Shown here: positions 1-64,000 of the stretch, one piece after another
Position numbering within the stretch: the first letter of the stretch is position 1
Layout of the letters: each line of letters opens with the position of its first letter
DNA from: Antrihabitans stalactiti
GTDB lineage: Bacteria > Actinomycetota > Actinomycetes > Mycobacteriales > Mycobacteriaceae
Direction of reading: 5' to 3'
Assembly (NCBI RefSeq): GCF_012932915.1
Contig: NZ_VCQU01000001.1
Coordinates: 372,001-436,000 of the forward strand
DNA: 64,000 bases
The notes under the pieces: generated by a model
Told to the model about the DNA's origin: nothing
Databases searched by the model: none
The model's input: only the letters and a program-made list of their open reading frames with translations
Position numbers and translations under genes: made by a program

Positions 1-46
1 TTTCGCATTGATCGAACTGATACCAATCGAAATCGAGGGACGTGCG

Positions 47-1234
47 ATGAAAGCTGTTACGTGGCAGGGCCGCCGAAAAGTCTCCGTCGATACGGTCCCC
101 GACCCCGTCATCGAGCAACCGTCCGACGCCGTCATTCGCGTGACGTCGACCGGTATATGCGGGTCCGACCTCCACCTTTACGAAGTGCTCGGTCCGTACA
201 TGAGCACTGGCGACATTCTCGGCCACGAAACGATCGGCATCGTCGAAGAGGTCGGCAGCGAGGTGTCCAACATCCGCGCCGGCGATCGCGTCGTCATTCC
301 GTTCCAGATCAGCTGCGGGACGTGCTTCATGTGCAAACGCGGACTGACAACCCAGTGTGAGACAACGCAAGTCCGGGACCAAGGCAGCGGCGCTGCGTTG
401 TTCGGGTACTCCAAGATGTACGGTCAGGTCCCGGGCGGTCAGGCACAGTATTTGCGCGTCCCGTACGCGGATTTCACACATATCAAGGTGCCCGAGGGCC
501 CAGACGACGGGCGCTTCCTCTATCTCTCCGACGTGCTCCCCACAGCGTGGCAAGCCGTCGCTTATGCAGGAGTTCCCAACGGCGGTTCGCTGACCGTCCT
601 CGGCTTGGGTCCGATCGGCGACATGGCGTGCCGGGTGGCTGCGCACCAGGGGTACCGCGTCATCGGCGTCGACCGCGTACCGGAGCGACTTGCGCGAGCA
701 GCCGCACGCGGGATCGAGACGATCAACATGGATCAGGTGGGCGACGGCCTTGCCGACACGATCCGCGACATGACCGACGGGCGCGGCACCGATTCGGTGA
801 TCGACGCGGTCGGCATGGAAGCGCACGGTTCGCCGATCGGCGCGGTTGCCCAGAAGGCTGGCGGCCTTCTCCCCGATCCTGTCGCTGTGAAGGTGTTCGA
901 CGCGGCTGCAATCGATCGAATGGGTGCGCTGCTCAGCGCCATCGACATCGTTCGTCGCGGCGGCACGATCTCGCTGATCGGGGTGTACGGCGGGATGGTC
1001 GATCCGATGCCGATGCGGATCCTGTTCGACAAGCAAATCCAGCTGCGGATGGGTCAGGCGAACGTCAAGCACTGGGTCGACGACATCTTGCCGCTGCTCA
1101 CCGATGACGATCCGCTTGGCGTCGATTCCTTTGCTACGCATCGGCTTCCGCTGGCTTCGGCACCCGAGGCGTACAAGATGTTCCAAGAGAAGACCGATGG
1201 CGCGGTCAAGATCGTGCTCGACCCGAGCGCCTAG
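47..1234 (+). CDS. Zinc-dependent alcohol/formaldehyde dehydrogenase
   Basis: A 395-residue medium-chain dehydrogenase that should oxidise an alcohol or aldehyde adduct with NAD(P)+ in the cytoplasm. Visible motifs are the catalytic-zinc residues C38 and H60-E61 (GHE), the structural-zinc cysteines C90, C93, C96 and C104, and a nucleotide-binding GLGPIG turn near residue 190. The long insert around residue 285 and the overall length resemble the glutathione-independent formaldehyde dehydrogenase-like branch. The open frame extends 39 nt upstream, but I chose the ATG at 47 because a GAGGGA Shine-Dalgarno precedes it and the protein starts with the family-typical MKAV. It stands alone ahead of a signalling gene, so its substrate is not indicated. 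Confidence 0.85.
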   Translation: MKAVTWQGRRKVSVDTVPDPVIEQPSDAVIRVTSTGICGSDLHLYEVLGPYMSTGDILGHETIGIVEEVGSEVSNIRAGDRVVIPFQISCGTCFMCKRGLTTQCETTQVRDQGSGAALFGYSKMYGQVPGGQAQYLRVPYADFTHIKVPEGPDDGRFLYLSDVLPTAWQAVAYAGVPNGGSLTVLGLGPIGDMACRVAAHQGYRVIGVDRVPERLARAAARGIETINMDQVGDGLADTIRDMTDGRGTDSVIDAVGMEAHGSPIGAVAQKAGGLLPDPVAVKVFDAAAIDRMGALLSAIDIVRRGGTISLIGVYGGMVDPMPMRILFDKQIQLRMGQANVKHWVDDILPLLTDDDPLGVDSFATHRLPLASAPEAYKMFQEKTDGAVKIVLDPSA

Positions 1235-1292
1235 TAAAAACAGCGCGATCCCCTAGCAAAACCGCGACCAAATCCCCTAATACCGCCCGGTG

Positions 1293-1317
1293 GTAAACAA
1301 ACTACAAGTAGGTTTAC
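1293..1317. promoter_or_regulatory. Imperfect inverted repeat upstream of the GGDEF-EAL gene
   Basis: GTAAAC (1293-1298) and CTAC (1302-1305) are mirrored by GTAG (1308-1311) and GTTTAC (1312-1317), 49 nt before the TTG start. This could be an operator or a weak hairpin after the dehydrogenase gene. No run of T follows it, so an operator is slightly favoured. Confidence 0.3.
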
Positions 1318-1365
1318 TACGGCTTTGAGCGACCGGACATATTTGAGGGGCGGAGGTAGCGCGCG

Positions 1366-4300
1366 TTGCTCGACGATCTGGCGGTGCTGGTATTCGCCGG
1401 CTTTGCAACCGCGTCGGCCGTCTGGGCTTGGCTTCGCGACGGCAACTCTCGACGCCGCACCTGGTTGGCGTTGGCCTGCGGTCTGGGAGCCTGGACGGTC
1501 GGCACGGTCGTCTCGACCTATTACGAATCCTTGCCTCCCCACACCGCGCTTCTGCTCTTCGCTGTCGGCGCCGGTGCAGCTTTGTTGTGTTTCCCGGTCA
1601 GTCCGGACCCGACGCCGCGCGCGCAACTGCTGCTCGACGCGACGATTGTTGCCGGGTCACTGTTCGTGGTGTCGTGGGTCAGCGTGCTCGGGAGCGTCTA
1701 CCGCACAGACGCGGACACTCGCCTGGCCTACACATTGGCTGTTGCCTCCCCCGTCGCCGACGTCCTGATTGCGACAACCGCGATCATGGTCTGGGTCCGC
1801 GCCGGCAACGCGCCGCTCCGTACCCTCGGCCTACTGTCGGCCGGAATCATGTTGATGGCGTTGGCGGACAGCGCAATTGCCTTCGCCAGCGCTCGAGGCG
1901 AACAGCAGCTCGATGGCTGGATCGATCTCGGCTGCATCGTTGCTTTCGGAGTGCTGGGAATAGCTGCGCTCTCGAGCGGTGGCGAGCCCGCATCGGCATC
2001 ACCGCGCACGGTTCCGGTGCACGCTCGTCTGTGGTTGCCCTACGTGCCGTTGCTGTTGGCCGCGGGCATCGGGGTCGGAGCGATGTGGCACAGCGTGCAT
2101 TCCGGTCCGCTCCGTGCCGTCGCGGTGATCCTGTTGGTCGCCGTTTTGGTCCGGCAGTTCGTCGTGCTGGCCGAGAACCGGCGCCTCACGGTGACCGTCT
2201 CACGGCAGACCTTGCGGGACCGGCTCACCGGACTCGCCAGCAGGACCTTGTTCCTCGACCGACTCGAGCAGGCGGTGCAACGCCAGCGGATGGAACTGAC
2301 GCCGCTGACGGTATTGCGCTTGGACCTCGACGATTTCGAGGCTGTCACCAGCCGACTGGGGCACGCCGCCGGAGAAGAGGTGCTGATCCGCGTCGCCGAA
2401 CGGCTCACCGGCTGCTTGACCAGCACCGACTCCCTGGCTCGTTTCCAGGGCGGCGAATTCGCCGCGCTGATCGAGGGACCCGTCGAGGACGCTCTGGTCG
2501 CCGCAGATCGAGTGCTCGAGTCGTTCACCCGCACATTCGTCTTCGATGGTGCCGCGCTGAGCATTCGCCCGAGCATCGGTGTGACCGTGGCGAGCGCCGC
2601 AGCCGTCGATACGACAACCGAGGGCCTGCTCTCGCAGGCTGACGTTGCTCTCATCGCAGCCAAGAACGCCGGCGGCGGTTGCCTGCGCAGCCATGTCCCT
2701 GGCTCACCGCCGCCCCTCGCTGCACGAATGGCGATGCCGGCCACCACCGCCGCGACAGGTCAGGACCCGTTGCCCTCGGCGGCGTCGGAGTCGCTTCGCT
2801 CGGTCCGGGCGCATTGGTTGTCCTCGACTGTTCCGTCCGCGCGAAGTGTGCCGATCATGTTGGGGCTCTTGCTGATCGGCGTGCTGATCTATGGCGGCTC
2901 GACGCAGATTCGCGACCATGCGGGCCGCCTTGCATTGTTCGACAGTTGGCTCTTCGACGGACTGATGCTTGGCGCGGCGGCGCTCGTCGCTGCGCGAGCC
3001 TGGTTGGTATCGAGCGAACGCGCAGCGTGGTCGCTCGTCTCCGCAGGAATGGCGAGTTCGGCTCTCGGCGACGTCGTCTTGGCGGTGTTTGTTCCTGAAG
3101 GTCAGTCGCCGTCGATCGCTGATCCGTTCTACCTGGCGTTCTACCCGGTCGTCTACGCCGGGTTGGCGTTGCTGCTGCGTTCGCGGCTACGCCGTCTGCC
3201 GATGGCAATCTGGCTGGACAGCGTCACGGCTGGTCTGACGCTCGCCGCGGTGGCCGCCGCAATCGCATATGGACCGATTCACGCGGCGACGATCGGGACC
3301 CCCCTCACGGTGGTCGTCGGGCTCGCCTATTCGATGGGCGACCTGCTGTTGCTGGCCCTCGCGGTCGGCGCACTGGCGGTATTGGGCTGGCGCGCAGAGC
3401 AGCGGTGGGGCCTGTTGGTCGCCGGGTTCATTTCGTATGCGGCTGCAGACACCGCTTACCTCTTTGCGACCGCGGGAGGCAGATACACCGAGGGCAGCAC
3501 GATCGACACGCTGTGGCCGGTCGCATCGTTGCTCGTCGCAGTCGCCGCCTGGCGTGCCACCACGCGACGCCCAGCACGGTCGAGGTCCGAGCTGGCGATC
3601 TGGGCACCGCCGATGTTGTGCACGGCTACCGCGGTGACACTGCTTGTCCTCGACCATGATTCGCCGCTACCGCGGCTCGCTGTCGTCCTTGCCGCGCTCA
3701 CCCTCATCGCCGTCACCGCCCGATTTGCAGTGACGTTCCGCGAAGTCACCGCGCTTGCCGACAGTCACCGCCAGGCCATGACCGACGACCTCACCACCCT
3801 CGCCAACCGACGCGCGATGGCAACAGCGTTGACCGCCGCAGCATTCGAATACTCGGCAAAAGATGCAGGCGACGAGCGGTCGGGTCCGGGACTGCTGTTG
3901 ATCGATCTGGATCGTTTCAAGGACATCAACGACGCACTCGGACATCACGTCGCCGATCAACTGCTGTGCCAAGTTGCCGACCGCCTTTCGCAGTCGGTAC
4001 GACCGTCGCATCTGCTTGCTCGATTGGGCGGGGACGAGTTCGCGGTCCTGCTGCCTGCCGGCGCCGACCTCCCCGCCGCCCGCACGCAAGCCGATCGACT
4101 CATCGCCGCCCTGCAGCGACCGTTCGAGCTCGACGAGATGGCCGTGCAGGTCGAGGCGAGCATCGGAATCGCCCTGTGCCCACAGCACTGCCCGCACCCC
4201 GAGGACCTGCTGCAACGTGCGGATGCGGCGATGTATCTCGCGAAGCGCAGCCCGACCCGGATTGCGGTCTACGACTCGGCTGACGACCCGACCGACGACA

Positions 4301-5070
4301 GACAGACCATAGAGGAACTCCGCACCGCCATCGCCGAAGGCGAACTCACCTGCCACTACCAACCCAAGGTCAGCGCCGCCGACGGGCAGGTGCACGGCGT
4401 CGAGGCCTTGGTCCGGTGGAACCATCCGGTCCGCGGATTACTCGTTCCGGACCAGTTCCTCGCCCTGGCCGAGCAGGGTGGCTTGATGCGTCCGTTGGCA
4501 ACGACGGTCCTCGACCTCGCGCTGAGCCAGGCGCGGAGCTGGCACGACCAGGGCAACGACCTGTCGGTCGCGGTCAATCTTTCGGTGACGAACTTGCTCG
4601 ACGTCGACCTGGTCACCGACATCAACCGCCTGTTGCGCATCCATCGGATGCCCGCCAGCACGCTCATCCTCGAGATCACCGAAAGCGTGCTGTCCACCGA
4701 TTCGCTGCGGTCGCACAGCGTCGTCGAAGGGCTGCGACGGCTCGGGATCGGCCTGTCGATCGACGACTACGGCACCGGCTGGTCGTCGTTGGCGCGTCTG
4801 CAGGACATGGACGTCGACGAGCTCAAACTAGACCAGGTGTTCGTCGCACACCTCAGCGAGGATCCCCGCTCGATCGCGATCGTGCGCTCGACCGTCGCGC
4901 TCGCGCACAGCCTCGGTGCATCACTCGTCGCAGAAGGCGTCGAGGACGAAGCCACCTTGGAAGCGTTGCGCCGCTACGGATGTGACATCACGCAGGGCTA
5001 CTTCCACAGTCCGCCGCTACCGGCCGAAGAACTCGACGCGTGGCTTCCCCGCCAGTCCGCTCGGGCGTGA
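1366..5070 (+). CDS. Membrane c-di-GMP protein with two GGDEF domains and one EAL domain
   Basis: A 1234-residue protein for cyclic-di-GMP turnover at the membrane. Order seen: N-terminal membrane segments (about 1-265), a first GGDEF-like domain whose signature is degenerate (RFQGGEF, residues 359-365), a second set of membrane segments (about 490-810), a canonical GGDEF domain (RLGGDEF, 886-892) and an EAL domain (EAL at about 1013). The EAL domain keeps the expected NLS, ITES, DDYGTG and VAEGVED motifs, so phosphodiesterase activity is plausible; the second GGDEF looks cyclase-competent. The start is TTG with GGAGGT 8 nt upstream. Two membrane-GGDEF units in tandem suggest an internal duplication. 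The last 54 nt overlap the opposite-strand CBS gene. Confidence 0.9.
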   Translation: MLDDLAVLVFAGFATASAVWAWLRDGNSRRRTWLALACGLGAWTVGTVVSTYYESLPPHTALLLFAVGAGAALLCFPVSPDPTPRAQLLLDATIVAGSLFVVSWVSVLGSVYRTDADTRLAYTLAVASPVADVLIATTAIMVWVRAGNAPLRTLGLLSAGIMLMALADSAIAFASARGEQQLDGWIDLGCIVAFGVLGIAALSSGGEPASASPRTVPVHARLWLPYVPLLLAAGIGVGAMWHSVHSGPLRAVAVILLVAVLVRQFVVLAENRRLTVTVSRQTLRDRLTGLASRTLFLDRLEQAVQRQRMELTPLTVLRLDLDDFEAVTSRLGHAAGEEVLIRVAERLTGCLTSTDSLARFQGGEFAALIEGPVEDALVAADRVLESFTRTFVFDGAALSIRPSIGVTVASAAAVDTTTEGLLSQADVALIAAKNAGGGCLRSHVPGSPPPLAARMAMPATTAATGQDPLPSAASESLRSVRAHWLSSTVPSARSVPIMLGLLLIGVLIYGGSTQIRDHAGRLALFDSWLFDGLMLGAAALVAARAWLVSSERAAWSLVSAGMASSALGDVVLAVFVPEGQSPSIADPFYLAFYPVVYAGLALLLRSRLRRLPMAIWLDSVTAGLTLAAVAAAIAYGPIHAATIGTPLTVVVGLAYSMGDLLLLALAVGALAVLGWRAEQRWGLLVAGFISYAAADTAYLFATAGGRYTEGSTIDTLWPVASLLVAVAAWRATTRRPARSRSELAIWAPPMLCTATAVTLLVLDHDSPLPRLAVVLAALTLIAVTARFAVTFREVTALADSHRQAMTDDLTTLANRRAMATALTAAAFEYSAKDAGDERSGPGLLLIDLDRFKDINDALGHHVADQLLCQVADRLSQSVRPSHLLARLGGDEFAVLLPAGADLPAARTQADRLIAALQRPFELDEMAVQVEASIGIALCPQHCPHPEDLLQRADAAMYLAKRSPTRIAVYDSADDPTDDRQTIEELRTAIAEGELTCHYQPKVSAADGQVHGVEALVRWNHPVRGLLVPDQFLALAEQGGLMRPLATTVLDLALSQARSWHDQGNDLSVAVNLSVTNLLDVDLVTDINRLLRIHRMPASTLILEITESVLSTDSLRSHSVVEGLRRLGIGLSIDDYGTGWSSLARLQDMDVDELKLDQVFVAHLSEDPRSIAIVRSTVALAHSLGASLVAEGVEDEATLEALRRYGCDITQGYFHSPPLPAEELDAWLPRQSARA

Positions 5071-5556
5071 GCACTCCGGCCAACTGACGATGCCGATCGG
5101 ATGGCCGTAGTAGACGACGGGAATCGAACGCAGCCCCGATTGCAGCATCGTTTCCAGGATTTCCGGCAGCGGCGTCCGGAGCCCGACGCAGAAGGGCGGG
5201 AGGGCGAAGTTGAGAACCGACGACGTCAATTCGGCGGGCAGAACACTGTGATCGGCATCGGTGAGCGCCCACGACACCGCTTTCTGAGTCCTCGCCACCG
5301 AATCGGCGGTGATGACGTTGACAAGGAAACCGGCCTCGTCGACGACGGCAATCGTCGTCGCGCCCGAGTTGGCCAGCACACGTGCGGCCGCGTCCAACTG
5401 GATCCCGACTTTCACCAAGGGAATGGAACAGCTCATCAGATCGGCAGCGCACAATGGTGCCCGATTCTCGGTGACCTCGACGCGGGGTGATGCGCTCTTT
5501 TCTGGTCGGCGGACCCGCGTGGTCCTGTGCAGCGGGAGCCACTTCATCGTGGTCAT
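5017..5556 (-). CDS. CBS-domain pair protein
   Basis: A 179-residue protein with two CBS motifs in tandem (about residues 30-85 and 105-160), a module that usually binds adenosyl nucleotides and regulates a partner. No catalytic domain is attached, so it is likely a free-standing regulatory CBS protein. An in-frame start lies 54 nt upstream, but AAGGAGG 5 nt before the ATG at 5556 fixes the choice. Its final 18 codons including the stop run antisense to the 3' end of the GGDEF-EAL gene, so the short tail after the second CBS motif is encoded by sequence under constraint from both strands. It is divergent from the AraC gene. The ligand is unknown. Confidence 0.8.
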   Translation of the reverse strand: MTTMKWLPLHRTTRVRRPEKSASPRVEVTENRAPLCAADLMSCSIPLVKVGIQLDAAARVLANSGATTIAVVDEAGFLVNVITADSVARTQKAVSWALTDADHSVLPAELTSSVLNFALPPFCVGLRTPLPEILETMLQSGLRSIPVVYYGHPIGIVSWPECSRPSGLAGKPRVEFFGR

Positions 5557-5730
5557 CTGCGCCTCCTTGTCCGGGCTGTGCGCGTAGGAAACCAGGTTGC
5601 GGACCCGCAATCAACAGGCCGCGCCGAGCGTCTTCGTTTTCGGGGCAGGTCTGTTCCGATTCCGGCCAAAGTGGCGTATCTTCTGCGCAACGGCCGGGAC
5701 CCCGCACATTTCTCTGGCTGAAGGTGGTAG

Positions 5731-6705
5731 ATGGAAACAAGTTCTTTGGTCATCGAGCGCAACGAGTTTTCTACTCGCGATAGCGACACTGCAGTAGATT
5801 TCCTGCGCAGGGTCTATGTGGACAACCAGCCACGGTTCGCCGTCGATGTGCGAAACACCGAGTTCGCGATTCGGTCGGCCGCAACTCCGGCTATCGCCGT
5901 CGACAACATGCGCGCCACGATGAACTTCGGGATCGACATCGAGTCCTTCGACTATCTACTTGTCCTGATGCAGACCAAGGGCCAGGTCGATGTGGAGGAC
6001 CGTGCCGATCGGGTCCGTGCACGACCGGGCGACACGTATCTCTTTCCGCCGGGTATTCCCCTGACCATCCGCTGGCACGACCCCGAGATTTGTGCACTCC
6101 GTTTCCCGCTGGCCCGGATCGGTGCAGTGGCTGCGGAGCTCACGGGCATCGACGGCGCCGACCTGCGTTTCGAGGCGATGCAACCGCTCTCCGCAGCGAG
6201 CAACGCGTCCATGCGCCGCATCCTCGGCTTCGTCGGTCGCGAACTGCTGCAACCAGAGTCGGCGATGAGCAGCCCACTCGTGGCCGACCAGATGTCGAGG
6301 CTGGCTGCGGCGACGGTGCTGTCTGCGTTCGCGAACTCGACGATGACTCGCGACTACCAATCGGGCCCCGGTTACGTCCCGCCCGCCGTGTTGCGACGTG
6401 CAGACGCGTTCATCGAAGCCAACGCCGATCAAAGCCTCACGATCGGTGAGATCGCCGCCCATGCCGGCGTCACGTCTCGTGCCTTGCAGTACGGCTTCCG
6501 GCAACACCTCGGCATCACGCCGATGGGTCGGTTACGGCAGGTCCGCCTCGAACGCGCCCACCTCGACTTGCAGGCAGGCGACCAGACACGAGGTGACACG
6601 GTCGCTGCGATTGCACTGCGGTGGGGATTTGCGAAACCCGGTCGGTTCGCGATCGAGTACCGCAAGGTCTACGGCTGTCCGCCGAGTCACACGCTGCGGA
6701 CCTGA
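5731..6705 (+). CDS. AraC-family transcriptional regulator
   Basis: A 324-residue regulator. The N-terminal 200 residues resemble the AraC-binding-like sensor of the AraC_binding_2/ArpR-type proteins, and the C-terminal 100 residues form the double helix-turn-helix (a first helix pair around 'TIGEIAAHAGVTSRALQYGF' and a second around 'VAAIALRWGFAKPGRFAIEY'). AAGGTGG precedes the ATG closely. It is divergent from the CBS gene and ends only 3 nt before the convergent glycosyltransferase. No operator is obvious in the 174-nt divergent gap, and the inducer is unknown. Confidence 0.85.
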   Translation: METSSLVIERNEFSTRDSDTAVDFLRRVYVDNQPRFAVDVRNTEFAIRSAATPAIAVDNMRATMNFGIDIESFDYLLVLMQTKGQVDVEDRADRVRARPGDTYLFPPGIPLTIRWHDPEICALRFPLARIGAVAAELTGIDGADLRFEAMQPLSAASNASMRRILGFVGRELLQPESAMSSPLVADQMSRLAAATVLSAFANSTMTRDYQSGPGYVPPAVLRRADAFIEANADQSLTIGEIAAHAGVTSRALQYGFRQHLGITPMGRLRQVRLERAHLDLQAGDQTRGDTVAAIALRWGFAKPGRFAIEYRKVYGCPPSHTLRT

Positions 6706-6708
6706 CCG

Positions 6709-7818
6709 CTAAGCCTCTTCGGCCGCCTCGAGTATTCGGTCCGCGCCGCGCACGGCACCGTCGGTTTCCCGGACCCGCGCACCGATGCTCGCCGCAGCCT
6801 GGCGATGGCTGGGCACGTCGAGAAGTTCGGTCAGTGCTCCGCGGATTCGCCGGCGTCGGGCGCTCCTCGAAAGTAGCAGGCCCGCACCCGCTTTGGCGAT
6901 TGCATTGCCTACCATGGCTTGGTCCGCCAGCGGATTGATGGGGATCACCAAGACCGGCAGGTCGTAGGCCAGTGCCCGGAAGGTGGTGGCATGTCCGCCG
7001 TGCCCGATCACCGCAGCGCAACCCGGCATCAGTTCGTTGTGCGGGAGGTAGCGGTGAACGGTCGCATTGTCCGGTGCGTCGAGGTCGGCAGGGTCGAGCG
7101 AAGGTCCCGTGGTCACTACAACTTCGATGTCCAACCCGGCGACCGCGTCGAGTACCTTCTGCAGGATCCTCCGTTGGCCGGCGAAAGCAAGAGTGCTGAA
7201 GCTGACCAGCACGCGCCTGCTCGGTGCGAGGTCTGCACGGTCTGCGCGGTCGGTCGGCGCGTCGGACACCGCGCCCGACCAGACGACGTTCGCGGGTACT
7301 TCACGCTCCCCCGCCGGGTCGAGTTCTCGGTCACTGCACACGACCACCAAATCCGCTGCGTTCCATAATGTTCGAGCGTTGAGGCCACGGAGACGGGCGA
7401 GCGTCCCGATCGGTCCGCGCGCAAACGCGCCGTCGAACCAGGCAAAGAACGCATGGACGAGGGCGATGTACCGCACGCCTGCCTGTCGGACCGCGGCCAG
7501 CACACCCAGCAACGCAACGTCGATCACCACCACGTCGGCGGGGTCTTCGTCGAGCATCGCGAGTAGATCGCGACCCATGCCGGTACTGGTCAACACTCCC
7601 AACAAGGCGATCGTCGAACGCACCCCAGGTGCGACAACGGGCGACCACGCGGGTGCATGGTCGTAGGCGCGAAATTCGAAGTCCGCCAACTGCTCTCGTT
7701 GGCTCTCCTGCCCCAGAAGGCGGACCCGATGGCCCCGCGACTGCAACACCCTGGCGATCCCCAACGCGGGCGGAAGGTTCCCACCCCCGTCGTACGTCGC
7801 GAACAGAATGTCAGCCAT
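6709..7818 (-). CDS. GT1-type glycosyltransferase (MGT-like)
   Basis: A 369-residue UDP- or dNDP-sugar-dependent glycosyltransferase of the macrolide/glycolipid GT1 group. The N-terminus (ILFATYDGGGN...GHRVRLLG) is the acceptor-side Rossmann half. The C-terminal half carries the donor-binding stretch with HGGHATT and the downstream PINPLADQ motif. The open frame continues about 450 nt upstream, but that extension overlaps the next gene out of register; the ATG at 7818 gives the normal family length. It is the last gene of the DUF2236 / SRPBCC-DUF5995 / glycosyltransferase run, 47 nt after the preceding stop, so glycosylation of a lipophilic product of those genes is a reasonable guess only. 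Confidence 0.8.
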   Translation of the reverse strand: MADILFATYDGGGNLPPALGIARVLQSRGHRVRLLGQESQREQLADFEFRAYDHAPAWSPVVAPGVRSTIALLGVLTSTGMGRDLLAMLDEDPADVVVIDVALLGVLAAVRQAGVRYIALVHAFFAWFDGAFARGPIGTLARLRGLNARTLWNAADLVVVCSDRELDPAGEREVPANVVWSGAVSDAPTDRADRADLAPSRRVLVSFSTLAFAGQRRILQKVLDAVAGLDIEVVVTTGPSLDPADLDAPDNATVHRYLPHNELMPGCAAVIGHGGHATTFRALAYDLPVLVIPINPLADQAMVGNAIAKAGAGLLLSRSARRRRIRGALTELLDVPSHRQAAASIGARVRETDGAVRGADRILEAAEEA

Positions 7819-7865
7819 GCCCCGATCCTGCACCCCCGACCGCCGCTTTCGTACGAAACTCGCGC

Positions 7866-9017
7866 CTACGGCTCGCTGACCTCGAGTTCCGTCCGCACCA
7901 GCTTGCCGCCCTTCTCGAAGGCCTCGAGTCTGCGGCGCGCGACGTCGTAGTAGCGGTTCATCAGTTGATCGCTCAGCTCTGGCGGCAGGGCGCCGCGTGC
8001 AATGCGCAACCACGCCGGCTGGTACTGGTTCGGCATTTGCGCCATCAGCCGGTCGGAGGCTGTTCGGAAGATGTTTGCCATGCGGATGTAGTCGGCACGG
8101 AAGTAGGCGTAATCGCAACGACCTTGGAAGTCGCGGAGATACGTATCCGCCAGCGCGCGAGGCAAATCCACTTCGATATGCGCCGCGACGCCTTGCAGCA
8201 GCGCTTTCATGATCAGCTGCGCGGACCGCTGAGCACCGCCGGCTTCGGCCGTACTCCACGCCTTGTGCCACGGCGGCGCGGTGGGTTCCCCGGCTTCGAA
8301 GGTGAACAGACTCTTGGCATAGAGCTCATGAAAGCGAGGTATAAGGCGCAACACCCACTCCGGATTGCTCACGCGCCCCGATTCCAGGTGTGCGAGTTGC
8401 TCTTCGGTGACGAACTGATACACCCGCGCGAACCATTGCTTCGGATCGTCGGCGTCGGCAAGCCGGTCTGCGATTGCCCGTTGCTCCGCGAGAATCGCCG
8501 CCGCCTCAGCACGCAGAGGGGCAAGGTCCACAGCATCGATACGCCGGGGCACGGGCAGATCTGCCTCGCGACAGCCTCCCGCAATGTCGGCCAGCCGCTT
8601 CAACGACCGTGCCAATTCCACCCCGATCAATTGACGAGCTGCTATCCCAACTCCGGGAATTGCGAAGCGCATCAACACTTCCCACCGGATTTCCGACGCG
8701 GCACCGCCGTCAACAGCTGCGATGGTGATGTCCCCTCGGTGTTCGCGTAAGACTGCCGCGCCACGAAAGACTGTGTATCCGAATCGATGTGGCGGCTCGG
8801 ATTCGTGGACCACCTCGGTCAACCGGGTCGAACCGGGCCCAGGCAGGTGCACGCGACGCAAGGTACCGACGCCGTCAGGACGACCGCCGTCCCCGGCGTC
8901 GATCAGCTCGATCCGTGCCGTCGACCACTCGTTCATGCGGCCCGGGTCGGTCAGCAATTCCCACACCACTGCGGGCGGCGCTGCGACTCGCTGGCGCAGC
9001 ACGATCGAATCGCCCAT
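7866..9017 (-). CDS. SRPBCC - DUF5995-like fusion protein
   Basis: A 383-residue two-part protein. Residues 1-150 have the SRPBCC/START-like fold signature (PPAVVWELLTDP..., then a polar barrel ending in a long amphipathic helix). Residues 170-380 match my recollection of the DUF5995 family: WFARVYQFVTE near residue 200, a conserved Trp-rich middle and GVAAHIEVDLPRAL. SRPBCC domains bind hydrophobic ligands; DUF5995 has no assigned function. The start codon shares one base with the stop of the DUF2236 gene (TGATG), so translation is coupled. Fusion to one chain suggests that the two modules act on the same hydrophobic molecule. DUF5995 assignment is from pattern memory. Confidence 0.65.
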   Translation of the reverse strand: MGDSIVLRQRVAAPPAVVWELLTDPGRMNEWSTARIELIDAGDGGRPDGVGTLRRVHLPGPGSTRLTEVVHESEPPHRFGYTVFRGAAVLREHRGDITIAAVDGGAASEIRWEVLMRFAIPGVGIAARQLIGVELARSLKRLADIAGGCREADLPVPRRIDAVDLAPLRAEAAAILAEQRAIADRLADADDPKQWFARVYQFVTEEQLAHLESGRVSNPEWVLRLIPRFHELYAKSLFTFEAGEPTAPPWHKAWSTAEAGGAQRSAQLIMKALLQGVAAHIEVDLPRALADTYLRDFQGRCDYAYFRADYIRMANIFRTASDRLMAQMPNQYQPAWLRIARGALPPELSDQLMNRYYDVARRRLEAFEKGGKLVRTELEVSEP

Positions 9018-10213
9018 CAGGCTGCAGCTTCCGGAGAAAGTGGCGCCTGTTTCGTGCTGAACCTGCCCAGACTTGCGACGACGAACCGCAACTCTCGGTC
9101 CGCCAGCCGGTCTTCCGAACCCAAGATGCCGAGTGTTCGCGTGGCCTCGCGGAGTCGGACTACTTGTCGCGCGAGAACGACAAGATGATGCGCAGGAGTT
9201 CGCCGTAGCCCCAGTCCCTTTGCGGCATTCGGCGGCACCCAGCGCGTCGATACACTCGCGAATAACGACGCGAGTACCGGCGTGGCAATCGCTTTCAGGA
9301 TGCGCGCAGCGGGACCCGGCAGAGCATCGAACGAATAGCCCTCGCGCAGTAGAGCATCGGTCAAAGCGTGTGAGTTGCTGTCGGAGGCGATCTCGAGGCG
9401 GCCAGCGATGTCGAACATCTCCTGCGCCTCGCGGTAGTTGTGCGGGAGTAGCTCATCGGGCACACCCATGACGAATCCGATCCACCGCCATTGATGGGCG
9501 ATCGCTTCGAGTTCCGCCGAGGAGTACGAAATCCCGAGATCTGCGGCGACGACAAGCGGCAGGACGAGGAAGCCGCCGCTGATCGTCAGTGCGCTGTAGC
9601 TCTGATTGATCGGAACGCCCCAGCTTTGCTGGTCCCAGCCCTCAGCGGTCAGCAGATGTCGGCGAACGAGCGCGTGCACCATCCTGATTCGGACGCTCGC
9701 CGCCCAACCGCGCGCGCCAGGAGCCATGCCGCCGGGCGAGGTTGCGCTGACGATCCAGCGTCCGGTTTCTGCGAGCCGGTCGCTGGTTCCCGAGGTCAGG
9801 CGCCCGGTCAACGCAAGCGGCCTGCTCAGACCCGGCGACTGATAGCCGTACAGCAACGACTGGTACAGCGTGATCGCCTGCACGGAGCCGAACCGCCACC
9901 ATGCTCTAGCGCCTGAATCGACGACCTCGGGCGCATACCACGACGGCGGGTCGATCAGCGGAGCGAGCAACTGCTGCAACGATTCCGGCGCCTCGGACCA
10001 ATTCTTGTGCACATCGCTCAGCACGTGGTCGAGGAGCCGCCAACCACCTGGGATGGCCAGCAGATCTGCGGCAGCGCGGTCGGCTGCGTCGTCGCTGCGA
10101 TACATGTTGATGGCCAACCGGTCGACCACAGCCGGATTGTGCCGACGAACCTCTGCCCAGTTGGTCGCACCGGAATGCTCCGGCGGACGCGGCCAGTCTT
10201 CAACGGAGCTCAT
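9017..10213 (-). CDS. DUF2236 oxygenase, Lcp/MpaB-like
   Basis: A 398-residue member of the DUF2236 family, which includes latex-clearing protein Lcp (haem oxygenase cleaving polyisoprene) and MpaB. The core GRLTSGTSDR..., the Arg-rich VRIRMVHALVRRHL (with the likely haem-ligand His) and WGVPINQ all follow the Lcp pattern, and the length fits Lcp. Unlike secreted Lcp, no Tat or Sec signal is visible at the N-terminus, so it is probably cytoplasmic. A perfect 19-bp palindrome ends at the start codon and a TetR gene lies directly upstream, an arrangement like lcp and its TetR regulator. It is coupled to the SRPBCC-DUF5995 gene. The substrate is unproven. Confidence 0.75.
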   Translation of the reverse strand: MSSVEDWPRPPEHSGATNWAEVRRHNPAVVDRLAINMYRSDDAADRAAADLLAIPGGWRLLDHVLSDVHKNWSEAPESLQQLLAPLIDPPSWYAPEVVDSGARAWWRFGSVQAITLYQSLLYGYQSPGLSRPLALTGRLTSGTSDRLAETGRWIVSATSPGGMAPGARGWAASVRIRMVHALVRRHLLTAEGWDQQSWGVPINQSYSALTISGGFLVLPLVVAADLGISYSSAELEAIAHQWRWIGFVMGVPDELLPHNYREAQEMFDIAGRLEIASDSNSHALTDALLREGYSFDALPGPAARILKAIATPVLASLFASVSTRWVPPNAAKGLGLRRTPAHHLVVLARQVVRLREATRTLGILGSEDRLADRELRFVVASLGRFSTKQAPLSPEAAA

Positions 10214-10232
10214 AATAGACAGTCTGTCTATT
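10214..10232. promoter_or_regulatory. TetR-type operator palindrome
   Basis: AATAGACAGTCTGTCTATT is a perfect 19-bp palindrome with a central T. It abuts the start of the DUF2236 gene and lies 18 nt after the TetR stop. ATAGACAG...CTGTCTAT is a common TetR-family operator form, so the adjacent TetR is the obvious candidate ligand. Confidence 0.65.
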
Positions 10233-10249
10233 TATTGGCGACGCGTCAA

Positions 10250-10888
10250 CTACTCCGGCGGCGGGGCGTCGATCGGCATCGCAAGGCTCGCCCCGCCCGC
10301 CCCCGCGAAGCCGGACCAGATCAACGCGGTCAAGTGGTCGACCAACTCGTCGCGAGACATTGTTCGTTCCCGCGCCCACCAGAAGACAGCGGTCGATATC
10401 GCGCCCAGCACCGCTCGCGCCCACGGCCCGGCCGCCCGCGGGTTACCGCCCAATTGGTCGAACCCGACAGTCAGCACGATTTCGAGCCAGTTCGCCAAAT
10501 CGTCGACGACCGCTCCTGATCGCATGCTCGAGGCAAGTGCTGCGGACACATTCGGCTCGTCGTCCACCCACCGGCACAGGCAATCGACCGCCGCGCGGGT
10601 CTGAGCTCGGGGGTCGCCCTCAGAGCCGACGACTTTCGCGACGTCGTCGATGATGCGACGCGTCTGCCGCCGAGCAAGCGCAGCTACCAGCGCATCCTTG
10701 TCCGGAAATGCGGCATAGACCGCCGACCGCGTCAAACCCGCCTCGCGCGCGACCTCGACGAGCGACAACTTCGGACCACGCGCACGCAAGCTGCGCTCGG
10801 CAGCATCGAGTAGTTCGTCGCGGCGCTGCTCGGGCTGGACCTGCGAACCCGGCGGTCGTCCGCGTCCTCGAATCGTCGGGCCAGCCAT
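10250..10888 (-). CDS. TetR-family transcriptional regulator
   Basis: A 212-residue repressor. The HTH is at about residues 17-62 (LVEVAREAGLTRSAVYAAFPDKDALV); the rest is a helical effector domain. An in-frame start exists at 10984, directly after the MFS stop, but that extension would translate the 46-nt hairpin, so I take the ATG at 10888 (MAGPTIRGRGRPPG, a typical basic lead). It sits between the MFS gene and the DUF2236 gene on the same strand and probably controls the latter through the palindrome at 10214-10232. Confidence 0.85.
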   Translation of the reverse strand: MAGPTIRGRGRPPGSQVQPEQRRDELLDAAERSLRARGPKLSLVEVAREAGLTRSAVYAAFPDKDALVAALARRQTRRIIDDVAKVVGSEGDPRAQTRAAVDCLCRWVDDEPNVSAALASSMRSGAVVDDLANWLEIVLTVGFDQLGGNPRAAGPWARAVLGAISTAVFWWARERTMSRDELVDHLTALIWSGFAGAGGASLAMPIDAPPPE

Positions 10889-10907
10889 CAATTCATCTTG
10901 CCACTGA

Positions 10908-10953
10908 CTCGTGAGTCTTTTTGGAGTCCAGGGACTCCAAAAAGACTCACGAG
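10908..10953 (-). terminator. Long perfect hairpin after the MFS gene; copy 1 of a repeated palindrome
   Basis: Arms of 22 bp (10908-10929 and 10932-10953) pair perfectly around a 2-nt loop. Read on the minus strand the element begins CTCGTGAGTCTTTTTGGAGTC and follows the MFS stop by 31 nt, so it can terminate that transcript although no external T run follows. Nearly the same sequence, including the flanking GCGCCCTCG, recurs at 25516-25563. Confidence 0.7.
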
Positions 10954-10984
10954 GGCGCTTGCTGGTGGAATTCACTCCCGCCAT

Positions 10985-12415
10985 TTAGACGCGAGACTCT
11001 CTCGCCCGCATAGGGATGCATGCGGTCACGCCGATGGCGACCAACGCGGCGACGATCGAGATGCCGAATGCCGTGTGAAAGGCGTCGCGCGTGGGCAGTT
11101 GGTGGCCATCGAGTGACATGGTCATGTGGGCGAGCACCACGCTCATGACCGCGGCAGACGTGGACGTGCCGATCGAGCGCATCAATGCGTTGAGCCCGTT
11201 GGCGGCCGCGGTCTCGCTCAGCGGGACACCACCCATGATCAGAGCGGGCATGGCCGCGTAGGCGATGCCGATTCCGCCGGCGATGATCATCGACGCGATC
11301 ATCACTTCCCAGCGGTTGTTCATCAGCAGGAACGCCGTGACGTAGCCCGCTGCGATGACGACGCAACCGACGATCAGCGTCACCTTCGGTCCGCGCGCTG
11401 CGGTGAGCCGCGCCGACACCGGCGAGAGCAGCATCATCATCAAGCCGCCGGGCGCGAGGATGAGGCCCGCCGCGACCATCGACTGGCCGAGTCCGTAACC
11501 GGTCGCTTCCGGCGCTTGCAGTAGCTGCGGCACCACAAGGGACATGCCGTACATCGCGAAACCGACCGCGATGGACGCGATATTGGTGAGCAGCACGCGC
11601 GGCCGGGACGAGACAGCGAGATCGACCAACGGCGACCGTGTTCGCAGCTCCCACGCACCCCAGACGAGAAGCACCACGACCGCCGTGGCAAACAGGCCGA
11701 GGATCGACGGGCTGGACCAGCCCCAATCGGTGCCCTTGCTGATCGCGAGCAACAACGACGTCAAAGCAATCGACAGGCCGATGGCGCCGAGGAAATCGAA
11801 TCGGCCCGGCGTCCGGACCGGAGATTCGGGCACGAGCCCGAAGACGACGGCCGCAAGGACCGCGCCGAGACCCGCCGAGGTCCAGAAGAGGACGTGCCAG
11901 TCGGCGTTCTGCGCGATCACCGCGGCGAACGGAAGGCCGACCGCACCGCCGACACCGAGAGTTGCGCTCATCATCGCGATGGCGGATCCGACGCGCTCGG
12001 GCGGCAATTCGTCGCGCAGGATGCTGATGCCGAGCGGAATCGCGCCGACCGCAAGACCCTGCAGCGCACGTCCGACAATCATCGGCACCAGCGATGAAAA
12101 CATCGCGCAGACAAGCGAACCCAGAACGAGGGCCGCCAAGCTTGCGAGCAGGATCCGGCGCTTGCCGAACATGTCGCCCAGTCGTCCACTGATCGGGGTT
12201 GCGACGGCACCGGCGAGCAGCGTCGCCGTGATCACCCACGACGCATTCCCGGCCGAGGTATTCAGGAACGACGGCAGCGACGGGATGATCGGGATGACCA
12301 GCGTCTGCATGAGCGAGACGACGATGCCGCACCCGGCCAGAACGGCGACGAGCACCGCGGCAGGCCGAGCGGTCACCGTCAGGTCGGGTTGGTCGTGAGT
12401 GTCGACTGAAGTCAC
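10985..12415 (-). CDS. MFS drug/multidrug exporter (DHA2-like)
   Basis: A 476-residue major facilitator transporter, probably a proton-driven exporter. The protein is hydrophobic throughout, with a motif-A loop (GRLGDMFGKRR) and a motif-C-like stretch (GVGGAVGLPFA). The frame stays open upstream across the divergent marR gene; I chose GTG at 12415 because it leaves both operator palindromes outside the gene, with ATG codons at 12433 and 12442 as alternatives. Divergence from a MarR gene with palindromes between them is the classical MarR-controlled efflux layout. The substrate is unknown. Confidence 0.8.
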   Translation of the reverse strand: MTSVDTHDQPDLTVTARPAAVLVAVLAGCGIVVSLMQTLVIPIIPSLPSFLNTSAGNASWVITATLLAGAVATPISGRLGDMFGKRRILLASLAALVLGSLVCAMFSSLVPMIVGRALQGLAVGAIPLGISILRDELPPERVGSAIAMMSATLGVGGAVGLPFAAVIAQNADWHVLFWTSAGLGAVLAAVVFGLVPESPVRTPGRFDFLGAIGLSIALTSLLLAISKGTDWGWSSPSILGLFATAVVVLLVWGAWELRTRSPLVDLAVSSRPRVLLTNIASIAVGFAMYGMSLVVPQLLQAPEATGYGLGQSMVAAGLILAPGGLMMMLLSPVSARLTAARGPKVTLIVGCVVIAAGYVTAFLLMNNRWEVMIASMIIAGGIGIAYAAMPALIMGGVPLSETAAANGLNALMRSIGTSTSAAVMSVVLAHMTMSLDGHQLPTRDAFHTAFGISIVAALVAIGVTACIPMRARESRV

Positions 12416-12416
12416 G

Positions 12417-12446
12417 ATGTGTACGATACACATGATGTGCATCATG
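12417..12446. promoter_or_regulatory. Two overlapping MarR-type operator palindromes
   Basis: ATGTGTA-CGA-TACACAT (12417-12433) is followed by, and shares three bases with, CATGATG-TG-CATCATG (12431-12446). Both are perfect. They fill the 45-nt gap between the divergent MFS and marR starts, so one regulator could silence both genes. Confidence 0.65.
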
Positions 12447-12460
12447 CATAATGGTGGGCG

Positions 12461-12934
12461 ATGAAAGCGACGCAGACCACAGTCACCGACCAGCTCGCCG
12501 GGCTCGAACACGAGCTGACGCTGCTGTCCCGCCACTACCTTTCCGCGCTCGCACACCGCAGCGGGCAACAGCTGGACCGCTCGGCCTACCTCATCCTGAT
12601 TCGCCTCGGCGAGAACGATGCGCTGAGCTTGAAGGAACTGGCGGAAGCGTTCCGACTCGACGTATCGACGCTGAACCGTCAGGTCGCGGCAATGCGGCGG
12701 ACCGGATTGGTCGAGCGTGTCCCCGACCCCGACGGTGGCGTGGCTCGCAAAATCCGCGCGACCGAGCATGGCCGGCAGATGGTCCGCGACGACCGCGATC
12801 GCGGCAGGCAGAACGTTGGCACCGTCGTGCACGAATGGTCCGACGCCGACGTCTCCCTTCTGCACGACATGATCGCGAAGTTCAACCAGTCGATCGAATC
12901 CCTCGAGAACAACCCCTGGCCCCGCGAAGGCTGA
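12461..12934 (+). CDS. MarR-family transcriptional regulator
   Basis: A 157-residue winged-helix regulator. The DNA-binding helices are in residues 55-90 (LSLKELAEAFRLDVSTLNRQVAAM) and the wing has the DPDGGVARKIRATEHG pattern of MarR proteins. GGTGGG lies just before the ATG. It is divergent from the MFS exporter and is inferred to repress both by binding the palindromes at 12417-12446, released by a small aromatic or phenolic ligand as is usual for the family. Confidence 0.88.
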   Translation: MKATQTTVTDQLAGLEHELTLLSRHYLSALAHRSGQQLDRSAYLILIRLGENDALSLKELAEAFRLDVSTLNRQVAAMRRTGLVERVPDPDGGVARKIRATEHGRQMVRDDRDRGRQNVGTVVHEWSDADVSLLHDMIAKFNQSIESLENNPWPREG

Positions 12935-13066
12935 CCTTCTCGAAATTGCACCTCGGGTAAGGGTTGTGGCTCCGCTGTGCGAGGAGGACGCTGGAACAGT
13001 CCTATTGATCGGAAGTTATGCCGGGGTGGCTTCCGATAGTCGTCAAATAATCACTCGGAGAAAACC

Positions 13067-13207
13067 ATGATCGGAACAATTATCGGGCTCGGAATCGGTT
13101 TCGCAGGCACCATCGTCGGATTGGGAATCGGCGCGTTCGCGACAGGTCTCGGGTTGCTGATCAGTGACAGGTCGGTGAAACACGACATCGTCGAACTCAC
13201 TGAATGA
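13067..13207 (+). CDS. Small glycine-rich membrane peptide ending in an S74-like start motif
   Basis: A 46-codon ORF with CGGAG 6 nt upstream. Residues 2-32 form one or two glycine-zipper-like membrane helices (GLGIGFAGTIVGLGIGAF). The tail SDRSVKHDIVEL matches the opening of peptidase-S74 / tail-fibre chaperone domains (SDRxLKxDI). It stops at TGA 13205-13207, and the next ORF, in the same frame 9 nt later, contains the remainder of such a domain. It could be a genuine small protein or the 5' part of a gene interrupted by a stop. Confidence 0.55.
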   Translation: MIGTIIGLGIGFAGTIVGLGIGAFATGLGLLISDRSVKHDIVELTE

Positions 13208-13216
13208 GCTGAGTTC

Positions 13217-13609
13217 ATGTCTCGCGTCGACGGACTACCCGACCGCAAGCGAGTACGCATTCGGGCAACACTTCTGCACCCGGCAGCGTGGGCGAAATCG
13301 CGAGTTCTCAGACGCCAAGCTCCGGACGCCAGGCCCGTACCGACGGGCGCCAACGAGGTCTTGGAACGCCTTGCCGAACTACCGGTCAGCGCGTGGACAT
13401 ACGGCTTCGAACATCAGTCGGTCAGGCATCTAGGCCCGATGGCACAAGACTTCGCGGAAGCGTTCGGCCTCGGTTCGTCGACGAAGACCATTTCAGCCGT
13501 CGACGCAAACGGCGTGTGCATCGCCAGCATTCAGGCCCTGTACCGCCGGCTCGTCGAAGTGGAAAAACAACTCGAAGAACTGCGCGCCGCCCAGGAACTC
13601 CGGGGCTGA
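13217..13609 (+). CDS. S74-type intramolecular chaperone domain protein (possible 3' fragment)
   Basis: A 130-residue ORF. From about residue 48 it follows the peptidase-S74 pattern: EVLERLAELPVSAWTYG, RHLGPMAQDFAEAFGLG, ISAVDANGVCIASIQALY and a C-terminal coiled coil. S74 domains self-trimerise and are normally preceded by the SDRxLKxDI motif, which here sits at the end of the previous ORF in the same frame. The first 45 residues are basic and do not look like S74. The ATG at 13217 has no good ribosome-binding site, which supports a readthrough or pseudogene reading. Confidence 0.55.
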   Translation: MSRVDGLPDRKRVRIRATLLHPAAWAKSRVLRRQAPDARPVPTGANEVLERLAELPVSAWTYGFEHQSVRHLGPMAQDFAEAFGLGSSTKTISAVDANGVCIASIQALYRRLVEVEKQLEELRAAQELRG

Positions 13610-13643
13610 ATAGCTGGCAGGTGTTGTGGCACTTGCCATCTGC

Positions 13644-14108
13644 CTAGGCTCGAGACTCGACCCGAGCCTTCAGTCTCTCGAGGGTCTTCGCGATGTTCTC
13701 CTCGTTCACGGAGGGGCGATCCTTGACCCCGGTGAACGGCGCGGTGACCGGTTTGAACCAGTTCGGCCGTCGATCCCACGTACTTTCGGTGACCCGGCAC
13801 CCGGTGGCAGTCGGCTCGATGTCGAACTGCCATCGAGAGACCGGGATCCCGAACTCCCCCACCTCGAACGCGAACCGGGTACCTGGGTCGGCATCGGTGA
13901 CCTTGCTCAACGTGGGCCACACATGCCAGCCCCGACGGTTGATGCCCATGAAGCGCGCGCCGACCTGCCCAACCTTGGCGCGCCGATGGACGATCTTGGT
14001 CGTCTCTTCGGCGACGCTGACCAGTTGCGCCGGGTCACTCACCACCGCGTAGACCGCCGCGGCGGGCCCGGCTATCTCGATCGTTCCTGTTGCACTGGGA
14101 TCCGTCAC
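13644..14108 (-). CDS. SRPBCC-family (polyketide cyclase/START-like) protein
   Basis: A 154-residue SRPBCC protein with the usual start (GTIEIAGPAAAVYAVVSDP) and end (a C-terminal helix near residues 130-150, NIAKTLERLKARVES). These proteins bind a hydrophobic ligand in an open barrel; many actinobacterial copies have no known ligand. Start GTG at 14108 is preceded by AGGTGG. It is monocistronic, convergent with the S74-like gene and downstream of the LysR gene. Confidence 0.75.
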   Translation of the reverse strand: MTDPSATGTIEIAGPAAAVYAVVSDPAQLVSVAEETTKIVHRRAKVGQVGARFMGINRRGWHVWPTLSKVTDADPGTRFAFEVGEFGIPVSRWQFDIEPTATGCRVTESTWDRRPNWFKPVTAPFTGVKDRPSVNEENIAKTLERLKARVESRA

Positions 14109-14172
14109 CCACCTATTCCAACACTTTCCTGCGCTTTTGATGCCGCATCGTCACGAAATCTGGTCCGAGCGA

Positions 14173-15060
14173 TCAGAACGGGAACACATTTGCCTCGTCC
14201 AGTGCACCGAGCAGTGTTTCGACCAACGTCGACGGTTGGTTTCGGTTCCACGCCAAGGCCAAATCGATCGTCTCGGCCCCGCTGATATCGCGGAACACAA
14301 CGCCGGCCAAGGTCAGTGCCCGCACCGATTCAGGGACCAGCGCGATACCGAGCCCTGCTGCGACCAGTGCCAGCAGTACCGACGTGCCGGGGGCTTCGTG
14401 CTCGCGGCGCGGAGTGAAACCCGCTGCGCGGCAACTCCTTGTCACCACATCGTTGACTGCGGAATGAGTATCGGAGTACATGACGAAATCGTCGTAGGCG
14501 AGGTCGCTGACCTCGAGGGCTGGTTCCGTGCTGAGTCGGTGGTCGATCGGCAGTGCCAGAACGAGCTTCTCCGTCGCAATGTTCCGGACGACGATGTCGT
14601 CGCCGGCGACAGGTGGTCGCAGGACAGCGAGGTCCAGGTGGTTCGTACGCAATCCCTCGACCAGACCCGGCGTCAAAAGGTCGCCGTGTATTTCGAGGGC
14701 AACACCAGGAAGACGTTGTTTCGTCGCGCGGGCGATGATCGGCAGCCGGTCGAAGGATGCGGTGCCGGTGAAGCCGATCCGAATCAGCCCGGCTCGGCCG
14801 TCGGAGATGCGGCGGACTGCGCGTGCGCTCGACTCGAGGCTCTCCAGGTTGCGGACCGTTTCGCGGTAGAAGAATTCGCCAGAGGGCGTCAGGCTGACCT
14901 GGCGGGTGGTTCGCGCGAGGAGCGTGACGCCGAGTTCTGCTTCGAGCTGGCGGACCGATTGCGACAATGCCGGCTGAGCCAAGCGCAGTCTCGCCGCAGC
15001 CCGCCCGAAGTGCAGTTCTTCGGCGACGGCGACGAAATGCTCGAGGTGTCGCAGTTCCAT
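14173..15060 (-). CDS. LysR-family regulator (BenM/CatM/CatR-like)
   Basis: A 295-residue LysR regulator. The N-terminus MELRHLEHFVAVAEELHFGRAA with AQPALSQSVRQLE is the form seen in BenM/CatM/CatR proteins that respond to benzoate or cis,cis-muconate. The periplasmic-binding-like effector domain spans 90-295. It is divergent from benA with a 174-nt gap that contains a T-N11-A palindrome, so activation of benA by an aromatic or muconate signal is inferred. A second regulator of a different family closes the same cluster. Confidence 0.85.
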   Translation of the reverse strand: MELRHLEHFVAVAEELHFGRAAARLRLAQPALSQSVRQLEAELGVTLLARTTRQVSLTPSGEFFYRETVRNLESLESSARAVRRISDGRAGLIRIGFTGTASFDRLPIIARATKQRLPGVALEIHGDLLTPGLVEGLRTNHLDLAVLRPPVAGDDIVVRNIATEKLVLALPIDHRLSTEPALEVSDLAYDDFVMYSDTHSAVNDVVTRSCRAAGFTPRREHEAPGTSVLLALVAAGLGIALVPESVRALTLAGVVFRDISGAETIDLALAWNRNQPSTLVETLLGALDEANVFPF

Positions 15061-15083
15061 GACGCTTCACAGTATGCGCCAGT

Positions 15084-15104
15084 TACATCACTGACAATGA
15101 TGTA
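15084..15104. promoter_or_regulatory. LysR-type T-N11-A palindrome upstream of benA
   Basis: TACATCA and TGATGTA are perfect inverted 7-mers separated by CTGACAA, with T15088-N11-A15100 inside. The position in the lysR-benA divergent region fits a primary LysR recognition site. Confidence 0.6.
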
Positions 15105-15113
15105 GTGCCTATC

Positions 15114-15138
15114 TATTGATAAGCAGCAGCAATCAATA
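15114..15138. promoter_or_regulatory. Second inverted repeat in the benA promoter
   Basis: TATTGAT (15114-15120) and ATCAATA (15132-15138) are perfect inverted 7-mers with an 11-nt spacer, about 100 nt before the benA ATG. A further CTAGG...CCTAG pair lies at 15144-15158. These may be activator half-sites for LysR or for the LAL regulator. Confidence 0.4.
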
Positions 15139-15234
15139 AAGACCTAGGTAAGGCCTAGCGATACACCTGGTGTGATGGTCGCCACTGGCTGTAAGGCTGG
15201 TTCGAAGAGCAATACAGCCCCTGTGGAGGACCTG

Positions 15235-16626
15235 ATGACCGGAACCTTGGATCACGTACAAGCCACCCTCGACAACGCCGTCATCGAGGATGCCGACGCT
15301 GGTATCTACCGTGCGAACAGAAGCATCTTCACGGACGAAGAGGTCTTCGAACTCGAGATGAAGCACATCTTCGAGGGCAACTGGATCTACCTCGCGCACG
15401 AGAGTCAGCTTGCCAATCCCGGCGACTATTTCACCGTCTACATGGGTCGTCAGCCTGTCGTGATCACTCGCGACAAGGACGGTGACCTGCACTGCCTGAT
15501 CAACGCCTGTGCACACCGGGGCGCGATGATCTGCCGCCGAAAGACCGACAATCGGACCACCCTCACCTGCCCGTTCCATGGGTGGACTTTCCGCAACGAC
15601 GGCACTCTGCTCAAGGTGAAGGACCCCGACGGCGCAGGCTACCCGGAGACCTTCGATGTCGAAGGATCGCACAACCTGACCAAGGTGCCGCGCTTCGAGA
15701 GCTACCGCGGCTTCCTCTTCGGCAGCTTGAACCCGGATGTGTCGTCACTCGAGGATCATCTCGGCGACTCCACCAAGGTCATCGACATGCTGGTCGACCA
15801 GTCGCCAGACGGTTTGGAAGTTCTACGCGGCGCCTCCTCGTACACCTTCGACGGCAACTGGAAGGTCCAAGCCGAGAACGGCGCGGACGGGTACCACGTC
15901 ACCGCAACCCACTGGAACTACGCGGCGACGACGTCGCGTCGCAACGACGGGCAGTCGAAGAACACAACCAAGGCGCTCGACGCCGGCGGCTGGGGCAAGT
16001 CCGGCGGCGGCTACTGGTCCTACCCCAACGGACACCTGTGCCTCTGGACCTGGGCGGCTAATCCGCAGGACCGCCCGCTGTGGGATCAGATGGACGCGCT
16101 GAAAGAGAAGTTCGGCGACGCCAAAGGCGAGTTCATGGTCAAGGGCTCCCGCAACCTGTGCATCTATCCGAACGTGTATCTGATGGACCAATTCAGCACA
16201 CAGATAAGGCATTTCCGCCCGATCGCGCCGAACAAGACCGAAGTCACCATCTACTGCATCGCGCCGAAAGGTGAGAGCAAAGCGGCACGCTCGCACCGGA
16301 TCCGGCAGTACGAGGACTTCTTCAACGCATCAGGTATGGCGACGCCGGACGACCTCGAAGAGTTCCGCTCGTGCCAGCTCACGTTCCAGGCGACCAACGC
16401 ACCGTGGAACGACATGAGCCGCGGCGCCGAGCACTGGCTCACCGGACCCGACCCCGTTGCAGAGGCTCTCGACATGCACAAGGTGATCTCCGCTGGCGTC
16501 AAGAACGAGGACGAAGGGCTGTTCACCGTTCAGCACGGGTATTGGCGCAGAACACTTCTCGACGCCGTGGAACGGCAGCGCACCGCGGAGACGAACAACG
16601 TGAACTCGAAAGAGGTTGTCCGATGA
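15235..16626 (+). CDS. benA: Benzoate 1,2-dioxygenase, large (alpha) subunit
   Basis: A 463-residue Rieske non-haem iron oxygenase alpha subunit; with BenB and the BenC reductase it converts benzoate to the 1,2-cis-dihydrodiol carboxylate. The Rieske cluster residues are C92, H94, C112 and H115, and the mononuclear-iron region has NGADGYHVTATHW. Overall sequence and length fit BenA rather than toluate or anthranilate homologues, though those cannot be excluded. The frame opens 63 nt earlier, but GGAGGA before the ATG at 15235 decides the start. It is the first gene of the ben operon and overlaps benB by 4 nt (ATGA). Confidence 0.92.
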   Translation: MTGTLDHVQATLDNAVIEDADAGIYRANRSIFTDEEVFELEMKHIFEGNWIYLAHESQLANPGDYFTVYMGRQPVVITRDKDGDLHCLINACAHRGAMICRRKTDNRTTLTCPFHGWTFRNDGTLLKVKDPDGAGYPETFDVEGSHNLTKVPRFESYRGFLFGSLNPDVSSLEDHLGDSTKVIDMLVDQSPDGLEVLRGASSYTFDGNWKVQAENGADGYHVTATHWNYAATTSRRNDGQSKNTTKALDAGGWGKSGGGYWSYPNGHLCLWTWAANPQDRPLWDQMDALKEKFGDAKGEFMVKGSRNLCIYPNVYLMDQFSTQIRHFRPIAPNKTEVTIYCIAPKGESKAARSHRIRQYEDFFNASGMATPDDLEEFRSCQLTFQATNAPWNDMSRGAEHWLTGPDPVAEALDMHKVISAGVKNEDEGLFTVQHGYWRRTLLDAVERQRTAETNNVNSKEVVR

Positions 16627-17144
16627 CCGCGAGCACCGCCGAAAAGCGTTCGGCCGTAATAGATCAGACGACGATCGAGCAGTTCCTCTACCGCGAGGCC
16701 CGCTACCTCGACGACCGCGAGTTCGAGATGTGGCTGACCTGCTACGCCGACGACGTCGAGTACTGGATGCCGAGCTGGGGCGACGACGATCTGCTCACCG
16801 AAGACCCACAAACCGACATCTCGCTGATCTACTACGAGAACAAGGGTGGCCTGGAGGACCGGGTGTTCCGAATCCGGACCGAACGGTCCAGCGCCACATC
16901 GATTCCGGAACCTCGGACAAGCCACAACATCAACAACGTCGAGGTCATCGAGCGCCGCGGCGATATCGTCGATGTCCGTTTCAACTGGCACACAATGTAT
17001 TTCCGATACAAGACGATCGACCCGTACTACGGCACCTCGTTCTACACGATCGACTTCTCCGGGCAGACCCCGCTGATTCGCCGCAAGACCGTCGTGCTCA
17101 AGAACGACTACATCCACCATGTCGTCGACATCTATCACTTCTGA
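16623..17144 (+). CDS. benB: Benzoate 1,2-dioxygenase, small (beta) subunit
   Basis: A 173-residue beta subunit with the NTF2-like fold of ring-hydroxylating dioxygenases. EQFLYREARYLDDREFEMWL and the C-terminal RRKTVVLKNDYIHHVVDIYHF are the hallmark ends of BenB/XylY. It has a structural role in the alpha3beta3 enzyme. The start overlaps the benA stop (ATGA) and it ends 31 nt before the fused reductase gene, so all are on one message. Confidence 0.92.
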   Translation: MTASTAEKRSAVIDQTTIEQFLYREARYLDDREFEMWLTCYADDVEYWMPSWGDDDLLTEDPQTDISLIYYENKGGLEDRVFRIRTERSSATSIPEPRTSHNINNVEVIERRGDIVDVRFNWHTMYFRYKTIDPYYGTSFYTIDFSGQTPLIRRKTVVLKNDYIHHVVDIYHF

Positions 17145-17175
17145 CCGCCTCGCCGTCACCGAGAGAGGAGCTCCC

Positions 17176-19860
17176 ATGACTCACCGCGTAGCACTGTCCT
17201 TCGAAGACGGCGTCACTCGTTTCATCGACTGCAACGACGGCCAGACCGTCGCCGATGCGGCGTACCGGTCACGCATCAATATTCCGCTCGACTGCCGCGA
17301 CGGCGCGTGCGGAACCTGCAAAGCGATGTGCGAATCGGGAGACTTCGACGGTGGAAACTACATCGACGACGCACTCACCGCGAATGAAGCCGCGAGCGGA
17401 TATTGCCTGCCGTGCAGCATGACTCCGCGCTCGGACCTGGTGTTGCAGATCGCGAGTACGTCCGCAGTGGCGAAGACCAAAGCTGCGTCGCACACGACAA
17501 CTGTGACCGCTGTCGAAACGCTGTCGCCGACGACGATGCGCCTCGCGGTGAAGGCGCCGTCGGACGGGCTGACGTTCCTGCCAGGCCAATACGTCAACAT
17601 CACCATCCCCGGCGGCGACCAGACTCGGTCGTATTCGTTCAGCAGTGCGCCGGGATCGGACGAGCTGGACTTCCTGATCAAGCTGACGCCAGGTGGCCTG
17701 ATGTCCACCTACTTGTCCGAGCACGCGAAGGTCGGCTCGGCTGTCACCTTCACCGGGCCGCACGGCAGCTTCTTCCTGCGCGAGGCCGAACGTCCCGCGC
17801 TACTACTGGCGGGCGGTACGGGACTGGCGCCGATCCTGTCGATACTTCGCAAGCTGGAACAGGATTCGAGCACTCGACCGGTCCATCTCGTGTACGGCGT
17901 AAGTACCGACGACGACGTTGTCGAACTCGACACCATCGCCGGCCTCGCCAAAACTCTCGACTCCTTCACGTGGGACTACTGCGTTTCCGATCCCGCGTCC
18001 TCGGCGTCCAACAAGGGTTACGTCACGAGTCTTGTTCGCCCAGAACATCTCAACGGCGGCGACGTGGCCGTGTATCTGTGCGGTCCGCCTCCGATGGTGG
18101 AGTCCGTCCGCACCTACTTCGCCGACCAGGGCGTCGAGCCGACCGGCTTCTACTACGAGAAATTCGCGCCTGCCGCAGCAACCACCGTTGCGGCGATCAC
18201 CGAGGTCGAGGAGCCGGAAGCGGCACCAGAGGCCGTCGAGACTGTCGAACCAGCTACCGTCGAATCACCCATCGCTACAACAGTTTCCGCAGAGAAACGC
18301 ACGCTGTTCGGACGCGTGATCTTCGACCGGCGCGACTATGCCGGCCTCGCTGGCGTTGGCGCACCTGCTTCGCGTACCGAGGAATTGGCGTCGATGCGAG
18401 CCATCGCCGGGCAACGCGTCGCCAAGCCCGGTTCGGATGCCGAAGCGACCCCGCTCGATCGTGGTGCCGGGGTCGTCGAAGCGCCCGATGCTCGAGCCGT
18501 TGCCGGGCAATGCATCTGGACCGAACGAGAGATCGCGCCGCTGATCGCACCCCGCGCCGAGGTTGTTGCGCAGGCAGTGTCGACCTCCGATGGCTACGAG
18601 ATCGGCGAAGAGCATCCGTCCGTGCACGAATCCGACGCCGTCTTCGAGGCGCGCCGAGCACTCGAACTGGGCGCATTGGAATTGGTCATCGGCCGGTTGT
18701 CCTCACGCCAGATCGCCGGCTACCGGTTACTCGCCGAGGCGACAACGCGGTACGTCGAGGGCGACCGGTTTGTCGATGCAGCCGCCTACACCGAGACGAA
18801 CGCAGCGTTTCACGACTACCTGTTCAGCCAGACCGGCAACGAGCATCTGCTGCGCGCGTATCAAGCACTCGGCGTCAAAGCAGCGATGGCCGACGCGTTG
18901 CGCAACGCAACGTGGTGCGAACCTCGTTGCGCGCAAGATCATCTGGACATCGTCGACGCATTCGAGGCACAGGACCGGGAGCGAGCGAGGACGCTCATCG
19001 CCGACCACGCGGAGCGGTCGAAGATCACGATGAAACGGGCAATGCAGGAGACGGTTGCGAGCAAGCGCCCGAAGTTCGTCAGTCCAGGTCGGTTCGCCGG
19101 CAAGTCCGTCCTGATCACCGGTGCAGCACAAGGCATCGGCGAATGTGTCGCTCGCCGGATCGCCGCCGAGGGCGGCAGCCTGATCCTGGCCGACCGTTCG
19201 GAACTCGTCGACTCACTGGCAGAGGAACTCGGCAACGACACCGTCAGCACGACCAGTGTGTTGGCGGACCTCGAGACCTGGGAGGGCGCGTCGGCCGCCG
19301 TCGAAACCGCAATGGCAGCCCACGGCCGGATCGACGTCTCGATCCACGTTGTCGGCGGCACCATCTGGGCCAAACCGTTCGCCGAATACCCACCGGATCA
19401 GATCGAGAAGGAGATCTCGCGATCGTTGTTCCCGACCCTCTGGTCGTGCCGGGCGGTACTCCCCCACATGATCGAGAACGGCGGCGGCACCATCGTCAAT
19501 GTCTCGTCGGTCGCGACTCGCGGAGTCCACCGCGTCCCTTACGCCGCAGCCAAAGGCGGTGTCAACGCGATCACCTCGGCGTTGGCGTTGGAAGCCGCGC
19601 CCCACGGAATCCGCGTTGTGGCGACCGCACCGGGCGGGACGGACGCCCCGCCTCGTCGCGTCGCTCGTGGACCCGCGCCCGCCACGGACCAGGAGAAAGA
19701 CTGGTACCAGGCCATCGTCGACCAGACCGTCGAGTCGTCCCTGCTCAAGCGGTACGGCACGCTCGACGAACAGGCCGCGGCGATCTGCTTCCTAGCCTCC
19801 GACGAGGCGTCCTACATCACCGGCACGATCCTTCCGGTCGCCGGCGGCGACACGGGCTAG
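17176..19860 (+). CDS. benCD: BenC-FCD-BenD triple fusion: dioxygenase reductase, FCD domain and cis-diol dehydrogenase
   Basis: One 894-residue frame. Residues 1-330 are BenC: plant-type [2Fe-2S] with C40, C45, C48 and C80, FAD motif RSYSFSS (151-157), NAD motif AGGTGLAP (212-219) and the YLCGPPPM end. Residues 331-480 are an Ala/Glu/Pro/Val-rich linker. Residues 485-625 resemble the FCD effector domain of GntR/FadR regulators, with metal-type histidines H546, H589 and H611, but no winged helix. Residues 638-894 are BenD, an SDR with TGAAQGIG (648-655), S778, Y789 and K793. It would reduce the oxygenase and then rearomatise the diol to catechol. GAGGAG precedes the ATG at 17176. No stop or frame change separates the parts. 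Confidence 0.9.
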   Translation: MTHRVALSFEDGVTRFIDCNDGQTVADAAYRSRINIPLDCRDGACGTCKAMCESGDFDGGNYIDDALTANEAASGYCLPCSMTPRSDLVLQIASTSAVAKTKAASHTTTVTAVETLSPTTMRLAVKAPSDGLTFLPGQYVNITIPGGDQTRSYSFSSAPGSDELDFLIKLTPGGLMSTYLSEHAKVGSAVTFTGPHGSFFLREAERPALLLAGGTGLAPILSILRKLEQDSSTRPVHLVYGVSTDDDVVELDTIAGLAKTLDSFTWDYCVSDPASSASNKGYVTSLVRPEHLNGGDVAVYLCGPPPMVESVRTYFADQGVEPTGFYYEKFAPAAATTVAAITEVEEPEAAPEAVETVEPATVESPIATTVSAEKRTLFGRVIFDRRDYAGLAGVGAPASRTEELASMRAIAGQRVAKPGSDAEATPLDRGAGVVEAPDARAVAGQCIWTEREIAPLIAPRAEVVAQAVSTSDGYEIGEEHPSVHESDAVFEARRALELGALELVIGRLSSRQIAGYRLLAEATTRYVEGDRFVDAAAYTETNAAFHDYLFSQTGNEHLLRAYQALGVKAAMADALRNATWCEPRCAQDHLDIVDAFEAQDRERARTLIADHAERSKITMKRAMQETVASKRPKFVSPGRFAGKSVLITGAAQGIGECVARRIAAEGGSLILADRSELVDSLAEELGNDTVSTTSVLADLETWEGASAAVETAMAAHGRIDVSIHVVGGTIWAKPFAEYPPDQIEKEISRSLFPTLWSCRAVLPHMIENGGGTIVNVSSVATRGVHRVPYAAAKGGVNAITSALALEAAPHGIRVVATAPGGTDAPPRRVARGPAPATDQEKDWYQAIVDQTVESSLLKRYGTLDEQAAAICFLASDEASYITGTILPVAGGDTG

Positions 19861-19880
19861 CGGACCGCTACCGTGATGGT

Positions 19881-22586
19881 GTGACGAACGTTCTTCCGCC
19901 GGTCGGTCGCGCTTCGGTGCTGGCCGAACTGGTCGGCGCCGTCAGCGGCGTGGCGGCAAGCTTCGTCGTCGTCGACGGTGTGCCCGGAGTTGGGCGAACG
20001 TCGACGCTCGAGCAGTTGGCGCTTCGATTGCAGGATGTCAACCCGGACATACGAATTCAGCACGCTTCCGGAGTTCCGTGGGAATCGTCGGTGCCGTTCG
20101 GTGCGCTTCGGCAGTTGCTGCCGACAGTGAATACCGTTGATGCAGAACAGGATTACGAGACCCTCGCGGCCGCGATCGCCGGAGCGCTACGGCAGACCGA
20201 GCAAAGTACGGTGATTCTTCTCGACGACGCCCACGACGTCGACGCGCAATCGTTGAAGGCCCTCGCCTCGCTGATTCGCCATCATCGCAGCGACGACGTG
20301 GCAGTGGTCTGTGCACGCCGTCCCCGGCCCGACGGTGACGTCCGCGCTCACGAGGTCCTCGATCGCGCTGCCGACCGAACGGTCCACATCGGTCCGCTGA
20401 CCATCACCGAGGTCGCCGAACTGGCGGCCGGTCGTGGAGTCGTGTTGTCGCCGTCGGCAGCGGGAGAACTGACCCGCCACACCGGCGGACTGCCTCGGCA
20501 TGTCCTCGCCCTCCTCGACGAGCTGCCACGTGATACGTGGAAAGGCGTGCGTCCGGACCTGCCTGCACCGGCTTTCGTCGACGCGGCTGTCCGCGCCACG
20601 CTCGCGAACTGCGACGACGACGCCCGCAGACTTGTGTGCACCGTCGCTGTGCTCGGCAGTGCCTGCGCGCTCCCGATCGTCTGTGCGATTGCCGACATCC
20701 GGGATCCGTGGCCGGTCGTCGACATCGTCGAGCAACTCGGTCTTGTTGTGGTGCAACGGCAATCGTCGGCAACCGTACTCGACACACCTGATCCGATGGC
20801 TCGGGCTGCCGTCCTGGCGACCATGAGCCGGTCGGACCGCGCGCAGTTGCATCGGGACGCGGCAGCGGTTCTCGAGGATCCTGCCGACGTGTTGGCGCAC
20901 ATCGCAGACGCGGAGCCGCTACCTGACTCCGCCCTGTCCGGCAGGCTGGCCACCCTGGCAGGTGAGCGGGCCGCGCATGGCGAATGGGCTACTGCTGCAA
21001 GACTGTTCGAGCTTTCGAGTCGGTCGGCCATCGAGCCACATCAGCGTCAAGACATGATGATCCGCGCTGTCGACGCCATGATCGGTGCGGGCGATGTTCG
21101 TACGGCGGCCGGTCATGTGGCCGAAATCGAAAGCCTGCGTGAGACTCCGATGCGCAACGCCGTCTTGGGATATCTGGCAATACTGCGCGGGCGTCCGCAG
21201 GAGGCGAATGCGCGTCTGGAGCGCGCGTGGCAGTTGGTGCGGGCCAGGCACGAGCCCGATGTCGCTGCGGTGATCTGCCATCGTCAAGTACTGCACAACC
21301 TCGCCCGCTGTGACGGTGAAAACCTTGTGCGCTGGGCGGACCGGGCGGTCGAGCTGGTCGGTGCCGACAACGCGACTGCCGTAGAAGCGCAAGCAATTCG
21401 CGGGTTGGGACTCGGCGGAACGGGACGCGTCACCGAGGCTTTGGCCAGCTATCGCGACCTGTGGGGCCACGCGAGCACGGGTGCGGTTGGGCAGCGCGTA
21501 CAGATGGGCGCGGGCTGGCTTCATCTCGCAACCGACGACGTCGAACTGGCTCGTGCCGAGCTCGAATCGGCGTTGCCTACAGACTTTCTGGGCGGGTCGA
21601 CGCGAATATCCCTCTGGGCGCGTGCCTGGTTGGCCCGGACCTACTTCGTCACCGGCGAATGGAACGACGCCCTTCGCCTGGTAGCGGAGGGCGCCGACCT
21701 GGTCGAGCGGTCCGGAGCCGCGTTGATCCGCCCCTTGCTCCAATGGACGGCGACGCAAATTCACGCCTTGCGGGGCGATTGGGATGCTGCGGCGGACAGC
21801 GCCCGGCTCGGCAACGCAGGCGCCCGGGACTACGAGATCATGCGCGTGCCATCGGCTTTGGCGCACGCCGCGATCGCCGAGGCGCGCGCGGACTACGCCG
21901 CTGTCATCAGAGCGCTTGCGCCGCTGACCGAGCCCTGGGCGGGCAACGACATCGCCGAACCCGGATTCTGGCCATGGCCCGATGTCTATGCGAACGCACT
22001 CGTCCAAGAGGGACGGCTCGCCGATGCCGACAGTTTTCTCACTAAGCACGAAGCGCGCGTTGCGGTCCGAGGTCATCGCTCCGCCCAAGCTCGCCTCGGG
22101 TGCGCCCGCGGTCGCCTACTCGGTGCTCGCGGCGACATCGATGCTGCACGTGCGGCATTCGACGCTGCGCTTGCGCTGCTCACGCCGCTGCCGCTGGTCT
22201 ACGACCGCGCTCGGGTGAACTTCGCGTACGGACAGACATTGCGTAGAGCCGGAAAACGGCGCGAAGCAGACAGCGTGATCTCCGCGGCACGCGACGGCTA
22301 CCTCTCGATCGGCGCGACGACCTATGTGCGTCGCTGTGATCGCGAACTCAAAGCCGGTGGACTGCACGCCGTGCTGAAAGACCGCGCTCACGACGATCTC
22401 ACTCCCCAGGAGGACGCGGTCGCGGGCTTGGTGGCAACGGGAATGACGAACCGCGAGGTCGCGTCCGAGCTGTTTCTCTCCGTCAAAACTGTGCAGTTCC
22501 ACCTGACGCGGGTCTACGCGAAGCTGGGCATCCGGTCGCGCGCCGAACTCGCAGCCGCTCGTGGACCTGGCAGCGCGCCGGAATAG
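19881..22586 (+). CDS. benR: LAL-type LuxR regulator, BenR-like
   Basis: A 901-residue large ATP-binding LuxR regulator. The P-loop at residues 33-40 is GVPGVGRT, with Arg in place of the usual Walker-A Lys; Walker B is VILLDDAHD near 115. A long helical-repeat middle follows, and a LuxR HTH closes the protein (LTPQEDAVAGLVATGMTNREVA...). The GTG at 19881 is 20 nt after the benCD stop and has only a weak ribosome site. Corynebacterium glutamicum has a LuxR-type BenR in the equivalent place in its ben cluster, so activation of ben transcription is the best inference. The frame is open far upstream but that part is antiphase to benCD. Confidence 0.8.
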   Translation: MTNVLPPVGRASVLAELVGAVSGVAASFVVVDGVPGVGRTSTLEQLALRLQDVNPDIRIQHASGVPWESSVPFGALRQLLPTVNTVDAEQDYETLAAAIAGALRQTEQSTVILLDDAHDVDAQSLKALASLIRHHRSDDVAVVCARRPRPDGDVRAHEVLDRAADRTVHIGPLTITEVAELAAGRGVVLSPSAAGELTRHTGGLPRHVLALLDELPRDTWKGVRPDLPAPAFVDAAVRATLANCDDDARRLVCTVAVLGSACALPIVCAIADIRDPWPVVDIVEQLGLVVVQRQSSATVLDTPDPMARAAVLATMSRSDRAQLHRDAAAVLEDPADVLAHIADAEPLPDSALSGRLATLAGERAAHGEWATAARLFELSSRSAIEPHQRQDMMIRAVDAMIGAGDVRTAAGHVAEIESLRETPMRNAVLGYLAILRGRPQEANARLERAWQLVRARHEPDVAAVICHRQVLHNLARCDGENLVRWADRAVELVGADNATAVEAQAIRGLGLGGTGRVTEALASYRDLWGHASTGAVGQRVQMGAGWLHLATDDVELARAELESALPTDFLGGSTRISLWARAWLARTYFVTGEWNDALRLVAEGADLVERSGAALIRPLLQWTATQIHALRGDWDAAADSARLGNAGARDYEIMRVPSALAHAAIAEARADYAAVIRALAPLTEPWAGNDIAEPGFWPWPDVYANALVQEGRLADADSFLTKHEARVAVRGHRSAQARLGCARGRLLGARGDIDAARAAFDAALALLTPLPLVYDRARVNFAYGQTLRRAGKRREADSVISAARDGYLSIGATTYVRRCDRELKAGGLHAVLKDRAHDDLTPQEDAVAGLVATGMTNREVASELFLSVKTVQFHLTRVYAKLGIRSRAELAAARGPGSAPE

Positions 22587-22589
22587 CCT

Positions 22590-24386
22590 TCAGCCGTATG
22601 GAATCGGAATGGGCTGACCGGCTACGCACGGGTGCGGCTGGGGTTCGTTGTACAGCCAATCGAGCGCATTTCTGATCGGCGCGAAGATGGTCCCGAAACT
22701 CTGCTCGGTCGGGACGGTCACGCAGTAGCTGGGTCCGGCGGGTCCGGTCGGCGAGATTTCGGTCGCGACTGATTGGGACAATCCTGCTGTCGGCGTGACC
22801 ACGCGAACGCAGGCCGCTGCGTCGCGCCGGATATTGCAGTCGAACCAGTCGACGGCGTAATCCGACGTCGTCTTGCGCGCTCCGGCGGTCTGCGGATAGA
22901 TGAAGTTGAGGTTCTCCGTGTCGAAGTGACTGCCGCCTTTGATCGTGAGAATTTCCAGTGGCGCAGTGCTCTTCGAATGGTCGCGAACCCAGTCGTACCA
23001 GGACTTCATGCCGAGCGGTCCGTCGGTCGGGTCGTAGATGTCGTTGATCGGGAACACGCTGCCTGCCGTCAAGCCCGGGATGTCGAGGTCCGCGGTGATT
23101 GCCAGGGTTGGCACGTCGCCCTTGGTTGGTTCGAGCCCGGACATCAGCACTGCCGCTGCGGGTTTCGGCAGCGGACGACCGTCCATGCCCTGCCCTCGCC
23201 CGACGTCCCAGAGGTAGTGACTCGTCGCGACCGATCCCATCGACTGGCCCCAGACGCCGATGCGGTCCACGTCGATCAGATCACGGACCGGGTTGCGGAT
23301 ATTGATGCCTGCCGGCGCATAGGCAGGGTTGTAGCGCTCGCCGATCCGTGGGAACCGCAAGGTATTCCAGAGCGCGGAAAAGCTCGATACGTCAGGAAGT
23401 TCGTTGTACAGGTTCACGGACGGCAGCACGTCGTCGCCGACCACCCAGTGCATGACGTCTTCGATGTCCCGGCACGGTCCGGACGCGAAGCAATGCGGCG
23501 TGTTGTATGGAACGACGAGGTCGACAGCCGTCCCGTCGCTGCCGCCCTGGCCTGCCTCGTCGAAGGTGAGTCCGATGTAGCCGCGGCGCGCCGCACTCAT
23601 TGTGTAGAGGTAGAACGACGATTGGATCGAACCGACACCGTTGGTGAAAACGGTCATCGGGAACTTCTCGGTGTTTGCAGGGTCCAGCGCCGCTTCCGGC
23701 AGCCACAGCGTCGCGGCAAGACGCATCCCGCGCGAGTTGACGATCTGGATCTTGCGAGCCTCGCCCTGTTTGAAATCGGCACCGGGCGTATCGCCGGGAA
23801 CGCAAGCACCGCTGCGGATTTCGTAGGTCACCGCGCCGTCCGCCGCGGTACACGGGTAACGGAACTTCGCAGTCAGTCCCACATTGCCTGCGTGCGCGAC
23901 GTCGAGGCGGTCGCTGTCGAGTGCGCTGTCCAACGCTGTTCCGAAGCGGCCGTTGTTGCCCCAGTTCGGCAGATAGTCGGGGTTGGCAGGGATCGCCGAT
24001 GCGCCACCGAGGTTCGGATTGAGGTGGCTGGCGTCGTCGAGCAATTTCTGCACGTTGTCACGCAGCCGCACCTGACCTTCCGGCGTCTGGTACTGCGCTG
24101 GGTCGAGCATGTTCTGCAGGCTTTCGCCCACGCGGCCAGGAAAACTCAGGATGTGATCGGCCCAGAACTGCAGCGAGGCAGGACTCAAGGTGCGTTGATA
24201 GCCCTCGAGCAGCATCAATGCGTTGAACAGCATGTACAGCGGGTCGACATTCACCGCAGTCGTCGGTGTATTTGCAACCGGTGGCGGCGGCGGATCGCCG
24301 ACGGCCGTTGCGCCGCCACCGAATACAAGTAGGACGCTCGCGCAGCACGCTGCAGTTCCTCGGGCGACCCGCCGTGAACGCAGCAT
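22590..24386 (-). CDS. Secreted alpha/beta-hydrolase
   Basis: A 598-residue exported hydrolase. The N-terminus has Arg residues, a hydrophobic core (AACCASVLLVFGGGATA) and a likely signal-peptidase site before GDPPPPPVANT. The nucleophile elbow GQSMG is near residue 380, and an acid (ADLDIPG) and a His (GGSHFD) follow in order. The substrate is probably an ester or peptide-like bond; no specific family is recognised. A GTG start at 24428 is possible, but GAGAGGTG before the ATG at 24386 and a better signal peptide favour the latter. It ends 3 nt from the convergent benR stop. Confidence 0.78.
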   Translation of the reverse strand: MLRSRRVARGTAACCASVLLVFGGGATAVGDPPPPPVANTPTTAVNVDPLYMLFNALMLLEGYQRTLSPASLQFWADHILSFPGRVGESLQNMLDPAQYQTPEGQVRLRDNVQKLLDDASHLNPNLGGASAIPANPDYLPNWGNNGRFGTALDSALDSDRLDVAHAGNVGLTAKFRYPCTAADGAVTYEIRSGACVPGDTPGADFKQGEARKIQIVNSRGMRLAATLWLPEAALDPANTEKFPMTVFTNGVGSIQSSFYLYTMSAARRGYIGLTFDEAGQGGSDGTAVDLVVPYNTPHCFASGPCRDIEDVMHWVVGDDVLPSVNLYNELPDVSSFSALWNTLRFPRIGERYNPAYAPAGINIRNPVRDLIDVDRIGVWGQSMGSVATSHYLWDVGRGQGMDGRPLPKPAAAVLMSGLEPTKGDVPTLAITADLDIPGLTAGSVFPINDIYDPTDGPLGMKSWYDWVRDHSKSTAPLEILTIKGGSHFDTENLNFIYPQTAGARKTTSDYAVDWFDCNIRRDAAACVRVVTPTAGLSQSVATEISPTGPAGPSYCVTVPTEQSFGTIFAPIRNALDWLYNEPQPHPCVAGQPIPIPYG

Positions 24387-24483
24387 CAGCACCTCTCGTG
24401 CCGCCTGCACGCGAAGCGACACGTTCACTATGCCTGCCGACGCGATCTTGTCAACGGATTTCGCTTAGTGGTTCGACCCGTTG

Positions 24484-25215
24484 TCAGGTCAGGTGGCGGC
24501 CGAGGAACCGGTTCGCCTCCTCCCCCGCGAACTGTGGGACGCCGGTGTGGCCGCCCATATTTGCGTACAGCGACTTCTCCTCGGATCCGAACGCGTCGAA
24601 CAAGTCCAGCGCCATCTGCCGGTCGTTTCCTTCGTCGTCCCACTGCAGCAGGACATGCAGCGGAATCGTGACCCGCCGGGCTTCCTCGAAGATGGTGCGG
24701 GGCACATAGCTCCCCGCGAACAGCACGGCGGCGCAAATGCGCGGCTCGACCACGGCCAGCCGGACGCCGATGGCGATCACCCCTCCGGAGTATCCGATCG
24801 GGCCCCTGATCTCGGGCAGCGCAAGCAGGGCGTCCAAGACGGCTTGCCATTCTGGGACCGCCTTCTCGACCAGTGGAAGGACGAGCCGGTCGACGATGTC
24901 ATCGCTCACCGGCTCACCAGCGGCCAGCGCCCCGCGCAGGTCGGCGCGGGCCTGGTCGGCGGCGGCGGAACGGGGCCGATCACCGCTCCCGGGTAGTTCG
25001 ATGGTCGCCGAGGCGTATCCCTGCGCCGCGGCATGCCGTGCCCGAGCAACCAGTCGGGGGTACATCATGTTCAGTCCGCCGGGATGGCCGATCAAAATCA
25101 GCGGTGCTGGTGCTGATTCGGTTGCGGGCGTCCAGAGAATGCCGGGGATCTCGCCAAGGGTGAATTTTCGTTCGACGACGCCGTCGTCGAGGTGCTGTTC
25201 AGCAGTGAAGTGCAT
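24484..25215 (-). CDS. Dienelactone-hydrolase-like alpha/beta-hydrolase
   Basis: A 243-residue cytosolic hydrolase. It shows an oxyanion region (LILIGHPGGLN), a nucleophile elbow GYSGG near residue 143, the acid strand LLQWDDEGND and the catalytic His in GGHTG near residue 226. The lid-less compact build is like dienelactone hydrolases and related esterases. GAAAGG precedes the ATG. A 17-codon leader ORF with a consensus Shine-Dalgarno lies 45 nt upstream, so expression may be translationally tuned. A role with the ben pathway is possible but not supported by the layout. Confidence 0.78.
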   Translation of the reverse strand: MHFTAEQHLDDGVVERKFTLGEIPGILWTPATESAPAPLILIGHPGGLNMMYPRLVARARHAAAQGYASATIELPGSGDRPRSAAADQARADLRGALAAGEPVSDDIVDRLVLPLVEKAVPEWQAVLDALLALPEIRGPIGYSGGVIAIGVRLAVVEPRICAAVLFAGSYVPRTIFEEARRVTIPLHVLLQWDDEGNDRQMALDLFDAFGSEEKSLYANMGGHTGVPQFAGEEANRFLGRHLT

Positions 25216-25260
25216 GGTCGTGCCTTTCGGGAGTGCTCAGAAATGGCGCTCCCGGACGAC

Positions 25261-25314
25261 CTATCGCCCGACCGTGACCCGCGAAGGGAGCACCCATGTC
25301 GTTACTGCATTCAC
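25261..25314 (-). CDS. Possible 17-residue leader peptide
   Basis: GTG at 25314 starts a 17-residue ORF (MNAVTTWVLPSRVTVGR) preceded by a perfect AGGAGGT (25322-25328) at 7-nt spacing. It ends 45 nt before the hydrolase start. No run of a regulatory amino acid is evident. The strength of the ribosome site relative to the size of the ORF is the only evidence for translation. Confidence 0.35.
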   Translation of the reverse strand: MNAVTTWVLPSRVTVGR

Positions 25315-25351
25315 GGGTACCACCTCCTCTATCTCTCGCACGGACTCCGGA

Positions 25352-25380
25352 AGGCTAGCAGCGGCCACCGTCGTCGCCAA
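25352..25380 (-). promoter_or_regulatory. Candidate sigma-70-like promoter for the leader/hydrolase unit
   Basis: On the minus strand TTGGCG (25375-25380) and TAGCCT (25352-25357) are separated by 17 nt, placing transcription start just upstream of the leader ribosome site. The match is moderate. Confidence 0.35.
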
Positions 25381-25515
25381 CAGGTTTTCTGCGGTGGCTA
25401 GGTCTGCTGTCCGTATACGCAGGGTGGGGGCGTACGCCACGTCGGCGCGGCCGGGCGCAAACAGGGGTGAATTCGCTTGTTGATAGCCGTTGGTTATGAG
25501 TCCGCGCACACCCAT

Positions 25516-25555
25516 GTGAGTCTTTTCGGAGTCTATAGACTCCGAAAAGACTCAC
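25516..25555 (-). terminator. 40-bp perfect palindrome at the methyltransferase stop; copy 2 of the repeat
   Basis: Bases 25516-25535 are the exact reverse complement of 25536-25555. On the minus strand the methyltransferase TGA lies inside the left arm and the flank GCGCCCTCG precedes it, as in the copy at 10908-10953. A role as a transcription terminator is likely. Upstream on the minus strand nothing else is recognisable between it and the candidate promoter. Confidence 0.7.
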
Positions 25556-26448
25556 GAGGGCGCAGCTTGTCCGCGGCTCGCCCGCACTATGCGGACCGGG
25601 CGTAGCGCCTGCGGTTCGCCCTCGAATTCCGCGGAGCCATCGAGGTACCCAGCAATGAGGTCCGTCGCTGAGTGGTCTTCGATATCGGCGAAGCCGAGCG
25701 CGCGCAACTGTGCGGCGATGCCGTCGGGAGTGAAATAGCTGAACCAGGGTTCACCGACAGCAGCCGCTCGATTTTCGCGAACCTGCATCTGTGCACGATC
25801 CTGGTCGGTGTTCGCCGACTGCAGGTAATCGAAGATCACCTCGACCGGACCCGGTTGGCCAGCAACGTATTCGAGGGTTGCGCGGGCCGCGTCCGGCGTC
25901 AGATAGAAGACGACACCGAGCCACACGAATACTGCCGCCTCGGTCCGGCTGAATCCGGCAGTCTCCAATTGTGTTGCCAATGTGTCGGTTTCGAAGTCGA
26001 CCGGCACGAAGGTCAACCCCTCGGGCTGGTCGATCCCGGACACGGTGAGGCGTTCACGCTTCCACGCTTGGGTCGCGGGATGGTCGACCTCGAATACCCG
26101 CAGGCCAGCATGCGGATTGCGGAACGCGAAGGTATCCAGGCCCGCGCCGAGGATTACGACCTGTCGCGCTCCGGCAGCGGCGGCCTCGGCCACCCGGTCC
26201 TCGGCGAAGCGGGAACGTGCAGCAAAGAACAAGCGGCGCGGCCGATCAGTGACACCCACCTGCAGAACTCCCAGGCCCGCGCCGGGATTATCCCCCGTCG
26301 GCTGGCCCAATTCGGCCAGCTCATCCGCCGTTACGCCCAGTAAGCGCGCCGCGAGCGGATCGGTCAGAATCGTTGGCCGGTCGGCAATTTGGTGATAGGC
26401 ACGGGCGTACGCAGTCGTGAGGGCTGTCCGGCTGGGTTCGTTCTCCAT
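25552..26448 (-). CDS. SAM-dependent methyltransferase (TIGR00027/LCMT-like)
   Basis: A 298-residue class I methyltransferase of the mycobacterial/actinobacterial group related to leucine carboxyl methyltransferases. The family opening is RTALTTAYARAYHQ...DPLAARLL, the SAM site is VVILGAGLDTFAFR near residue 103, and VFEVDHPATQAWKRERL follows. The substrate is unknown for almost all members. The frame opens 51 nt earlier; ATG 26448, 11 nt after the tetR stop, keeps the normal start. It is co-directional with and probably cotranscribed with the TetR gene. The last residues and the stop are contributed by the palindromic repeat. Confidence 0.82.
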   Translation of the reverse strand: MENEPSRTALTTAYARAYHQIADRPTILTDPLAARLLGVTADELAELGQPTGDNPGAGLGVLQVGVTDRPRRLFFAARSRFAEDRVAEAAAAGARQVVILGAGLDTFAFRNPHAGLRVFEVDHPATQAWKRERLTVSGIDQPEGLTFVPVDFETDTLATQLETAGFSRTEAAVFVWLGVVFYLTPDAARATLEYVAGQPGPVEVIFDYLQSANTDQDRAQMQVRENRAAAVGEPWFSYFTPDGIAAQLRALGFADIEDHSATDLIAGYLDGSAEFEGEPQALRPVRIVRASRGQAAPS

Positions 26449-26458
26449 ACTGACGAAG

Positions 26459-27079
26459 CTACTCACGAACTGGCGCGAGGCCTCGGACGAGGGCCGCAAG
26501 GCCGGTCTCGAATTCGTGATCCTGGCCGAGAGCGACGACTTGTCTCGTCACGGCGATGATGTGAGCCGCTGCGTCGTCGTTCCGGTCCGTGTCGATGACG
26601 ATGTCCCCATTGTCGCGAGTCGTCTGCTGTTCGATCGCGGAGCCAATCGTGTAACGCGACAAAGCGATCAGCGCGAGCACAGCGTCCGTTGCACTGAAGC
26701 CCGCATCTTCCAGCAGGGAAACCTGTGCGATCGCGTTATCGAGCCGCGGGCTGCGGGAGCCTGCTGCCGCGATCAGCCGGGCGCCGTCGCGGACGCTGAG
26801 CATCGCCCGGCGCAGGCTGCGAGCGTTCCTAGTGACGAACTCCTCCCATTGCTCACCGTCTGCCGGCAGCCGGTCGGTGTGCCAGCGATCGAGAATCTCG
26901 TCTGCGACCGCGTCCAGCAGCGCAGCTTTGCTGGAGAAGTGGTGATACAGACCCGGTTGGCGGATGCCGAGTTGCGTCGCGATTGCACGGAGCGAAACGT
27001 CGTCCAGCCCTCGCTCGTCCAGCAGCGTGATCGCGGCCGCCACGATCGACCGCCGGTCAGTGCGCGACGGGTACGGCAT
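26459..27079 (-). CDS. TetR-family regulator
   Basis: A 206-residue repressor with the HTH at residues 28-52 (VSLRAIATQLGIRQPGLYHHF) and a C-terminal domain that resembles the tetracycline-repressor type (long helices 80-200). It heads a two-gene unit with the methyltransferase and is divergent from the small 67-residue protein gene. No clear palindrome was seen in the 70-nt divergent gap, so its operator is not assigned. Confidence 0.85.
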   Translation of the reverse strand: MPYPSRTDRRSIVAAAITLLDERGLDDVSLRAIATQLGIRQPGLYHHFSSKAALLDAVADEILDRWHTDRLPADGEQWEEFVTRNARSLRRAMLSVRDGARLIAAAGSRSPRLDNAIAQVSLLEDAGFSATDAVLALIALSRYTIGSAIEQQTTRDNGDIVIDTDRNDDAAAHIIAVTRQVVALGQDHEFETGLAALVRGLAPVRE

Positions 27080-27149
27080 GGATCGAGGATATCGTCATTT
27101 GCGGCCAAGGTTATCGTTGATAGTCTTGGTGGCGACGAAAGGGGACGAC

Positions 27150-27353
27150 GTGGCAAACGAAGACGCCTGGAGCGGCACAGTGGTCAAGAAGTCGCGCGCA
27201 CTGTTGGACGGCTCGAACCTCTACCGAAGGGTCACCGTCGAGACCGACGCCGGCGGCACGGAGAAGGTCAGGGTCGAGCGGGCCCTGTGGAAGGAACTCA
27301 ACGTCGGCGACCGGCTCGTCAAGAAGCCCGGCCAGCTCGCAAGGTTGGCGTGA
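27150..27353 (+). CDS. Small conserved actinobacterial protein (DUF7489-like)
   Basis: A 67-residue cytosolic protein with GTVVKKSRALLDGSNLYRR and ALWKELNVGDRLVKKPG. I recall this pattern from small uncharacterised Streptomyces and Rhodococcus proteins now grouped as DUF7489, a beta-rich single-domain fold. The start is GTG with AAAGGGG just upstream. The frame opens earlier, but only this start has a ribosome site and the family-like beginning. The function is unknown. Confidence 0.65.
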   Translation: MANEDAWSGTVVKKSRALLDGSNLYRRVTVETDAGGTEKVRVERALWKELNVGDRLVKKPGQLARLA

Positions 27354-27544
27354 TGGCAACCGTCGCATCCAGAGCCGCCACGCACAGGGTGAAGTTCTCT
27401 CCGGTGTGATGCGGCCGTCGAGCAGGCGGTCGCAGGCCCTCCGACAGTAAGATCCAGCACTGGGAGGCAGGTAGCCGCGCAGTAGCCGAGTAACGTTCCG
27501 CTGAGGGTCACCGACAATCCCGACACTCGGACGGAGGGCTGACG

Positions 27545-28669
27545 GTGACGGGTGCGTTCGCACTACTGCAAGCATGGTGGAATGCGCCATCCGAGTATCG
27601 ATGGATTCTCGACTACCTCGAGTCACGTGGAATTCTCCGCCCCGTCAAGATCCTGATCGGCGCTGGAGTCGCCGCGATGGGCGTGATACCTGCGGCAATA
27701 CTCGATTCGCCTGCGGGACCGATGAGCGCCGCAAGCCGAACAGTCAATCTGCTGGTCTCGGCGGTCGCGATCGGCTGGCTGCTCTTCTGGTGGTTCGGTC
27801 CGTGGCCGTCACCAGTGGTGTCGACGTCGTTCGTCGTCTGTGCCGACATCGGTGTAACCGTGGTGTGCCTGCAAACCAGCAATCACCTGGTCGGCATGTT
27901 CGGGCTTATGACACTCGTGCTGGTTGGTGCCTACGCGACATTCTTCCATGGAGCGAGAGCACTCGCAGTGCATCTGAGCTGTGCATTGATATCGATACTG
28001 CTGCTCGGTGTGCTCCTGGCTTCCGGTCGAGAAGGGGATCTTCCACTTGCCGTTGTCACGGGTCTGGTGGCGTATTTCGTTGTGGTCTTCATCCCGCCGT
28101 TCCTGCATATCGGATTCTGGGTGCTCCGTGCTGACGCAGTCGACTCGCTCAACGATCCGCTGACGGGACTGTTGAACCGGCGCGGACTGCAACGGTCCGC
28201 ACGCAACATCGTTACCGCGGACTCGGCGGCCGACGATGCCCAGCTTGTGATGATCGCCATCGACCTCGATCGGTTCAAAGACGTCAACGACACACTCGGT
28301 CATGTGGTCGGCGACGAAGTACTCATCCGGACCGGGCACCGGATCAAGTCCGTTGTTCGCGGTAGCGCAGTGGTCGCCCGTCTGGGCGGCGAGGAATTCG
28401 TCGTCGTCGACATTGTTCCGCTATCCGCTGTCCGAGACTTGGCAGAACGAATTCGGGTGGCGATCGCCGCCCCGGCGAACCGCGCACACGTCACAGCCAG
28501 CCTCGGCGTGGCCGCCGCGCCCGCGGCAGAATGGCTGCGCACGGCGTTACCGCAGACTCGAGAACTCGATGCCCTCCTCGCTCGCGCCGACCGGGCTATG
28601 TACCGGGCCAAGCACAACGGCCGCAACGCGGTGGTCGTCGACGACGCCCTGGTGCTCGATCCCGATTAG
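27545..28669 (+). CDS. Membrane-anchored diguanylate cyclase
   Basis: A 374-residue protein with about six membrane helices (35-195) and a C-terminal GGDEF domain carrying RLGGEEF at about residue 280, an active-type signature that should make c-di-GMP from GTP. DPLTGLLNRRG and DLDRFKDVNDTLGH are intact. There is no EAL domain. The start is GTG with GGAGGG upstream. The 190-nt region before it holds no recognisable riboswitch or ORF. It may oppose the GGDEF-EAL protein at 1366 functionally. Confidence 0.87.
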   Translation: MTGAFALLQAWWNAPSEYRWILDYLESRGILRPVKILIGAGVAAMGVIPAAILDSPAGPMSAASRTVNLLVSAVAIGWLLFWWFGPWPSPVVSTSFVVCADIGVTVVCLQTSNHLVGMFGLMTLVLVGAYATFFHGARALAVHLSCALISILLLGVLLASGREGDLPLAVVTGLVAYFVVVFIPPFLHIGFWVLRADAVDSLNDPLTGLLNRRGLQRSARNIVTADSAADDAQLVMIAIDLDRFKDVNDTLGHVVGDEVLIRTGHRIKSVVRGSAVVARLGGEEFVVVDIVPLSAVRDLAERIRVAIAAPANRAHVTASLGVAAAPAAEWLRTALPQTRELDALLARADRAMYRAKHNGRNAVVVDDALVLDPD

Positions 28670-28853
28670 GCGTCTCATCGTTCGAAGATGACGCAAGTTA
28701 TCGAGCGTCCCGAGCCATGATGCGGTTGCCATCGATGCAGTGAAGGCTGCGACGCGCTCCGGCGGATAGGCGTCCGCTTCGCTAGCATTTTCGCTCAGCT
28801 GCCGATAAGGTCGCTGTCCCAGAGCAGTGCCGACCCGTCCCATGGAGGACCGC

Positions 28854-29138
28854 ATGAAGCATCGTGCAGCAATACTGACCGCCGCAGTGACGGCCGCACT
28901 CGCATCGCCACTATTGGTAACCGGCACCGCACAGGCTGACGTGTGGCAGCCGTTCCCAGGCATCTCGATTCCGCTGCCAGACGGGCTTTTTCGGGGTCTT
29001 CCCGGCGTCATAGCTACCCCTCCCCCTGGGCCCGTTCCAACCGAAGGCGCGCCCTGCGAACCCGACGGTCACTGGGTGCACCTCGACGGCGGGAATGCCG
29101 CCCACTACGGCACCGAATGGATGTGCGTCCACAACTGA
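28854..29138 (+). CDS. Small secreted protein of unknown function
   Basis: A 94-residue precursor. The signal peptide is clear: KHR, a hydrophobic core (AAVTAALASPLLVTG) and TAQA before the mature start. The mature part of about 65 residues is Pro/Gly-rich with two cysteines (EGAPCEPDG and EWMCVHN), which could form a disulfide outside the cell. GGAGGA precedes the ATG at 28854; the frame opens 27 nt earlier without a ribosome site. No family is recognised. Confidence 0.75.
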   Translation: MKHRAAILTAAVTAALASPLLVTGTAQADVWQPFPGISIPLPDGLFRGLPGVIATPPPGPVPTEGAPCEPDGHWVHLDGGNAAHYGTEWMCVHN

Positions 29139-29171
29139 CATTCATCGGAGGAATCAGGCGTTGACCGGGAT

Positions 29172-29558
29172 CTAGGCGTTCCTAGCTGCGCGTACCAGGA
29201 CCTCCGGACCCGTGGTCAGTGCCCTCTTCCAAGGTGGGACACCTTCGATTTCAACTTCGATGGACAAACTCAGCACCGTCCGAATAAGCACGATCAGTCC
29301 GAGAATGGCGGCATCTTGCAGCGACGGCGCTGAGGTGACGGTCTTGACGATATCTGCCGCCACAAGCAATTCGAGACCGAGCAAAATTGCGCCGCCCAAT
29401 GAATTTCGTAACGTCTTGAACGCCAGCGCGCCATCGCTGGTGCGTCTCCATCTCACCGCGGCAAGGCCGAACGCAAACACGAACCCGAGGACCATCGACA
29501 GAACGCCGAGCAGTTCGAACGAATCCGTCGCCAACTCGAAGAACTTGGCGTTGTGCAT
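29172..29558 (-). CDS. DUF1622 membrane protein
   Basis: A 128-residue inner-membrane protein with three predicted helices. LGVLSMVLGFVFAFG, the loop RNSLGGAILLGLELLVAADI and LGLIVLIRTVLSLSIEVEIEG are the DUF1622 signature. No function is established for the family. GGAAGG before ATG 29558 gives the start; an upstream in-frame start would add 20 polar residues. It is divergent from the hemerythrin gene. Confidence 0.8.
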   Translation of the reverse strand: MHNAKFFELATDSFELLGVLSMVLGFVFAFGLAAVRWRRTSDGALAFKTLRNSLGGAILLGLELLVAADIVKTVTSAPSLQDAAILGLIVLIRTVLSLSIEVEIEGVPPWKRALTTGPEVLVRAARNA

Positions 29559-29626
29559 ACGTGTGCCTTCCTGTTCGAGAAGACGATCGAGCCGCGACGT
29601 CCGTCTGGTGCTGAGCAAAGCCCCGA

Positions 29627-29640
29627 ATGATCTAGATCAT
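29627..29640. promoter_or_regulatory. FNR/CRP-like palindrome in the DUF1622-hemerythrin gap
   Basis: ATGATCTAGATCAT is a perfect 14-bp palindrome that contains TGAT-N4-ATCA, the core of FNR-type boxes. It lies 69 nt before the DUF1622 start and 135 nt before the hemerythrin start. The match may be fortuitous. Confidence 0.3.
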
Positions 29641-29774
29641 GCCAGGTCGGACGGATATTTCAGCCTCCGATTCCCGTGCTGCCAGCGCGGTTTCACATCC
29701 GCTCGAATTGGGAATTACTCCAGAGCACGGCTTGTAGATGATGAGCCGGCCAAAGACTTTCCGAGGAGATCCCG

Positions 29775-30275
29775 ATGTCGACCGATGCAATCGTCATGCT
29801 CAAAAACGACCACAAAGAGATCAAACGAGTATTTCGTGACTTCAAGAATGCCGGACCGAATGCCGATGCCGAAAAAGGTCGTCTCGTAAAGAAGATCATC
29901 GAACTATTGACCGTGCACACCTATCTGGAGAACGAGTGCATGTATCCGCAAGTGCGAGAACTACTTCCGGATCTCGAAGACGACATCCTCGAATCCTACG
30001 AAGAGCATCACGTCGCCGATGTACTGGTCATGGAGCTGGTGTCGATGGCGCCGAGCGCGGAGCGGTTCGACGCGAAAACCACTGTATTGATCGAGAACGT
30101 CGAACACCACATTCAAGAAGAGGAAGAGGACTGGTTCCCGAAGGTTCGCAAGCAACTGTCGCGAACACAGCTGCAGAAAATTGGCGCGGAAATGCTCGAG
30201 CTAGAAAAGAAAGCCCCACGTTCGCCCGCCCAACCCTCAGCAGTCAAGAAAGTCGTCGACGCGGTCATTTCGTGA
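29775..30275 (+). CDS. Hemerythrin-domain protein
   Basis: A 166-residue four-helix di-iron protein. Ligand-type residues are visible in HKEIKRVFRDF, HTYLENECMYP, EEHHVADVLVMEL and HHIQEEEEDWFP. Proteins of this class bind O2 or NO, or buffer iron and redox stress, in the cytoplasm. The C-terminal 25 residues are basic and Pro-rich. GAGGAG precedes the ATG. Its stop overlaps the start of the next small ORF (GTGA), so the two are translated together. Confidence 0.85.
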   Translation: MSTDAIVMLKNDHKEIKRVFRDFKNAGPNADAEKGRLVKKIIELLTVHTYLENECMYPQVRELLPDLEDDILESYEEHHVADVLVMELVSMAPSAERFDAKTTVLIENVEHHIQEEEEDWFPKVRKQLSRTQLQKIGAEMLELEKKAPRSPAQPSAVKKVVDAVIS

Positions 30276-30463
30276 ACGCGCCACTACCCAGCCGAGTGGT
30301 CGACAAAGAGGACGAACAGCCTGTTACGTCAGCCGAAGAGTCAGGCGTCGAGCCCGTTCGCGCGGCAATCGAGGCACGCTCAGGAATGTGGCAGTGCCCG
30401 TACTGTGGCGACACCTTCGATCTCGAGGACAACTCCGGCCAATGCGACTGCCGATATGACTGA
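30272..30463 (+). CDS. Small zinc-ribbon-like protein coupled to hemerythrin
   Basis: A 63-residue ORF starting at GTG 30272 in a 4-nt overlap with the hemerythrin stop. The C-terminal half has WQCPYCGDTF...GQCDCRYD, four cysteines (CxxC and CxC) that could bind zinc or iron in a rubredoxin/zinc-ribbon manner. The N-terminal half is acidic and low-complexity. Overlap with hemerythrin suggests a partner in metal or redox handling. There is no firm family match. Confidence 0.55.
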   Translation: MNAPLPSRVVDKEDEQPVTSAEESGVEPVRAAIEARSGMWQCPYCGDTFDLEDNSGQCDCRYD

Positions 30464-30524
30464 TGGGCTGTGAATCCGGTCCGTACAGCGTGTTCGGCCG
30501 TTCGTCGACGGTGACGCCGTGCGC

Positions 30525-31289
30525 CTAGGCAGCCATATCGACGGTGGAGCGGATGACTTCTGCGCATCGAGCGGGATCGTCGATCATTGGCACATGCCCG
30601 ACGCCGGGCAGCACGACGTACTGGGCGCCGGGAATGCGCTGTTGAGCGATCACTCCATTGACCGACGGCGGAAATAGTCGATCCTTCTCCGCCCACACCA
30701 GGGTGATCGGGCACGGGAGTATGTCCATTCGCGCCACACTTTCCGTGGTCCCTAGAAGATCTGCTGCGGCCGAGCACTCAACGACATCCTGAACGATCGC
30801 CAGCGTCTGCGACTGGCTCAGTCGATCGCCATGCACGGCGATATCACGCAGCATCAGCTTCCTGGCAAACGCCGGCCAGGTCACTATCGGTGCGAGCACT
30901 CGGGAGAGCTCAGCAAGGCGCTTTGTACGTATCAACACGTTGGTCGCGCCGGTGTTGTCGTGCGTTCCAGGAGTCCAGAAACCTGCCGGCGACAACGCAC
31001 ATACCGAACGGGCGCGTCCGCGGCGCGCGAGCTCGATGGCCATCCACCCGCCCAGCGAGTTTCCAGCGACGTGGACGCTACTCAATCCGCGCTCGTCCAG
31101 GAGTTGCTCGGTTACGTCGACGAGCCGCTCGATCGTCGTGTGGCCGCTCCTCGGCGGACCGCCGCGATGCCCCACGGCAGTTGGCACGATGAGATCGAAA
31201 TCGTCGGCCAGTAGCGGCGCAACGTCGTCCCAGGCCGAGGCGGACATCGTCACGCCGTGCAGCAACATCAATGGCGCTTTGGTTGACAC
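30525..31289 (-). CDS. Alpha/beta-hydrolase
   Basis: A 254-residue hydrolase. It has the oxyanion HG motif (LMLLHGVTMSASAW), nucleophile elbow GNSLGG near residue 97, acid in VWAEKDRLFP and His in GVGHVPM. Length and motifs fit the general esterase/epoxide-hydrolase/C-C-hydrolase superfamily. GTG 31289 with AGGGGCG upstream is chosen; a start at 31358 would translate through the putative MarR site. It is divergent from a MarR gene, so it is probably induced by a small lipophilic or aromatic effector. Confidence 0.78.
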   Translation of the reverse strand: MSTKAPLMLLHGVTMSASAWDDVAPLLADDFDLIVPTAVGHRGGPPRSGHTTIERLVDVTEQLLDERGLSSVHVAGNSLGGWMAIELARRGRARSVCALSPAGFWTPGTHDNTGATNVLIRTKRLAELSRVLAPIVTWPAFARKLMLRDIAVHGDRLSQSQTLAIVQDVVECSAAADLLGTTESVARMDILPCPITLVWAEKDRLFPPSVNGVIAQQRIPGAQYVVLPGVGHVPMIDDPARCAEVIRSTVDMAA

Positions 31290-31329
31290 GGACTCGCCCC
31301 TACGTCTTGGTGGTAGATTTGCCAGGTAA

Positions 31330-31360
31330 GTTTGTATGCAAACACTGTTTGTTGTCAATC
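31330..31360. promoter_or_regulatory. Candidate MarR binding region
   Basis: GTTTGTATGCAAAC (31330-31343) has inverted GTTTG/CAAAC arms, and a similar GTTTGTTGTCAATC (31347-31360) follows 17 nt later. Both lie between the divergent hydrolase and marR starts. Confidence 0.4.
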
Positions 31361-31378
31361 GTTAATGGAAGGTAAGCG

Positions 31379-31804
31379 ATGACAGAGTTCGGCAAACAGC
31401 TCGGATCCCTCAAGCGCACGCTCACCCGGGCGGCACGAACCGCCGCACAGCTGCCCGACATTCCGGATGCTCAGATAGAGGTGCTCCGAATCCTCGAGGA
31501 GCAGGAGTTCTCCACCACCAGCGAACTGGCCGCAAGGATGCAACTCGCTCGGTCCACGATGAGTAATCTGCTCGGCGCGATGCAGCGTGCCGACCTCGTC
31601 GACCTGCTGCGCACCAGCGACGACCGACGGCTCGTGACGGTGACGGCTTCGTCGAAAGCGTTGACTTTGCTCGCCGCTTACGACACGCAGGTCGACCACG
31701 TACTGGGCGCTGCCATGCAGCATCTCACTGCCGCCGAGCGCGAAACACTGCGGAATGCCGGTCCCGTCATGGCACGTCTGGTGAAACTTCTGCAGGCTCC
31801 CTGA
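31379..31804 (+). CDS. MarR-family regulator
   Basis: A 141-residue winged-helix protein with recognition helix in STTSELAARMQLARSTMSNLLGAM (residues 43-66) and wing TSDDRRLVTVTASSKA. GGAAGG precedes the ATG. It is divergent from the alpha/beta-hydrolase and likely represses both genes from the 89-nt gap. Confidence 0.86.
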   Translation: MTEFGKQLGSLKRTLTRAARTAAQLPDIPDAQIEVLRILEEQEFSTTSELAARMQLARSTMSNLLGAMQRADLVDLLRTSDDRRLVTVTASSKALTLLAAYDTQVDHVLGAAMQHLTAAERETLRNAGPVMARLVKLLQAP

Positions 31805-31954
31805 CTCGAGCAAACGAGGTTGAGCGCGGTCACCGATGCGCCGATGAGTCGATGTGTGCTATCACCGGTAACAGAGACTGATTGTCAGACGAATCACAAG
31901 TAGACAAGCGGGGCACCGGCGCTCTCGTCCAACCGATAACCAACGGGAGACGCG

Positions 31955-32098
31955 ATGCGCCACTACAGCACCGAAGAATGCGAATCGCTCAAACAAGCCC
32001 TGATCAAGATGGGTTTTCACGAACGCGAAGCGGCTGCGATTGCCTCCACCTTCGTCGACCGTGAATCGCACCGCACAAATCCGAATACGGCCGCATAG
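31955..32098 (+). CDS. Hypothetical 47-residue protein
   Basis: A short ORF with GGGAG 8 nt before its ATG. The sequence is amphipathic and charged (CESLKQALIKMGFHEREAAAIASTFVD), like a small helical-bundle or UBA-like fragment. No family is recognised. It lies alone in a 640-nt stretch after marR. Confidence 0.45.
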   Translation: MRHYSTEECESLKQALIKMGFHEREAAAIASTFVDRESHRTNPNTAA

Positions 32099-32110
32099 CC
32101 ACCCGAACAA

Positions 32111-32359
32111 TCACCGATGGACGGCCGCCGACTGGCGGGGCGGCCTCCGGTCGAAGCGGTCCGCGCAGCGACTAAGCTGCGCAAGCACCTGGAACGCCGA
32201 TCGAGAATGCTTCGCAGGGCCCTCGAGAATCACGCCCGACTGTCCAGTCGTATGGGCGATCGCCCGCTCCAAGTTGGCCGCGATGGGAAGCAACGCGCTG
32301 GCCAACCTGGACCGTTCCGTCACCCGCTCGCGGTCCAATTCGCCGACCTGGTGGACCAT
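32111..32359 (-). CDS. Hypothetical 82-residue protein (weak)
   Basis: A minus-strand frame whose translation looks protein-like (ELDRERVTERSRLASALLPI and VILEGPAKHSRSAFQVLAQL) and predicts two helices. There is no clear ribosome-binding site, and a 119-codon frame overlaps it on the other strand with poorer composition. Either may be non-coding; the stretch 32099-32445 otherwise shows nothing. Confidence 0.25.
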   Translation of the reverse strand: MVHQVGELDRERVTERSRLASALLPIAANLERAIAHTTGQSGVILEGPAKHSRSAFQVLAQLSRCADRFDRRPPRQSAAVHR

Positions 32360-32445
32360 CGGATGTCGTTACCGCGCAGCGGATCCTGGCGAATCGATAG
32401 TGTGGCGCCTGCTTCCAATGATAGGACGGCGAAGACAGGTGAACA

Positions 32446-32742
32446 TCAGAGCTTGTTGGCGAGAACGTCGAGATAGCTGATGTCGGGTGGCGAGGCAAAG
32501 AGCTCGTCGGCTTTTTCCATGAGAGCCTTCCCAACGGGGCCGCCGAGATGCGTCTCGCGTGCAGCATCGTCCGGGAATGCGTCGATGATGCCGAACGTGG
32601 ACGGACCGAACTTGACCGCGAACCATGGTTTCGTGCCGGGTTCCTGCTCGACTAGCGGCAACGCGGACAGAAGGAATTCTTCGACTGCGCTTTCTTTGCC
32701 GGGCTTGGCCTCGAGCCGTACCAGCAACGCCTTTGTGGCCAT
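32446..32742 (-). CDS. Antibiotic-biosynthesis-monooxygenase (ABM) domain protein
   Basis: A 98-residue ferredoxin-like dimeric alpha+beta barrel protein. ALLVRLEAKPGKESAVEEFLLSA, WFAVKFGPSTFGIIDAFPD and AFPDDAARETHLGGPVGKAL are typical of the putative quinol monooxygenase branch. Some members oxygenate quinols without a cofactor, others are stress proteins. GAGAGAG lies before the ATG. It is monocistronic. Confidence 0.8.
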   Translation of the reverse strand: MATKALLVRLEAKPGKESAVEEFLLSALPLVEQEPGTKPWFAVKFGPSTFGIIDAFPDDAARETHLGGPVGKALMEKADELFASPPDISYLDVLANKL

Positions 32743-32937
32743 GGTTGATCTCTCTCTTTTGGAATGGATGATCGGAACAGTCGAGAATCGCGCCTTATGC
32801 CTGAAGCGTCATGCGCTGCCTACCACCCAAGGATCTGCGTTTGGACCGCCGATTTCCTGGTCCCGGCAGGGTGAAGGTGCGGGTAGCAATTCACCCCAGC
32901 CAGTCAGGGCCTGCCAGCAGACAGGGAGTATGCCGTC

Positions 32938-33117
32938 GTGCCCTATCACCGATCACCCGCACGCGCCGGACGAGCGCAAGCAGAAGCAAAGATCGCCTTC
33001 GACCTGCACTACAGCGGAGTAGAGTTCGGTCAGCGGATGTTCGGTGAACTTCGGACTTCGGACCGGAAGGGCGCTAGCGAACGCCGCTTCGGATATCCCT
33101 TCACGGTGATGCGTTAA
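32938..33117 (+). CDS. Hypothetical 59-residue basic protein (weak)
   Basis: GTG 32938 opens a 59-codon frame (start PYHRSPARAG, then IAFDLHYSGVEFGQRMFGEL). Basic and aromatic residues are frequent. Ribosome site GGGAG is 9-13 nt upstream. It is the only candidate in the 430 nt between the ABM gene and pucR, and no homologue is recalled. Confidence 0.25.
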   Translation: MPYHRSPARAGRAQAEAKIAFDLHYSGVEFGQRMFGELRTSDRKGASERRFGYPFTVMR

Positions 33118-33174
33118 CGGACCGTCCGGCCACGATTCGCTCGAGAAAGGGCGCCTGAGTGTGGCCACCTTAAG

Positions 33175-34854
33175 ATGAACGGCGAATCGCACGGCCCGAA
33201 ACAGCGCAGCTCCCCGATCGAACAGGCATTCTCAGCTGGTTTGGCGGCCCTGTCGCGGGTCGCTTTCGACAACTCCGATGCCGGTGAAATCTTCCGAGCG
33301 GCCACCGCCGCGGTGGGTGGACTCGGGCCCTGCCGGGTCGAGGCCAGTTACCGATCGGTCAACGGCGAATTCATCCGGTTTCCACCGTCTCAGCCAGAAC
33401 ACCCCGAGACCGAACGGCACCGTCAGTCCAACTGGGATGGCCAGATCGACGTAGAAGACGGCCGGTGGGGGTGGGCGTTCCCGCTGCGTTACCGACGAGC
33501 GGTCAACGGGTGCCTGGTGGTGAGCGCCGCCGGCGCACCGACGAAGGATCAAACCCAGCTGCTGACCATTCTGGCCCAGCGGACCGGCGCTGCCCTGGCA
33601 CATGCCGCTACGCAGGGCGGAGACTGGGGCGTTGCGCAGTCGAAGAACACGCACGCCGACCTGAAGGAAGCGAACCGTGAACTCGCTGCAACAGTGGCGC
33701 GATTACAGCGGCAAACCAAGGTGCACGAAGCATTGAGCAGGGCGCTCGCCGCGGGGACGGGCTCCCAAGGAATCGCCGATGCCCTGTATGACCTGACAGG
33801 GCGTGCGGTGGCGATCGAGGACCGGTTCGGCAACCTCCATTGCTGGGCTGGACCCGGACTACCACACCCCTACCCCAAACATGAGGCGCGCCAGCGCGAG
33901 CTCGTACTGCACGAGTTGGCCGCACAGCACGGTCGAGCACGACTCGGACGGCGGGTACTCGTACTCATCCAACCCCTGGCAGAGATCCTCGGTCTCCTCG
34001 CCCTGAACGACCCCGACGATACGATGACCGAAGACGACTGGTTCGCTCTGCGCTACGGTGCCATCGTTCTGGCACTGGAACTTTCGCACCGGCGAACCGT
34101 CGCTGAGATCGAACTGAACCTGCGCCGCGATCTCGTCGACGACTTGCTGGCAGGCACCGACCGGGATGGGGCCTACGCTCGCGCAGACGCACTGAACCAC
34201 GACCTGCGGTGCCCGCATTACGTAGTGGTCATGAAAAGTATCGGTCGCTCCGAGAACTCGCTGAACGCCGTCGCCGGGCGCGCCGCAACCGCATTACAAC
34301 TGAACTATCTACAAGGGCGCCATGCCGGTCTGGTCGTGCTGCTCACCGACGGCCGCCCCGACCCACAGGCGCTGCACCGCACGATCAGTGAATTGCTTGG
34401 CGAGACCTGCAGCGTCGTAGGTATCGGCTCCCGATGCTCGGTACCCGAGGACTTTCCGCAGTCTTTCATGGACGCCCGTCGGGCCATGAGCATCCGCCTG
34501 CGCTCAGTCAGTCCGCAAGGCGCAGCCGCGTTCGACGAACTTGGCTTCTATCGCCTCATCGACGCCGCTCACGGCGGCGGAGAGGTCGAAAGCTTCGTGC
34601 GCGAATGGCTAGGCGTACTGCTGGATTACAACGACAGCAAGAAGGCCGACCTGGTGATGACCCTGAGCGATTACCTGGAGTGCGGTGGAAACTATGACGA
34701 ATCCGCGGCTGCACTGCACATCCATCGCAGCACGCTTCGTTACCGGCTGGCGCGCATCGCCGAACTCACCGGACACGACCTCCGCAACGTCGACACACGG
34801 TTCAACCTGCACGCCGCGACACGGGCGTGGCGCTTCCTGAATCCTGATGGCTGA
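33175..34854 (+). CDS. PucR/CdaR-family regulator with GAF-like sensor
   Basis: A 559-residue transcription factor. Residues 15-145 look GAF-like, a coiled-coil linker spans about 160-190, a second sensor-like region covers 190-310, and the GGDEF-related PucR middle is at 330-470. The C-terminal PucR HTH is YDESAAALHIHRSTLRYRLARIAELTG (507-533). Such proteins control purine, amino-acid or aromatic catabolism. There is no good Shine-Dalgarno before the ATG at 33175. No obvious target operon adjoins it. Confidence 0.83.
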   Translation: MNGESHGPKQRSSPIEQAFSAGLAALSRVAFDNSDAGEIFRAATAAVGGLGPCRVEASYRSVNGEFIRFPPSQPEHPETERHRQSNWDGQIDVEDGRWGWAFPLRYRRAVNGCLVVSAAGAPTKDQTQLLTILAQRTGAALAHAATQGGDWGVAQSKNTHADLKEANRELAATVARLQRQTKVHEALSRALAAGTGSQGIADALYDLTGRAVAIEDRFGNLHCWAGPGLPHPYPKHEARQRELVLHELAAQHGRARLGRRVLVLIQPLAEILGLLALNDPDDTMTEDDWFALRYGAIVLALELSHRRTVAEIELNLRRDLVDDLLAGTDRDGAYARADALNHDLRCPHYVVVMKSIGRSENSLNAVAGRAATALQLNYLQGRHAGLVVLLTDGRPDPQALHRTISELLGETCSVVGIGSRCSVPEDFPQSFMDARRAMSIRLRSVSPQGAAAFDELGFYRLIDAAHGGGEVESFVREWLGVLLDYNDSKKADLVMTLSDYLECGGNYDESAAALHIHRSTLRYRLARIAELTGHDLRNVDTRFNLHAATRAWRFLNPDG

Positions 34855-34913
34855 CAGAAACCTGAAGAGGGTGCGCTGTGTCCAGCACCGACACCCGCTT
34901 TGCGAGGGCGTCA

Positions 34914-34941
34914 GCCATAAACAGACCTGTCTGTTTATGGC
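34914..34941. terminator. 28-bp perfect palindrome after pucR (terminator or operator)
   Basis: GCCATAAACAGAC (34914-34926) is mirrored by GTCTGTTTATGGC (34929-34941) around a CT loop, 59 nt after the pucR stop. As RNA it is a strong hairpin without a T tract. As DNA it resembles a TetR-class operator, but no TetR gene is adjacent. Confidence 0.45.
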
Positions 34942-35098
34942 AGCGTTGCAGCCTGGGCGGTCTCACGCACATCCGTTCACCTGCGCTCGCGATGTCGCTG
35001 CCGCGGGATGTTCGTACAGTCGCCCCAGACCTCGGCGCCGCCACTAGCCAGCACCTGGGGGTTCACCCGCACCCTATGACTGGGTGAAACACCACCTT

Positions 35099-35112
35099 CG
35101 CGGGTACCCGCG
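35099..35112. promoter_or_regulatory. 14-bp palindrome CGCGGGTACCCGCG before the anti-sigma-like gene
   Basis: CGCGGGTACCCGCG ends 7 nt before the ATG at 35120. It could form a stem covering the start region and affect initiation, or be an operator. Confidence 0.3.
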
Positions 35113-35119
35113 ACACACT

Positions 35120-35632
35120 ATGAGAGTCAACCCCACCGAGGACCACCGCTCCGGCGACTCCGGCCCGATCCAATTGGTACTCGCGAGCCTCGCCGACGCC
35201 CTCGGTGTCCGGATTCTGCGCACCGCCGTAGACACTTGGCTGCAACGGCATTTCAGTCTCGATCCCGACCTGCTCGGCGACATCTTGTTGGCCACCAATG
35301 AGGCACTGGCCAACTCCGCCGAACACGCCTACCCCAACCGCCGTGCCGACGACTCGATCGCGCTGCACGCGGTCTACGACCCCACCGACGACGAGTTGAC
35401 CGTCATCGTCTCCGACCAGGGCCGCTGGCGAGTGGCCGCGCCAGACCCCTTGTCGGTGCGCGGCCGTGGAATCCCACTCATCCATGCGCTCACCCACCAT
35501 GCCGAAATCGACGCCTCCGCGACCGGAACCCGAGTGACGTTGGCGTGGACAATCTCGACAGACCCTCCTGCCTTGACACTCCCGCGTCCGGCCGGGTCGG
35601 ATATGGGCTCGCCTTCTTCCCTGCCAGTGTGA
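35120..35632 (+). CDS. Anti-sigma-factor/RsbW-like ATP-binding protein
   Basis: A 170-residue GHKL ATPase-fold protein. The N-box region ILLATNEALANSAEHAY (about 56-72) and the G-box RGRGIPLI (about 118-125) match the HATPase_c_2 serine-kinase/anti-sigma group. These proteins bind a sigma factor or phosphorylate an anti-anti-sigma protein; neither partner is encoded nearby. Start uncertain: ATG 35120, or GTG 35084, which adds 12 residues. It is convergent with the FCD regulator (28-nt gap). Confidence 0.75.
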   Translation: MRVNPTEDHRSGDSGPIQLVLASLADALGVRILRTAVDTWLQRHFSLDPDLLGDILLATNEALANSAEHAYPNRRADDSIALHAVYDPTDDELTVIVSDQGRWRVAAPDPLSVRGRGIPLIHALTHHAEIDASATGTRVTLAWTISTDPPALTLPRPAGSDMGSPSSLPV

Positions 35633-35660
35633 ACGCGGCAAGACTTCGGCAACCGTGGAC

Positions 35661-36317
35661 TCAAGCGACGAGGTTCGCTGCTGCCCATGCCATGTGGGTG
35701 TGGACGGCCTGTATTGCGTGGTCCGCGTCGCCGGTGTCGATGGCGTCGACGATTTCGTTGTGCCGGTCGACGTCCATGTTGCCGACCGCTTTGCCGAGCC
35801 CGGCGAACATGATCGACATTCGGATCGAGCCTTCCAACGAAATCCATGAGTGCAGAAGTGTTTCGTTTCCAGTCAGTCGGCACAGCGTGCGGTGAAATTC
35901 GAGGTCGGCTTCGATGCGGCCCTCGAGGTTTTCGTTCCCGGCACGTGCCATGGCGTCGAGGGTGGCTCGCAAGGTGGCGATCGCGGGAGCGCGGTCGGGT
36001 AGCTGCGCGAGTTCCCGCGCGGCGAGCGATTCGAGCGCGGCGCGGACGGCGAAGATATCGCGGATTTCCTTGTCGTCGAGGTGCCGCACGATCAGTCGAC
36101 CGCGCGCACCGACCGTGATCAGCCCTTCTTGCTGCAACTGCCGCATCGCTTCCCGCAGTGTGCCGCGGCTGATCTGGAGCATCTCGGACAGTTCGGTCTC
36201 GACCAGCGGCGAACGCGGCGCAAGCTGACCGCTGGTGATGGCTCGGCGCAGCGCATCGACGGCTTGCTGGCGCAGGCTGGTTTTTTCCAGTCCCAACAGT
36301 GCGGCAGGTTGTGCCAT
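35661..36317 (-). CDS. GntR-family regulator with FCD domain
   Basis: A 218-residue FadR-subfamily regulator. The winged helix is at residues 18-80 (LVETELSEMLQISRGTLREAMRQLQQEGL). The FCD domain at 85-215 has metal/ligand residues in EADLEFHRTL, DRHNEIVDAI and AVHTHM. AGGAGG precedes the ATG. It is the last gene of the transketolase/MHS unit but has its own upstream region with GTTGAC-N-GTCGAC boxes, so autoregulation is likely. It probably senses a hydroxy-acid or sugar acid and controls the cluster and the divergent SDR. Confidence 0.87.
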   Translation of the reverse strand: MAQPAALLGLEKTSLRQQAVDALRRAITSGQLAPRSPLVETELSEMLQISRGTLREAMRQLQQEGLITVGARGRLIVRHLDDKEIRDIFAVRAALESLAARELAQLPDRAPAIATLRATLDAMARAGNENLEGRIEADLEFHRTLCRLTGNETLLHSWISLEGSIRMSIMFAGLGKAVGNMDVDRHNEIVDAIDTGDADHAIQAVHTHMAWAAANLVA

Positions 36318-36342
36318 CGATGCCTCCTGAGAGTCGTTGTCC

Positions 36343-36377
36343 GTTGACAGTCGACGAATGGTCTGTCGACAGTCATC
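36343..36377. promoter_or_regulatory. FCD-regulator boxes upstream of its own gene
   Basis: GTTGAC-A-GTCGAC (36343-36355) and GTCGAC-A-GTCATC (36365-36377) are imperfect copies of the GTTGAC-T-GTCAAC core seen at 39715-39731. They lie 26-60 nt before the regulator start. Confidence 0.5.
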
Positions 36378-36389
36378 GTACGTCGTCGG

Positions 36390-37382
36390 TCAGCCGAGTT
36401 CCTCCAAGACGCGTTCCACGATCCGGTCGGTGGACAGTCCGTATCTCTGGTGCAGGGTTGGCAACGCTCCGGCGTGCAGGAATTCGTCCGGTAGCGCGAT
36501 CGGCACCACCCGCTTGCCGATTCCCGTACGCGCCATCGCAGCAGCGACGGTCTCGAACAAGCCACCGATCACGGTGTGGTTCTCCAGAGTCACCGCAAGC
36601 CGTGGGGTATTCACTTGCGCCAGAACCGTTTCCGCGTCGAAGGGTTTGATGGTCGGGGTATGAACCACACCTACGTCGACGTGGTGAGCGGCGAGGCGAT
36701 CGGCCGCTTGCAGGGCTCGCATCGTCATCAGCCCGCTGGTGATGAAGACGACGTCGTTGCCTGCACGGAGTTCTTTGGCCTTGCCGAGTTCGAAGGTGTA
36801 GTCATATTCGTCGAGCACGGTGGCGACCTGGCCGCGCAGCAGCCGCAGATAGGTCGGACCCTCGCTTGCGGCGAGTTGTGGCACCGCTTGCTCGATGTCG
36901 ACGGAGTCGCACGGGTCGACGATGGCGAGGTTGGGCATCCCGCGGAAAATGGCGATGTCTTCGGTGGCCTGGTGGCTGGGTCCGTATCCGGTGGTGAGTC
37001 CGGGGAGTCCGCCGACGATATTGACGTTGAGGTTGGGTTCGGCGACATCGAGGCATAAGAAGTCGTACGCACGTCGTGCGGCGAAGACCGAATATGTTGA
37101 GGCAAAAGGAATCAGCCCGGTTTGCGCCATGCCCGCTGCGGCCCCGAACAGCAACTGCTCGGCCATACCCATCTGGAAGAAGCGCTCGGGGAACTGCTTG
37201 GCGAAGATATGCATGTCCGTGTACTTGGAAAGATCGGCGGACAGACCGACGATCCGATCATCGGCACTGGCCGCCTTGACGAGTGCGTGGCCGAACGGTG
37301 CGGACACGGTCTTTTGGCCCGGGTCGACGAACGAGGCGATCATGGCCGAGGTTTTCAGCTTCGGCGTTGCAGCAGTGGTCAT
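36390..37382 (-). CDS. Transketolase, C-terminal subunit
   Basis: A 330-residue protein covering the pyrimidine-binding and C-terminal transketolase domains: GMAEQLLFGAAAGMAQTGLIPFASTYSVFAARRAYD (about residues 72-107), GPSHQATEDIAIFRGMPN (about 136-153) and a C-terminal nucleotide-like domain. With the N-terminal subunit it forms a two-gene transketolase that moves a C2 ketol unit using thiamine diphosphate. Start ATG 37382 is one base after the preceding stop; ATG 37391 is possible. The cluster suggests a dedicated carbohydrate substrate rather than the central pentose phosphate pathway. Confidence 0.87.
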   Translation of the reverse strand: MTTAATPKLKTSAMIASFVDPGQKTVSAPFGHALVKAASADDRIVGLSADLSKYTDMHIFAKQFPERFFQMGMAEQLLFGAAAGMAQTGLIPFASTYSVFAARRAYDFLCLDVAEPNLNVNIVGGLPGLTTGYGPSHQATEDIAIFRGMPNLAIVDPCDSVDIEQAVPQLAASEGPTYLRLLRGQVATVLDEYDYTFELGKAKELRAGNDVVFITSGLMTMRALQAADRLAAHHVDVGVVHTPTIKPFDAETVLAQVNTPRLAVTLENHTVIGGLFETVAAAMARTGIGKRVVPIALPDEFLHAGALPTLHQRYGLSTDRIVERVLEELG

Positions 37383-37383
37383 T

Positions 37384-38271
37384 TCAGGCATCTTTCGCGT
37401 GATGTGTAGCGGTGAGTTGGTCTCGGCAGATCTGCCATTCGGGTTCGTCGATACGCATGAAATGCGCCTTCTCCCGGTTTTCGAGCATGGTGACACCGTT
37501 GCCGATTCGGGTGTCGCACAAGATGACCGACGGTCGACCCTGTGCGACGGACTCGGCTGCGGCGTTATCGAATGCCTCTACTAACGCTCCAACGTCGTTG
37601 CCGTCGACGCGTTGGACATACCAACCGCATGCCGACCATTTGTCGTGGACCGGTTCGATGTCGAGGATTCCGGCCGTTGCGCCGTCGGCTTGTAGCGCGT
37701 TGATGTCGACCATCGCAGTCAGGTTGGACAACCCGTGATGGTGTGCGCCCAGCACCGCTTCCCACGTGGAGCCTTCGTCGAGTTCGCCGTCGGAGAGAAA
37801 GTTGAACACGCGTGCCGTCGACCGACGGTGCCGCAGTCCCAACGCCATTCCCACCGCGATCGTCAACCCGTGCCCCAGCGAACCGCCGGAGATCTCCATG
37901 CCCGGGGTGTAGGTAGACATGCTCGACATCGGCAACCTCGAGTCGTCCGATCCGTACGTCAGCAACTCGTCGATCGCGACGATTCCGGCTTGGCCGAGCG
38001 CGGCGTAGAGCCCGATCGCGTAGTGCCCGGTCGAGAGCAGGAAGCGGTCACGGCCGTCCCAATCCGGATCTGCGGCACGGTAGCGGAGTTGGTCACCGTA
38101 GACGGTGGCGAGGATGTCGGCGGCACCGAGTGCTTGGCCGACGTAGCCCTGTCCCTGCTCTTCGCCCATGTTCAGGACGTGGTGGCGCATGCGGTACGCG
38201 AATTCGGTGACGTGTGCGATACGGGTGGAGCGGGTTGTTGTGCTGTCGTTGCGCATGGTTGCGGTGCTCAC
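37384..38271 (-). CDS. Transketolase, N-terminal subunit
   Basis: A 295-residue thiamine-diphosphate-binding half. STGHYAIGLYAALGQAG, GGSLGHGLTIAVGMALG and FLSDGELDEGSTWEA...NINALQADG-type spacing are visible; the first Gly of the usual GDG triplet is Ser here. GTG 38271 overlaps the MHS stop by 4 nt (GTGA) with AAGGA upstream, so translation is coupled; a long upstream open extension is antiphase to the transporter and is rejected. Confidence 0.86.
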   Translation of the reverse strand: MSTATMRNDSTTTRSTRIAHVTEFAYRMRHHVLNMGEEQGQGYVGQALGAADILATVYGDQLRYRAADPDWDGRDRFLLSTGHYAIGLYAALGQAGIVAIDELLTYGSDDSRLPMSSMSTYTPGMEISGGSLGHGLTIAVGMALGLRHRRSTARVFNFLSDGELDEGSTWEAVLGAHHHGLSNLTAMVDINALQADGATAGILDIEPVHDKWSACGWYVQRVDGNDVGALVEAFDNAAAESVAQGRPSVILCDTRIGNGVTMLENREKAHFMRIDEPEWQICRDQLTATHHAKDA

Positions 38272-39674
38272 AGAAGTTCCTTTTGCTTGCGCGGGACGTA
38301 CTGCCCATTCGTGGACGGGATGGAGTGATACAGGTCTGGTGTCGGCTCGTCGGAGACGGCGGCGGCCTCCGCCTCGGCCGCGAGGCGGCGTTCGGTGCGG
38401 CCCCAGGTTTCCTTGGTGAGCACTGCTGCCCACAGTCCGATCAAGGAGTAGATGGTGAACAGCAACGCGGGTCCGACCCAACCGAACGACACGAACAACA
38501 GCGTCGTCACGAACGGCGTGAACCCGGAGACCATCGCCGAGATCTGGTAGGCGAGCGAGGCACCAGACGCTCGGTGCGAGGCGTCGAACAGTTCCGGGAA
38601 CCACGCACCCTGGGCGCCCGCAAGCGAGTTCTGGCAGACCGCGTAGGCGATGACGATCGTGGCCACGATCAGCAGGAAGACACCGGTGTTCACCAGCAGG
38701 AACATGGGAATGCCGAACAGCGCGGCGAACGAACAGGTGACCAGATACACCGGCCGCCTACCGATGTGGTCGGTGAGTCTGGCCCAGCCGGCGGTGGCGA
38801 AGATGCCGATACCAGCGGCGACGCACAACGCTGTCAACGTCTGTGTTTTGCCGGCCAGACCTTCGTTGTGGAGATACGAGATCATGTACGTGATCGACAC
38901 GGCATAGCCCGCCGTCTCCGCCACCCGCAGACCGATTCCGCGCAGGATATTGCGCCAGTCCTGCGTGATCGCGGCACGGACCGGAGAGGCGACGACCCCG
39001 CCCTGGTTTTTGACGTCCTCGAACACCGGCGACTCGGGCACCTTGGAACGAATGATCAGACCGACGATTACCAACACGATGCTGGCCAGGAACGGGACGC
39101 GCCACGCCCAGCTGCCACCGAGGTGCACGCTGCCGAGAAACACGAGGTTGGCCAGCAGCAGCCCGACCGGGAATCCAGCCTGCACAATGCCGGTGTACTT
39201 GCCTTTCGATCGCCAAGGCGCGTGCTCGTAGCTCATCAAAATTGCGCCGCCCCATTCCGCGCCGAACGCCAGACCTTGGACGATGCGCACCACGACCAGG
39301 AGGATTGGCGCGATCACGCCGACCTGCGCATAGGTGGGCAGAAGACCGATCGCAAAGGTCGCGATGCCCATAAGGATCAGCGACGCGACGAGCACTGGTT
39401 TGCGGCCCAGTCGGTCACCGAGGTGGCCGCCGATCACGCCACCGAGTGGGCGGGCGGCGAAGCCGACTCCCAATGTGGCGAACGCAGCCAATGTGCCTGC
39501 GACCGAACTCTGGCCCGGGAAGAACGCGTCACCGAAGTACAACGCTGCGGCAGTACCGAAACCGATGAAGTCGTAGGTCTCGATCACCGCCCCGACCGAG
39601 GAACCGACCGCGACACGCTTCGCGTCCTTCGTCCCGTGAACCGGTCCTCGCATTCTGAGGGTTTCGGTACTCAT
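38268..39674 (-). CDS. MHS-family MFS transporter
   Basis: A 468-residue importer of the metabolite:H+ symporter group, with about 12 helices. The motif GGHLGDRLGRKPVL (loop 2-3), VIETYDFIGFG in helix 1 and FGAEWGGA in helix 4-5 are characteristic of KgtP/ShiA/ProP-like proteins, which take up organic acids and related solutes. GGAGAAGG precedes ATG 39674; the extra 31 upstream residues overlap operator boxes. It is the first gene of a four-gene unit with transketolase and the FCD regulator. Confidence 0.87.
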   Translation of the reverse strand: MSTETLRMRGPVHGTKDAKRVAVGSSVGAVIETYDFIGFGTAAALYFGDAFFPGQSSVAGTLAAFATLGVGFAARPLGGVIGGHLGDRLGRKPVLVASLILMGIATFAIGLLPTYAQVGVIAPILLVVVRIVQGLAFGAEWGGAILMSYEHAPWRSKGKYTGIVQAGFPVGLLLANLVFLGSVHLGGSWAWRVPFLASIVLVIVGLIIRSKVPESPVFEDVKNQGGVVASPVRAAITQDWRNILRGIGLRVAETAGYAVSITYMISYLHNEGLAGKTQTLTALCVAAGIGIFATAGWARLTDHIGRRPVYLVTCSFAALFGIPMFLLVNTGVFLLIVATIVIAYAVCQNSLAGAQGAWFPELFDASHRASGASLAYQISAMVSGFTPFVTTLLFVSFGWVGPALLFTIYSLIGLWAAVLTKETWGRTERRLAAEAEAAAVSDEPTPDLYHSIPSTNGQYVPRKQKELL

Positions 39675-39714
39675 ACGACCTTCTCCTTCGAGCTGCGGCT
39701 CTCCAGAGACCGCC

Positions 39715-39731
39715 CTGTTGACTGTCAACAG
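39715..39731. promoter_or_regulatory. FCD-regulator operator 1
   Basis: CTGTTGAC-T-GTCAACAG is a perfect 17-bp palindrome, 41 nt before the MHS start. The odd centre and size fit GntR/FadR operators. Confidence 0.65.
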
Positions 39732-39783
39732 TACGCCTAGTGTGAGCCAGCCCACTCGCAATGTCAACGCTCAACAGTTGGTA

Positions 39784-39799
39784 GTTGACTGTTAACAGT
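39784..39799. promoter_or_regulatory. FCD-regulator operator 2
   Basis: GTTGACTGTTAACAGT repeats the operator-1 core with one change and contains the perfect 12-mer ACTGTTAACAGT (39788-39799). It lies on the SDR side of the divergent region. A partial copy, GTCAACGCTCAACAG, lies between the two. Confidence 0.6.
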
Positions 39800-39869
39800 A
39801 GACAGATCTAGTGTGGTCCCTATCACTCACCGAATTGGCGGACCATACGCCCGAAACAGGAGTCAGCTC

Positions 39870-40643
39870 ATGTCCCCGACCCAACGCACTGCAGTCATCA
39901 CCGGCGCGACCTCGCCGCGCGGAATCGGACTCGCCACCGCACGCCGATATGCCGAAGATGGCTGGGCCATAGTCGTTCTCGATCTCGACGCCGAGAAATC
40001 AGCGAAAGTCGCCGCAGAGATCGGCAGCGAATTCAGCGTGCCCGCCTTCGGTCACGACATCGACGTCGCTGACGAACCGTCCGTCCAGCGTGCCTACCAA
40101 GCCGTCGCCGCAGAGGTCGCCGCGCACAATCTTCCCCCAGTGGGCGCGCTCGCCAACATCGCCGGCATCACCTCACCCGTACCGTTCCTCGACACCACGC
40201 TCGACGTGTGGAACAAGGTCATGGCCGTCAACGCGACTGGAACCTACCTCGTCACAAAAGCTTTCGTCCCCGACATGATCGCCAACAACTTCGGCCGCAT
40301 CGTCAACATGTCCTCGGTATCCGCCCAACGCGGTGGCGGCGTGTTCGGCAAAGTCCCCTACTCGGCATCCAAAGCCGCCGTCCTCGGGTTCACCAAGGCT
40401 TTAGCCCGCGAACTCGGCCATACCGGCGTCACCGTCAACGCCGTCACCCCAGGCGCCGTCGACACCAACATCCGCACCGGCAGCACCGACGAACAAGAGG
40501 CCGCTATCTGCCGCGACGTGCCGCTCGGCCGGGTCGCCACCACCCGCGAAGTTGCTTCCGCCATCACCTATCTGTCATCCGACGACGCCGCGTACCTCAC
40601 CGGCACAACCCTCGACATCAACGGCGGCAGCCACCTCCACTGA
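39870..40643 (+). CDS. Short-chain dehydrogenase/reductase
   Basis: A 257-residue SDR. The cofactor loop TGATSPRGIGLAT has the two-residue longer form, NIAGI is at about 91, and the catalytic set is SSVSAQRGG with Y-SAS-K near residues 161-165. DLDAEKSAKV after strand 2 has Asp, suggesting NAD preference. CAGGAG precedes ATG 39870. It is divergent from the MHS/transketolase unit across the FCD boxes, so it probably oxidises a polyol or hydroxy-acid imported by that system. The frame opens 57 nt earlier without a ribosome site. Confidence 0.85.
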   Translation: MSPTQRTAVITGATSPRGIGLATARRYAEDGWAIVVLDLDAEKSAKVAAEIGSEFSVPAFGHDIDVADEPSVQRAYQAVAAEVAAHNLPPVGALANIAGITSPVPFLDTTLDVWNKVMAVNATGTYLVTKAFVPDMIANNFGRIVNMSSVSAQRGGGVFGKVPYSASKAAVLGFTKALARELGHTGVTVNAVTPGAVDTNIRTGSTDEQEAAICRDVPLGRVATTREVASAITYLSSDDAAYLTGTTLDINGGSHLH

Positions 40644-40704
40644 ATTCCGATCGCTTGTCCGATCGTGGCCCCGCGGCGTCACCAGCGTTTGTGCTCGGCA
40701 ACGA

Positions 40705-41745
40705 TCACGCCGTCTCGTCAGCCCGACTCCGTGTCTGCTCGATCCGCTGCCGCTGCCGAACTCCGTAGGCCGCCTCCTTGACCGCGGCATCGTCCTCGAG
40801 TCCCGACCCCAGCGCCCCACCGATGGTCGCGATGGACGCCAACAGCCATGCAAGGGTGAGGTAATCGGACACATGCACCCCGTGCCCGAGACTGTTCGAG
40901 AGCAGCTTCGGAGGCAGCGTCAAGCCGGCAGTGAAGAGCAGCAAACAGAACAATGCCACATGCAGCACGACAACCCCGATGACCAACGTGACGACTGTCG
41001 CGGTGTTGTACAGCACCGAGCGACCGCGCTCCGCCGCAGACTGCGGCCGCTCCCACAGTTCGTGCTCGAGGATCAGCCACAAAATCAACGCAGCGATCGA
41101 CAGCACCGTCGCCGCCCCCATCCGCCACGGGCCCATCGTGTCGGAGAACTGCCAGATCGTGCTCGTCGCCAATGCGATAGCACCCGTCGCGAACGCGCCG
41201 ACCAGCACCTTCGACAGCCCAGTGACCAGTCTCCACGGTCGGTTGGCCCGCACCATTCCTGCCAGCAGTCGCAGGCGCCGCAGTCCCGAGGGCGCGAAGA
41301 ACCGGACACCGTCCTCACTGGGCGCCGACCGGAACCGTCGCCCACCTCCGGGCGCGAGTTCCGGCGCAGCGAGAATATGGGCGATGGCGAGTTCGGTGAC
41401 GATGCGGACCCGAGCCTCGATACGGAATCCGCCCACGGCGGCAACGGAAACGAGCGCGAACTGGTGGACGGAACTGACCTCACCGACCACGGGCAGTGTC
41501 TCCTCGCGACGCGGTAGATCGGTCAGATAGACCACGATGTCCTCCTTCTCGGAGGACGGATCGACCGTGTCGATGACATCCGCGAAATCGGCATGTTCGT
41601 CGGGCAGGTAGGGCTCCGCACGTACACACGCCGACCACCGCCGCTCGACGAGGTCCCGGTCACCCAGGCGTCGCGGCAAACTCTGCGACATTCGCTCCGC
41701 GACAGCGGCCGGCTCGCCCGGGTCCGCGATCAACAGGATTGACAC
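40705..41745 (-). CDS. Unrecognised two-domain membrane protein
   Basis: About 346 residues. The first 130 look like a soluble Rossmann-type alpha/beta domain (SILLIADPGEPAAVAERMSQSL, then EDIVVYLTDLPR). The second half has four or so hydrophobic segments (VLVGAFATGAIALATS, MGAATVLSIAALILWLIL, VVTLVIGVVVLHVALFCLLLF and a last one near the end) and a charged tail. The start is uncertain: GTG 41745 gives a natural first strand, while GTG 41796 and ATG 41823 are in frame. It follows the alkB-like gene by 122 nt. I recognise no family. Confidence 0.6.
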   Translation of the reverse strand: MSILLIADPGEPAAVAERMSQSLPRRLGDRDLVERRWSACVRAEPYLPDEHADFADVIDTVDPSSEKEDIVVYLTDLPRREETLPVVGEVSSVHQFALVSVAAVGGFRIEARVRIVTELAIAHILAAPELAPGGGRRFRSAPSEDGVRFFAPSGLRRLRLLAGMVRANRPWRLVTGLSKVLVGAFATGAIALATSTIWQFSDTMGPWRMGAATVLSIAALILWLILEHELWERPQSAAERGRSVLYNTATVVTLVIGVVVLHVALFCLLLFTAGLTLPPKLLSNSLGHGVHVSDYLTLAWLLASIATIGGALGSGLEDDAAVKEAAYGVRQRQRIEQTRSRADETA

Positions 41746-41867
41746 CAGCGCACCGGGCGCATCGGATCGACCGCGACGGCGCTCATCACCCTGCACGGTT
41801 GTCGCGGTACCCGCTCGGCACATTCTCAAACCCAGTGCACAAGTCGTCGGTACCAACGGTGCCGGTT

Positions 41868-43031
41868 CTATACCTTGCGAGCCGACATGTTGTGGGCGAG
41901 GATTCGTGCGCGTTTGCTGGGCAGGATGTTGGTCCGAGAGACGTCGCCGTCGTAGTGCGCGAGCACTCGCCGATCCATCACATGCCGCCACAGCGGTGGA
42001 ATCGTCGCCAGGACAACCATGCTGGCGTAGCCGGCAGGAAGTTGCGGCGCCTCCTCGACGGTCCGCAACGTCTGATATCGCCGTCCCGGATTGGCGTGAT
42101 GGTCGCTGTGCCGCTGCAGATGAAACAGGAACACATTGGTCACCAGTCGATCGCTGTTCCAACTGTGCCGCGGCGAGCACTGCTCGTAACTACCGTTCGG
42201 CAATCGCCGGCGCAACAATCCGTAGTGCTCGACATAGTTGACGGTCTCGAGGAGGCAGAATCCCACCACTGCCTGCACAACCAGGTAAGGCGCGATCTGC
42301 CACCCGAACACGCCGAGCAAAATGCCGTACAGCACCACGGTCATCGCCCACGCCTGCAATAGATTGTTGTGCACGCTGAACCAGTGCTTGCCGTTGCGGC
42401 GCAAGCGACTTCGTTCGAGACCGAGGGCCGACCGCAGACCACCGACGATGCTTCGCGGTAGGAACTGCCACAAACTTTCGCCGAACCGAGCACTCGCCGG
42501 GTCCTCGGGTGTAGCGACCCGAGCGTGATGACCCTTGTTGTGCTCGACGTAGAAATGGCCGTAACCCGATTGCGCGAGTGCAACTTTCGCCAGCCAACGT
42601 TCGTGTCGCTGGCAACGATGCCCGAGCTCGTGGGCGGCGTTGATGCCGATGCCACAACCCACCCCGACCGTCACAGCCATACCGATCTTATCGACGACGC
42701 TGAGCGCATTCTGCGACCACAGGTAGCCGGCAATGAACAACGCAACCACCTGAACCGGCAGAAACGCATACGTACACCACCGGTAATACCGGTCGTTGGA
42801 GAGGCGCTCGTACACCTCATCGGGCGGATTCACCCCGTCATCGCCGACGACAGCGTCGATGAGCGGGATCATGACGAATACGATGATCGGTCCGATCCAC
42901 CAGAACACCTCGACACCGGTCCACAGCACCAACTGTGACGGAACCACGCTGCATCCAGGGGCGATCAAACCCAACGTCCACAACCAGCGTTTGCGATCAC
43001 GCCACTCCGACGTCTCGATACCGGACGCCAT
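41868..43031 (-). CDS. AlkB-like alkane/fatty-acid hydroxylase family membrane protein
   Basis: A 387-residue integral membrane di-iron hydroxylase. Six or so hydrophobic helices surround the histidine clusters HELGHR (near residue 137), HNKGHH, NYVEHYGL and LQRHSDHHANPGRRYQ, the full set of AlkB/XylM-type enzymes. It should insert oxygen into a terminal methyl or long chain using electrons from rubredoxin. No rubredoxin or rubredoxin reductase gene is adjacent, unlike classical alk clusters. ATG 43031 is chosen after GGGGGCCGGAG; GTG 43049 is the alternative. Confidence 0.85.
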   Translation of the reverse strand: MASGIETSEWRDRKRWLWTLGLIAPGCSVVPSQLVLWTGVEVFWWIGPIIVFVMIPLIDAVVGDDGVNPPDEVYERLSNDRYYRWCTYAFLPVQVVALFIAGYLWSQNALSVVDKIGMAVTVGVGCGIGINAAHELGHRCQRHERWLAKVALAQSGYGHFYVEHNKGHHARVATPEDPASARFGESLWQFLPRSIVGGLRSALGLERSRLRRNGKHWFSVHNNLLQAWAMTVVLYGILLGVFGWQIAPYLVVQAVVGFCLLETVNYVEHYGLLRRRLPNGSYEQCSPRHSWNSDRLVTNVFLFHLQRHSDHHANPGRRYQTLRTVEEAPQLPAGYASMVVLATIPPLWRHVMDRRVLAHYDGDVSRTNILPSKRARILAHNMSARKV

Positions 43032-43193
43032 CTCCGGCCCCCAAATCACTCTTCAACCCCGACCGGACGACTGCTACATCGATCACATGCAGATGCCGTT
43101 AGCGCGTCAGACGGATCGTGACCGATTCGATAACCACCTCACCGCCCGTCAGCCGAAGGCGACAGCACCAACGCTTCGGCGGAATCGCGCGCC

Positions 43194-43646
43194 TCAGGCG
43201 ATCGTGTGAACGACCAGCACGTCGCAGACAGACTTGCGGGCTACTTCTGCGGGGAGCGACCCGAGAAATCGTCCGGAGACGCTGTTGAGACCACGATTTC
43301 CTACCACCAGCAGGTCCGCCGCCATCTCTTTGGCCAGGGAGAGTAATCCTGCACTCGGCGATCCGATGACGGCACGTTCATCGACGTTTCGAGCCCCGGC
43401 CGCGGTCGCGCGATCGCGTGCTTCGTGCAGCATGCTGAAAACAGGTGCACCGCCGTGTACTTCCCATCCGTCATGTTTGAGGAGATCCTCGGCGCCACTG
43501 GTCTCCGCCGGCCCAGCCGGGTGGTACGCGCAGGCCAACACCAACTGTGCGTTGGCATCTCCGGCAATCGCGCCGGCCCGATCCACAGCTCTCAATGACG
43601 ATTCCGATCCGTCGGTGCCGACGATGATCGTGCGGTATGCAGACAT
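43194..43646 (-). CDS. UspA-family universal stress protein
   Basis: A 150-residue single Usp domain with IIVGTDGSESSLRAVDRA at the start and the ATP-binding G-2x-G-9x-G(S) motif as VGNRGLNSVSGRFLGSLPAEVARKS. Proteins with this motif bind ATP and act in persistence or energy stress. GGAGG precedes the ATG. Its promoter region has two GGTATCGTT direct repeats that match half-sites of the nearby TetR operators, so it may belong to that regulon. Confidence 0.87.
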   Translation of the reverse strand: MSAYRTIIVGTDGSESSLRAVDRAGAIAGDANAQLVLACAYHPAGPAETSGAEDLLKHDGWEVHGGAPVFSMLHEARDRATAAGARNVDERAVIGSPSAGLLSLAKEMAADLLVVGNRGLNSVSGRFLGSLPAEVARKSVCDVLVVHTIA

Positions 43647-43726
43647 TCATCCTCCAAGGCATGTGGCTCAGCTGGATTGCGTGAGAGTTCGGGGTTTCGG
43701 GCCCACGGTTCAATACAAGCACTTCT

Positions 43727-43755
43727 GGTATCGTTACGCTACTGTTGGTATCGTT
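43727..43755. promoter_or_regulatory. Direct GGTATCGTT repeats upstream of uspA
   Basis: GGTATCGTT occurs at 43727-43735 and 43747-43755, exactly 20 nt apart. GGTATC is the reverse complement of the GATACC half-site found twice, also with 20-nt spacing, at 44601-44635. Confidence 0.4.
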
Positions 43756-43807
43756 CTATCTGCACCGAAGCGCCGCCTACGAGCACGGACGGTTGCGCAG
43801 GGTGTAG

Positions 43808-44512
43808 CTACAGGGCGGCTGCGGAGGTGTCCTCCCCCGCTTCGGCCGTGATGCGAAGCGCGTCGGCATCTGCCGGGCCGAGCGGGGCAAGGCGGGCCGC
43901 GAGGAAGTCGTCGACGAGACGGACACAGTCCTCGTGGCCGAAAGTATGAATCCCGGTCAGTCGAGCGAAGACGATCGGCCCCACGAGTTGCGACAACGCG
44001 ATGGTCGGGTCGAAATCGCCGAGTGCGGATCTCGCTTGCGGGCTGTCGAGAATCTGATCGAACGGTCCACGATATTGATTTGCGACGCGATTCCGTAAGG
44101 CGCCCAGCGATCTTGCCTCGTGCGGATCGTCGGAATCGCCGTCGGACTCGTCAGGTCCAAGTGCGAGCCATGCCAACGTGGTCAGTTGAATCGGCGCTTC
44201 CTCGATCAACACGGCCTGCCTGCTCAGGAGCTCGATCAATCGTTCGCGCAGCGGCCCGTCCGCGGGCGGTGGCTCCACGTGCGGTAACAAACGTTCGAAG
44301 GTAGCGGCAAGAAGCTGCGTCGAGCTGCTGAAATGCCGATACAACGTAGTGCGGGCAACCTTGGACACCTTCGTCACCGCCTCGATGGTGACTGCCTCGA
44401 TCCCACCGGTGCTCAGCAAACTCGTTGCCGCCTCCAGCAACCGCGCACGCGAACGCAGCCGACGCGGATCGATCTCGTCGTCATCGGCTGAGCGCCGGGA
44501 ATTGGCGTTCAT
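43808..44512 (-). CDS. TetR-family regulator of the adjacent exporter
   Basis: A 234-residue TetR protein with the HTH at about residues 40-65 (VTIEAVTKVSKVARTTLYRHF) and a C-terminal domain of the TetR_C-type found next to DHA2 exporters. GGGTGGG before ATG 44512 sets the start. It is divergent from the MFS exporter with two perfect-arm repeats in the gap, so drug-inducible derepression is inferred. Confidence 0.86.
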   Translation of the reverse strand: MNANSRRSADDDEIDPRRLRSRARLLEAATSLLSTGGIEAVTIEAVTKVSKVARTTLYRHFSSSTQLLAATFERLLPHVEPPPADGPLRERLIELLSRQAVLIEEAPIQLTTLAWLALGPDESDGDSDDPHEARSLGALRNRVANQYRGPFDQILDSPQARSALGDFDPTIALSQLVGPIVFARLTGIHTFGHEDCVRLVDDFLAARLAPLGPADADALRITAEAGEDTSAAAL

Positions 44513-44600
44513 CTCTGTACCCACCCTCGAAGGGTAAACCGAAGTGCGACGTCGATCGCCTTGTCTCGTCGGCAGCATTTAGAGTTCAGGCCGCATTTAT

Positions 44601-44635
44601 GATACCGATAGTATCGTAGTGATACCGTTAGTATC
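44601..44635. promoter_or_regulatory. Tandem TetR operators
   Basis: GATAC-CGATA-GTATC (44601-44615) and GATAC-CGTTA-GTATC (44621-44635) are inverted repeats spaced 20 nt centre to centre, just before the MFS start and within the tetR promoter. Confidence 0.65.
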
Positions 44636-44652
44636 GACAAATCGGAGGCTCG

Positions 44653-46260
44653 ATGGATTCGATCGATTCGCCCTCCCCCGCGAGTGTGCGTTTGTCGCGC
44701 GCCCACCATTGGACGCTGGTGGTGTCGTGCCTGTCCGTGGCGTTGGTTATCGGGTCGATGGCAGCGCTGTATGCAGGGCTCACCGACATCGCAATCGCGA
44801 CCGGAGCAACCCAGGGCCAGCTCACGTGGATTGTCGACGGCTATACCCTCACCCTCGCCTGCCTGGTGCTGCCGGCGGGTGCCTTAGGTGACCGCTACGG
44901 TCGCCGAGCGGTCCTGATTGCCGGATTGACGGTGTTTTCGGCCGCATCGTCGGTACCGCTGTTCTTGCAAGATCCGATTTCGCTGATCGCCGCGCGTTCG
45001 GTAGCCGGCGCCGGTGCCGCATTCGTGATGCCTTCCACGCTGTCGATCCTGACCGCGGATCTTCCTGCGCACCAACGTGGACGGGCGGTCGGGATCTGGG
45101 CAGGCGTGGCCGGATCCGGTGCCGTGCTCGGCACTCTCGGCTCGGGAGTTCTGCTGGAAGTGTGGTCGTGGGCGTCGATCTTCGCGGGGACCACCGTCAC
45201 CGGCGTGATACTGGTGATCTTGGCGTTCACCATTCCCGAATCGGTTGAACGACAACGCCCGGCGATCGATCCCGCCGGTTCGGTGAGCATTGCGGTCGCG
45301 ATCGGCCTCATTGTCATCGCCTTGACCGAGGCACCACTACGCGGCTGGGACGATATCGGCGTCCTCGGCCTGCTCGGCGCCGGATTGGCTACTGCAACAG
45401 TTTTCGTCATCATCGAGTTGCGCGTCGAGCATCCACTGCTGCAGTTGCGGTTGTTCACCCAACGCGGATTCGCCAGTGCCACGATGTCGATCACCCTGCA
45501 GTTCGTCGTCATGTTCGGGGTGTTCTTGCTCCTGGTGCAGTTCCTCCAACTGATTTTCGGGTACCGGCCCCTGCAGTCGGCGTTGGCGATCGCCCCGATC
45601 ATGGTGCCGCTGATATCGATTTCGTTGATCGCGCCCTGGCTCGCCGACCGCGTCGGCTTACGCATCGTGACCGTCTCCGGCCTCCTGCTCATCGGGGCCG
45701 GGTTGTTCCTGATCAGCCGCCTGAATGCCGACGCCGAGTATGCCGACATCCTGTGGCCGCTGCTCATCTTGAGCGTCGGGATGGGGCTGTGCACTGCACC
45801 TGCCACCGCGGCGATCGTGGCGGAAACACCGCCGGAGAAGCACGGGGTAGCCGCGGCGGTCAACGACGCCGCCCGAGAAATCGGCGCGGCAATCGGGATC
45901 GCCGTCGCCGGAAGCGTTCTCGCCGCCGGCTACAGCAATCGAATCGATCCGGTTCTGCCGCGACTGCCCGAGCAAGCGCGTGAACCCGTGTCCCACTCGC
46001 TCGCCGCTGCCCTGCAGGTCGCCGACCAGGCCGGTCCGCCCGGGCAACAGATGGCCGACTTCGCCAAAGCCGCCTTCGTCCATGGCACCGCTCAGGCTTC
46101 GCTTGTGCTGACCATCATCATTGTCGTCAGCGCGATCGTTCTCGCGCCCTGGACCCCCGGCCGAGGCCACGTCCCACTCCCCGCCAGCGCGCACGACAGG
46201 GATCGCGAACAGGAACCGGTCGCAATCGGCGGGCACGCCGCACACCGCGACACCAACTGA
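44653..46260 (+). CDS. DHA2-family MFS multidrug exporter
   Basis: A 535-residue EmrB/QacA-type transporter with about 14 helices. TWIVDGYTLTLACLVLPAGALGDRYGRR (helices 2-3, motif A) and GAVLGTLGSGVLLE (motif C, antiporter) are present. It should export lipophilic drugs in exchange for protons. GGAGG precedes the ATG. It is divergent from its probable TetR repressor. The C-terminal tail is His-rich and polar. Confidence 0.88.
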   Translation: MDSIDSPSPASVRLSRAHHWTLVVSCLSVALVIGSMAALYAGLTDIAIATGATQGQLTWIVDGYTLTLACLVLPAGALGDRYGRRAVLIAGLTVFSAASSVPLFLQDPISLIAARSVAGAGAAFVMPSTLSILTADLPAHQRGRAVGIWAGVAGSGAVLGTLGSGVLLEVWSWASIFAGTTVTGVILVILAFTIPESVERQRPAIDPAGSVSIAVAIGLIVIALTEAPLRGWDDIGVLGLLGAGLATATVFVIIELRVEHPLLQLRLFTQRGFASATMSITLQFVVMFGVFLLLVQFLQLIFGYRPLQSALAIAPIMVPLISISLIAPWLADRVGLRIVTVSGLLLIGAGLFLISRLNADAEYADILWPLLILSVGMGLCTAPATAAIVAETPPEKHGVAAAVNDAAREIGAAIGIAVAGSVLAAGYSNRIDPVLPRLPEQAREPVSHSLAAALQVADQAGPPGQQMADFAKAAFVHGTAQASLVLTIIIVVSAIVLAPWTPGRGHVPLPASAHDRDREQEPVAIGGHAAHRDTN

Positions 46261-46340
46261 AACTCCGGCGCTCCCCCGCATTTCCGTTCACACCCCAACC
46301 GGATCCCGCGCCCGTGAGGGGCTCCTTGCAATCAAAACAA

Positions 46341-46360
46341 ACATAGGTTATCTTATATTT
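46341..46360. promoter_or_regulatory. Island regulon motif, site A
   Basis: ACATAGGTTATCTTATATTT, 30 nt before the first Mce-associated gene. It is very AT-rich against the local background and shares 18 of 20 bases with site D (61653-61672, reverse strand). Confidence 0.6.
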
Positions 46361-46390
46361 CGCTCGGAACGACCGACGGATCGGATAGCC

Positions 46391-46909
46391 ATGAAACTCC
46401 CCGCCCTCGCGGACGCACGGCGCAAGCTCACCAAGACCAATGCGGCGTCGTGTCTGCTCGTCGCCATAGCGGTGCTTTTCACGGTGTTGTCTGTTGCGCT
46501 CCTGAAGAGTCATCACACCAGCGAAGACCAGCGCGCCGGAGACGCCGCGATTCTCAGCGCTGCCCGATCGGGCGTGACGGCCATGATCTCGGTTCGCGAC
46601 ACGTCCGCTGCCGACGATGTGCAGAAGGTCCTCGACCAATCGACGGGCATCTTCAAAAAGGACTTCGAGGCACGGTCACAAGCCTTCATCGGCATCGTCC
46701 AGCAAGCAAAGGTGGTAACCCAAGGCGACGTCGTGGCCCAAGGTATCGAGTCACGCGGCGATGGGTCGGCGACCGTGCTCGTCACGGCGACCTCGTCGGT
46801 AACCAACGCCGCAGGTGCCAACAACGAATCACGGAGCTGGCGGCTGCGGGTCACAATGTCCGACGACGAGGGGCAGTACAAAATGTCGAATGTGGAGTTC
46901 GTGGCATGA
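46391..46909 (+). CDS. Mce-associated membrane protein (first)
   Basis: A 172-residue protein with a basic N-terminus, one membrane helix (ASCLLVAIAVLFTVLSVALL, residues 19-38) and an extracytoplasmic domain rich in Ser/Thr/Asp. This build is that of Mas/Mce-associated proteins that stabilise Mce lipid transporters. The start overlaps no earlier gene, and the stop overlaps the next start (ATGA). It is controlled by site A and lies convergent to the mce operon instead of at its 3' end. Confidence 0.75.
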   Translation: MKLPALADARRKLTKTNAASCLLVAIAVLFTVLSVALLKSHHTSEDQRAGDAAILSAARSGVTAMISVRDTSAADDVQKVLDQSTGIFKKDFEARSQAFIGIVQQAKVVTQGDVVAQGIESRGDGSATVLVTATSSVTNAAGANNESRSWRLRVTMSDDEGQYKMSNVEFVA

Positions 46910-47475
46910 ATGTTCAAGCTATCGAGGAACTTTCGCAGGAAATCCCCGAAACGGCAGCAGAGGAATCCGCACCGAGCAAGCCGCGACGGAACAGGGCGCG
47001 AAATGCCCTCGCACTGAGTGTGTTTCTCGCAGTCGCGGCCGCCAGCGCCTGGGCGTACCTGTTCTTCGTCACCAGGCCCGCAGATGACGCGATCGATCAG
47101 GCAAGCCAGCAGGCTGCAGTAGATTCAGCCGCGTCCGCTGCCACGGCGATACTGAGCTACAAATCCGACACCGTCGACGCCGACCTCGACGCGGCGAACA
47201 GCTTGGTCACCGGCACGTTCGGCGATTACTACCGGACCTTCACTCGCGACGTAGTCTCCCCCGCCGCCAAGGAGAAGAAGATCAGCACGTCGGCAACCGT
47301 TGTCGGCAAAGCGATCTCGGACTTCAGTGAGGACAAAGCGGTTGTGCTCGTGTTCGTGAATCAATCGACGACCACCGCCGAGGTCACCCAACCGACCACC
47401 ACGACAACGACAATCCGCATCGAGGTCGAACGGCACAGCAGCAAGTGGCTCGTGTCGAAATTCGACCCCGCCTGA
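46906..47475 (+). CDS. Mce-associated membrane protein (second)
   Basis: A 189-residue protein: acidic and basic cytosolic lead (1-32), a single helix (ALALSVFLAVAAASAWAYLFF) and an outer domain with SAATAILSYKSDTVDADLDAA...VTGTFGDYY, the hallmark of Mce-associated proteins. A Thr-rich patch is at residues 163-170. The 4-nt overlap with the previous gene implies coupled synthesis of the pair. Confidence 0.78.
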   Translation: MNVQAIEELSQEIPETAAEESAPSKPRRNRARNALALSVFLAVAAASAWAYLFFVTRPADDAIDQASQQAAVDSAASAATAILSYKSDTVDADLDAANSLVTGTFGDYYRTFTRDVVSPAAKEKKISTSATVVGKAISDFSEDKAVVLVFVNQSTTTAEVTQPTTTTTTIRIEVERHSSKWLVSKFDPA

Positions 47476-47496
47476 TCACCGAGAGACGGTTACTTC

Positions 47497-47583
47497 ATGA
47501 TCATCGATCTGGTCGACCCAATTCAGTACATCGTCAAAGCAATCGCATTCTTGCTCTTCCGCGGACAGCTACCGCCGGCGTGA
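47497..47583 (+). CDS. 28-residue hydrophobic peptide
   Basis: ATG 47497 follows the Mce-associated pair by 21 nt with GAGAG upstream. Residues 2-22 are hydrophobic (IIDLVDPIQYIVKAIAFLLF), a possible membrane or amphipathic helix, ending in PPA. The last 15 nt overlap the 3' end of the convergent TetR gene. Similar in character to the 49-residue peptide at 61771. Confidence 0.4.
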   Translation: MIIDLVDPIQYIVKAIAFLLFRGQLPPA

Positions 47584-48159
47584 TCGTGACTCTGATCTGC
47601 GAGCATCTTCCGGAACCTGCGAATACGAGCGAACGGTTCGTTCGAACTCGTCGAACAGTCGATGCAACTCGTCGCGGTCGACCGGATTGCGCAAGGACTG
47701 CGCTCCTATCAGCAGGCTGACGCCCATCAGCGACAGTAGTTCCGCCTTCGCGTCGTCGGGAACAAGAGTCTTCACGACTGCGCGTAGCGCTGCTACGCGC
47801 TCGTCATCGACGCGGCGCTGAAACTCGGCGACAAGGGGGTCGCCGTTGCTCCAGGCGCGAATCGCGGCCTCCGACTCGTGCGGAAGTGTCGTAGAGAGCT
47901 CCTTCATCGTGACGATGCGACTCAACGGGTCGTCCTGCTCGTTCGAGACTTCCTCGATGCGAAGGGTTTGCTCTTTTTCCCAGTTGGTCAGCAGCTGCGG
48001 CGTGAACTCCGCCCAGCTACCGAAGTAGTTGTAGAACGAACCGGTCGTGACCCCGAGCATCTTGCACAGCGTCGACATCTTCAGCGCGTGATGACCCTCC
48101 GTCGCAAGAATCTTCATCGCGCCCTCGAAGTAGTCGTCACGCGTCACAGTCAGATGCAC
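47569..48159 (-). CDS. TetR-family regulator, island paralogue 1
   Basis: A 196-residue regulator. The HTH region (LKMSTLCKMLGVTTGSFYNYFGSW, residues 26-49) is nearly the same as in the TetRs at 58877 and 59499, and all three start with a VTxxDYF motif. It lies 119 nt downstream of mceF and may share its transcript. GTG 48159 is preceded by GAGAGG. The acyl- or steroid-like effector is unknown. Confidence 0.85.
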   Translation of the reverse strand: MHLTVTRDDYFEGAMKILATEGHHALKMSTLCKMLGVTTGSFYNYFGSWAEFTPQLLTNWEKEQTLRIEEVSNEQDDPLSRIVTMKELSTTLPHESEAAIRAWSNGDPLVAEFQRRVDDERVAALRAVVKTLVPDDAKAELLSLMGVSLLIGAQSLRNPVDRDELHRLFDEFERTVRSYSQVPEDARRSESRSRRR

Positions 48160-48278
48160 GTGCTTCTGCCTCTCTCGTGAACCTCGTGGTCTGCCGGGAT
48201 GTTTCCAGTGTCCACATCTTAAAGGTCACGACACCGACCCAGCCGACCCGCAAACGTAAGCGTACGCAGCGGGTGGCG

Positions 48279-49490
48279 TCAGTTCTCCCCTGCTCCCAGC
48301 GGCGGATTCGTGCCGAGCGGCACGTATCCGGAAGGGTCGCGACAGGCGTCGACGTCTGGGGCCCGGCGACCGGGCACCTCCATACACGGAAAGTTGCGGG
48401 CGCCACGGGCCACGCTTGGATCATCCTGGGGCACTGCACAATACCCCGGTGCATCGATGCCGACCGGAAGGTAGTCGGCGCCCGAACGACGCTGATCGGG
48501 CGGAATGTAGCCCGTGGTGCACGGCGGCGGCGCGTTGACACCCAGGTTGAAGTCGAGGTTGCCCATGTTCGGCTCCGACCCCCTGACGACGCTCTGGATC
48601 GCTGCCGCCATGCGCGGGTAGATGACCAATATCTGTTCCAAGCTCAGGTTGTAGATCCGCAGCACATCTGCGACCGAGTTCACGTTCGCCAGGGTGGTTG
48701 GCAGCGTCGGAGCGATGCGACGGAACAAGTCGGTCGTCTCGATGGCGGCAGGCGTGCCATGGTCGATCAGACCGCGCAGCCCTGCGTCGTTCGCAGCGAC
48801 CGACGTCGTTATCGACTGGAGGTAACCACTCCACGCATGAATGCTTCCGGCTGACGCGACCTGGGTATCCAGTAGCGGACCGGCATTGTCGATCAACGAC
48901 AGCGTCGGCGCGAGATTCTTCTGCCCCTCGTCGAGGAAGTTGTTCAGTCCATCGAGAATCTTCTGAATGTCATTGCCGGAGTTACGGAAAGCTATGCCGC
49001 TCTCGTCGATCAAGGTTTGCAGATCGGGACGGGACACGTCTTGCAATGCGGTGTCGAGCGTGGAGACCAGTTCGCTTGTGGAGGTCGGAATCGATGTGCT
49101 GACGATGGTATCGCCATCCCGCAGGTACGGGCCCGAGTCCGATTGCGGCAGCAGTTCGATGTACTGCTCACCGATCGCCGACCGACTGTGCACCTCGGCT
49201 GCGAGATCGGTCTTCGGGATGTCGACGCTGTCGTCCAGATACATCGTGACGACCACCGAATCGCCCTTGATTCGCAGGTGATCGACGACGCCGACGTGGA
49301 CGCCGCGGTACGTGACGTTCGACTTCTCGTACAGACCTGCACCAGACGGCAGCACCAGCTCGACCGTGCTGCGGCCGAGCCCCACCATCGCCGGCACCCG
49401 TAGGTATTGACCGACGATCCAGCCGACCGAGACAACGGTGATGATCGAGAACGCGATCAGTTGGTAGCGAACGAATTTCGAGAGAAGCAT
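48279..49490 (-). CDS. mceF: MceF-type substrate-binding protein
   Basis: A 403-residue Mce protein: N-terminal anchor helix (LIAFSIITVVSVGWIVGQY), MlaD/MCE domain (about 40-115, with NVTYRGVHVGVVDHLRIKGD) and a helical needle domain, with a Cys/Pro-rich C-terminal tail. Six such subunits form the hydrophobic channel of the Mce lipid importer. The start shares one base with the mceE stop. It is the last mce gene. Confidence 0.9.
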   Translation of the reverse strand: MLLSKFVRYQLIAFSIITVVSVGWIVGQYLRVPAMVGLGRSTVELVLPSGAGLYEKSNVTYRGVHVGVVDHLRIKGDSVVVTMYLDDSVDIPKTDLAAEVHSRSAIGEQYIELLPQSDSGPYLRDGDTIVSTSIPTSTSELVSTLDTALQDVSRPDLQTLIDESGIAFRNSGNDIQKILDGLNNFLDEGQKNLAPTLSLIDNAGPLLDTQVASAGSIHAWSGYLQSITTSVAANDAGLRGLIDHGTPAAIETTDLFRRIAPTLPTTLANVNSVADVLRIYNLSLEQILVIYPRMAAAIQSVVRGSEPNMGNLDFNLGVNAPPPCTTGYIPPDQRRSGADYLPVGIDAPGYCAVPQDDPSVARGARNFPCMEVPGRRAPDVDACRDPSGYVPLGTNPPLGAGEN

Positions 49491-50620
49491 CAGTTACCGC
49501 CTTGCCCGGGAATGTTCAACGGTGTGATCAGCGGATTGCCTTGGATCGGTGGTATCGGGGGCAGCTGCCCGATGAGACCACCGAGCGATGCCAACTGGCC
49601 GATGGCGGGCGTGCCGGTGAGCAGCGCGGTGTCGAGCCGCTTGGTCGTCAGATCCAGGTTCAGGAAGAGATTGGCGAAGTCGCCTTGAACGGCGTTGCGA
49701 TAGGTGTTGAGCGGAAACGGCACAGTGGCCAGCAGCGAAGCCGACGACGGCAGCGCCGGGCCGGCGTCCGCGAGACCGCGCAGGGCAGGTTCCAGGGCTC
49801 GCAGATTCACATCGAGATCTGCTCGACTGCCGCTGATCACGCGGTCCGCAGCACCGGCGAAGTCGCCGATCGCAGTGATGGCGTTGGTCAAGTCGTCGCG
49901 CTGCTTGTTCAGGGTGGCGAGGGCGGGATCGAGCGTACGCAATCCGTTGTCGACGATGACGCGGTCGTCGGCAACGACTTTCGCGAATCGATCGATCCCT
50001 TCGAGCGCGCGGATGATGTCGTCGCGTTGATCGTTGAGGCGGCGCGTGAAATCTTCGACGTTCGTGAGCAGATTGCGGACGACGTCTTCACGACCGCCAA
50101 GCGCCTCGCCCACCTCGCGGTTGATCTCCTCGAGCTTGCCGACCCCGCCGCCGGTCAGCAGGACAGACAGCGTCGACAACGTCTGCTCGGTTGTCGGGTA
50201 CTCCCCCGCCCGTTCCAGCGGGATTCGATCGCCGTCGTGCAGTTTCCCTGCCCCATGCTCGGTCGGCGCGATGAGCTCCAAATGCGCCGAACCCAGCAAG
50301 CTCGTCACGCCAACCTTTGCAGACGTGTTCGCGGGCAGTTCGACGTCAGGTTCAAGCGAGACCGACACCAACGCATGGTCGTTTTCGACCCGGATTCGGC
50401 GCACCGTTCCTACGTTGACGTCATTGACTCGAACGCGGGCATTCTCGGTAAGTGTCGACACGTCGGGCATCTCGATATCGACGGTCCACGAACCTTCGCC
50501 GGTACCCACCGTCCCAGGTAGAGCCAGCTGGTTCAGTCCGGTCCAACCGCAGCCGGTCAGAGTGGACCCAATTATCAGGCCGCACAATACGATTGCTGAT
50601 CTGCGCGCGAGAACGCTCAT
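49490..50620 (-). CDS. mceE: MceE-type lipoprotein
   Basis: A 376-residue Mce protein whose signal peptide ends in the lipobox LTGC (Cys near residue 24), as expected for the MceE/LprK subunit. The MCE domain follows at about 45-125 and a long helical region ends in a Pro-rich tail. ATG 50620 overlaps the mceD stop by 4 nt (ATGA). The frame is open further upstream but that would skip the lipoprotein start. Confidence 0.9.
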   Translation of the reverse strand: MSVLARRSAIVLCGLIIGSTLTGCGWTGLNQLALPGTVGTGEGSWTVDIEMPDVSTLTENARVRVNDVNVGTVRRIRVENDHALVSVSLEPDVELPANTSAKVGVTSLLGSAHLELIAPTEHGAGKLHDGDRIPLERAGEYPTTEQTLSTLSVLLTGGGVGKLEEINREVGEALGGREDVVRNLLTNVEDFTRRLNDQRDDIIRALEGIDRFAKVVADDRVIVDNGLRTLDPALATLNKQRDDLTNAITAIGDFAGAADRVISGSRADLDVNLRALEPALRGLADAGPALPSSASLLATVPFPLNTYRNAVQGDFANLFLNLDLTTKRLDTALLTGTPAIGQLASLGGLIGQLPPIPPIQGNPLITPLNIPGQGGN

Positions 50621-51894
50621 CGTGCACCCACTTCCGGGAGTCCGGGCAACAACAGACCCGGCAAGCCGGGAACGACGGGGGCCGGCGGCGGAATCCGCAG
50701 CTGGGAATCTCCGGCAGTCGGCACAGGGCCTTCCAGTCCCGGCTCGCTGTAGTCGATCTGATCCGGTGTGGCCCCGATCGAGTTTCCGATCACTGCACCG
50801 AGCGGAACATAGTTGAATGCAATGGTTTTCAGGAGCGGGCCAAGATACTGGATGCACAGATTGGTGGCCTCCTGAGCACCCTGCTCTCCAGCCGCAGCGA
50901 TGGCCGAGCAGATGAACTGGACAGGATTCGAGAAGTTCGCCAGCGACGGTGCTCCGGTGAGCGAATTCTGGGCGGGTTGATAGATGTTGCTCAGGTTCAC
51001 CAACCCCGTGGGCGCGACGTGCAGGACTTGTTCGAGGTCGCGCCGTTTGTCCACCAGCGCCTGGGTAGCAGATCCGAGTTTGGCTACGGCAGTGTCGATT
51101 CCGTCTTTGTTGTCGACCACGAACTGGTGGATGTCGATAACCGCTTGATCGAGGTCGGCGACGGCAGCGCCCAAGGACGTCTCGCTCTGAGCGAACAATT
51201 CGGTGACCGAGGCGAGGTGATCGTTGAAGGCCACGATCTGCTGGTGACTCTGTGACAACGCATCGACCAGCACCGACAAGTTACGCACCATGGCGAACAG
51301 ATCGGTTCGGCCGTCCGACAGCGTGGTTGTTGCGCGTGCGAGATTGGCCAGAGTCTCGCGCAGAGTCGCCCCGTTACCGCGCGCATTGTCCGCAGCATCG
51401 GTGACGAACTCGCCCAGGCTGCCGGTTTCGATGACGCCGCTGTCCGCTTGTGGCCCTAGTGTTTTCGTCAGTCGCGCGAGCTGTTCCTTGATCTTGTCCC
51501 ATTCGACCGGCATCGCCGTGTGGTCTTCGGAAATGGTGCCGCCGTCGGCCAGGGTCGGCCCGCCTGTGTAGGCAGGAGTGAGCTGCACGAACCGCGTCGT
51601 CACCAGCGTCGGCGCGATGAGGACCGCTTGGACGTCAGCAGGCAGCTCCCACTTCTTGTCGATTCTCATGTGGACGGCGACCCGAGTGCCTTCGGGTTCG
51701 ATTTTGTCGACCGAGCCGACATCGACACCGAGAATCCGAATGTCGTCACCCGGGAACAGTCCGACTGCTGCAGGAAAATAGGCAATCACTCTGCGCGAGG
51801 TCAACTTCGGCACAACGACGTAAGCGAGGACCGCGAGCACAGCGAGAATGCTCGCGGTCGCTACAGCGGTGATGGTCTTGCGGTTCATGCTCAT
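50617..51894 (-). CDS. mceD: MceD-type protein
   Basis: A 425-residue Mce subunit with anchor helix (ASILAVLAVLAYVVVP), MCE domain (FPAAVGLFPGDDIRILGVDVGSV), helical needle and a Pro/Gly/Leu-rich C-terminus (PPPAPVVPGLPGLLLPGLP) typical of MceD. It overlaps mceC by 4 nt. Confidence 0.9.
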   Translation of the reverse strand: MSMNRKTITAVATASILAVLAVLAYVVVPKLTSRRVIAYFPAAVGLFPGDDIRILGVDVGSVDKIEPEGTRVAVHMRIDKKWELPADVQAVLIAPTLVTTRFVQLTPAYTGGPTLADGGTISEDHTAMPVEWDKIKEQLARLTKTLGPQADSGVIETGSLGEFVTDAADNARGNGATLRETLANLARATTTLSDGRTDLFAMVRNLSVLVDALSQSHQQIVAFNDHLASVTELFAQSETSLGAAVADLDQAVIDIHQFVVDNKDGIDTAVAKLGSATQALVDKRRDLEQVLHVAPTGLVNLSNIYQPAQNSLTGAPSLANFSNPVQFICSAIAAAGEQGAQEATNLCIQYLGPLLKTIAFNYVPLGAVIGNSIGATPDQIDYSEPGLEGPVPTAGDSQLRIPPPAPVVPGLPGLLLPGLPEVGAR

Positions 51895-52925
51895 CTCGGT
51901 CCGTCCGTATGGGCCGGTGGGGACGGAACGCGGCCGTCGCCGAGTGCGGCGTCGATGAATGGCTGAATGACTTGGCCGGGAATGAGGTTGCCGACGTAGG
52001 CATTGAAGAACGGTCCGCTCCCGACTGCGTCGTTGAGCGTGCGCGCATAGCGCGCCAGACCTGGTAGCGCGGCTTCGAGCGATGCCTTGTTCCGCTCGAG
52101 CATCTCGAGGACCCGATTGACCCGTTCGAGCGTCGGACCGAGTTGCTCACGGTTGTCGGCGATGAGTCCGCTGATCTGCGCAGACACGAACGACAAGTTG
52201 CTCGTGAGTTCGGCGATCGCCGAACGCCGCGCGTCCAGTGCGGCGAACAGCGTGTTGCCGTCGACGAGCAATGCGTCGATCTGATGGCTCCGTTCGGCCA
52301 GCACTCCCGTGACCGCCGAGCCGTTGCTGAACAGCTTCTTCAGCAACTCGTCTCGCGAGCCGAGCGAATCAGACAGTCGCGCAACACCGTCGAGGGCCGT
52401 GCGTAATTCCGGCGAAGTGTCGTCGAGCACGCCCGCTGTCGCGTGGAGTGCGTCCGACAGTTGCTCGGTGTCGATGTCTTCGACGTTGGCGGCGAGCTTT
52501 CCGAGTTCGGTCGGCAGGTCGTACGGCGTGCGGGTGCGTTCGAGCGGAATCGCGGTGTCGGCATCGAACCGACCTTCGTCGTTGCTCGGAACCAACACGA
52601 TGGCCTTGGCGCCGAGTACCGATCGTGTGCGCATCTGCGCGCTCGGGTTCTCCCCGAGGTCGAGGTTGTTGCGGACCGACATCGTGATCGCGACGTCGGT
52701 ACCGCGCAGCTCGATGTCGCGCACCGAGCCGACGTCGACTCCCACGAATTCGACCTTGTCACCGGTCTTGATACCGCCCGCGTCGGCGAAGATTGCGCGG
52801 ATCTCGTGCCGCGAGTCGAGAAACGGCAGTTGATCGTAATTGGATACCGCTGCGACCGTCGCAAGAATCAATGCGATTCCGACGACCCCGGTACGAATGG
52901 TGTTTCGGTTCTCGAAGCGTCTCAT
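51891..52925 (-). CDS. mceC: MceC-type protein
   Basis: A 344-residue Mce subunit. Anchor helix VVGIALILATVAAVSNY, MCE domain with GGIKTGDKVEFVGVDVGSVRDIEL, then the needle helices. ATG 52925 overlaps the mceB stop by 4 nt; the open extension before it is antiphase to mceB. Confidence 0.9.
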   Translation of the reverse strand: MRRFENRNTIRTGVVGIALILATVAAVSNYDQLPFLDSRHEIRAIFADAGGIKTGDKVEFVGVDVGSVRDIELRGTDVAITMSVRNNLDLGENPSAQMRTRSVLGAKAIVLVPSNDEGRFDADTAIPLERTRTPYDLPTELGKLAANVEDIDTEQLSDALHATAGVLDDTSPELRTALDGVARLSDSLGSRDELLKKLFSNGSAVTGVLAERSHQIDALLVDGNTLFAALDARRSAIAELTSNLSFVSAQISGLIADNREQLGPTLERVNRVLEMLERNKASLEAALPGLARYARTLNDAVGSGPFFNAYVGNLIPGQVIQPFIDAALGDGRVPSPPAHTDGPR

Positions 52926-53938
52926 TGCGGCGTCACACACCTGCCCTGTTTCTGCTGGACGAGCTTGGTGATGATCGGCTGCCCACCTGGGCCGTCGATC
53001 TTGAGCGTCACAGCGCACAAATAGAAGTTGAAGAAACTGCCGTAGGAACCCAGCTGACTCAACCGCTGATACGCGTCGGGTAGCTGCGTCAACACGGCCT
53101 CGAGCTGCGCGCTACCGTCGTCGAGAACCGTTGCTGTGCGGTTCAATTCGTTGACGTCCGCCCTGATTGCCGGGCGGTTGTCGAGGAGTAGGTCCGACAC
53201 TGTTGCTGCACCGTCGTTGATTCGCACCAGTGCGTCCGAAATCGGAGAACTCCGTTGCGAGAGTGTGCCGACGAGCTGCTGCAGTTGGTCGATGATGTTT
53301 GACAGTGCGGCGCTGTCGTCGCCGACGGTCTGCAACACGGTGCCGAGGTTGGTGATCACGGAGCCGATCAGCTCATCACGGTCGGCGAGCCGGCTGGTCA
53401 GCGCGGCGACCTGCTGCAGAATCCCTGTGATCGTTCCGCCTTGCCCCTGCAGTACCCGAAGGAGTTCGCCGGAGAGCCGGTCGACCTGCTCTGGCTGCAA
53501 CGATCTGGTCAAAGGCGCGAGCCCGCCGAGCAACGCGTCGATGTCGAGAGCGGGCTTGGTCTGGCCCGTGCCGAATGTGGCGCCTTCTGACATTGGTTCG
53601 GCGATGTTGGCGCCGTTGACGACTTCGAGATAGCGGTCGCCGATGAGGTTCGAATACCGCACCTGCAACGTCGCGTCCTGTGTCAGCCGAATACTTTGCG
53701 CTACATCGAATTTCACGCGCGCTATGCGATGATCCAACTCCACTGACTGGACTCGTCCGACATCGACGCCGGCGAGGCGCACGATCTGGCCGGCTTTCAA
53801 CCCGGACGCGTCGGCGAAGTCGGCTTGGTATCCGGTCCTGCTGTCGAGCCGTATCTGACCGAGCACCAGAATCAACATTCCGAGTACGAGAAGCATCGCG
53901 AGCGCAAATGCTCCGAATTTGACGACGTTCTTGGTCAC
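52922..53938 (-). CDS. mceB: MceB-type protein
   Basis: A 338-residue Mce subunit. Anchor helix AFALAMLLVLGMLILVLG, MCE domain with ASGLKAGQIVRLAGVDVGRVQSV, needle helices and a short Cys-containing tail. GTG 53938 overlaps the mceA stop by 4 nt. Confidence 0.9.
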   Translation of the reverse strand: MTKNVVKFGAFALAMLLVLGMLILVLGQIRLDSRTGYQADFADASGLKAGQIVRLAGVDVGRVQSVELDHRIARVKFDVAQSIRLTQDATLQVRYSNLIGDRYLEVVNGANIAEPMSEGATFGTGQTKPALDIDALLGGLAPLTRSLQPEQVDRLSGELLRVLQGQGGTITGILQQVAALTSRLADRDELIGSVITNLGTVLQTVGDDSAALSNIIDQLQQLVGTLSQRSSPISDALVRINDGAATVSDLLLDNRPAIRADVNELNRTATVLDDGSAQLEAVLTQLPDAYQRLSQLGSYGSFFNFYLCAVTLKIDGPGGQPIITKLVQQKQGRCVTPQ

Positions 53939-55122
53939 CGCATACCTCCCGGTACACCGAACAACATGAAATCGAGGACATTCAGCTGTGCCGGCCTGTC
54001 GGTCTGTGCGTAAGGATTGACGCCGGTATCAGTCACGAGATAGTGCGCCGGTCCGTTGGCGATGTTCAGGCTAGGCAGCTCGCCACAACGAGGTCCGCCG
54101 CTCGCACCGACCTTCGGCAGGTCCCGAGGGAACCGGTAGGGCATGTCGCCCGCCAAGACCGTAGCGCTGATGTTGAAGCCGGGCACCGTGCCGCCGATGA
54201 CCTTCTCGACATCGGCGCGAGCGTTGTCCAGACCTTGGAAGAAGCACGCGAATTCGGACGAATACTCCTCGAGCAGTTCGGTTGTCGGGCGCAACTGTCG
54301 CATCAGCAGCTCGATCGACTGCTCGTTCTGACCGAGCAGGTCATGGCCTGTAGTACCGAAACCAGCCGCTGCCACGAAGAATCGATCCAAGTCATCGACC
54401 TTTTCCACGACCGTCGAGCCGGTGGTCGTGAGTGCATCCACACTGGCCAAGACACTCGGCGCAACGTCGGCATAGAGATTCGCGACGTCTCCGGTCGCGA
54501 CCAAGTCGCGTTGCAGATTGTCCAGACTCGGCCGCAGCGAGTTCAGGTATGAGTTCGCTTGGTCCAACGTGTGCCCGAACTGCTTGCCGCGGTTACGAAA
54601 CGCATCCGAGATCGCAGTCAGTGTCGCGTTCAGGTCCTCGGGCGAGACGGCCTTCAGCACGGTCGTCAGCCGCTCGAACAGCGTGTTGAGTTCGGGTGTG
54701 ATTGCGCGGGTATCGATCGTGTCACCGCCCGAGATAGCCTCCGTCACCGGCTGTTCGGGCAATGTGAGGTTGACGTATTTGGAGCCGAAGACGGTCGTCG
54801 AGTCGATCGACGCAGCCACATTCGCGGGAATGGCACCGGCCTGCTCGGGGAACAAGTCGAGTTCGATCACGGCGTAGCCGTCCTTCTCTTCGACCTTGCC
54901 CACGCGGCCCACCTGAACGTCGAGAAGCTTCACGCGTGCACCTGGTTCAAGGATCAGGCCCGAACGTGGCGTCAACAGCGCGACTTCGACGCTCGTGACG
55001 AAGGCACCACGAAACTGAGCGCCGACGAAGATCGCCACCGCGACGATCATGGTGACGAAGACGGCGCCTGCAGTCGTGTAGTGCTGGGTCGGGCGCCCTC
55101 GCCGCCGTGTTGCCGCGCTCAT
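53935..55122 (-). CDS. mceA: MceA-type protein
   Basis: A 395-residue Mce subunit, the first of the six. Basic lead, anchor helix GAVFVTMIVAVAIFVGAQF, MCE domain (SGLILEPGARVKLLDVQVGRVGKV), needle helices and a C-terminal domain with CGELPSLN. It overlaps yrbEB by 4 nt. Confidence 0.91.
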   Translation of the reverse strand: MSAATRRRGRPTQHYTTAGAVFVTMIVAVAIFVGAQFRGAFVTSVEVALLTPRSGLILEPGARVKLLDVQVGRVGKVEEKDGYAVIELDLFPEQAGAIPANVAASIDSTTVFGSKYVNLTLPEQPVTEAISGGDTIDTRAITPELNTLFERLTTVLKAVSPEDLNATLTAISDAFRNRGKQFGHTLDQANSYLNSLRPSLDNLQRDLVATGDVANLYADVAPSVLASVDALTTTGSTVVEKVDDLDRFFVAAAGFGTTGHDLLGQNEQSIELLMRQLRPTTELLEEYSSEFACFFQGLDNARADVEKVIGGTVPGFNISATVLAGDMPYRFPRDLPKVGASGGPRCGELPSLNIANGPAHYLVTDTGVNPYAQTDRPAQLNVLDFMLFGVPGGMR

Positions 55123-55991
55123 CCGGCGAAGTTGAAGTTGCCCGACACGCCGTAGACGGCCAGGGAGACAGCAAGAGTGACGAACACGACCGCGGCCAAC
55201 GACGCACGGACCGCACGGCCAACGGCCTCACCGACACCGGCGGGCCCACCGGACGCGTTGTAGCCGAAGTACGAATGGATCAGCATCACAACGAGTCCCA
55301 TCAGAATCACCTGCAAGAACGACCACAACAGATCTGTCGGATTGAGAAACGAAGTGAAGTAGTGGTCGTAGACACCACCGGATTGGCCGTAGACGACGAT
55401 CGTGATCGTCCGGCTGGCCAAAAACGATGCGATGACCGCAACACCGTAGATCGGAACGATCGCCACCATCCCCGCAACGATGCGCGTCGATGCCAGATAC
55501 GGCACCGACCGAACACCCATCACCTCGAGCGCATCGATCTCCTCCGAGATCCGCATTGCGCCCAGTTGCGCCGTCGCACCAGCCCCGATCGTCGCCGCAA
55601 GGCCAACTCCGGCGATTACCGGCGCCGCGATTCGGACGTTGACATATGCCGCGAAGAACCCCGTCAGTGCTTCCACGCCGATGTCGCCGAGCGAGCTGTA
55701 GCCCTGTAGCGCAACAACAGCGCCAGCCGACATCGTCAAGAAACCGCAGATCACGACTGTGCCGCCGATGAGCGCCAACGCCCCAGACCCGAGTGCGACT
55801 TCGGCGACCAAACGCAATGTCTCGCGACGATAGTGCTTGAGTGCGATGGGGATTTCGAAGATCGCGTTCCGGTAGAACAGCGCCTGTTTTCCGATCTCGT
55901 CGAGCGAGCGCTTCGAACCCTTGACCCGTGCAACGCTTTTCGTTCGGAATCGGTCTAGGTGACCCTGACGTCGAATCGCGATTGTCATCAT
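55119..55991 (-). CDS. yrbEB: YrbEB-type permease of the Mce ABC importer
   Basis: A 290-residue MlaE-family permease with five or six helices. ATIGAGATAQLGAMRISEEIDALEVMGV is the diagnostic EQ-loop-like segment that contacts the ATPase (MceG/Mkl), which is not encoded here and usually lies elsewhere. ATG 55991 overlaps the yrbEA stop. Confidence 0.91.
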   Translation of the reverse strand: MMTIAIRRQGHLDRFRTKSVARVKGSKRSLDEIGKQALFYRNAIFEIPIALKHYRRETLRLVAEVALGSGALALIGGTVVICGFLTMSAGAVVALQGYSSLGDIGVEALTGFFAAYVNVRIAAPVIAGVGLAATIGAGATAQLGAMRISEEIDALEVMGVRSVPYLASTRIVAGMVAIVPIYGVAVIASFLASRTITIVVYGQSGGVYDHYFTSFLNPTDLLWSFLQVILMGLVVMLIHSYFGYNASGGPAGVGEAVGRAVRASLAAVVFVTLAVSLAVYGVSGNFNFAG

Positions 55992-56755
55992 TTACCTGCT
56001 GTCATCTTGATTCCAATGGCGGTCATCACGACGTTCACGAGAAACAACGCCATGAATGCATAGACGACCGTCTCGTTGACGGCTTGACCGACACTCTTGG
56101 GCCCGCCCCTGACGGTGAGTCCGCGGTAACACGCGATAAGGGCTGCGATAAGTCCGAACGCACCCGCCTTGACCTGCGAGATCACGAGCTCCGGTAACCC
56201 GGTCAACAGCGGGATCCCGTCGACGAACGCACCAGGGGTGACGTTCTGAAAGAACACCGAAAACACGAAACTACCGGCTATGCCGATCGCACAGACGAGC
56301 GAGTTGAGCAGGACCGCGACCAGCATGGATGCCAGCACACGCGGAGAAACCAATCGCACGACCGGATCGATTCCGAGTACCTCCATCGCATCGATCTCCT
56401 CGCGAATCGTGCGCGAACCGAGGTCGGCGCAAATCGCGGTAGCGCCCGCTCCGGCAACGACCAACACCGTCACCACCGGCCCTACTTGGGTGACAGCACC
56501 CAACGTCGCGCCAGCGCCGGCGATATCGGAGGCCCCGAACTCGGCGGCCAAGATGTTGAACGTGAAGCTGATCAGTGCCGTGAACGGCAGCGCCACAAGC
56601 AAAGTCGGGACGAGGGAAACGCGCACGATGAACCAGCACTGATCGATGAACTCGCGCCATTGGAACGGCCACACCACCATCCCCCGGAAGGCGTCGGCGG
56701 ACAGCGCGAAGAACTCGCCGAGCGATCCCAGTGGGCGCAAGAGGACTTTCGTCAT
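55988..56755 (-). CDS. yrbEA: YrbEA-type permease of the Mce ABC importer
   Basis: A 255-residue MlaE-family permease, first gene of the mce operon. AGAGATAICADLGSRTIREEIDAMEVLGID is the family signature. GGAGG lies 8 nt before the ATG. The promoter region carries island motif site B 127 nt upstream. All eight genes overlap by 1-4 nt, so one message is certain in practice. Confidence 0.91.
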   Translation of the reverse strand: MTKVLLRPLGSLGEFFALSADAFRGMVVWPFQWREFIDQCWFIVRVSLVPTLLVALPFTALISFTFNILAAEFGASDIAGAGATLGAVTQVGPVVTVLVVAGAGATAICADLGSRTIREEIDAMEVLGIDPVVRLVSPRVLASMLVAVLLNSLVCAIGIAGSFVFSVFFQNVTPGAFVDGIPLLTGLPELVISQVKAGAFGLIAALIACYRGLTVRGGPKSVGQAVNETVVYAFMALFLVNVVMTAIGIKMTAGK

Positions 56756-56881
56756 CGCCGATCCTCCGACTCCGCGGCAGCAGGAGATTGCGAGCGAAAC
56801 CGATCACGTTGTCCAACAACGTGATTCATGATCCATGAGGTACGCAACACCTGTAGCGCTCCTTCGGTAGCCTTTGAGTTG

Positions 56882-56901
56882 AAAGCTAAGATAACCTACT
56901 T
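56882..56901. promoter_or_regulatory. Island regulon motif, site B
   Basis: Read on the minus strand, AAGTAGGTTATCTTAGCTTT matches site A at 16 of 20 bases. It lies between the divergent yrbEA and the 138-residue membrane protein gene and could serve either. Confidence 0.6.
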
Positions 56902-56965
56902 TATCCTTGATGTCACTCACAACTTCTAGATCTCAAACGCGCCACAGAAGGTCGAAGGTACGTCG

Positions 56966-57382
56966 ATGAACACATGGCTGGTACGCGGTCTCGCTATGAC
57001 AGGTGTGCTGACTCTCGCCCGCCTTGCGCTCGATGTGACGATGGAACAGTGGCCTGCTCACGACGTCGCGCTTCGCTACATCGGACTCTCGTGCGTGATC
57101 AGCATGGCTGCGACCTGGGGGTTTGCCGACGGTCGACGTAAGCGCTTGCAGTATCCCGATCGCCCTGAACGAGGCCCCGATCTGACGATGATCTGGCTCG
57201 CGGGTGGTGCGTTCGCAGGTTTCGCGACAGCGGCTTTGGCGTGGCTGCTCGGACAGAGCGGCAACTCGCTACTGTTCGAACTCACAGCCGGAGCGGCATG
57301 GTCGTTGTTGCTGGTATTCGTCGCCGCGATGATCGGTGCAGCCGTGGGCACGATTCGCGCCAATCGCCAAGCGCCGGCATAA
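56966..57382 (+). CDS. B-4DMT-like four-helix membrane protein
   Basis: A 138-residue protein with four membrane helices and the opening NTWLVRGLAMTGVLTLARL, which I recall from the mycobacterial/rhodococcal 'B-4DMT family transporter' group. The middle RRKRLQYPDRPERGPDLT loop is cytosolic. The function is unproven; many copies sit next to mce or lipid genes. It is divergent from the mce operon. Confidence 0.65.
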   Translation: MNTWLVRGLAMTGVLTLARLALDVTMEQWPAHDVALRYIGLSCVISMAATWGFADGRRKRLQYPDRPERGPDLTMIWLAGGAFAGFATAALAWLLGQSGNSLLFELTAGAAWSLLLVFVAAMIGAAVGTIRANRQAPA

Positions 57383-57431
57383 ATCTCGCAGCGCAACGGA
57401 TCACACTGACTACGTCTGGAATTGATACCTA

Positions 57432-57451
57432 ATATAGGTTATATTACGTCT
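57432..57451. promoter_or_regulatory. Island regulon motif, site C
   Basis: ATATAGGTTATATTACGTCT shares 15 of 20 bases with site A. It overlaps the perfect inverted repeat TAATATA-GGT-TATATTA (57430-57446) and stops one base before the WS/DGAT ATG. TATATT at 57440-57445 could be the -10 hexamer, which would make this transcript leaderless. Confidence 0.6.
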
Positions 57452-57452
57452 C

Positions 57453-58841
57453 ATGACTTCGACATTCCTCAAACCTTTCGACGCGGCGTGGTTCTACGTC
57501 GAGAAGGCCGAAACTCCAGCTAACGTCGGCCCGCTCCTCATACTGACGCCACCAGCCGACGCGCCCGACAACTTCATCAGCGGCTTCGTCGAACAATGGC
57601 GCCAGCACAAGACGTTCGCACCGCCGTTCAACTATCGCTTGAAGCGCAACCCGATTCCAGCGTGGGAGGTTCTGCCGGACGACGAGATCGACCTCGACTA
57701 CCACCTTCGACACCTCGCCTTGCCAGCGCCCGGGGGCGAGCGTGAGCTCGGCATCATGATCTCCCGCCTTCATTCGCACCCGCTCGAAATGAAGCGCCCG
57801 CTATGGGAGTGCCATGTCATCGAAGGGCTCGAGGGTGGCCGGTTCGCCATTTATATGAAGTTTCATCACGGCCAACTCGATGGCGTCGCAACCGCTCGAC
57901 TCTTCGAAGGATTTCTTACTCCCGATTCGTCTGCGCGCGGCATGTTGCCGCCGTGGGCTGTGGGCGTCTATGGCAATGGTGACCGAGAAGTGAAGCAGCA
58001 GAACACTACTCCCCGCGAGGGTGCCGGCTTCCGAAAGTCGATCAGCGGTTTCGCGGGAGCGACGAAAGCACTGATCCAGATGACCGCCAAACTCCGATCC
58101 GGCAGCGAAGCGGAACTGACCGGACCTTTCCAAGCGCCGAATACGATCTTCAACGGCCGCATCAGTGCGCAGCGTCGCTTCGCTACCCAGCAGTACGATC
58201 TGGCCCGCTTCAAGCGAGTTGCCAAGGCCGCCAACGTCACTGTGAACGACGTCTTCCTGTCGATCACGGGTGGTGCTATGCGCCGATATCTCTCAGAATT
58301 CGATGCGCTCCCCGAGCGGTCCGTCACGGGACAGGTCCCGGTCAACGTGCGACCGAGCGGCCAAGCGGGCGTCGGCAATCAGATCGCTTTCGTATACGCA
58401 CGGCTGCGCACCGACATCGAGGATCCGATCGACCGACTCGCCGCAGTCCATTCGTCGGTGGCGGCAGGCAAGGCGCTACACGAATCCCTGCCGGCCGAAT
58501 CGGTGGCACCGTTCACGATGCTGCTATCAGGTCCGTACATCGCCCAAACGATTCTCGGGCTCGGCGGGCGGGTATCCCCCGCAGCCAATCTCGTTATCTC
58601 CAACGTGGCCGGACCATCGGTTCCCCTGTACTTCAACGGCGCCGGCATCGAGGAAATGTACGGGCCGTCCGTGCTGTTTCACGGCCAGGCACTCAACATC
58701 ACGATGTTCAGCTACGCCGGACGGGCGAACATCAGCTACACCGGTTGCCGCGACTCCATTCCTAGTATGCAGAAGCTGGCGGTCTATACCGGCGAGGCAC
58801 TCGACGAACTCGAAGCTGCTGTTGGAGTTCGGAATCTGTAA
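57453..58841 (+). CDS. Wax ester synthase/diacylglycerol acyltransferase (WS/DGAT)
   Basis: A 462-residue acyltransferase that esterifies fatty alcohols or diacylglycerol with acyl-CoA to make storage lipid. The active-site motif HHGQLDG is at about residues 138-144, the start FLKPFDAAWFYVE matches the family's lead, and NVRPSG...GNQIAFVYARL and VISNVAGPSVPLYFNGA are conserved C-terminal blocks. No Shine-Dalgarno precedes the ATG, and site C abuts it. It is placed with mce uptake and fadD, suggesting storage of imported acyl chains. Confidence 0.88.
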   Translation: MTSTFLKPFDAAWFYVEKAETPANVGPLLILTPPADAPDNFISGFVEQWRQHKTFAPPFNYRLKRNPIPAWEVLPDDEIDLDYHLRHLALPAPGGERELGIMISRLHSHPLEMKRPLWECHVIEGLEGGRFAIYMKFHHGQLDGVATARLFEGFLTPDSSARGMLPPWAVGVYGNGDREVKQQNTTPREGAGFRKSISGFAGATKALIQMTAKLRSGSEAELTGPFQAPNTIFNGRISAQRRFATQQYDLARFKRVAKAANVTVNDVFLSITGGAMRRYLSEFDALPERSVTGQVPVNVRPSGQAGVGNQIAFVYARLRTDIEDPIDRLAAVHSSVAAGKALHESLPAESVAPFTMLLSGPYIAQTILGLGGRVSPAANLVISNVAGPSVPLYFNGAGIEEMYGPSVLFHGQALNITMFSYAGRANISYTGCRDSIPSMQKLAVYTGEALDELEAAVGVRNL

Positions 58842-58876
58842 TCGAGAAGCGCTGCCTCTCGCCGGAACTCGATGCC

Positions 58877-59440
58877 TCAGGACGCGGCCGCGTCCCCTGC
58901 CATCCGACTCAAGATCACGCTCTCGTACTCGTCGAACAGCATGTCGAAGTCCTTCTTGGTGACCGGCGCACGCCACTGCTGCAGGCCGACAAGCAGCGTG
59001 ATGCCCATGAAGGCCAGCCTGTTGGCCTGGCGTCGCGTGCGGACGCCGGGGAGCAGGATGTCGCTCAGAGCACGCTGACGCCGCGTATCGACGCGCTTCT
59101 GCGCCTCCGCGACCCGGACATTCGTGTGAGCCCAGGAGCGGATAGCGGCCTCCGCGTTGTGCGGTATTTGCGCGGCAAGATTCTTCATGAGATGCACGCG
59201 TTGCACCGGATCTGCCGGCGCATTGGATAACTCGACAATTCGGTCAGTCTGCGACTGCTCCCAGTAGACGAGAAACTCGTCCACGAAACCGTCGAGGCTA
59301 CCGAAGTATCCGTAGAAGGATCCAGTGGTTACGTTGAGCGCCTTGCAGAGTGACGAGATCTTGAGTTTGCCTTCGCCCTCTTTTGCCAGCAACGTCATCG
59401 CCGCGTCGAAGTAGTCTTCGCGAGTCACCAGCAGACGCAT
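58877..59440 (-). CDS. TetR-family regulator, island paralogue 2
   Basis: A 187-residue TetR. The HTH is LKISSLCKALNVTTGSFYGYFGSL (residues 26-49). It shares the VTxEDYF start and DMLFDEYE end with the TetR at 59499. GGAGGAG precedes the ATG. It is third in the fadD-tetR-tetR minus-strand run and has a weaker regulon motif in its own 58-nt promoter. Confidence 0.87.
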   Translation of the reverse strand: MRLLVTREDYFDAAMTLLAKEGEGKLKISSLCKALNVTTGSFYGYFGSLDGFVDEFLVYWEQSQTDRIVELSNAPADPVQRVHLMKNLAAQIPHNAEAAIRSWAHTNVRVAEAQKRVDTRRQRALSDILLPGVRTRRQANRLAFMGITLLVGLQQWRAPVTKKDFDMLFDEYESVILSRMAGDAAAS

Positions 59441-59471
59441 TGCTCAACTCCTCCGTGGGCCGCGGATATAT

Positions 59472-59491
59472 ACATAATGATGTTTACATTT
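59472..59491. promoter_or_regulatory. Island regulon motif, site F (weak)
   Basis: ACATAATGATGTTTACATTT fits 14 of the 20 consensus positions and lies 32 nt before the TetR start at 59440, compatible with autoregulation. Confidence 0.35.
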
Positions 59492-59498
59492 GAGCCGG

Positions 59499-60062
59499 CT
59501 ATCCGTCAATTTCGCCTTGCGTGGCCGCTGAGATCACCGCGGCTTCGAACTCGTCGAACATGTCGTTGAAGTCCTGATCCGTGCGGCTCGAGCACAGGTG
59601 CTGCCACCCCACGAGGAGCGCCATCCCGATCACCGCGGCGTGCCGGGCGTCATCCGTTGTCGACACGATCGGGCGGAGGATCTCCGCGAGTGCCGCGACC
59701 CTCTCCTGGTCGAGCAGGCGCTGCAGATCCATCGCGCCGGCGTGGCTTCGCGCCAAGGTCCGGATGGCGGCCTCGGTCTCGTGCGGGACCGTCCGGGCCA
59801 TTTCGCGAAGCCGAGGAAGGATCACCTCAGGCTCGGGTCCTGCCTCGATCAGCGCCAAGAGTCGATGATTCTGCCGTGACAACTGCATTCGGAGGAGTTC
59901 CGCGACGAAGTCATCGAGGCTGCGGAAATAGCCGTAGAACGACCCGCTGGTGACGTCGAGCGCCGCACATAACGAACCAACCTTGATGCTGCGCGGTCCC
60001 GCTGTCACGAGGATTTTCAGCGCAGCATCGAAGTAGTCTCCGACGGTGACGACGCGGTGCAC
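59499..60062 (-). CDS. TetR-family regulator, island paralogue 3
   Basis: A 187-residue TetR with HTH IKVGSLCAALDVTSGSFYGYFRSL (residues 26-49) and C-terminal NDMFDEFEAAVI. GTG 60062 is 5 nt after the fadD stop, so it is cotranscribed with fadD. Close relation to the TetRs at 47569 and 58877 indicates duplication within the island. Confidence 0.86.
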   Translation of the reverse strand: MHRVVTVGDYFDAALKILVTAGPRSIKVGSLCAALDVTSGSFYGYFRSLDDFVAELLRMQLSRQNHRLLALIEAGPEPEVILPRLREMARTVPHETEAAIRTLARSHAGAMDLQRLLDQERVAALAEILRPIVSTTDDARHAAVIGMALLVGWQHLCSSRTDQDFNDMFDEFEAAVISAATQGEIDG

Positions 60063-60067
60063 GGGCG

Positions 60068-61618
60068 CTATCCGCCGACGGCAGGCTGAGCGGTATATCG
60101 CGCTACCAGAAGCCGTTTCATCATCTTTCCGGTCTCCGTGCGAGGCAACGAGGAGACGAAGTCGAGGGACTTGGGCGCCTTGTACGCCGCTACTTTCGTG
60201 CGAGCATGAGCGATCAGCTCGTCGGCAAGCTCGTCGGACGGAACTATTCCGTCGCGGAGTTGGACAACGGCCTTGACCTGCTCCCCCATCGCTGGATCAG
60301 GGACCCCGATGACGGCGACGTCGAACACTGCAGGATGCAGTGTCAGTACGTCCTCGACTTCCTGGGGATAGATGTTCACTCCACCGGAAATGATCATGAA
60401 CGATTGCCGGTCGGTGAGGTAGAGATAGCCGTCCGAATCGACGTAGCCGATATCCCCGACCGTGGTCCAGTTGGCGTGCGCGGGATGCTCGGCCTGCTTG
60501 GTCTTCGCGAGATCCTTGTGATATTCGAACGGCCTTTCGGCGCGCTCGAAATACACGAGGCCCGGCTCTCCCGCCGGCAACTCGTCGCCGTCCTCGTTGC
60601 ACACGTGGACAGGACCGAGCATGCTGCGACCGACAGATCCTTGCTTGGTCGCCCACTCCTGAGAATTGATGACCGTGATACCTGCGCCTTCGGTCGAGCC
60701 GTAGTACTCGATCAGAATCGGGCCCAACCACTCGATCATCGCCAGCTTGACGTCCTTCGGGCATGGAGCCGCAGCGTGCATCGCAATTCGCAGGCTGGAG
60801 ACGTCGTAGGAGTTGCGGACGCCCGCGTCGAGCTGCAGCATTCGCACGAACATCGTTGGCACCAATTGAGCGACCGTCACACCGTGCTTTTCGATGGCGG
60901 CCAAGGCGTCTTCGGCCCGGAAACGTTCCATCACCACCACCGTCCCGCCGTACGCATGAACAGCCCCGCACCAGCGCAAAGGGGCCGCGTGATAGATCGG
61001 CGCAGGCGACAGGTAGACGTCCGCGGCGTTGATGCCGAACATCTGCCCGGCCAGTGCAGTCAACGCGTCGCCGGGTTCGTCCACCGCGATCGGAAGCAAC
61101 GGCGGTTTGATTCCTTTGGGTCGCCCGGTCGTCCCCGACGAGTAGAGCATGTCACTACCACGGGGTTGCTCGGCCAGTTCGCGATCTCCCCCGCTCACGA
61201 GCAGGTCGGCATAGGAGCCGAAGCCTGCCAGTTCGCCCTCGAAGCTGAAGGCGTGTTCGATCTCGGGCGCGAGCCTTCGCACGTCCTCTGCCAGTGTCTC
61301 CAGACGACCGGATGCGATGAGAACCTTTGCGTCGCAATCTCGCACGATGTAGGCGGCCTCTTCGGCGGTGAGGTGGAAATTGATCGCCGTCAGGTACAGC
61401 CCCGAGCGAAGCGCTGCCCAATAGATCGTGAAGCATTCGACCGCGTTGTCGCTGAACATCGCCACGACATCCCCCCTCCGTAGCCCGAGGTCGGCGAGTG
61501 CGACGGCAAGTTGGCGGGAGCTGTCGTCGAGTTCGCGGTAGCTCATCTCGCGCTGCGAACCACTCATGATCACGGCTGGCTTCAGCGGCGTCGTACGAGC
61601 GTGGGTTCCGGGATACAT
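60068..61618 (-). CDS. Acyl-CoA synthetase (FadD-like AMP-dependent ligase)
   Basis: A 516-residue adenylate-forming enzyme that activates a carboxylic acid with ATP and CoA. The P-loop YSSGTTGRPKG is near residue 160, EYYGSTEGAG near 305, GDIGYVDSDGYLYLTDR near 408 and the catalytic Lys in PRTETGKMMKR near the end. GGAGACCTCC before ATG 61618 favours this start over ATG 61630. Regulon site D lies 35 nt upstream. The chain or ring-acid specificity cannot be told. Confidence 0.87.
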   Translation of the reverse strand: MYPGTHARTTPLKPAVIMSGSQREMSYRELDDSSRQLAVALADLGLRRGDVVAMFSDNAVECFTIYWAALRSGLYLTAINFHLTAEEAAYIVRDCDAKVLIASGRLETLAEDVRRLAPEIEHAFSFEGELAGFGSYADLLVSGGDRELAEQPRGSDMLYSSGTTGRPKGIKPPLLPIAVDEPGDALTALAGQMFGINAADVYLSPAPIYHAAPLRWCGAVHAYGGTVVVMERFRAEDALAAIEKHGVTVAQLVPTMFVRMLQLDAGVRNSYDVSSLRIAMHAAAPCPKDVKLAMIEWLGPILIEYYGSTEGAGITVINSQEWATKQGSVGRSMLGPVHVCNEDGDELPAGEPGLVYFERAERPFEYHKDLAKTKQAEHPAHANWTTVGDIGYVDSDGYLYLTDRQSFMIISGGVNIYPQEVEDVLTLHPAVFDVAVIGVPDPAMGEQVKAVVQLRDGIVPSDELADELIAHARTKVAAYKAPKSLDFVSSLPRTETGKMMKRLLVARYTAQPAVGG

Positions 61619-61652
61619 GGAGGTCTCCATAGGTCGTCGTGAGGGCGGTAAC

Positions 61653-61672
61653 AAATATAAGCTAACTTATGT
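61653..61672. promoter_or_regulatory. Island regulon motif, site D
   Basis: On the minus strand ACATAAGTTAGCTTATATTT, 18 of 20 bases as in site A. It lies 35 nt before the fadD ATG and contains ATAAG...CTTAT arms. Confidence 0.65.
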
Positions 61673-61713
61673 TACAGGTTGGACAATCCGAAACCAAGGC
61701 TTGTTTTCAATCC

Positions 61714-61733
61714 AAATATAGCTTACCTTATGT
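61714..61733. promoter_or_regulatory. Island regulon motif, site E
   Basis: On the minus strand ACATAAGGTAAGCTATATTT, 15 of 20 bases as in site A and 16 of 20 as in site D. It is 38 nt before the small ORF that heads the reductase/oxygenase unit. Confidence 0.6.
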
Positions 61734-61770
61734 TTAATCAACCCCGCCGCTACGTCGAAGGAAGAACGCG

Positions 61771-61920
61771 ATGGCCCTCTTCATCTATCTCTCGATTTAC
61801 GCGTTCGTCTTTGCGCCGATGGTGATTCCACCCGTCTGCAACGCGGTCAGGACGGTCGTCGAACTCCTCCGCATAAAGGCGCCATCGGGCGCACAGCGCT
61901 CCCCACGCTTCGCTGTCTGA
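61771..61920 (+). CDS. 49-residue membrane peptide heading the oxygenase operon
   Basis: ATG 61771 has GAAGGAAG 6 nt upstream. The first 30 residues are strongly hydrophobic (ALFIYLSIYAFVFAPMVIPP), and the tail is basic and Ser/Pro-rich. The stop shares one base with the reductase start, so the reductase is translationally coupled to it. It may be a membrane anchor for the oxygenase system or only a coupling leader. No family is recognised. Confidence 0.6.
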   Translation: MALFIYLSIYAFVFAPMVIPPVCNAVRTVVELLRIKAPSGAQRSPRFAV

Positions 61921-62921
61921 TGTCCACTGCACTGACAGTGTCCGCAGTACCCGGACCGAAGATCCGCGAATTCACGAAGGATCTACTCGTCCGACGGCGT
62001 CACGCCGCCGCGGACGGCGTTGCAGCACTCGAGCTCGTCGACCCCGAAGGCGACGCATTGCCGGCTTGGGAACCAGGAGCACATGTCGACCTGATGCTCG
62101 ACGACAAACTGGTGCGGCAGTACTCCCTCTGCGGCGACTCGCGCGACCCGGACACCTGGCGCGTTGCAGTGCTGCTCGACCCAAACAGCCGCGGCGGCTC
62201 CCGTCACGTCCACGAGAACCTCACCGAAGGCACGACGATTCGAGTTCGCGGCCCTCGCAACCACTTTCCGCTCGTCGACTCGCCACGATACCTGTTCATC
62301 GCAGGTGGAATCGGGATCACTCCGATGATGCCGATGATCGATTCCGCAGCCCGTGCTGGAAGCGAGTGGAAGCTCGTCTACCTCGGCCGGCAGCGCACGA
62401 CGATGGCGTTTGCCGAGGAACTGTCGGATGTCTACGGCGACCGCGTCGACCTGTGGCCGAACGACGAGAAGGGCTTGTTCGATTTGGCCGCGGCGCTCGA
62501 GCATCCCGCGGATGGCACTCTTGTCTACTGCTGCGGACCCGAGCCGCTGCTTTCAGCAGTCGAACAGCATTGCGGCCACTGGCCGGACGGCAGTCTCCAC
62601 ATCGAACGATTTGCAGCCAAGGCGCCTGTCGTCGAAGCCGAACCGACGGCACTGGACGCGTTCCAGGTGGTGTGTCAGCGCTCGGGAACCACAGTCGACG
62701 TGTCCGCAGGCGAGACGATCCTCGAAGCGCTCGAAGACGCCGATATACCGATTATGTCGTCATGTCTGCAAGGTATCTGCGGCACGTGCGAAGCTACAGT
62801 CCTGGAAGGCACTCCCGATCATCAGGACTCCATGCTCACCGACGCCGAACGGGCGTCCGGAAACGTGATTCTGACGTGCGTGTCTCGTTCGCGCACCGAG
62901 AGGCTGGTGCTGGACCTATGA
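61920..62921 (+). CDS. Phthalate-dioxygenase-reductase-like (VanB type) oxidoreductase
   Basis: A 333-residue electron-transfer protein with domains in PDR order: flavin (RQYSLCGD near 62-69), NAD (AGGIGITPMMPM near 125) and C-terminal plant-type [2Fe-2S] with C282, C287, C290 and C320. It passes electrons from NADH to a Rieske oxygenase. It overlaps the oxygenase gene by 4 nt (ATGA), so the pair is a two-component monooxygenase or demethylase. Confidence 0.88.
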   Translation: MSTALTVSAVPGPKIREFTKDLLVRRRHAAADGVAALELVDPEGDALPAWEPGAHVDLMLDDKLVRQYSLCGDSRDPDTWRVAVLLDPNSRGGSRHVHENLTEGTTIRVRGPRNHFPLVDSPRYLFIAGGIGITPMMPMIDSAARAGSEWKLVYLGRQRTTMAFAEELSDVYGDRVDLWPNDEKGLFDLAAALEHPADGTLVYCCGPEPLLSAVEQHCGHWPDGSLHIERFAAKAPVVEAEPTALDAFQVVCQRSGTTVDVSAGETILEALEDADIPIMSSCLQGICGTCEATVLEGTPDHQDSMLTDAERASGNVILTCVSRSRTERLVLDL

Positions 62922-63985
62922 ACGCGAACTATCCCGAGAAGTGCTGGTACGTGGCCGCTACCTCCACGGAACTCGGCGATGCCCCATTGGGGCGCCGGCT
63001 ACTCGGACACGACATCGTCCTATGGCGCTCCGACAACGGACAGGCCGTCGCACTCGACGACCGCTGTGCACATCGCGGATTCCCCCTGTCGGACGGCAGG
63101 TCCGACGGCGACCACCTCGTCTGCGGGTACCACGGCTGCACCTACGGACCCGACGGTCGTTGCGTTCGCGTTCCGACGCAGGATCACGTACCACCAGGCA
63201 TGAGAGTCCGGGCCTATCCAATCCTGGAGCAGTCCCCCTTCATCTGGATCTGGCTCGGACCGCCGGCTGCGGCATCGAGCAGCCGACCGCCTCGCACGCC
63301 GTGGCTGAGCGATGCCAGTTGGTCCACGTTTACCGACAGCTGGCTCGTGCAGGCGAACTATCTGATGCTGCACGAGCACTATCTCGACTTCTCCTACGCG
63401 CCAGTACTTCACAGCGCAGACGTACCGCCGGGCATGGACCGTCTTCCGGGCTTCGACGAGGTCGAGGTCACCGAGACAACCGTGTCCTACATACGCCGGC
63501 TCCCGGAGGCACCGCTCGCCCAATGGGAAGCCGACGCAACCGACCTCGATCCCTCGCGCAGCTACTCCCGTCGAGAACGCGGCACCTTCGTCTCGCCTGC
63601 GATGCACATCCAACGATGGGAGATCGACGACGGTGCCGACACCTACGCGCACGTCAGGACGCACGCGATAACTCCCGAGACAGCGACCTCGACACACGTG
63701 TTCATGCAGGCGTCGCGCAACTACGCGCAGCAAAGCGAGACTGTGACAACGGTATTGCAGTCCTTCGCCGCCGAACTCGTGCGCCGCGACTCGGCTGTCC
63801 TCGAGATGGCCGCAGCCCGGGTCGGCTACGACGGCTGGCGATCAGGCGTGGAGTTCCAAGCCGATGCTGCCGCGTTACGCGCTCGACGCATAGTCGCGGT
63901 GATGCTCGCCAAAGAGGCCGGTCGCTCCACCGTGCGTCCCGGGCTGCTGAGAACGAAAAGCTCTGACAACAAACAATTCTCCTGA
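62918..63985 (+). CDS. Rieske oxygenase (VanA-like, single-component alpha)
   Basis: A 355-residue Rieske non-haem iron oxygenase. The Rieske ligands are C50, H52, C69 and H72, and the mononuclear-iron region is NYLMLHEHYLDFSYAPVLH (about 148-166), as in VanA/phthalate-type enzymes that hydroxylate or O-demethylate aromatics or hydroxylate sterols and other hydrophobic rings. The upstream open frame is antiphase to the reductase; ATG 62918 gives the normal length. Site E regulates the unit with fadD, suggesting a lipid-linked substrate. Confidence 0.88.
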   Translation: MNANYPEKCWYVAATSTELGDAPLGRRLLGHDIVLWRSDNGQAVALDDRCAHRGFPLSDGRSDGDHLVCGYHGCTYGPDGRCVRVPTQDHVPPGMRVRAYPILEQSPFIWIWLGPPAAASSSRPPRTPWLSDASWSTFTDSWLVQANYLMLHEHYLDFSYAPVLHSADVPPGMDRLPGFDEVEVTETTVSYIRRLPEAPLAQWEADATDLDPSRSYSRRERGTFVSPAMHIQRWEIDDGADTYAHVRTHAITPETATSTHVFMQASRNYAQQSETVTTVLQSFAAELVRRDSAVLEMAAARVGYDGWRSGVEFQADAAALRARRIVAVMLAKEAGRSTVRPGLLRTKSSDNKQFS

Positions 63986-63996
63986 AAGGAACTCCG

Positions 63997-64000
63997 ATGA
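63997..64000 (+). CDS. Start of a further gene, cut by the window edge
   Basis: ATG at 63997 preceded by GAAAGGA at 8-nt spacing and 11 nt after the oxygenase stop. Only one codon is visible, so nothing can be said of the product except that it probably continues the same operon. Confidence 0.4.

Follow-up and report, generated by a model that had tools for sequence, protein, structure and literature searches.

BenC and BenD joined through a regulator-type FCD domain in the benzoate locus of Antrihabitans stalactiti and other actinobacteria

A single gene in the 64,000-nucleotide stretch of Antrihabitans stalactiti DNA analysed here (the window) encodes a BenC reductase, an FCD domain and a BenD cis-diol dehydrogenase in one polypeptide. 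The gene (17176..19860, plus strand) is a single uninterrupted frame of 894 codons with one terminal stop, as the first-pass annotation of the window had reported. That observation is confirmed, and the accompanying interpretation, that the FCD domain acts as an allosteric sensor or as a tether that channels the diol, is partly supported. A ligand-binding role for the FCD domain is plausible because the domain is an FCD by both sequence and predicted fold, shows no DNA-binding helix in a Pfam search and keeps the residues of a metal site. We put the probability at about 0.5 that the product is a bifunctional enzyme in which the FCD serves as a metal-dependent carboxylate-binding and organising module. 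Two features were absent from the first-pass annotation: a linker with repeats, spanning roughly residues 335-473, and N542, which is probably the fourth ligand of the metal site.

The fusion gene lies directly downstream of benA (15268..16626; large subunit of benzoate dioxygenase; TIGR03229, 794.1 over 780.95) and benB (16674..17144; small subunit; TIGR03232, 261.4 over 225.55), both on the plus strand and both with an unsettled start codon. In this gene neighbourhood a divergent LysR-type regulator gene (14173-15060, minus strand) is located upstream of benA, and a gene for a LuxR-type regulator with an ATPase domain (19881..22586, plus strand; GerE and AAA_16) adjoins the fusion gene downstream. 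A probable ribosome-binding site, GAGAGAGGA, was read from the sequence at 17161..17169 on the plus strand. There is an alternative, longer in-frame start at 17119, but it falls within benB.

The BenC part (residues 1-332; 17176..18171, plus strand) includes the [2Fe-2S], FAD and NAD domains (Pfam Fer2 10-84, FAD_binding_6 109-199 and NAD_binding_1 210-312). It scores 485.8 bits against the NCBIfam equivalog NF040810 (cut-off 430), with residues 3-332 matching positions 1-332 of the 333 in the profile. The BenD part (residues 639-894; 19090..19857, plus strand) belongs to the SDR family (adh_short 643-825), matches the full length of equivalog NF040811 (1-256 of 256; 422.9 bits, cut-off 380) and contains the motifs TGAAQGIG (TGxxxGxG) and YAAAK (Tyr-x3-Lys). 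The computed mass of the 894 aa chain, 94.6 kDa, is close to the roughly 93 kDa that had been predicted. In a genome-wide scan with the BenD profile, the fusion was the sole BenD above the cut-off (426.4 bits; next place 126.7 bits), and the second-best match to the BenC part in the genome is only 32% identical.

The FCD domain occupies residues 485-626 (18628..19053, plus strand). Pfam FCD (PF07729) matches residues 489-613 with an E-value of 4.9e-16 (59.7 bits against a cut-off of 24.3; profile positions 2-124 of 125). An AlphaFold2 model computed from 59 aligned FCDs is all-helical, with a pLDDT of 90.7 and a pTM of 0.84. When this model was used to search the PDB with Foldseek, the best matches were McbR/YncC (4p9f), DhdR with L2HG (9vkn), the VanR protein Atu1419 with citrate (6z74) and PmiR, and Ps5454 (3c7j) was found at rank 23. 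E-values for McbR, DhdR, VanR and Ps5454 were about 2e-4 to 1e-3, and the best 50 of 305 matches have identities of 11-23% and, as far as can be judged from their titles, are all regulators of the GntR type or FCD domains of such regulators. Sequence searches of the PDB did not find a related solved FCD, the single sequence returning three unrelated weak hits and a profile none. Among the regulators of the same genome, the closest FCD scored 22.6 bits against a profile of fusion FCDs. Pfam match and predicted fold agree that the middle domain is an FCD. No helix-turn-helix family, of the GntR/FadR winged type or any other, was detected in the fusion protein by Pfam (E up to 1), in line with the earlier statement that this FCD lacks a DNA-binding helix. 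A DNA-binding helix hidden in the linker was also considered and rejected, as the linker has no Pfam match and is mostly of low confidence in the model.

Residues N542 and H546 (18799..18813), H589 (18940..18942) and H611 (19006..19008), all on the plus strand, form a predicted metal site. The three histidines are at the positions given in the first-pass annotation, and all four residues are invariant in the 70 fusions aligned. In a broader set of fused and unfused FCDs the histidines are present in 90/90 and the asparagine in 87/90; the 43 unfused FCDs among them keep all three histidines, and three have threonine in place of asparagine. In the available portions of the respective papers, zinc in the VanR protein Atu1419 is chelated by Asn137, His141, His192 and His214 (PMC7797058), and nickel in Ps5454 is bound by Asn144, His148, His192 and His214 (PMC7674646). 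The ligand spacing in the fusion FCD (+4/+43/+22) is nearly that of Ps5454 (+4/+44/+22; PMC7674646) and differs from that of the zinc site in Atu1419 at the middle interval (+4/+51/+22; PMC7797058). Both residues and spacing place the domain in the metal-binding FCD subgroup, which has Asn or Asp plus three His, and N542, H546, H589 and H611 most likely hold a divalent metal. R493 and Y538 match Arg86 and Tyr133, the citrate-contacting residues of Atu1419, by spacing only; R493 is kept in 70/70 and Y538 in 68/70 fusions, and the position of Y538 is occupied by Phe in 42/43 unfused FCDs. A cysteine pair adjoining H589, W580-C-x-P-x-C585 (18913..18930, plus strand), is nearly invariant in the fusion clade (C581 in 67/70 and C585 in 69/70), and the 43 unfused rows have Ile or Val at the position of C585.

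Between BenC and the FCD, about residues 335-473 (18178..18594, plus strand) make up a linker that is probably disordered, with pLDDT mostly below 60 when averaged in blocks of 10 residues. Up to three tandem repeats of approximately 32 aa, with the core R-x-[IV]-A-G-Q, are found in it. In the window, these are a degenerate first copy (RTLFGRVIF, residues 375-407; 18298..18396) identified by alignment, and two strict copies identified by motif and alignment (RAIAGQRVA, residues 408-439, 18397..18492; RAVAGQCIW..IAPL, residues 440-458, 18493..18549), all on the plus strand. When a strict motif (R-x-[ILVMTA]-[AGMT]-G-Q) was counted in the linkers of 70 fusions, 0, 1, 2 and 3 copies were found in 8, 11, 32 and 19 linkers, a mean of 1.89 against 0.004 in shuffled sequences. 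Copies are 28-43 residues apart, or 60-66 residues apart, as if a degenerate copy lay between them. The full-length model places short, low-confidence strands at the repeats, and its pTM is 0.48, so the placement of the domains is not fixed by the model. The AGQ core was found in no linker among 44 BenC-FCD loci with a separate BenD, where linkers are mostly short. Three of these BenC-FCD proteins (L138, L139 and L140) have long linkers made of a different repeat, IEARPVGYTPPAPG-like, and linker repeats may consequently have arisen more than once.

The possibility that the linker motif is a general targeting tag, for encapsulin or microcompartment loading, was not supported. A longer form of the core was found in 93 frames of at least 100 aa in the scanned loci, comprising 91 BenC frames (non-deduplicated and recognised via a Fer2 string) and two minus-strand frames. 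A profile built from 22 linkers matched the fusion in its own genome with an E-value of 5.6e-30, and five weak hits had E-values of 2.3e-4 to 1.1 (150/275 candidates scored). Applied to 61 family genomes, with up to 88 candidates scored in each, the same profile gave seven matches with E-values up to 7.5e-9; these are in frames of 916-1036 aa that are all fusions, and the match in genome G423 is likewise in a fusion frame. Six other weak hits were read: L202, L212, L213 and L214 have one AGQ string each, L201 and L203 have none, and the exact core in L212 is in what looks like a TetR regulator.

The same three-domain order was found elsewhere. A contig scan in which the best 80 of 132 relatives were kept returned full BenC-FCD-BenD frames in 80/80 loci, all actinobacterial by title, though this is not a frequency because keeping the best matches favours fusions. 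An identical three-part frame in every one of these loci argues that the frame is not the product of a sequencing error. Record titles include the genera Rhodococcus/Rhodococcoides, Williamsia, Gordonia, Mycolicibacterium, Nocardioides, Amycolatopsis, Saccharopolyspora and Geodermatophilus. In a family sample of 401 genomes, 132 had a match at an E-value of 1e-75 or better. A one-frame fusion is present in 77 of the 132 (62 in one piece and 15 as two same-frame pieces), and BenC-FCD with a separate BenD was found in 42 using fetched DNA. BenC without an FCD, and with BenD nearby, accounts for five. Four have a BenC frame on a short piece of DNA that contains neither FCD nor BenD and was probably truncated by a contig end, and four more (G611, G731, G755 and G775) fall outside this classification. 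Matches were found in 4 of 396 genomes in a phylum-wide sample and in 32 of 298 in an order sample. Two forms occur in the window's own genus, the fusion and plain BenC plus BenD (L010/L144, genome G002; L009, genome G001), and a third genome of the genus, G003, gave no match at 1e-70.

Matches were also found in 114 plasmid records, and a single stretch covering 80% or more of the query was present in only one of them, the Tsukamurella record NZ_LR134459.1. The 2583-nt coding region at 5001-7583 in that record carries the bare annotation BenC, and the gene table, which is possibly incomplete, shows no benD next to it. As the whole fusion is labelled BenC only, the missing benD could pass for a gap in the pathway.

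Phylogenies of BenC and BenD were built from 95 of 142 rows, comprising 47/94 fusions (the odd locus numbers and L001), 43/43 unfused sets and 5/5 FCD-less loci. Copies or probable copies (L011, L093, L095, L096, L097-L124, L144 and L150) had been excluded; some species may appear twice among the rows, as copies were not all checked individually. In both trees the fusion label needs two changes, and the 47 sampled fusions all group together in a single clade (SH-aLRT 98 and 94; L094 as display root), which fits one fusion event. The sole non-fusion members of this clade are L136 and L137, which have no FCD and a separate BenD. Their BenC proteins end with the linker motif in a single copy, which may be left over from a longer linker or may still serve a function. 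The three remaining FCD-less loci lie among or beside BenC-FCD genomes, and these positions suggest several independent losses of the FCD, although gain and loss are here read from quick tree searches with a root that is a choice.

In the unfused loci (44 loci in 43 genomes), the BenD domain starts 14-95 nt past the BenC-FCD stop codon, and it is in a different frame from BenC-FCD, the same one in 44/44. Since these genes are closely packed and BenD is in another frame, fusion needed a frame change. The earlier state was probably a BenC-FCD gene followed closely by an independent BenD gene in another frame. This arrangement is also common, and for that reason BenC most likely acquired the FCD first and was fused to BenD later.

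The FCD is under stronger constraint in fusions than in unfused relatives. Among 47 fusions, mean pairwise identity is highest in the FCD (76.4%, against 72.1% for BenC and 72.9% for BenD), whereas in 43 unfused sets it is lowest in the FCD (67.3%, against 74.1% and 75.8%, respectively). The ratio of FCD to BenC divergence is 0.85 in fusions and 1.27 in unfused relatives. The FCD diverges less than BenC in 964/1081 fusion pairs and 72/903 unfused pairs, the pairs being non-independent, and FCD limits for these counts were taken from a profile of fusion FCDs, which may slightly favour fusions. Among columns conserved within each clade, those fixed to different residues in the two clades number 5/47 in the FCD, 10/247 in BenA, 4/80 in BenB, 2/137 in BenC and 0/99 in BenD, with BenA recovered in 43/47 fusions and 40/43 unfused rows. 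Relative to BenC and BenD pooled (2/236), the FCD is enriched in such columns (Fisher p = 0.0017), and BenA and BenB pooled (14/327) give a weak signal (p = 0.019), in tests that treat columns as independent though they are not. With six long-branch rows removed, the FCD count was 6/50 and the p value for BenA and BenB was still 0.019.

We infer the enzyme activities from the equivalog matches and the known pathway. The BenC part would pass electrons from NADH to the BenA/BenB oxygenase, which would convert benzoate to the cis-diol, and the BenD part would oxidise the diol to catechol and remake NADH. With NADH consumed by BenC and regenerated by BenD, the two fused activities would form a redox-neutral pair. 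The FCD is a regulator-type ligand domain minus its DNA-binding part, and it would most likely bind a carboxylate, probably benzoate or, via its alpha-hydroxy-acid group, the diol. Several FCD ligands (lactate, citrate and 2-hydroxyglutarate) are alpha-hydroxycarboxylates, as is the benzoate diol, and this motivates the proposal that it is the diol that is bound. The FCD would probably also aid oligomerisation of the chain, and the repeated linker motif may dock to a partner, most likely the oxygenase. The presence of BenC without FCD in five of the 132 matching family genomes, with BenD nearby, indicates that the FCD is dispensable. A more elaborate form of this proposal is speculative and we give it little credence: the FCD, recruited from regulators, would be a metal-dependent holding site for the unstable diol and three repeats would dock the trimeric BenAB oxygenase, forming a benzoate metabolon that assembles itself and recycles its cofactor, with the diol passing from oxygenase to FCD to BenD and the clade-specific cysteine pair as a possible redox switch.

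Other roles for the FCD have to be considered. It could be an allosteric gate that senses benzoate or the diol and switches the reductase or the dehydrogenase; the FCDs of regulators bind effectors allosterically, as described in the available portions of PMC7797058 and PMC7674646, and the metal-site residues are kept. However, the FCD is connected to BenC by a long linker of low confidence, so that tight coupling to the reductase is less likely, and some relatives lack the FCD; we regard a gate as unlikely, if a serious alternative. To the same limited degree we would credit a module for oligomerisation or spacing only, with conserved residues that are structural and no small-molecule role. 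The zinc of Atu1419 holds helices at a tetramer interface, and without the three histidines its Tm falls from 52.6 to 34 °C, according to a portion of PMC7797058; the absence of the FCD from several lineages points the same way. The conservation in fusions of R493 and Y538, spaced like the citrate contacts of Atu1419, argues against a purely structural module.

A moonlighting role in which the FCD signals the state of the metabolites to the transcription machinery, perhaps through contact with the neighbouring LuxR-type regulator, seems very improbable. A gene for a LuxR/ATPase regulator does follow the fusion gene here and, from what is printed in part of the Gordonia report, also there, and the Tsukamurella fusion is likewise followed by a gene annotated as a helix-turn-helix regulator, but the fusion itself has no helix-turn-helix family. 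A sequencing or assembly artefact, or a chance open frame, is scarcely credible with the same frame in all 80 kept loci, which come from named records. A metal-dependent carboxylate-binding and organising module is the reading that we prefer.

The fusion places the ligand domain of a transcription factor inside a catabolic enzyme, where, in the fusion clade, it is more conserved than the enzymes that flank it. Should the FCD bind the diol or a metal, it would be an example of a regulator's sensor domain becoming part of an enzyme, and cis-diols or catechol could be produced with a naturally occurring fusion that recycles its cofactor. Because relatives exist in fused, half-fused and FCD-less forms, the role of the FCD can be addressed by comparison. 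No functional study of the FCD in the fusion, and no mention of the linker repeats, was found in the open-licence literature searched.

Among known systems, the metal-binding FCD regulators (Atu1419/VanR, Ps5454, DhdR and DgoR) have the same predicted fold as the fusion FCD, and Atu1419, Ps5454 and DgoR, in the portions of their descriptions available, have an Asn or Asp plus His metal site as predicted here. Those proteins are transcription factors with a DNA-binding domain, whereas the fusion carries two enzymes instead. The BenC-FCD reductases of 43 genomes have the same BenC to FCD order as the fusion, but BenD is encoded separately in these genomes. BopZ of Rhodococcus sp. 19070, reportedly about 201 residues longer than BenC and with a C terminus that was not recognised (Haddad, Eby and Neidle, 2001), is presumably a reductase of this type with a separate BenD. 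By annotation, benABCD of the Pseudomonas putida plasmid pWW53 covers the same catalytic steps as the fusion, but there BenC and the diol dehydrogenase have a gene each (1011 and 777 nt with stop) and no FCD lies between them. In the available portion of PMC11858498, a Rhodococcus benC product is called an FCD domain-containing protein and benD is treated as its own gene.

The first-pass annotation took BenC and BenD to be separate proteins in described ben clusters, and this holds for pWW53 but has a printed exception. In Gordonia alkanivorans YC-RL2, according to part of a 2019 paper (PMC6362181), the benC and benD genes form a fusion that includes an FCD domain, and the ben locus has a LysR-type regulator upstream and a LuxR-type regulator downstream. 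The few sentences on the fusion in that part of the paper call the FCD C-terminal, whereas here it lies between BenC and BenD. The architecture was therefore already noted in 2019, and its distribution, its placement in one clade, the linker repeats, the metal site and the difference in rate are added here.
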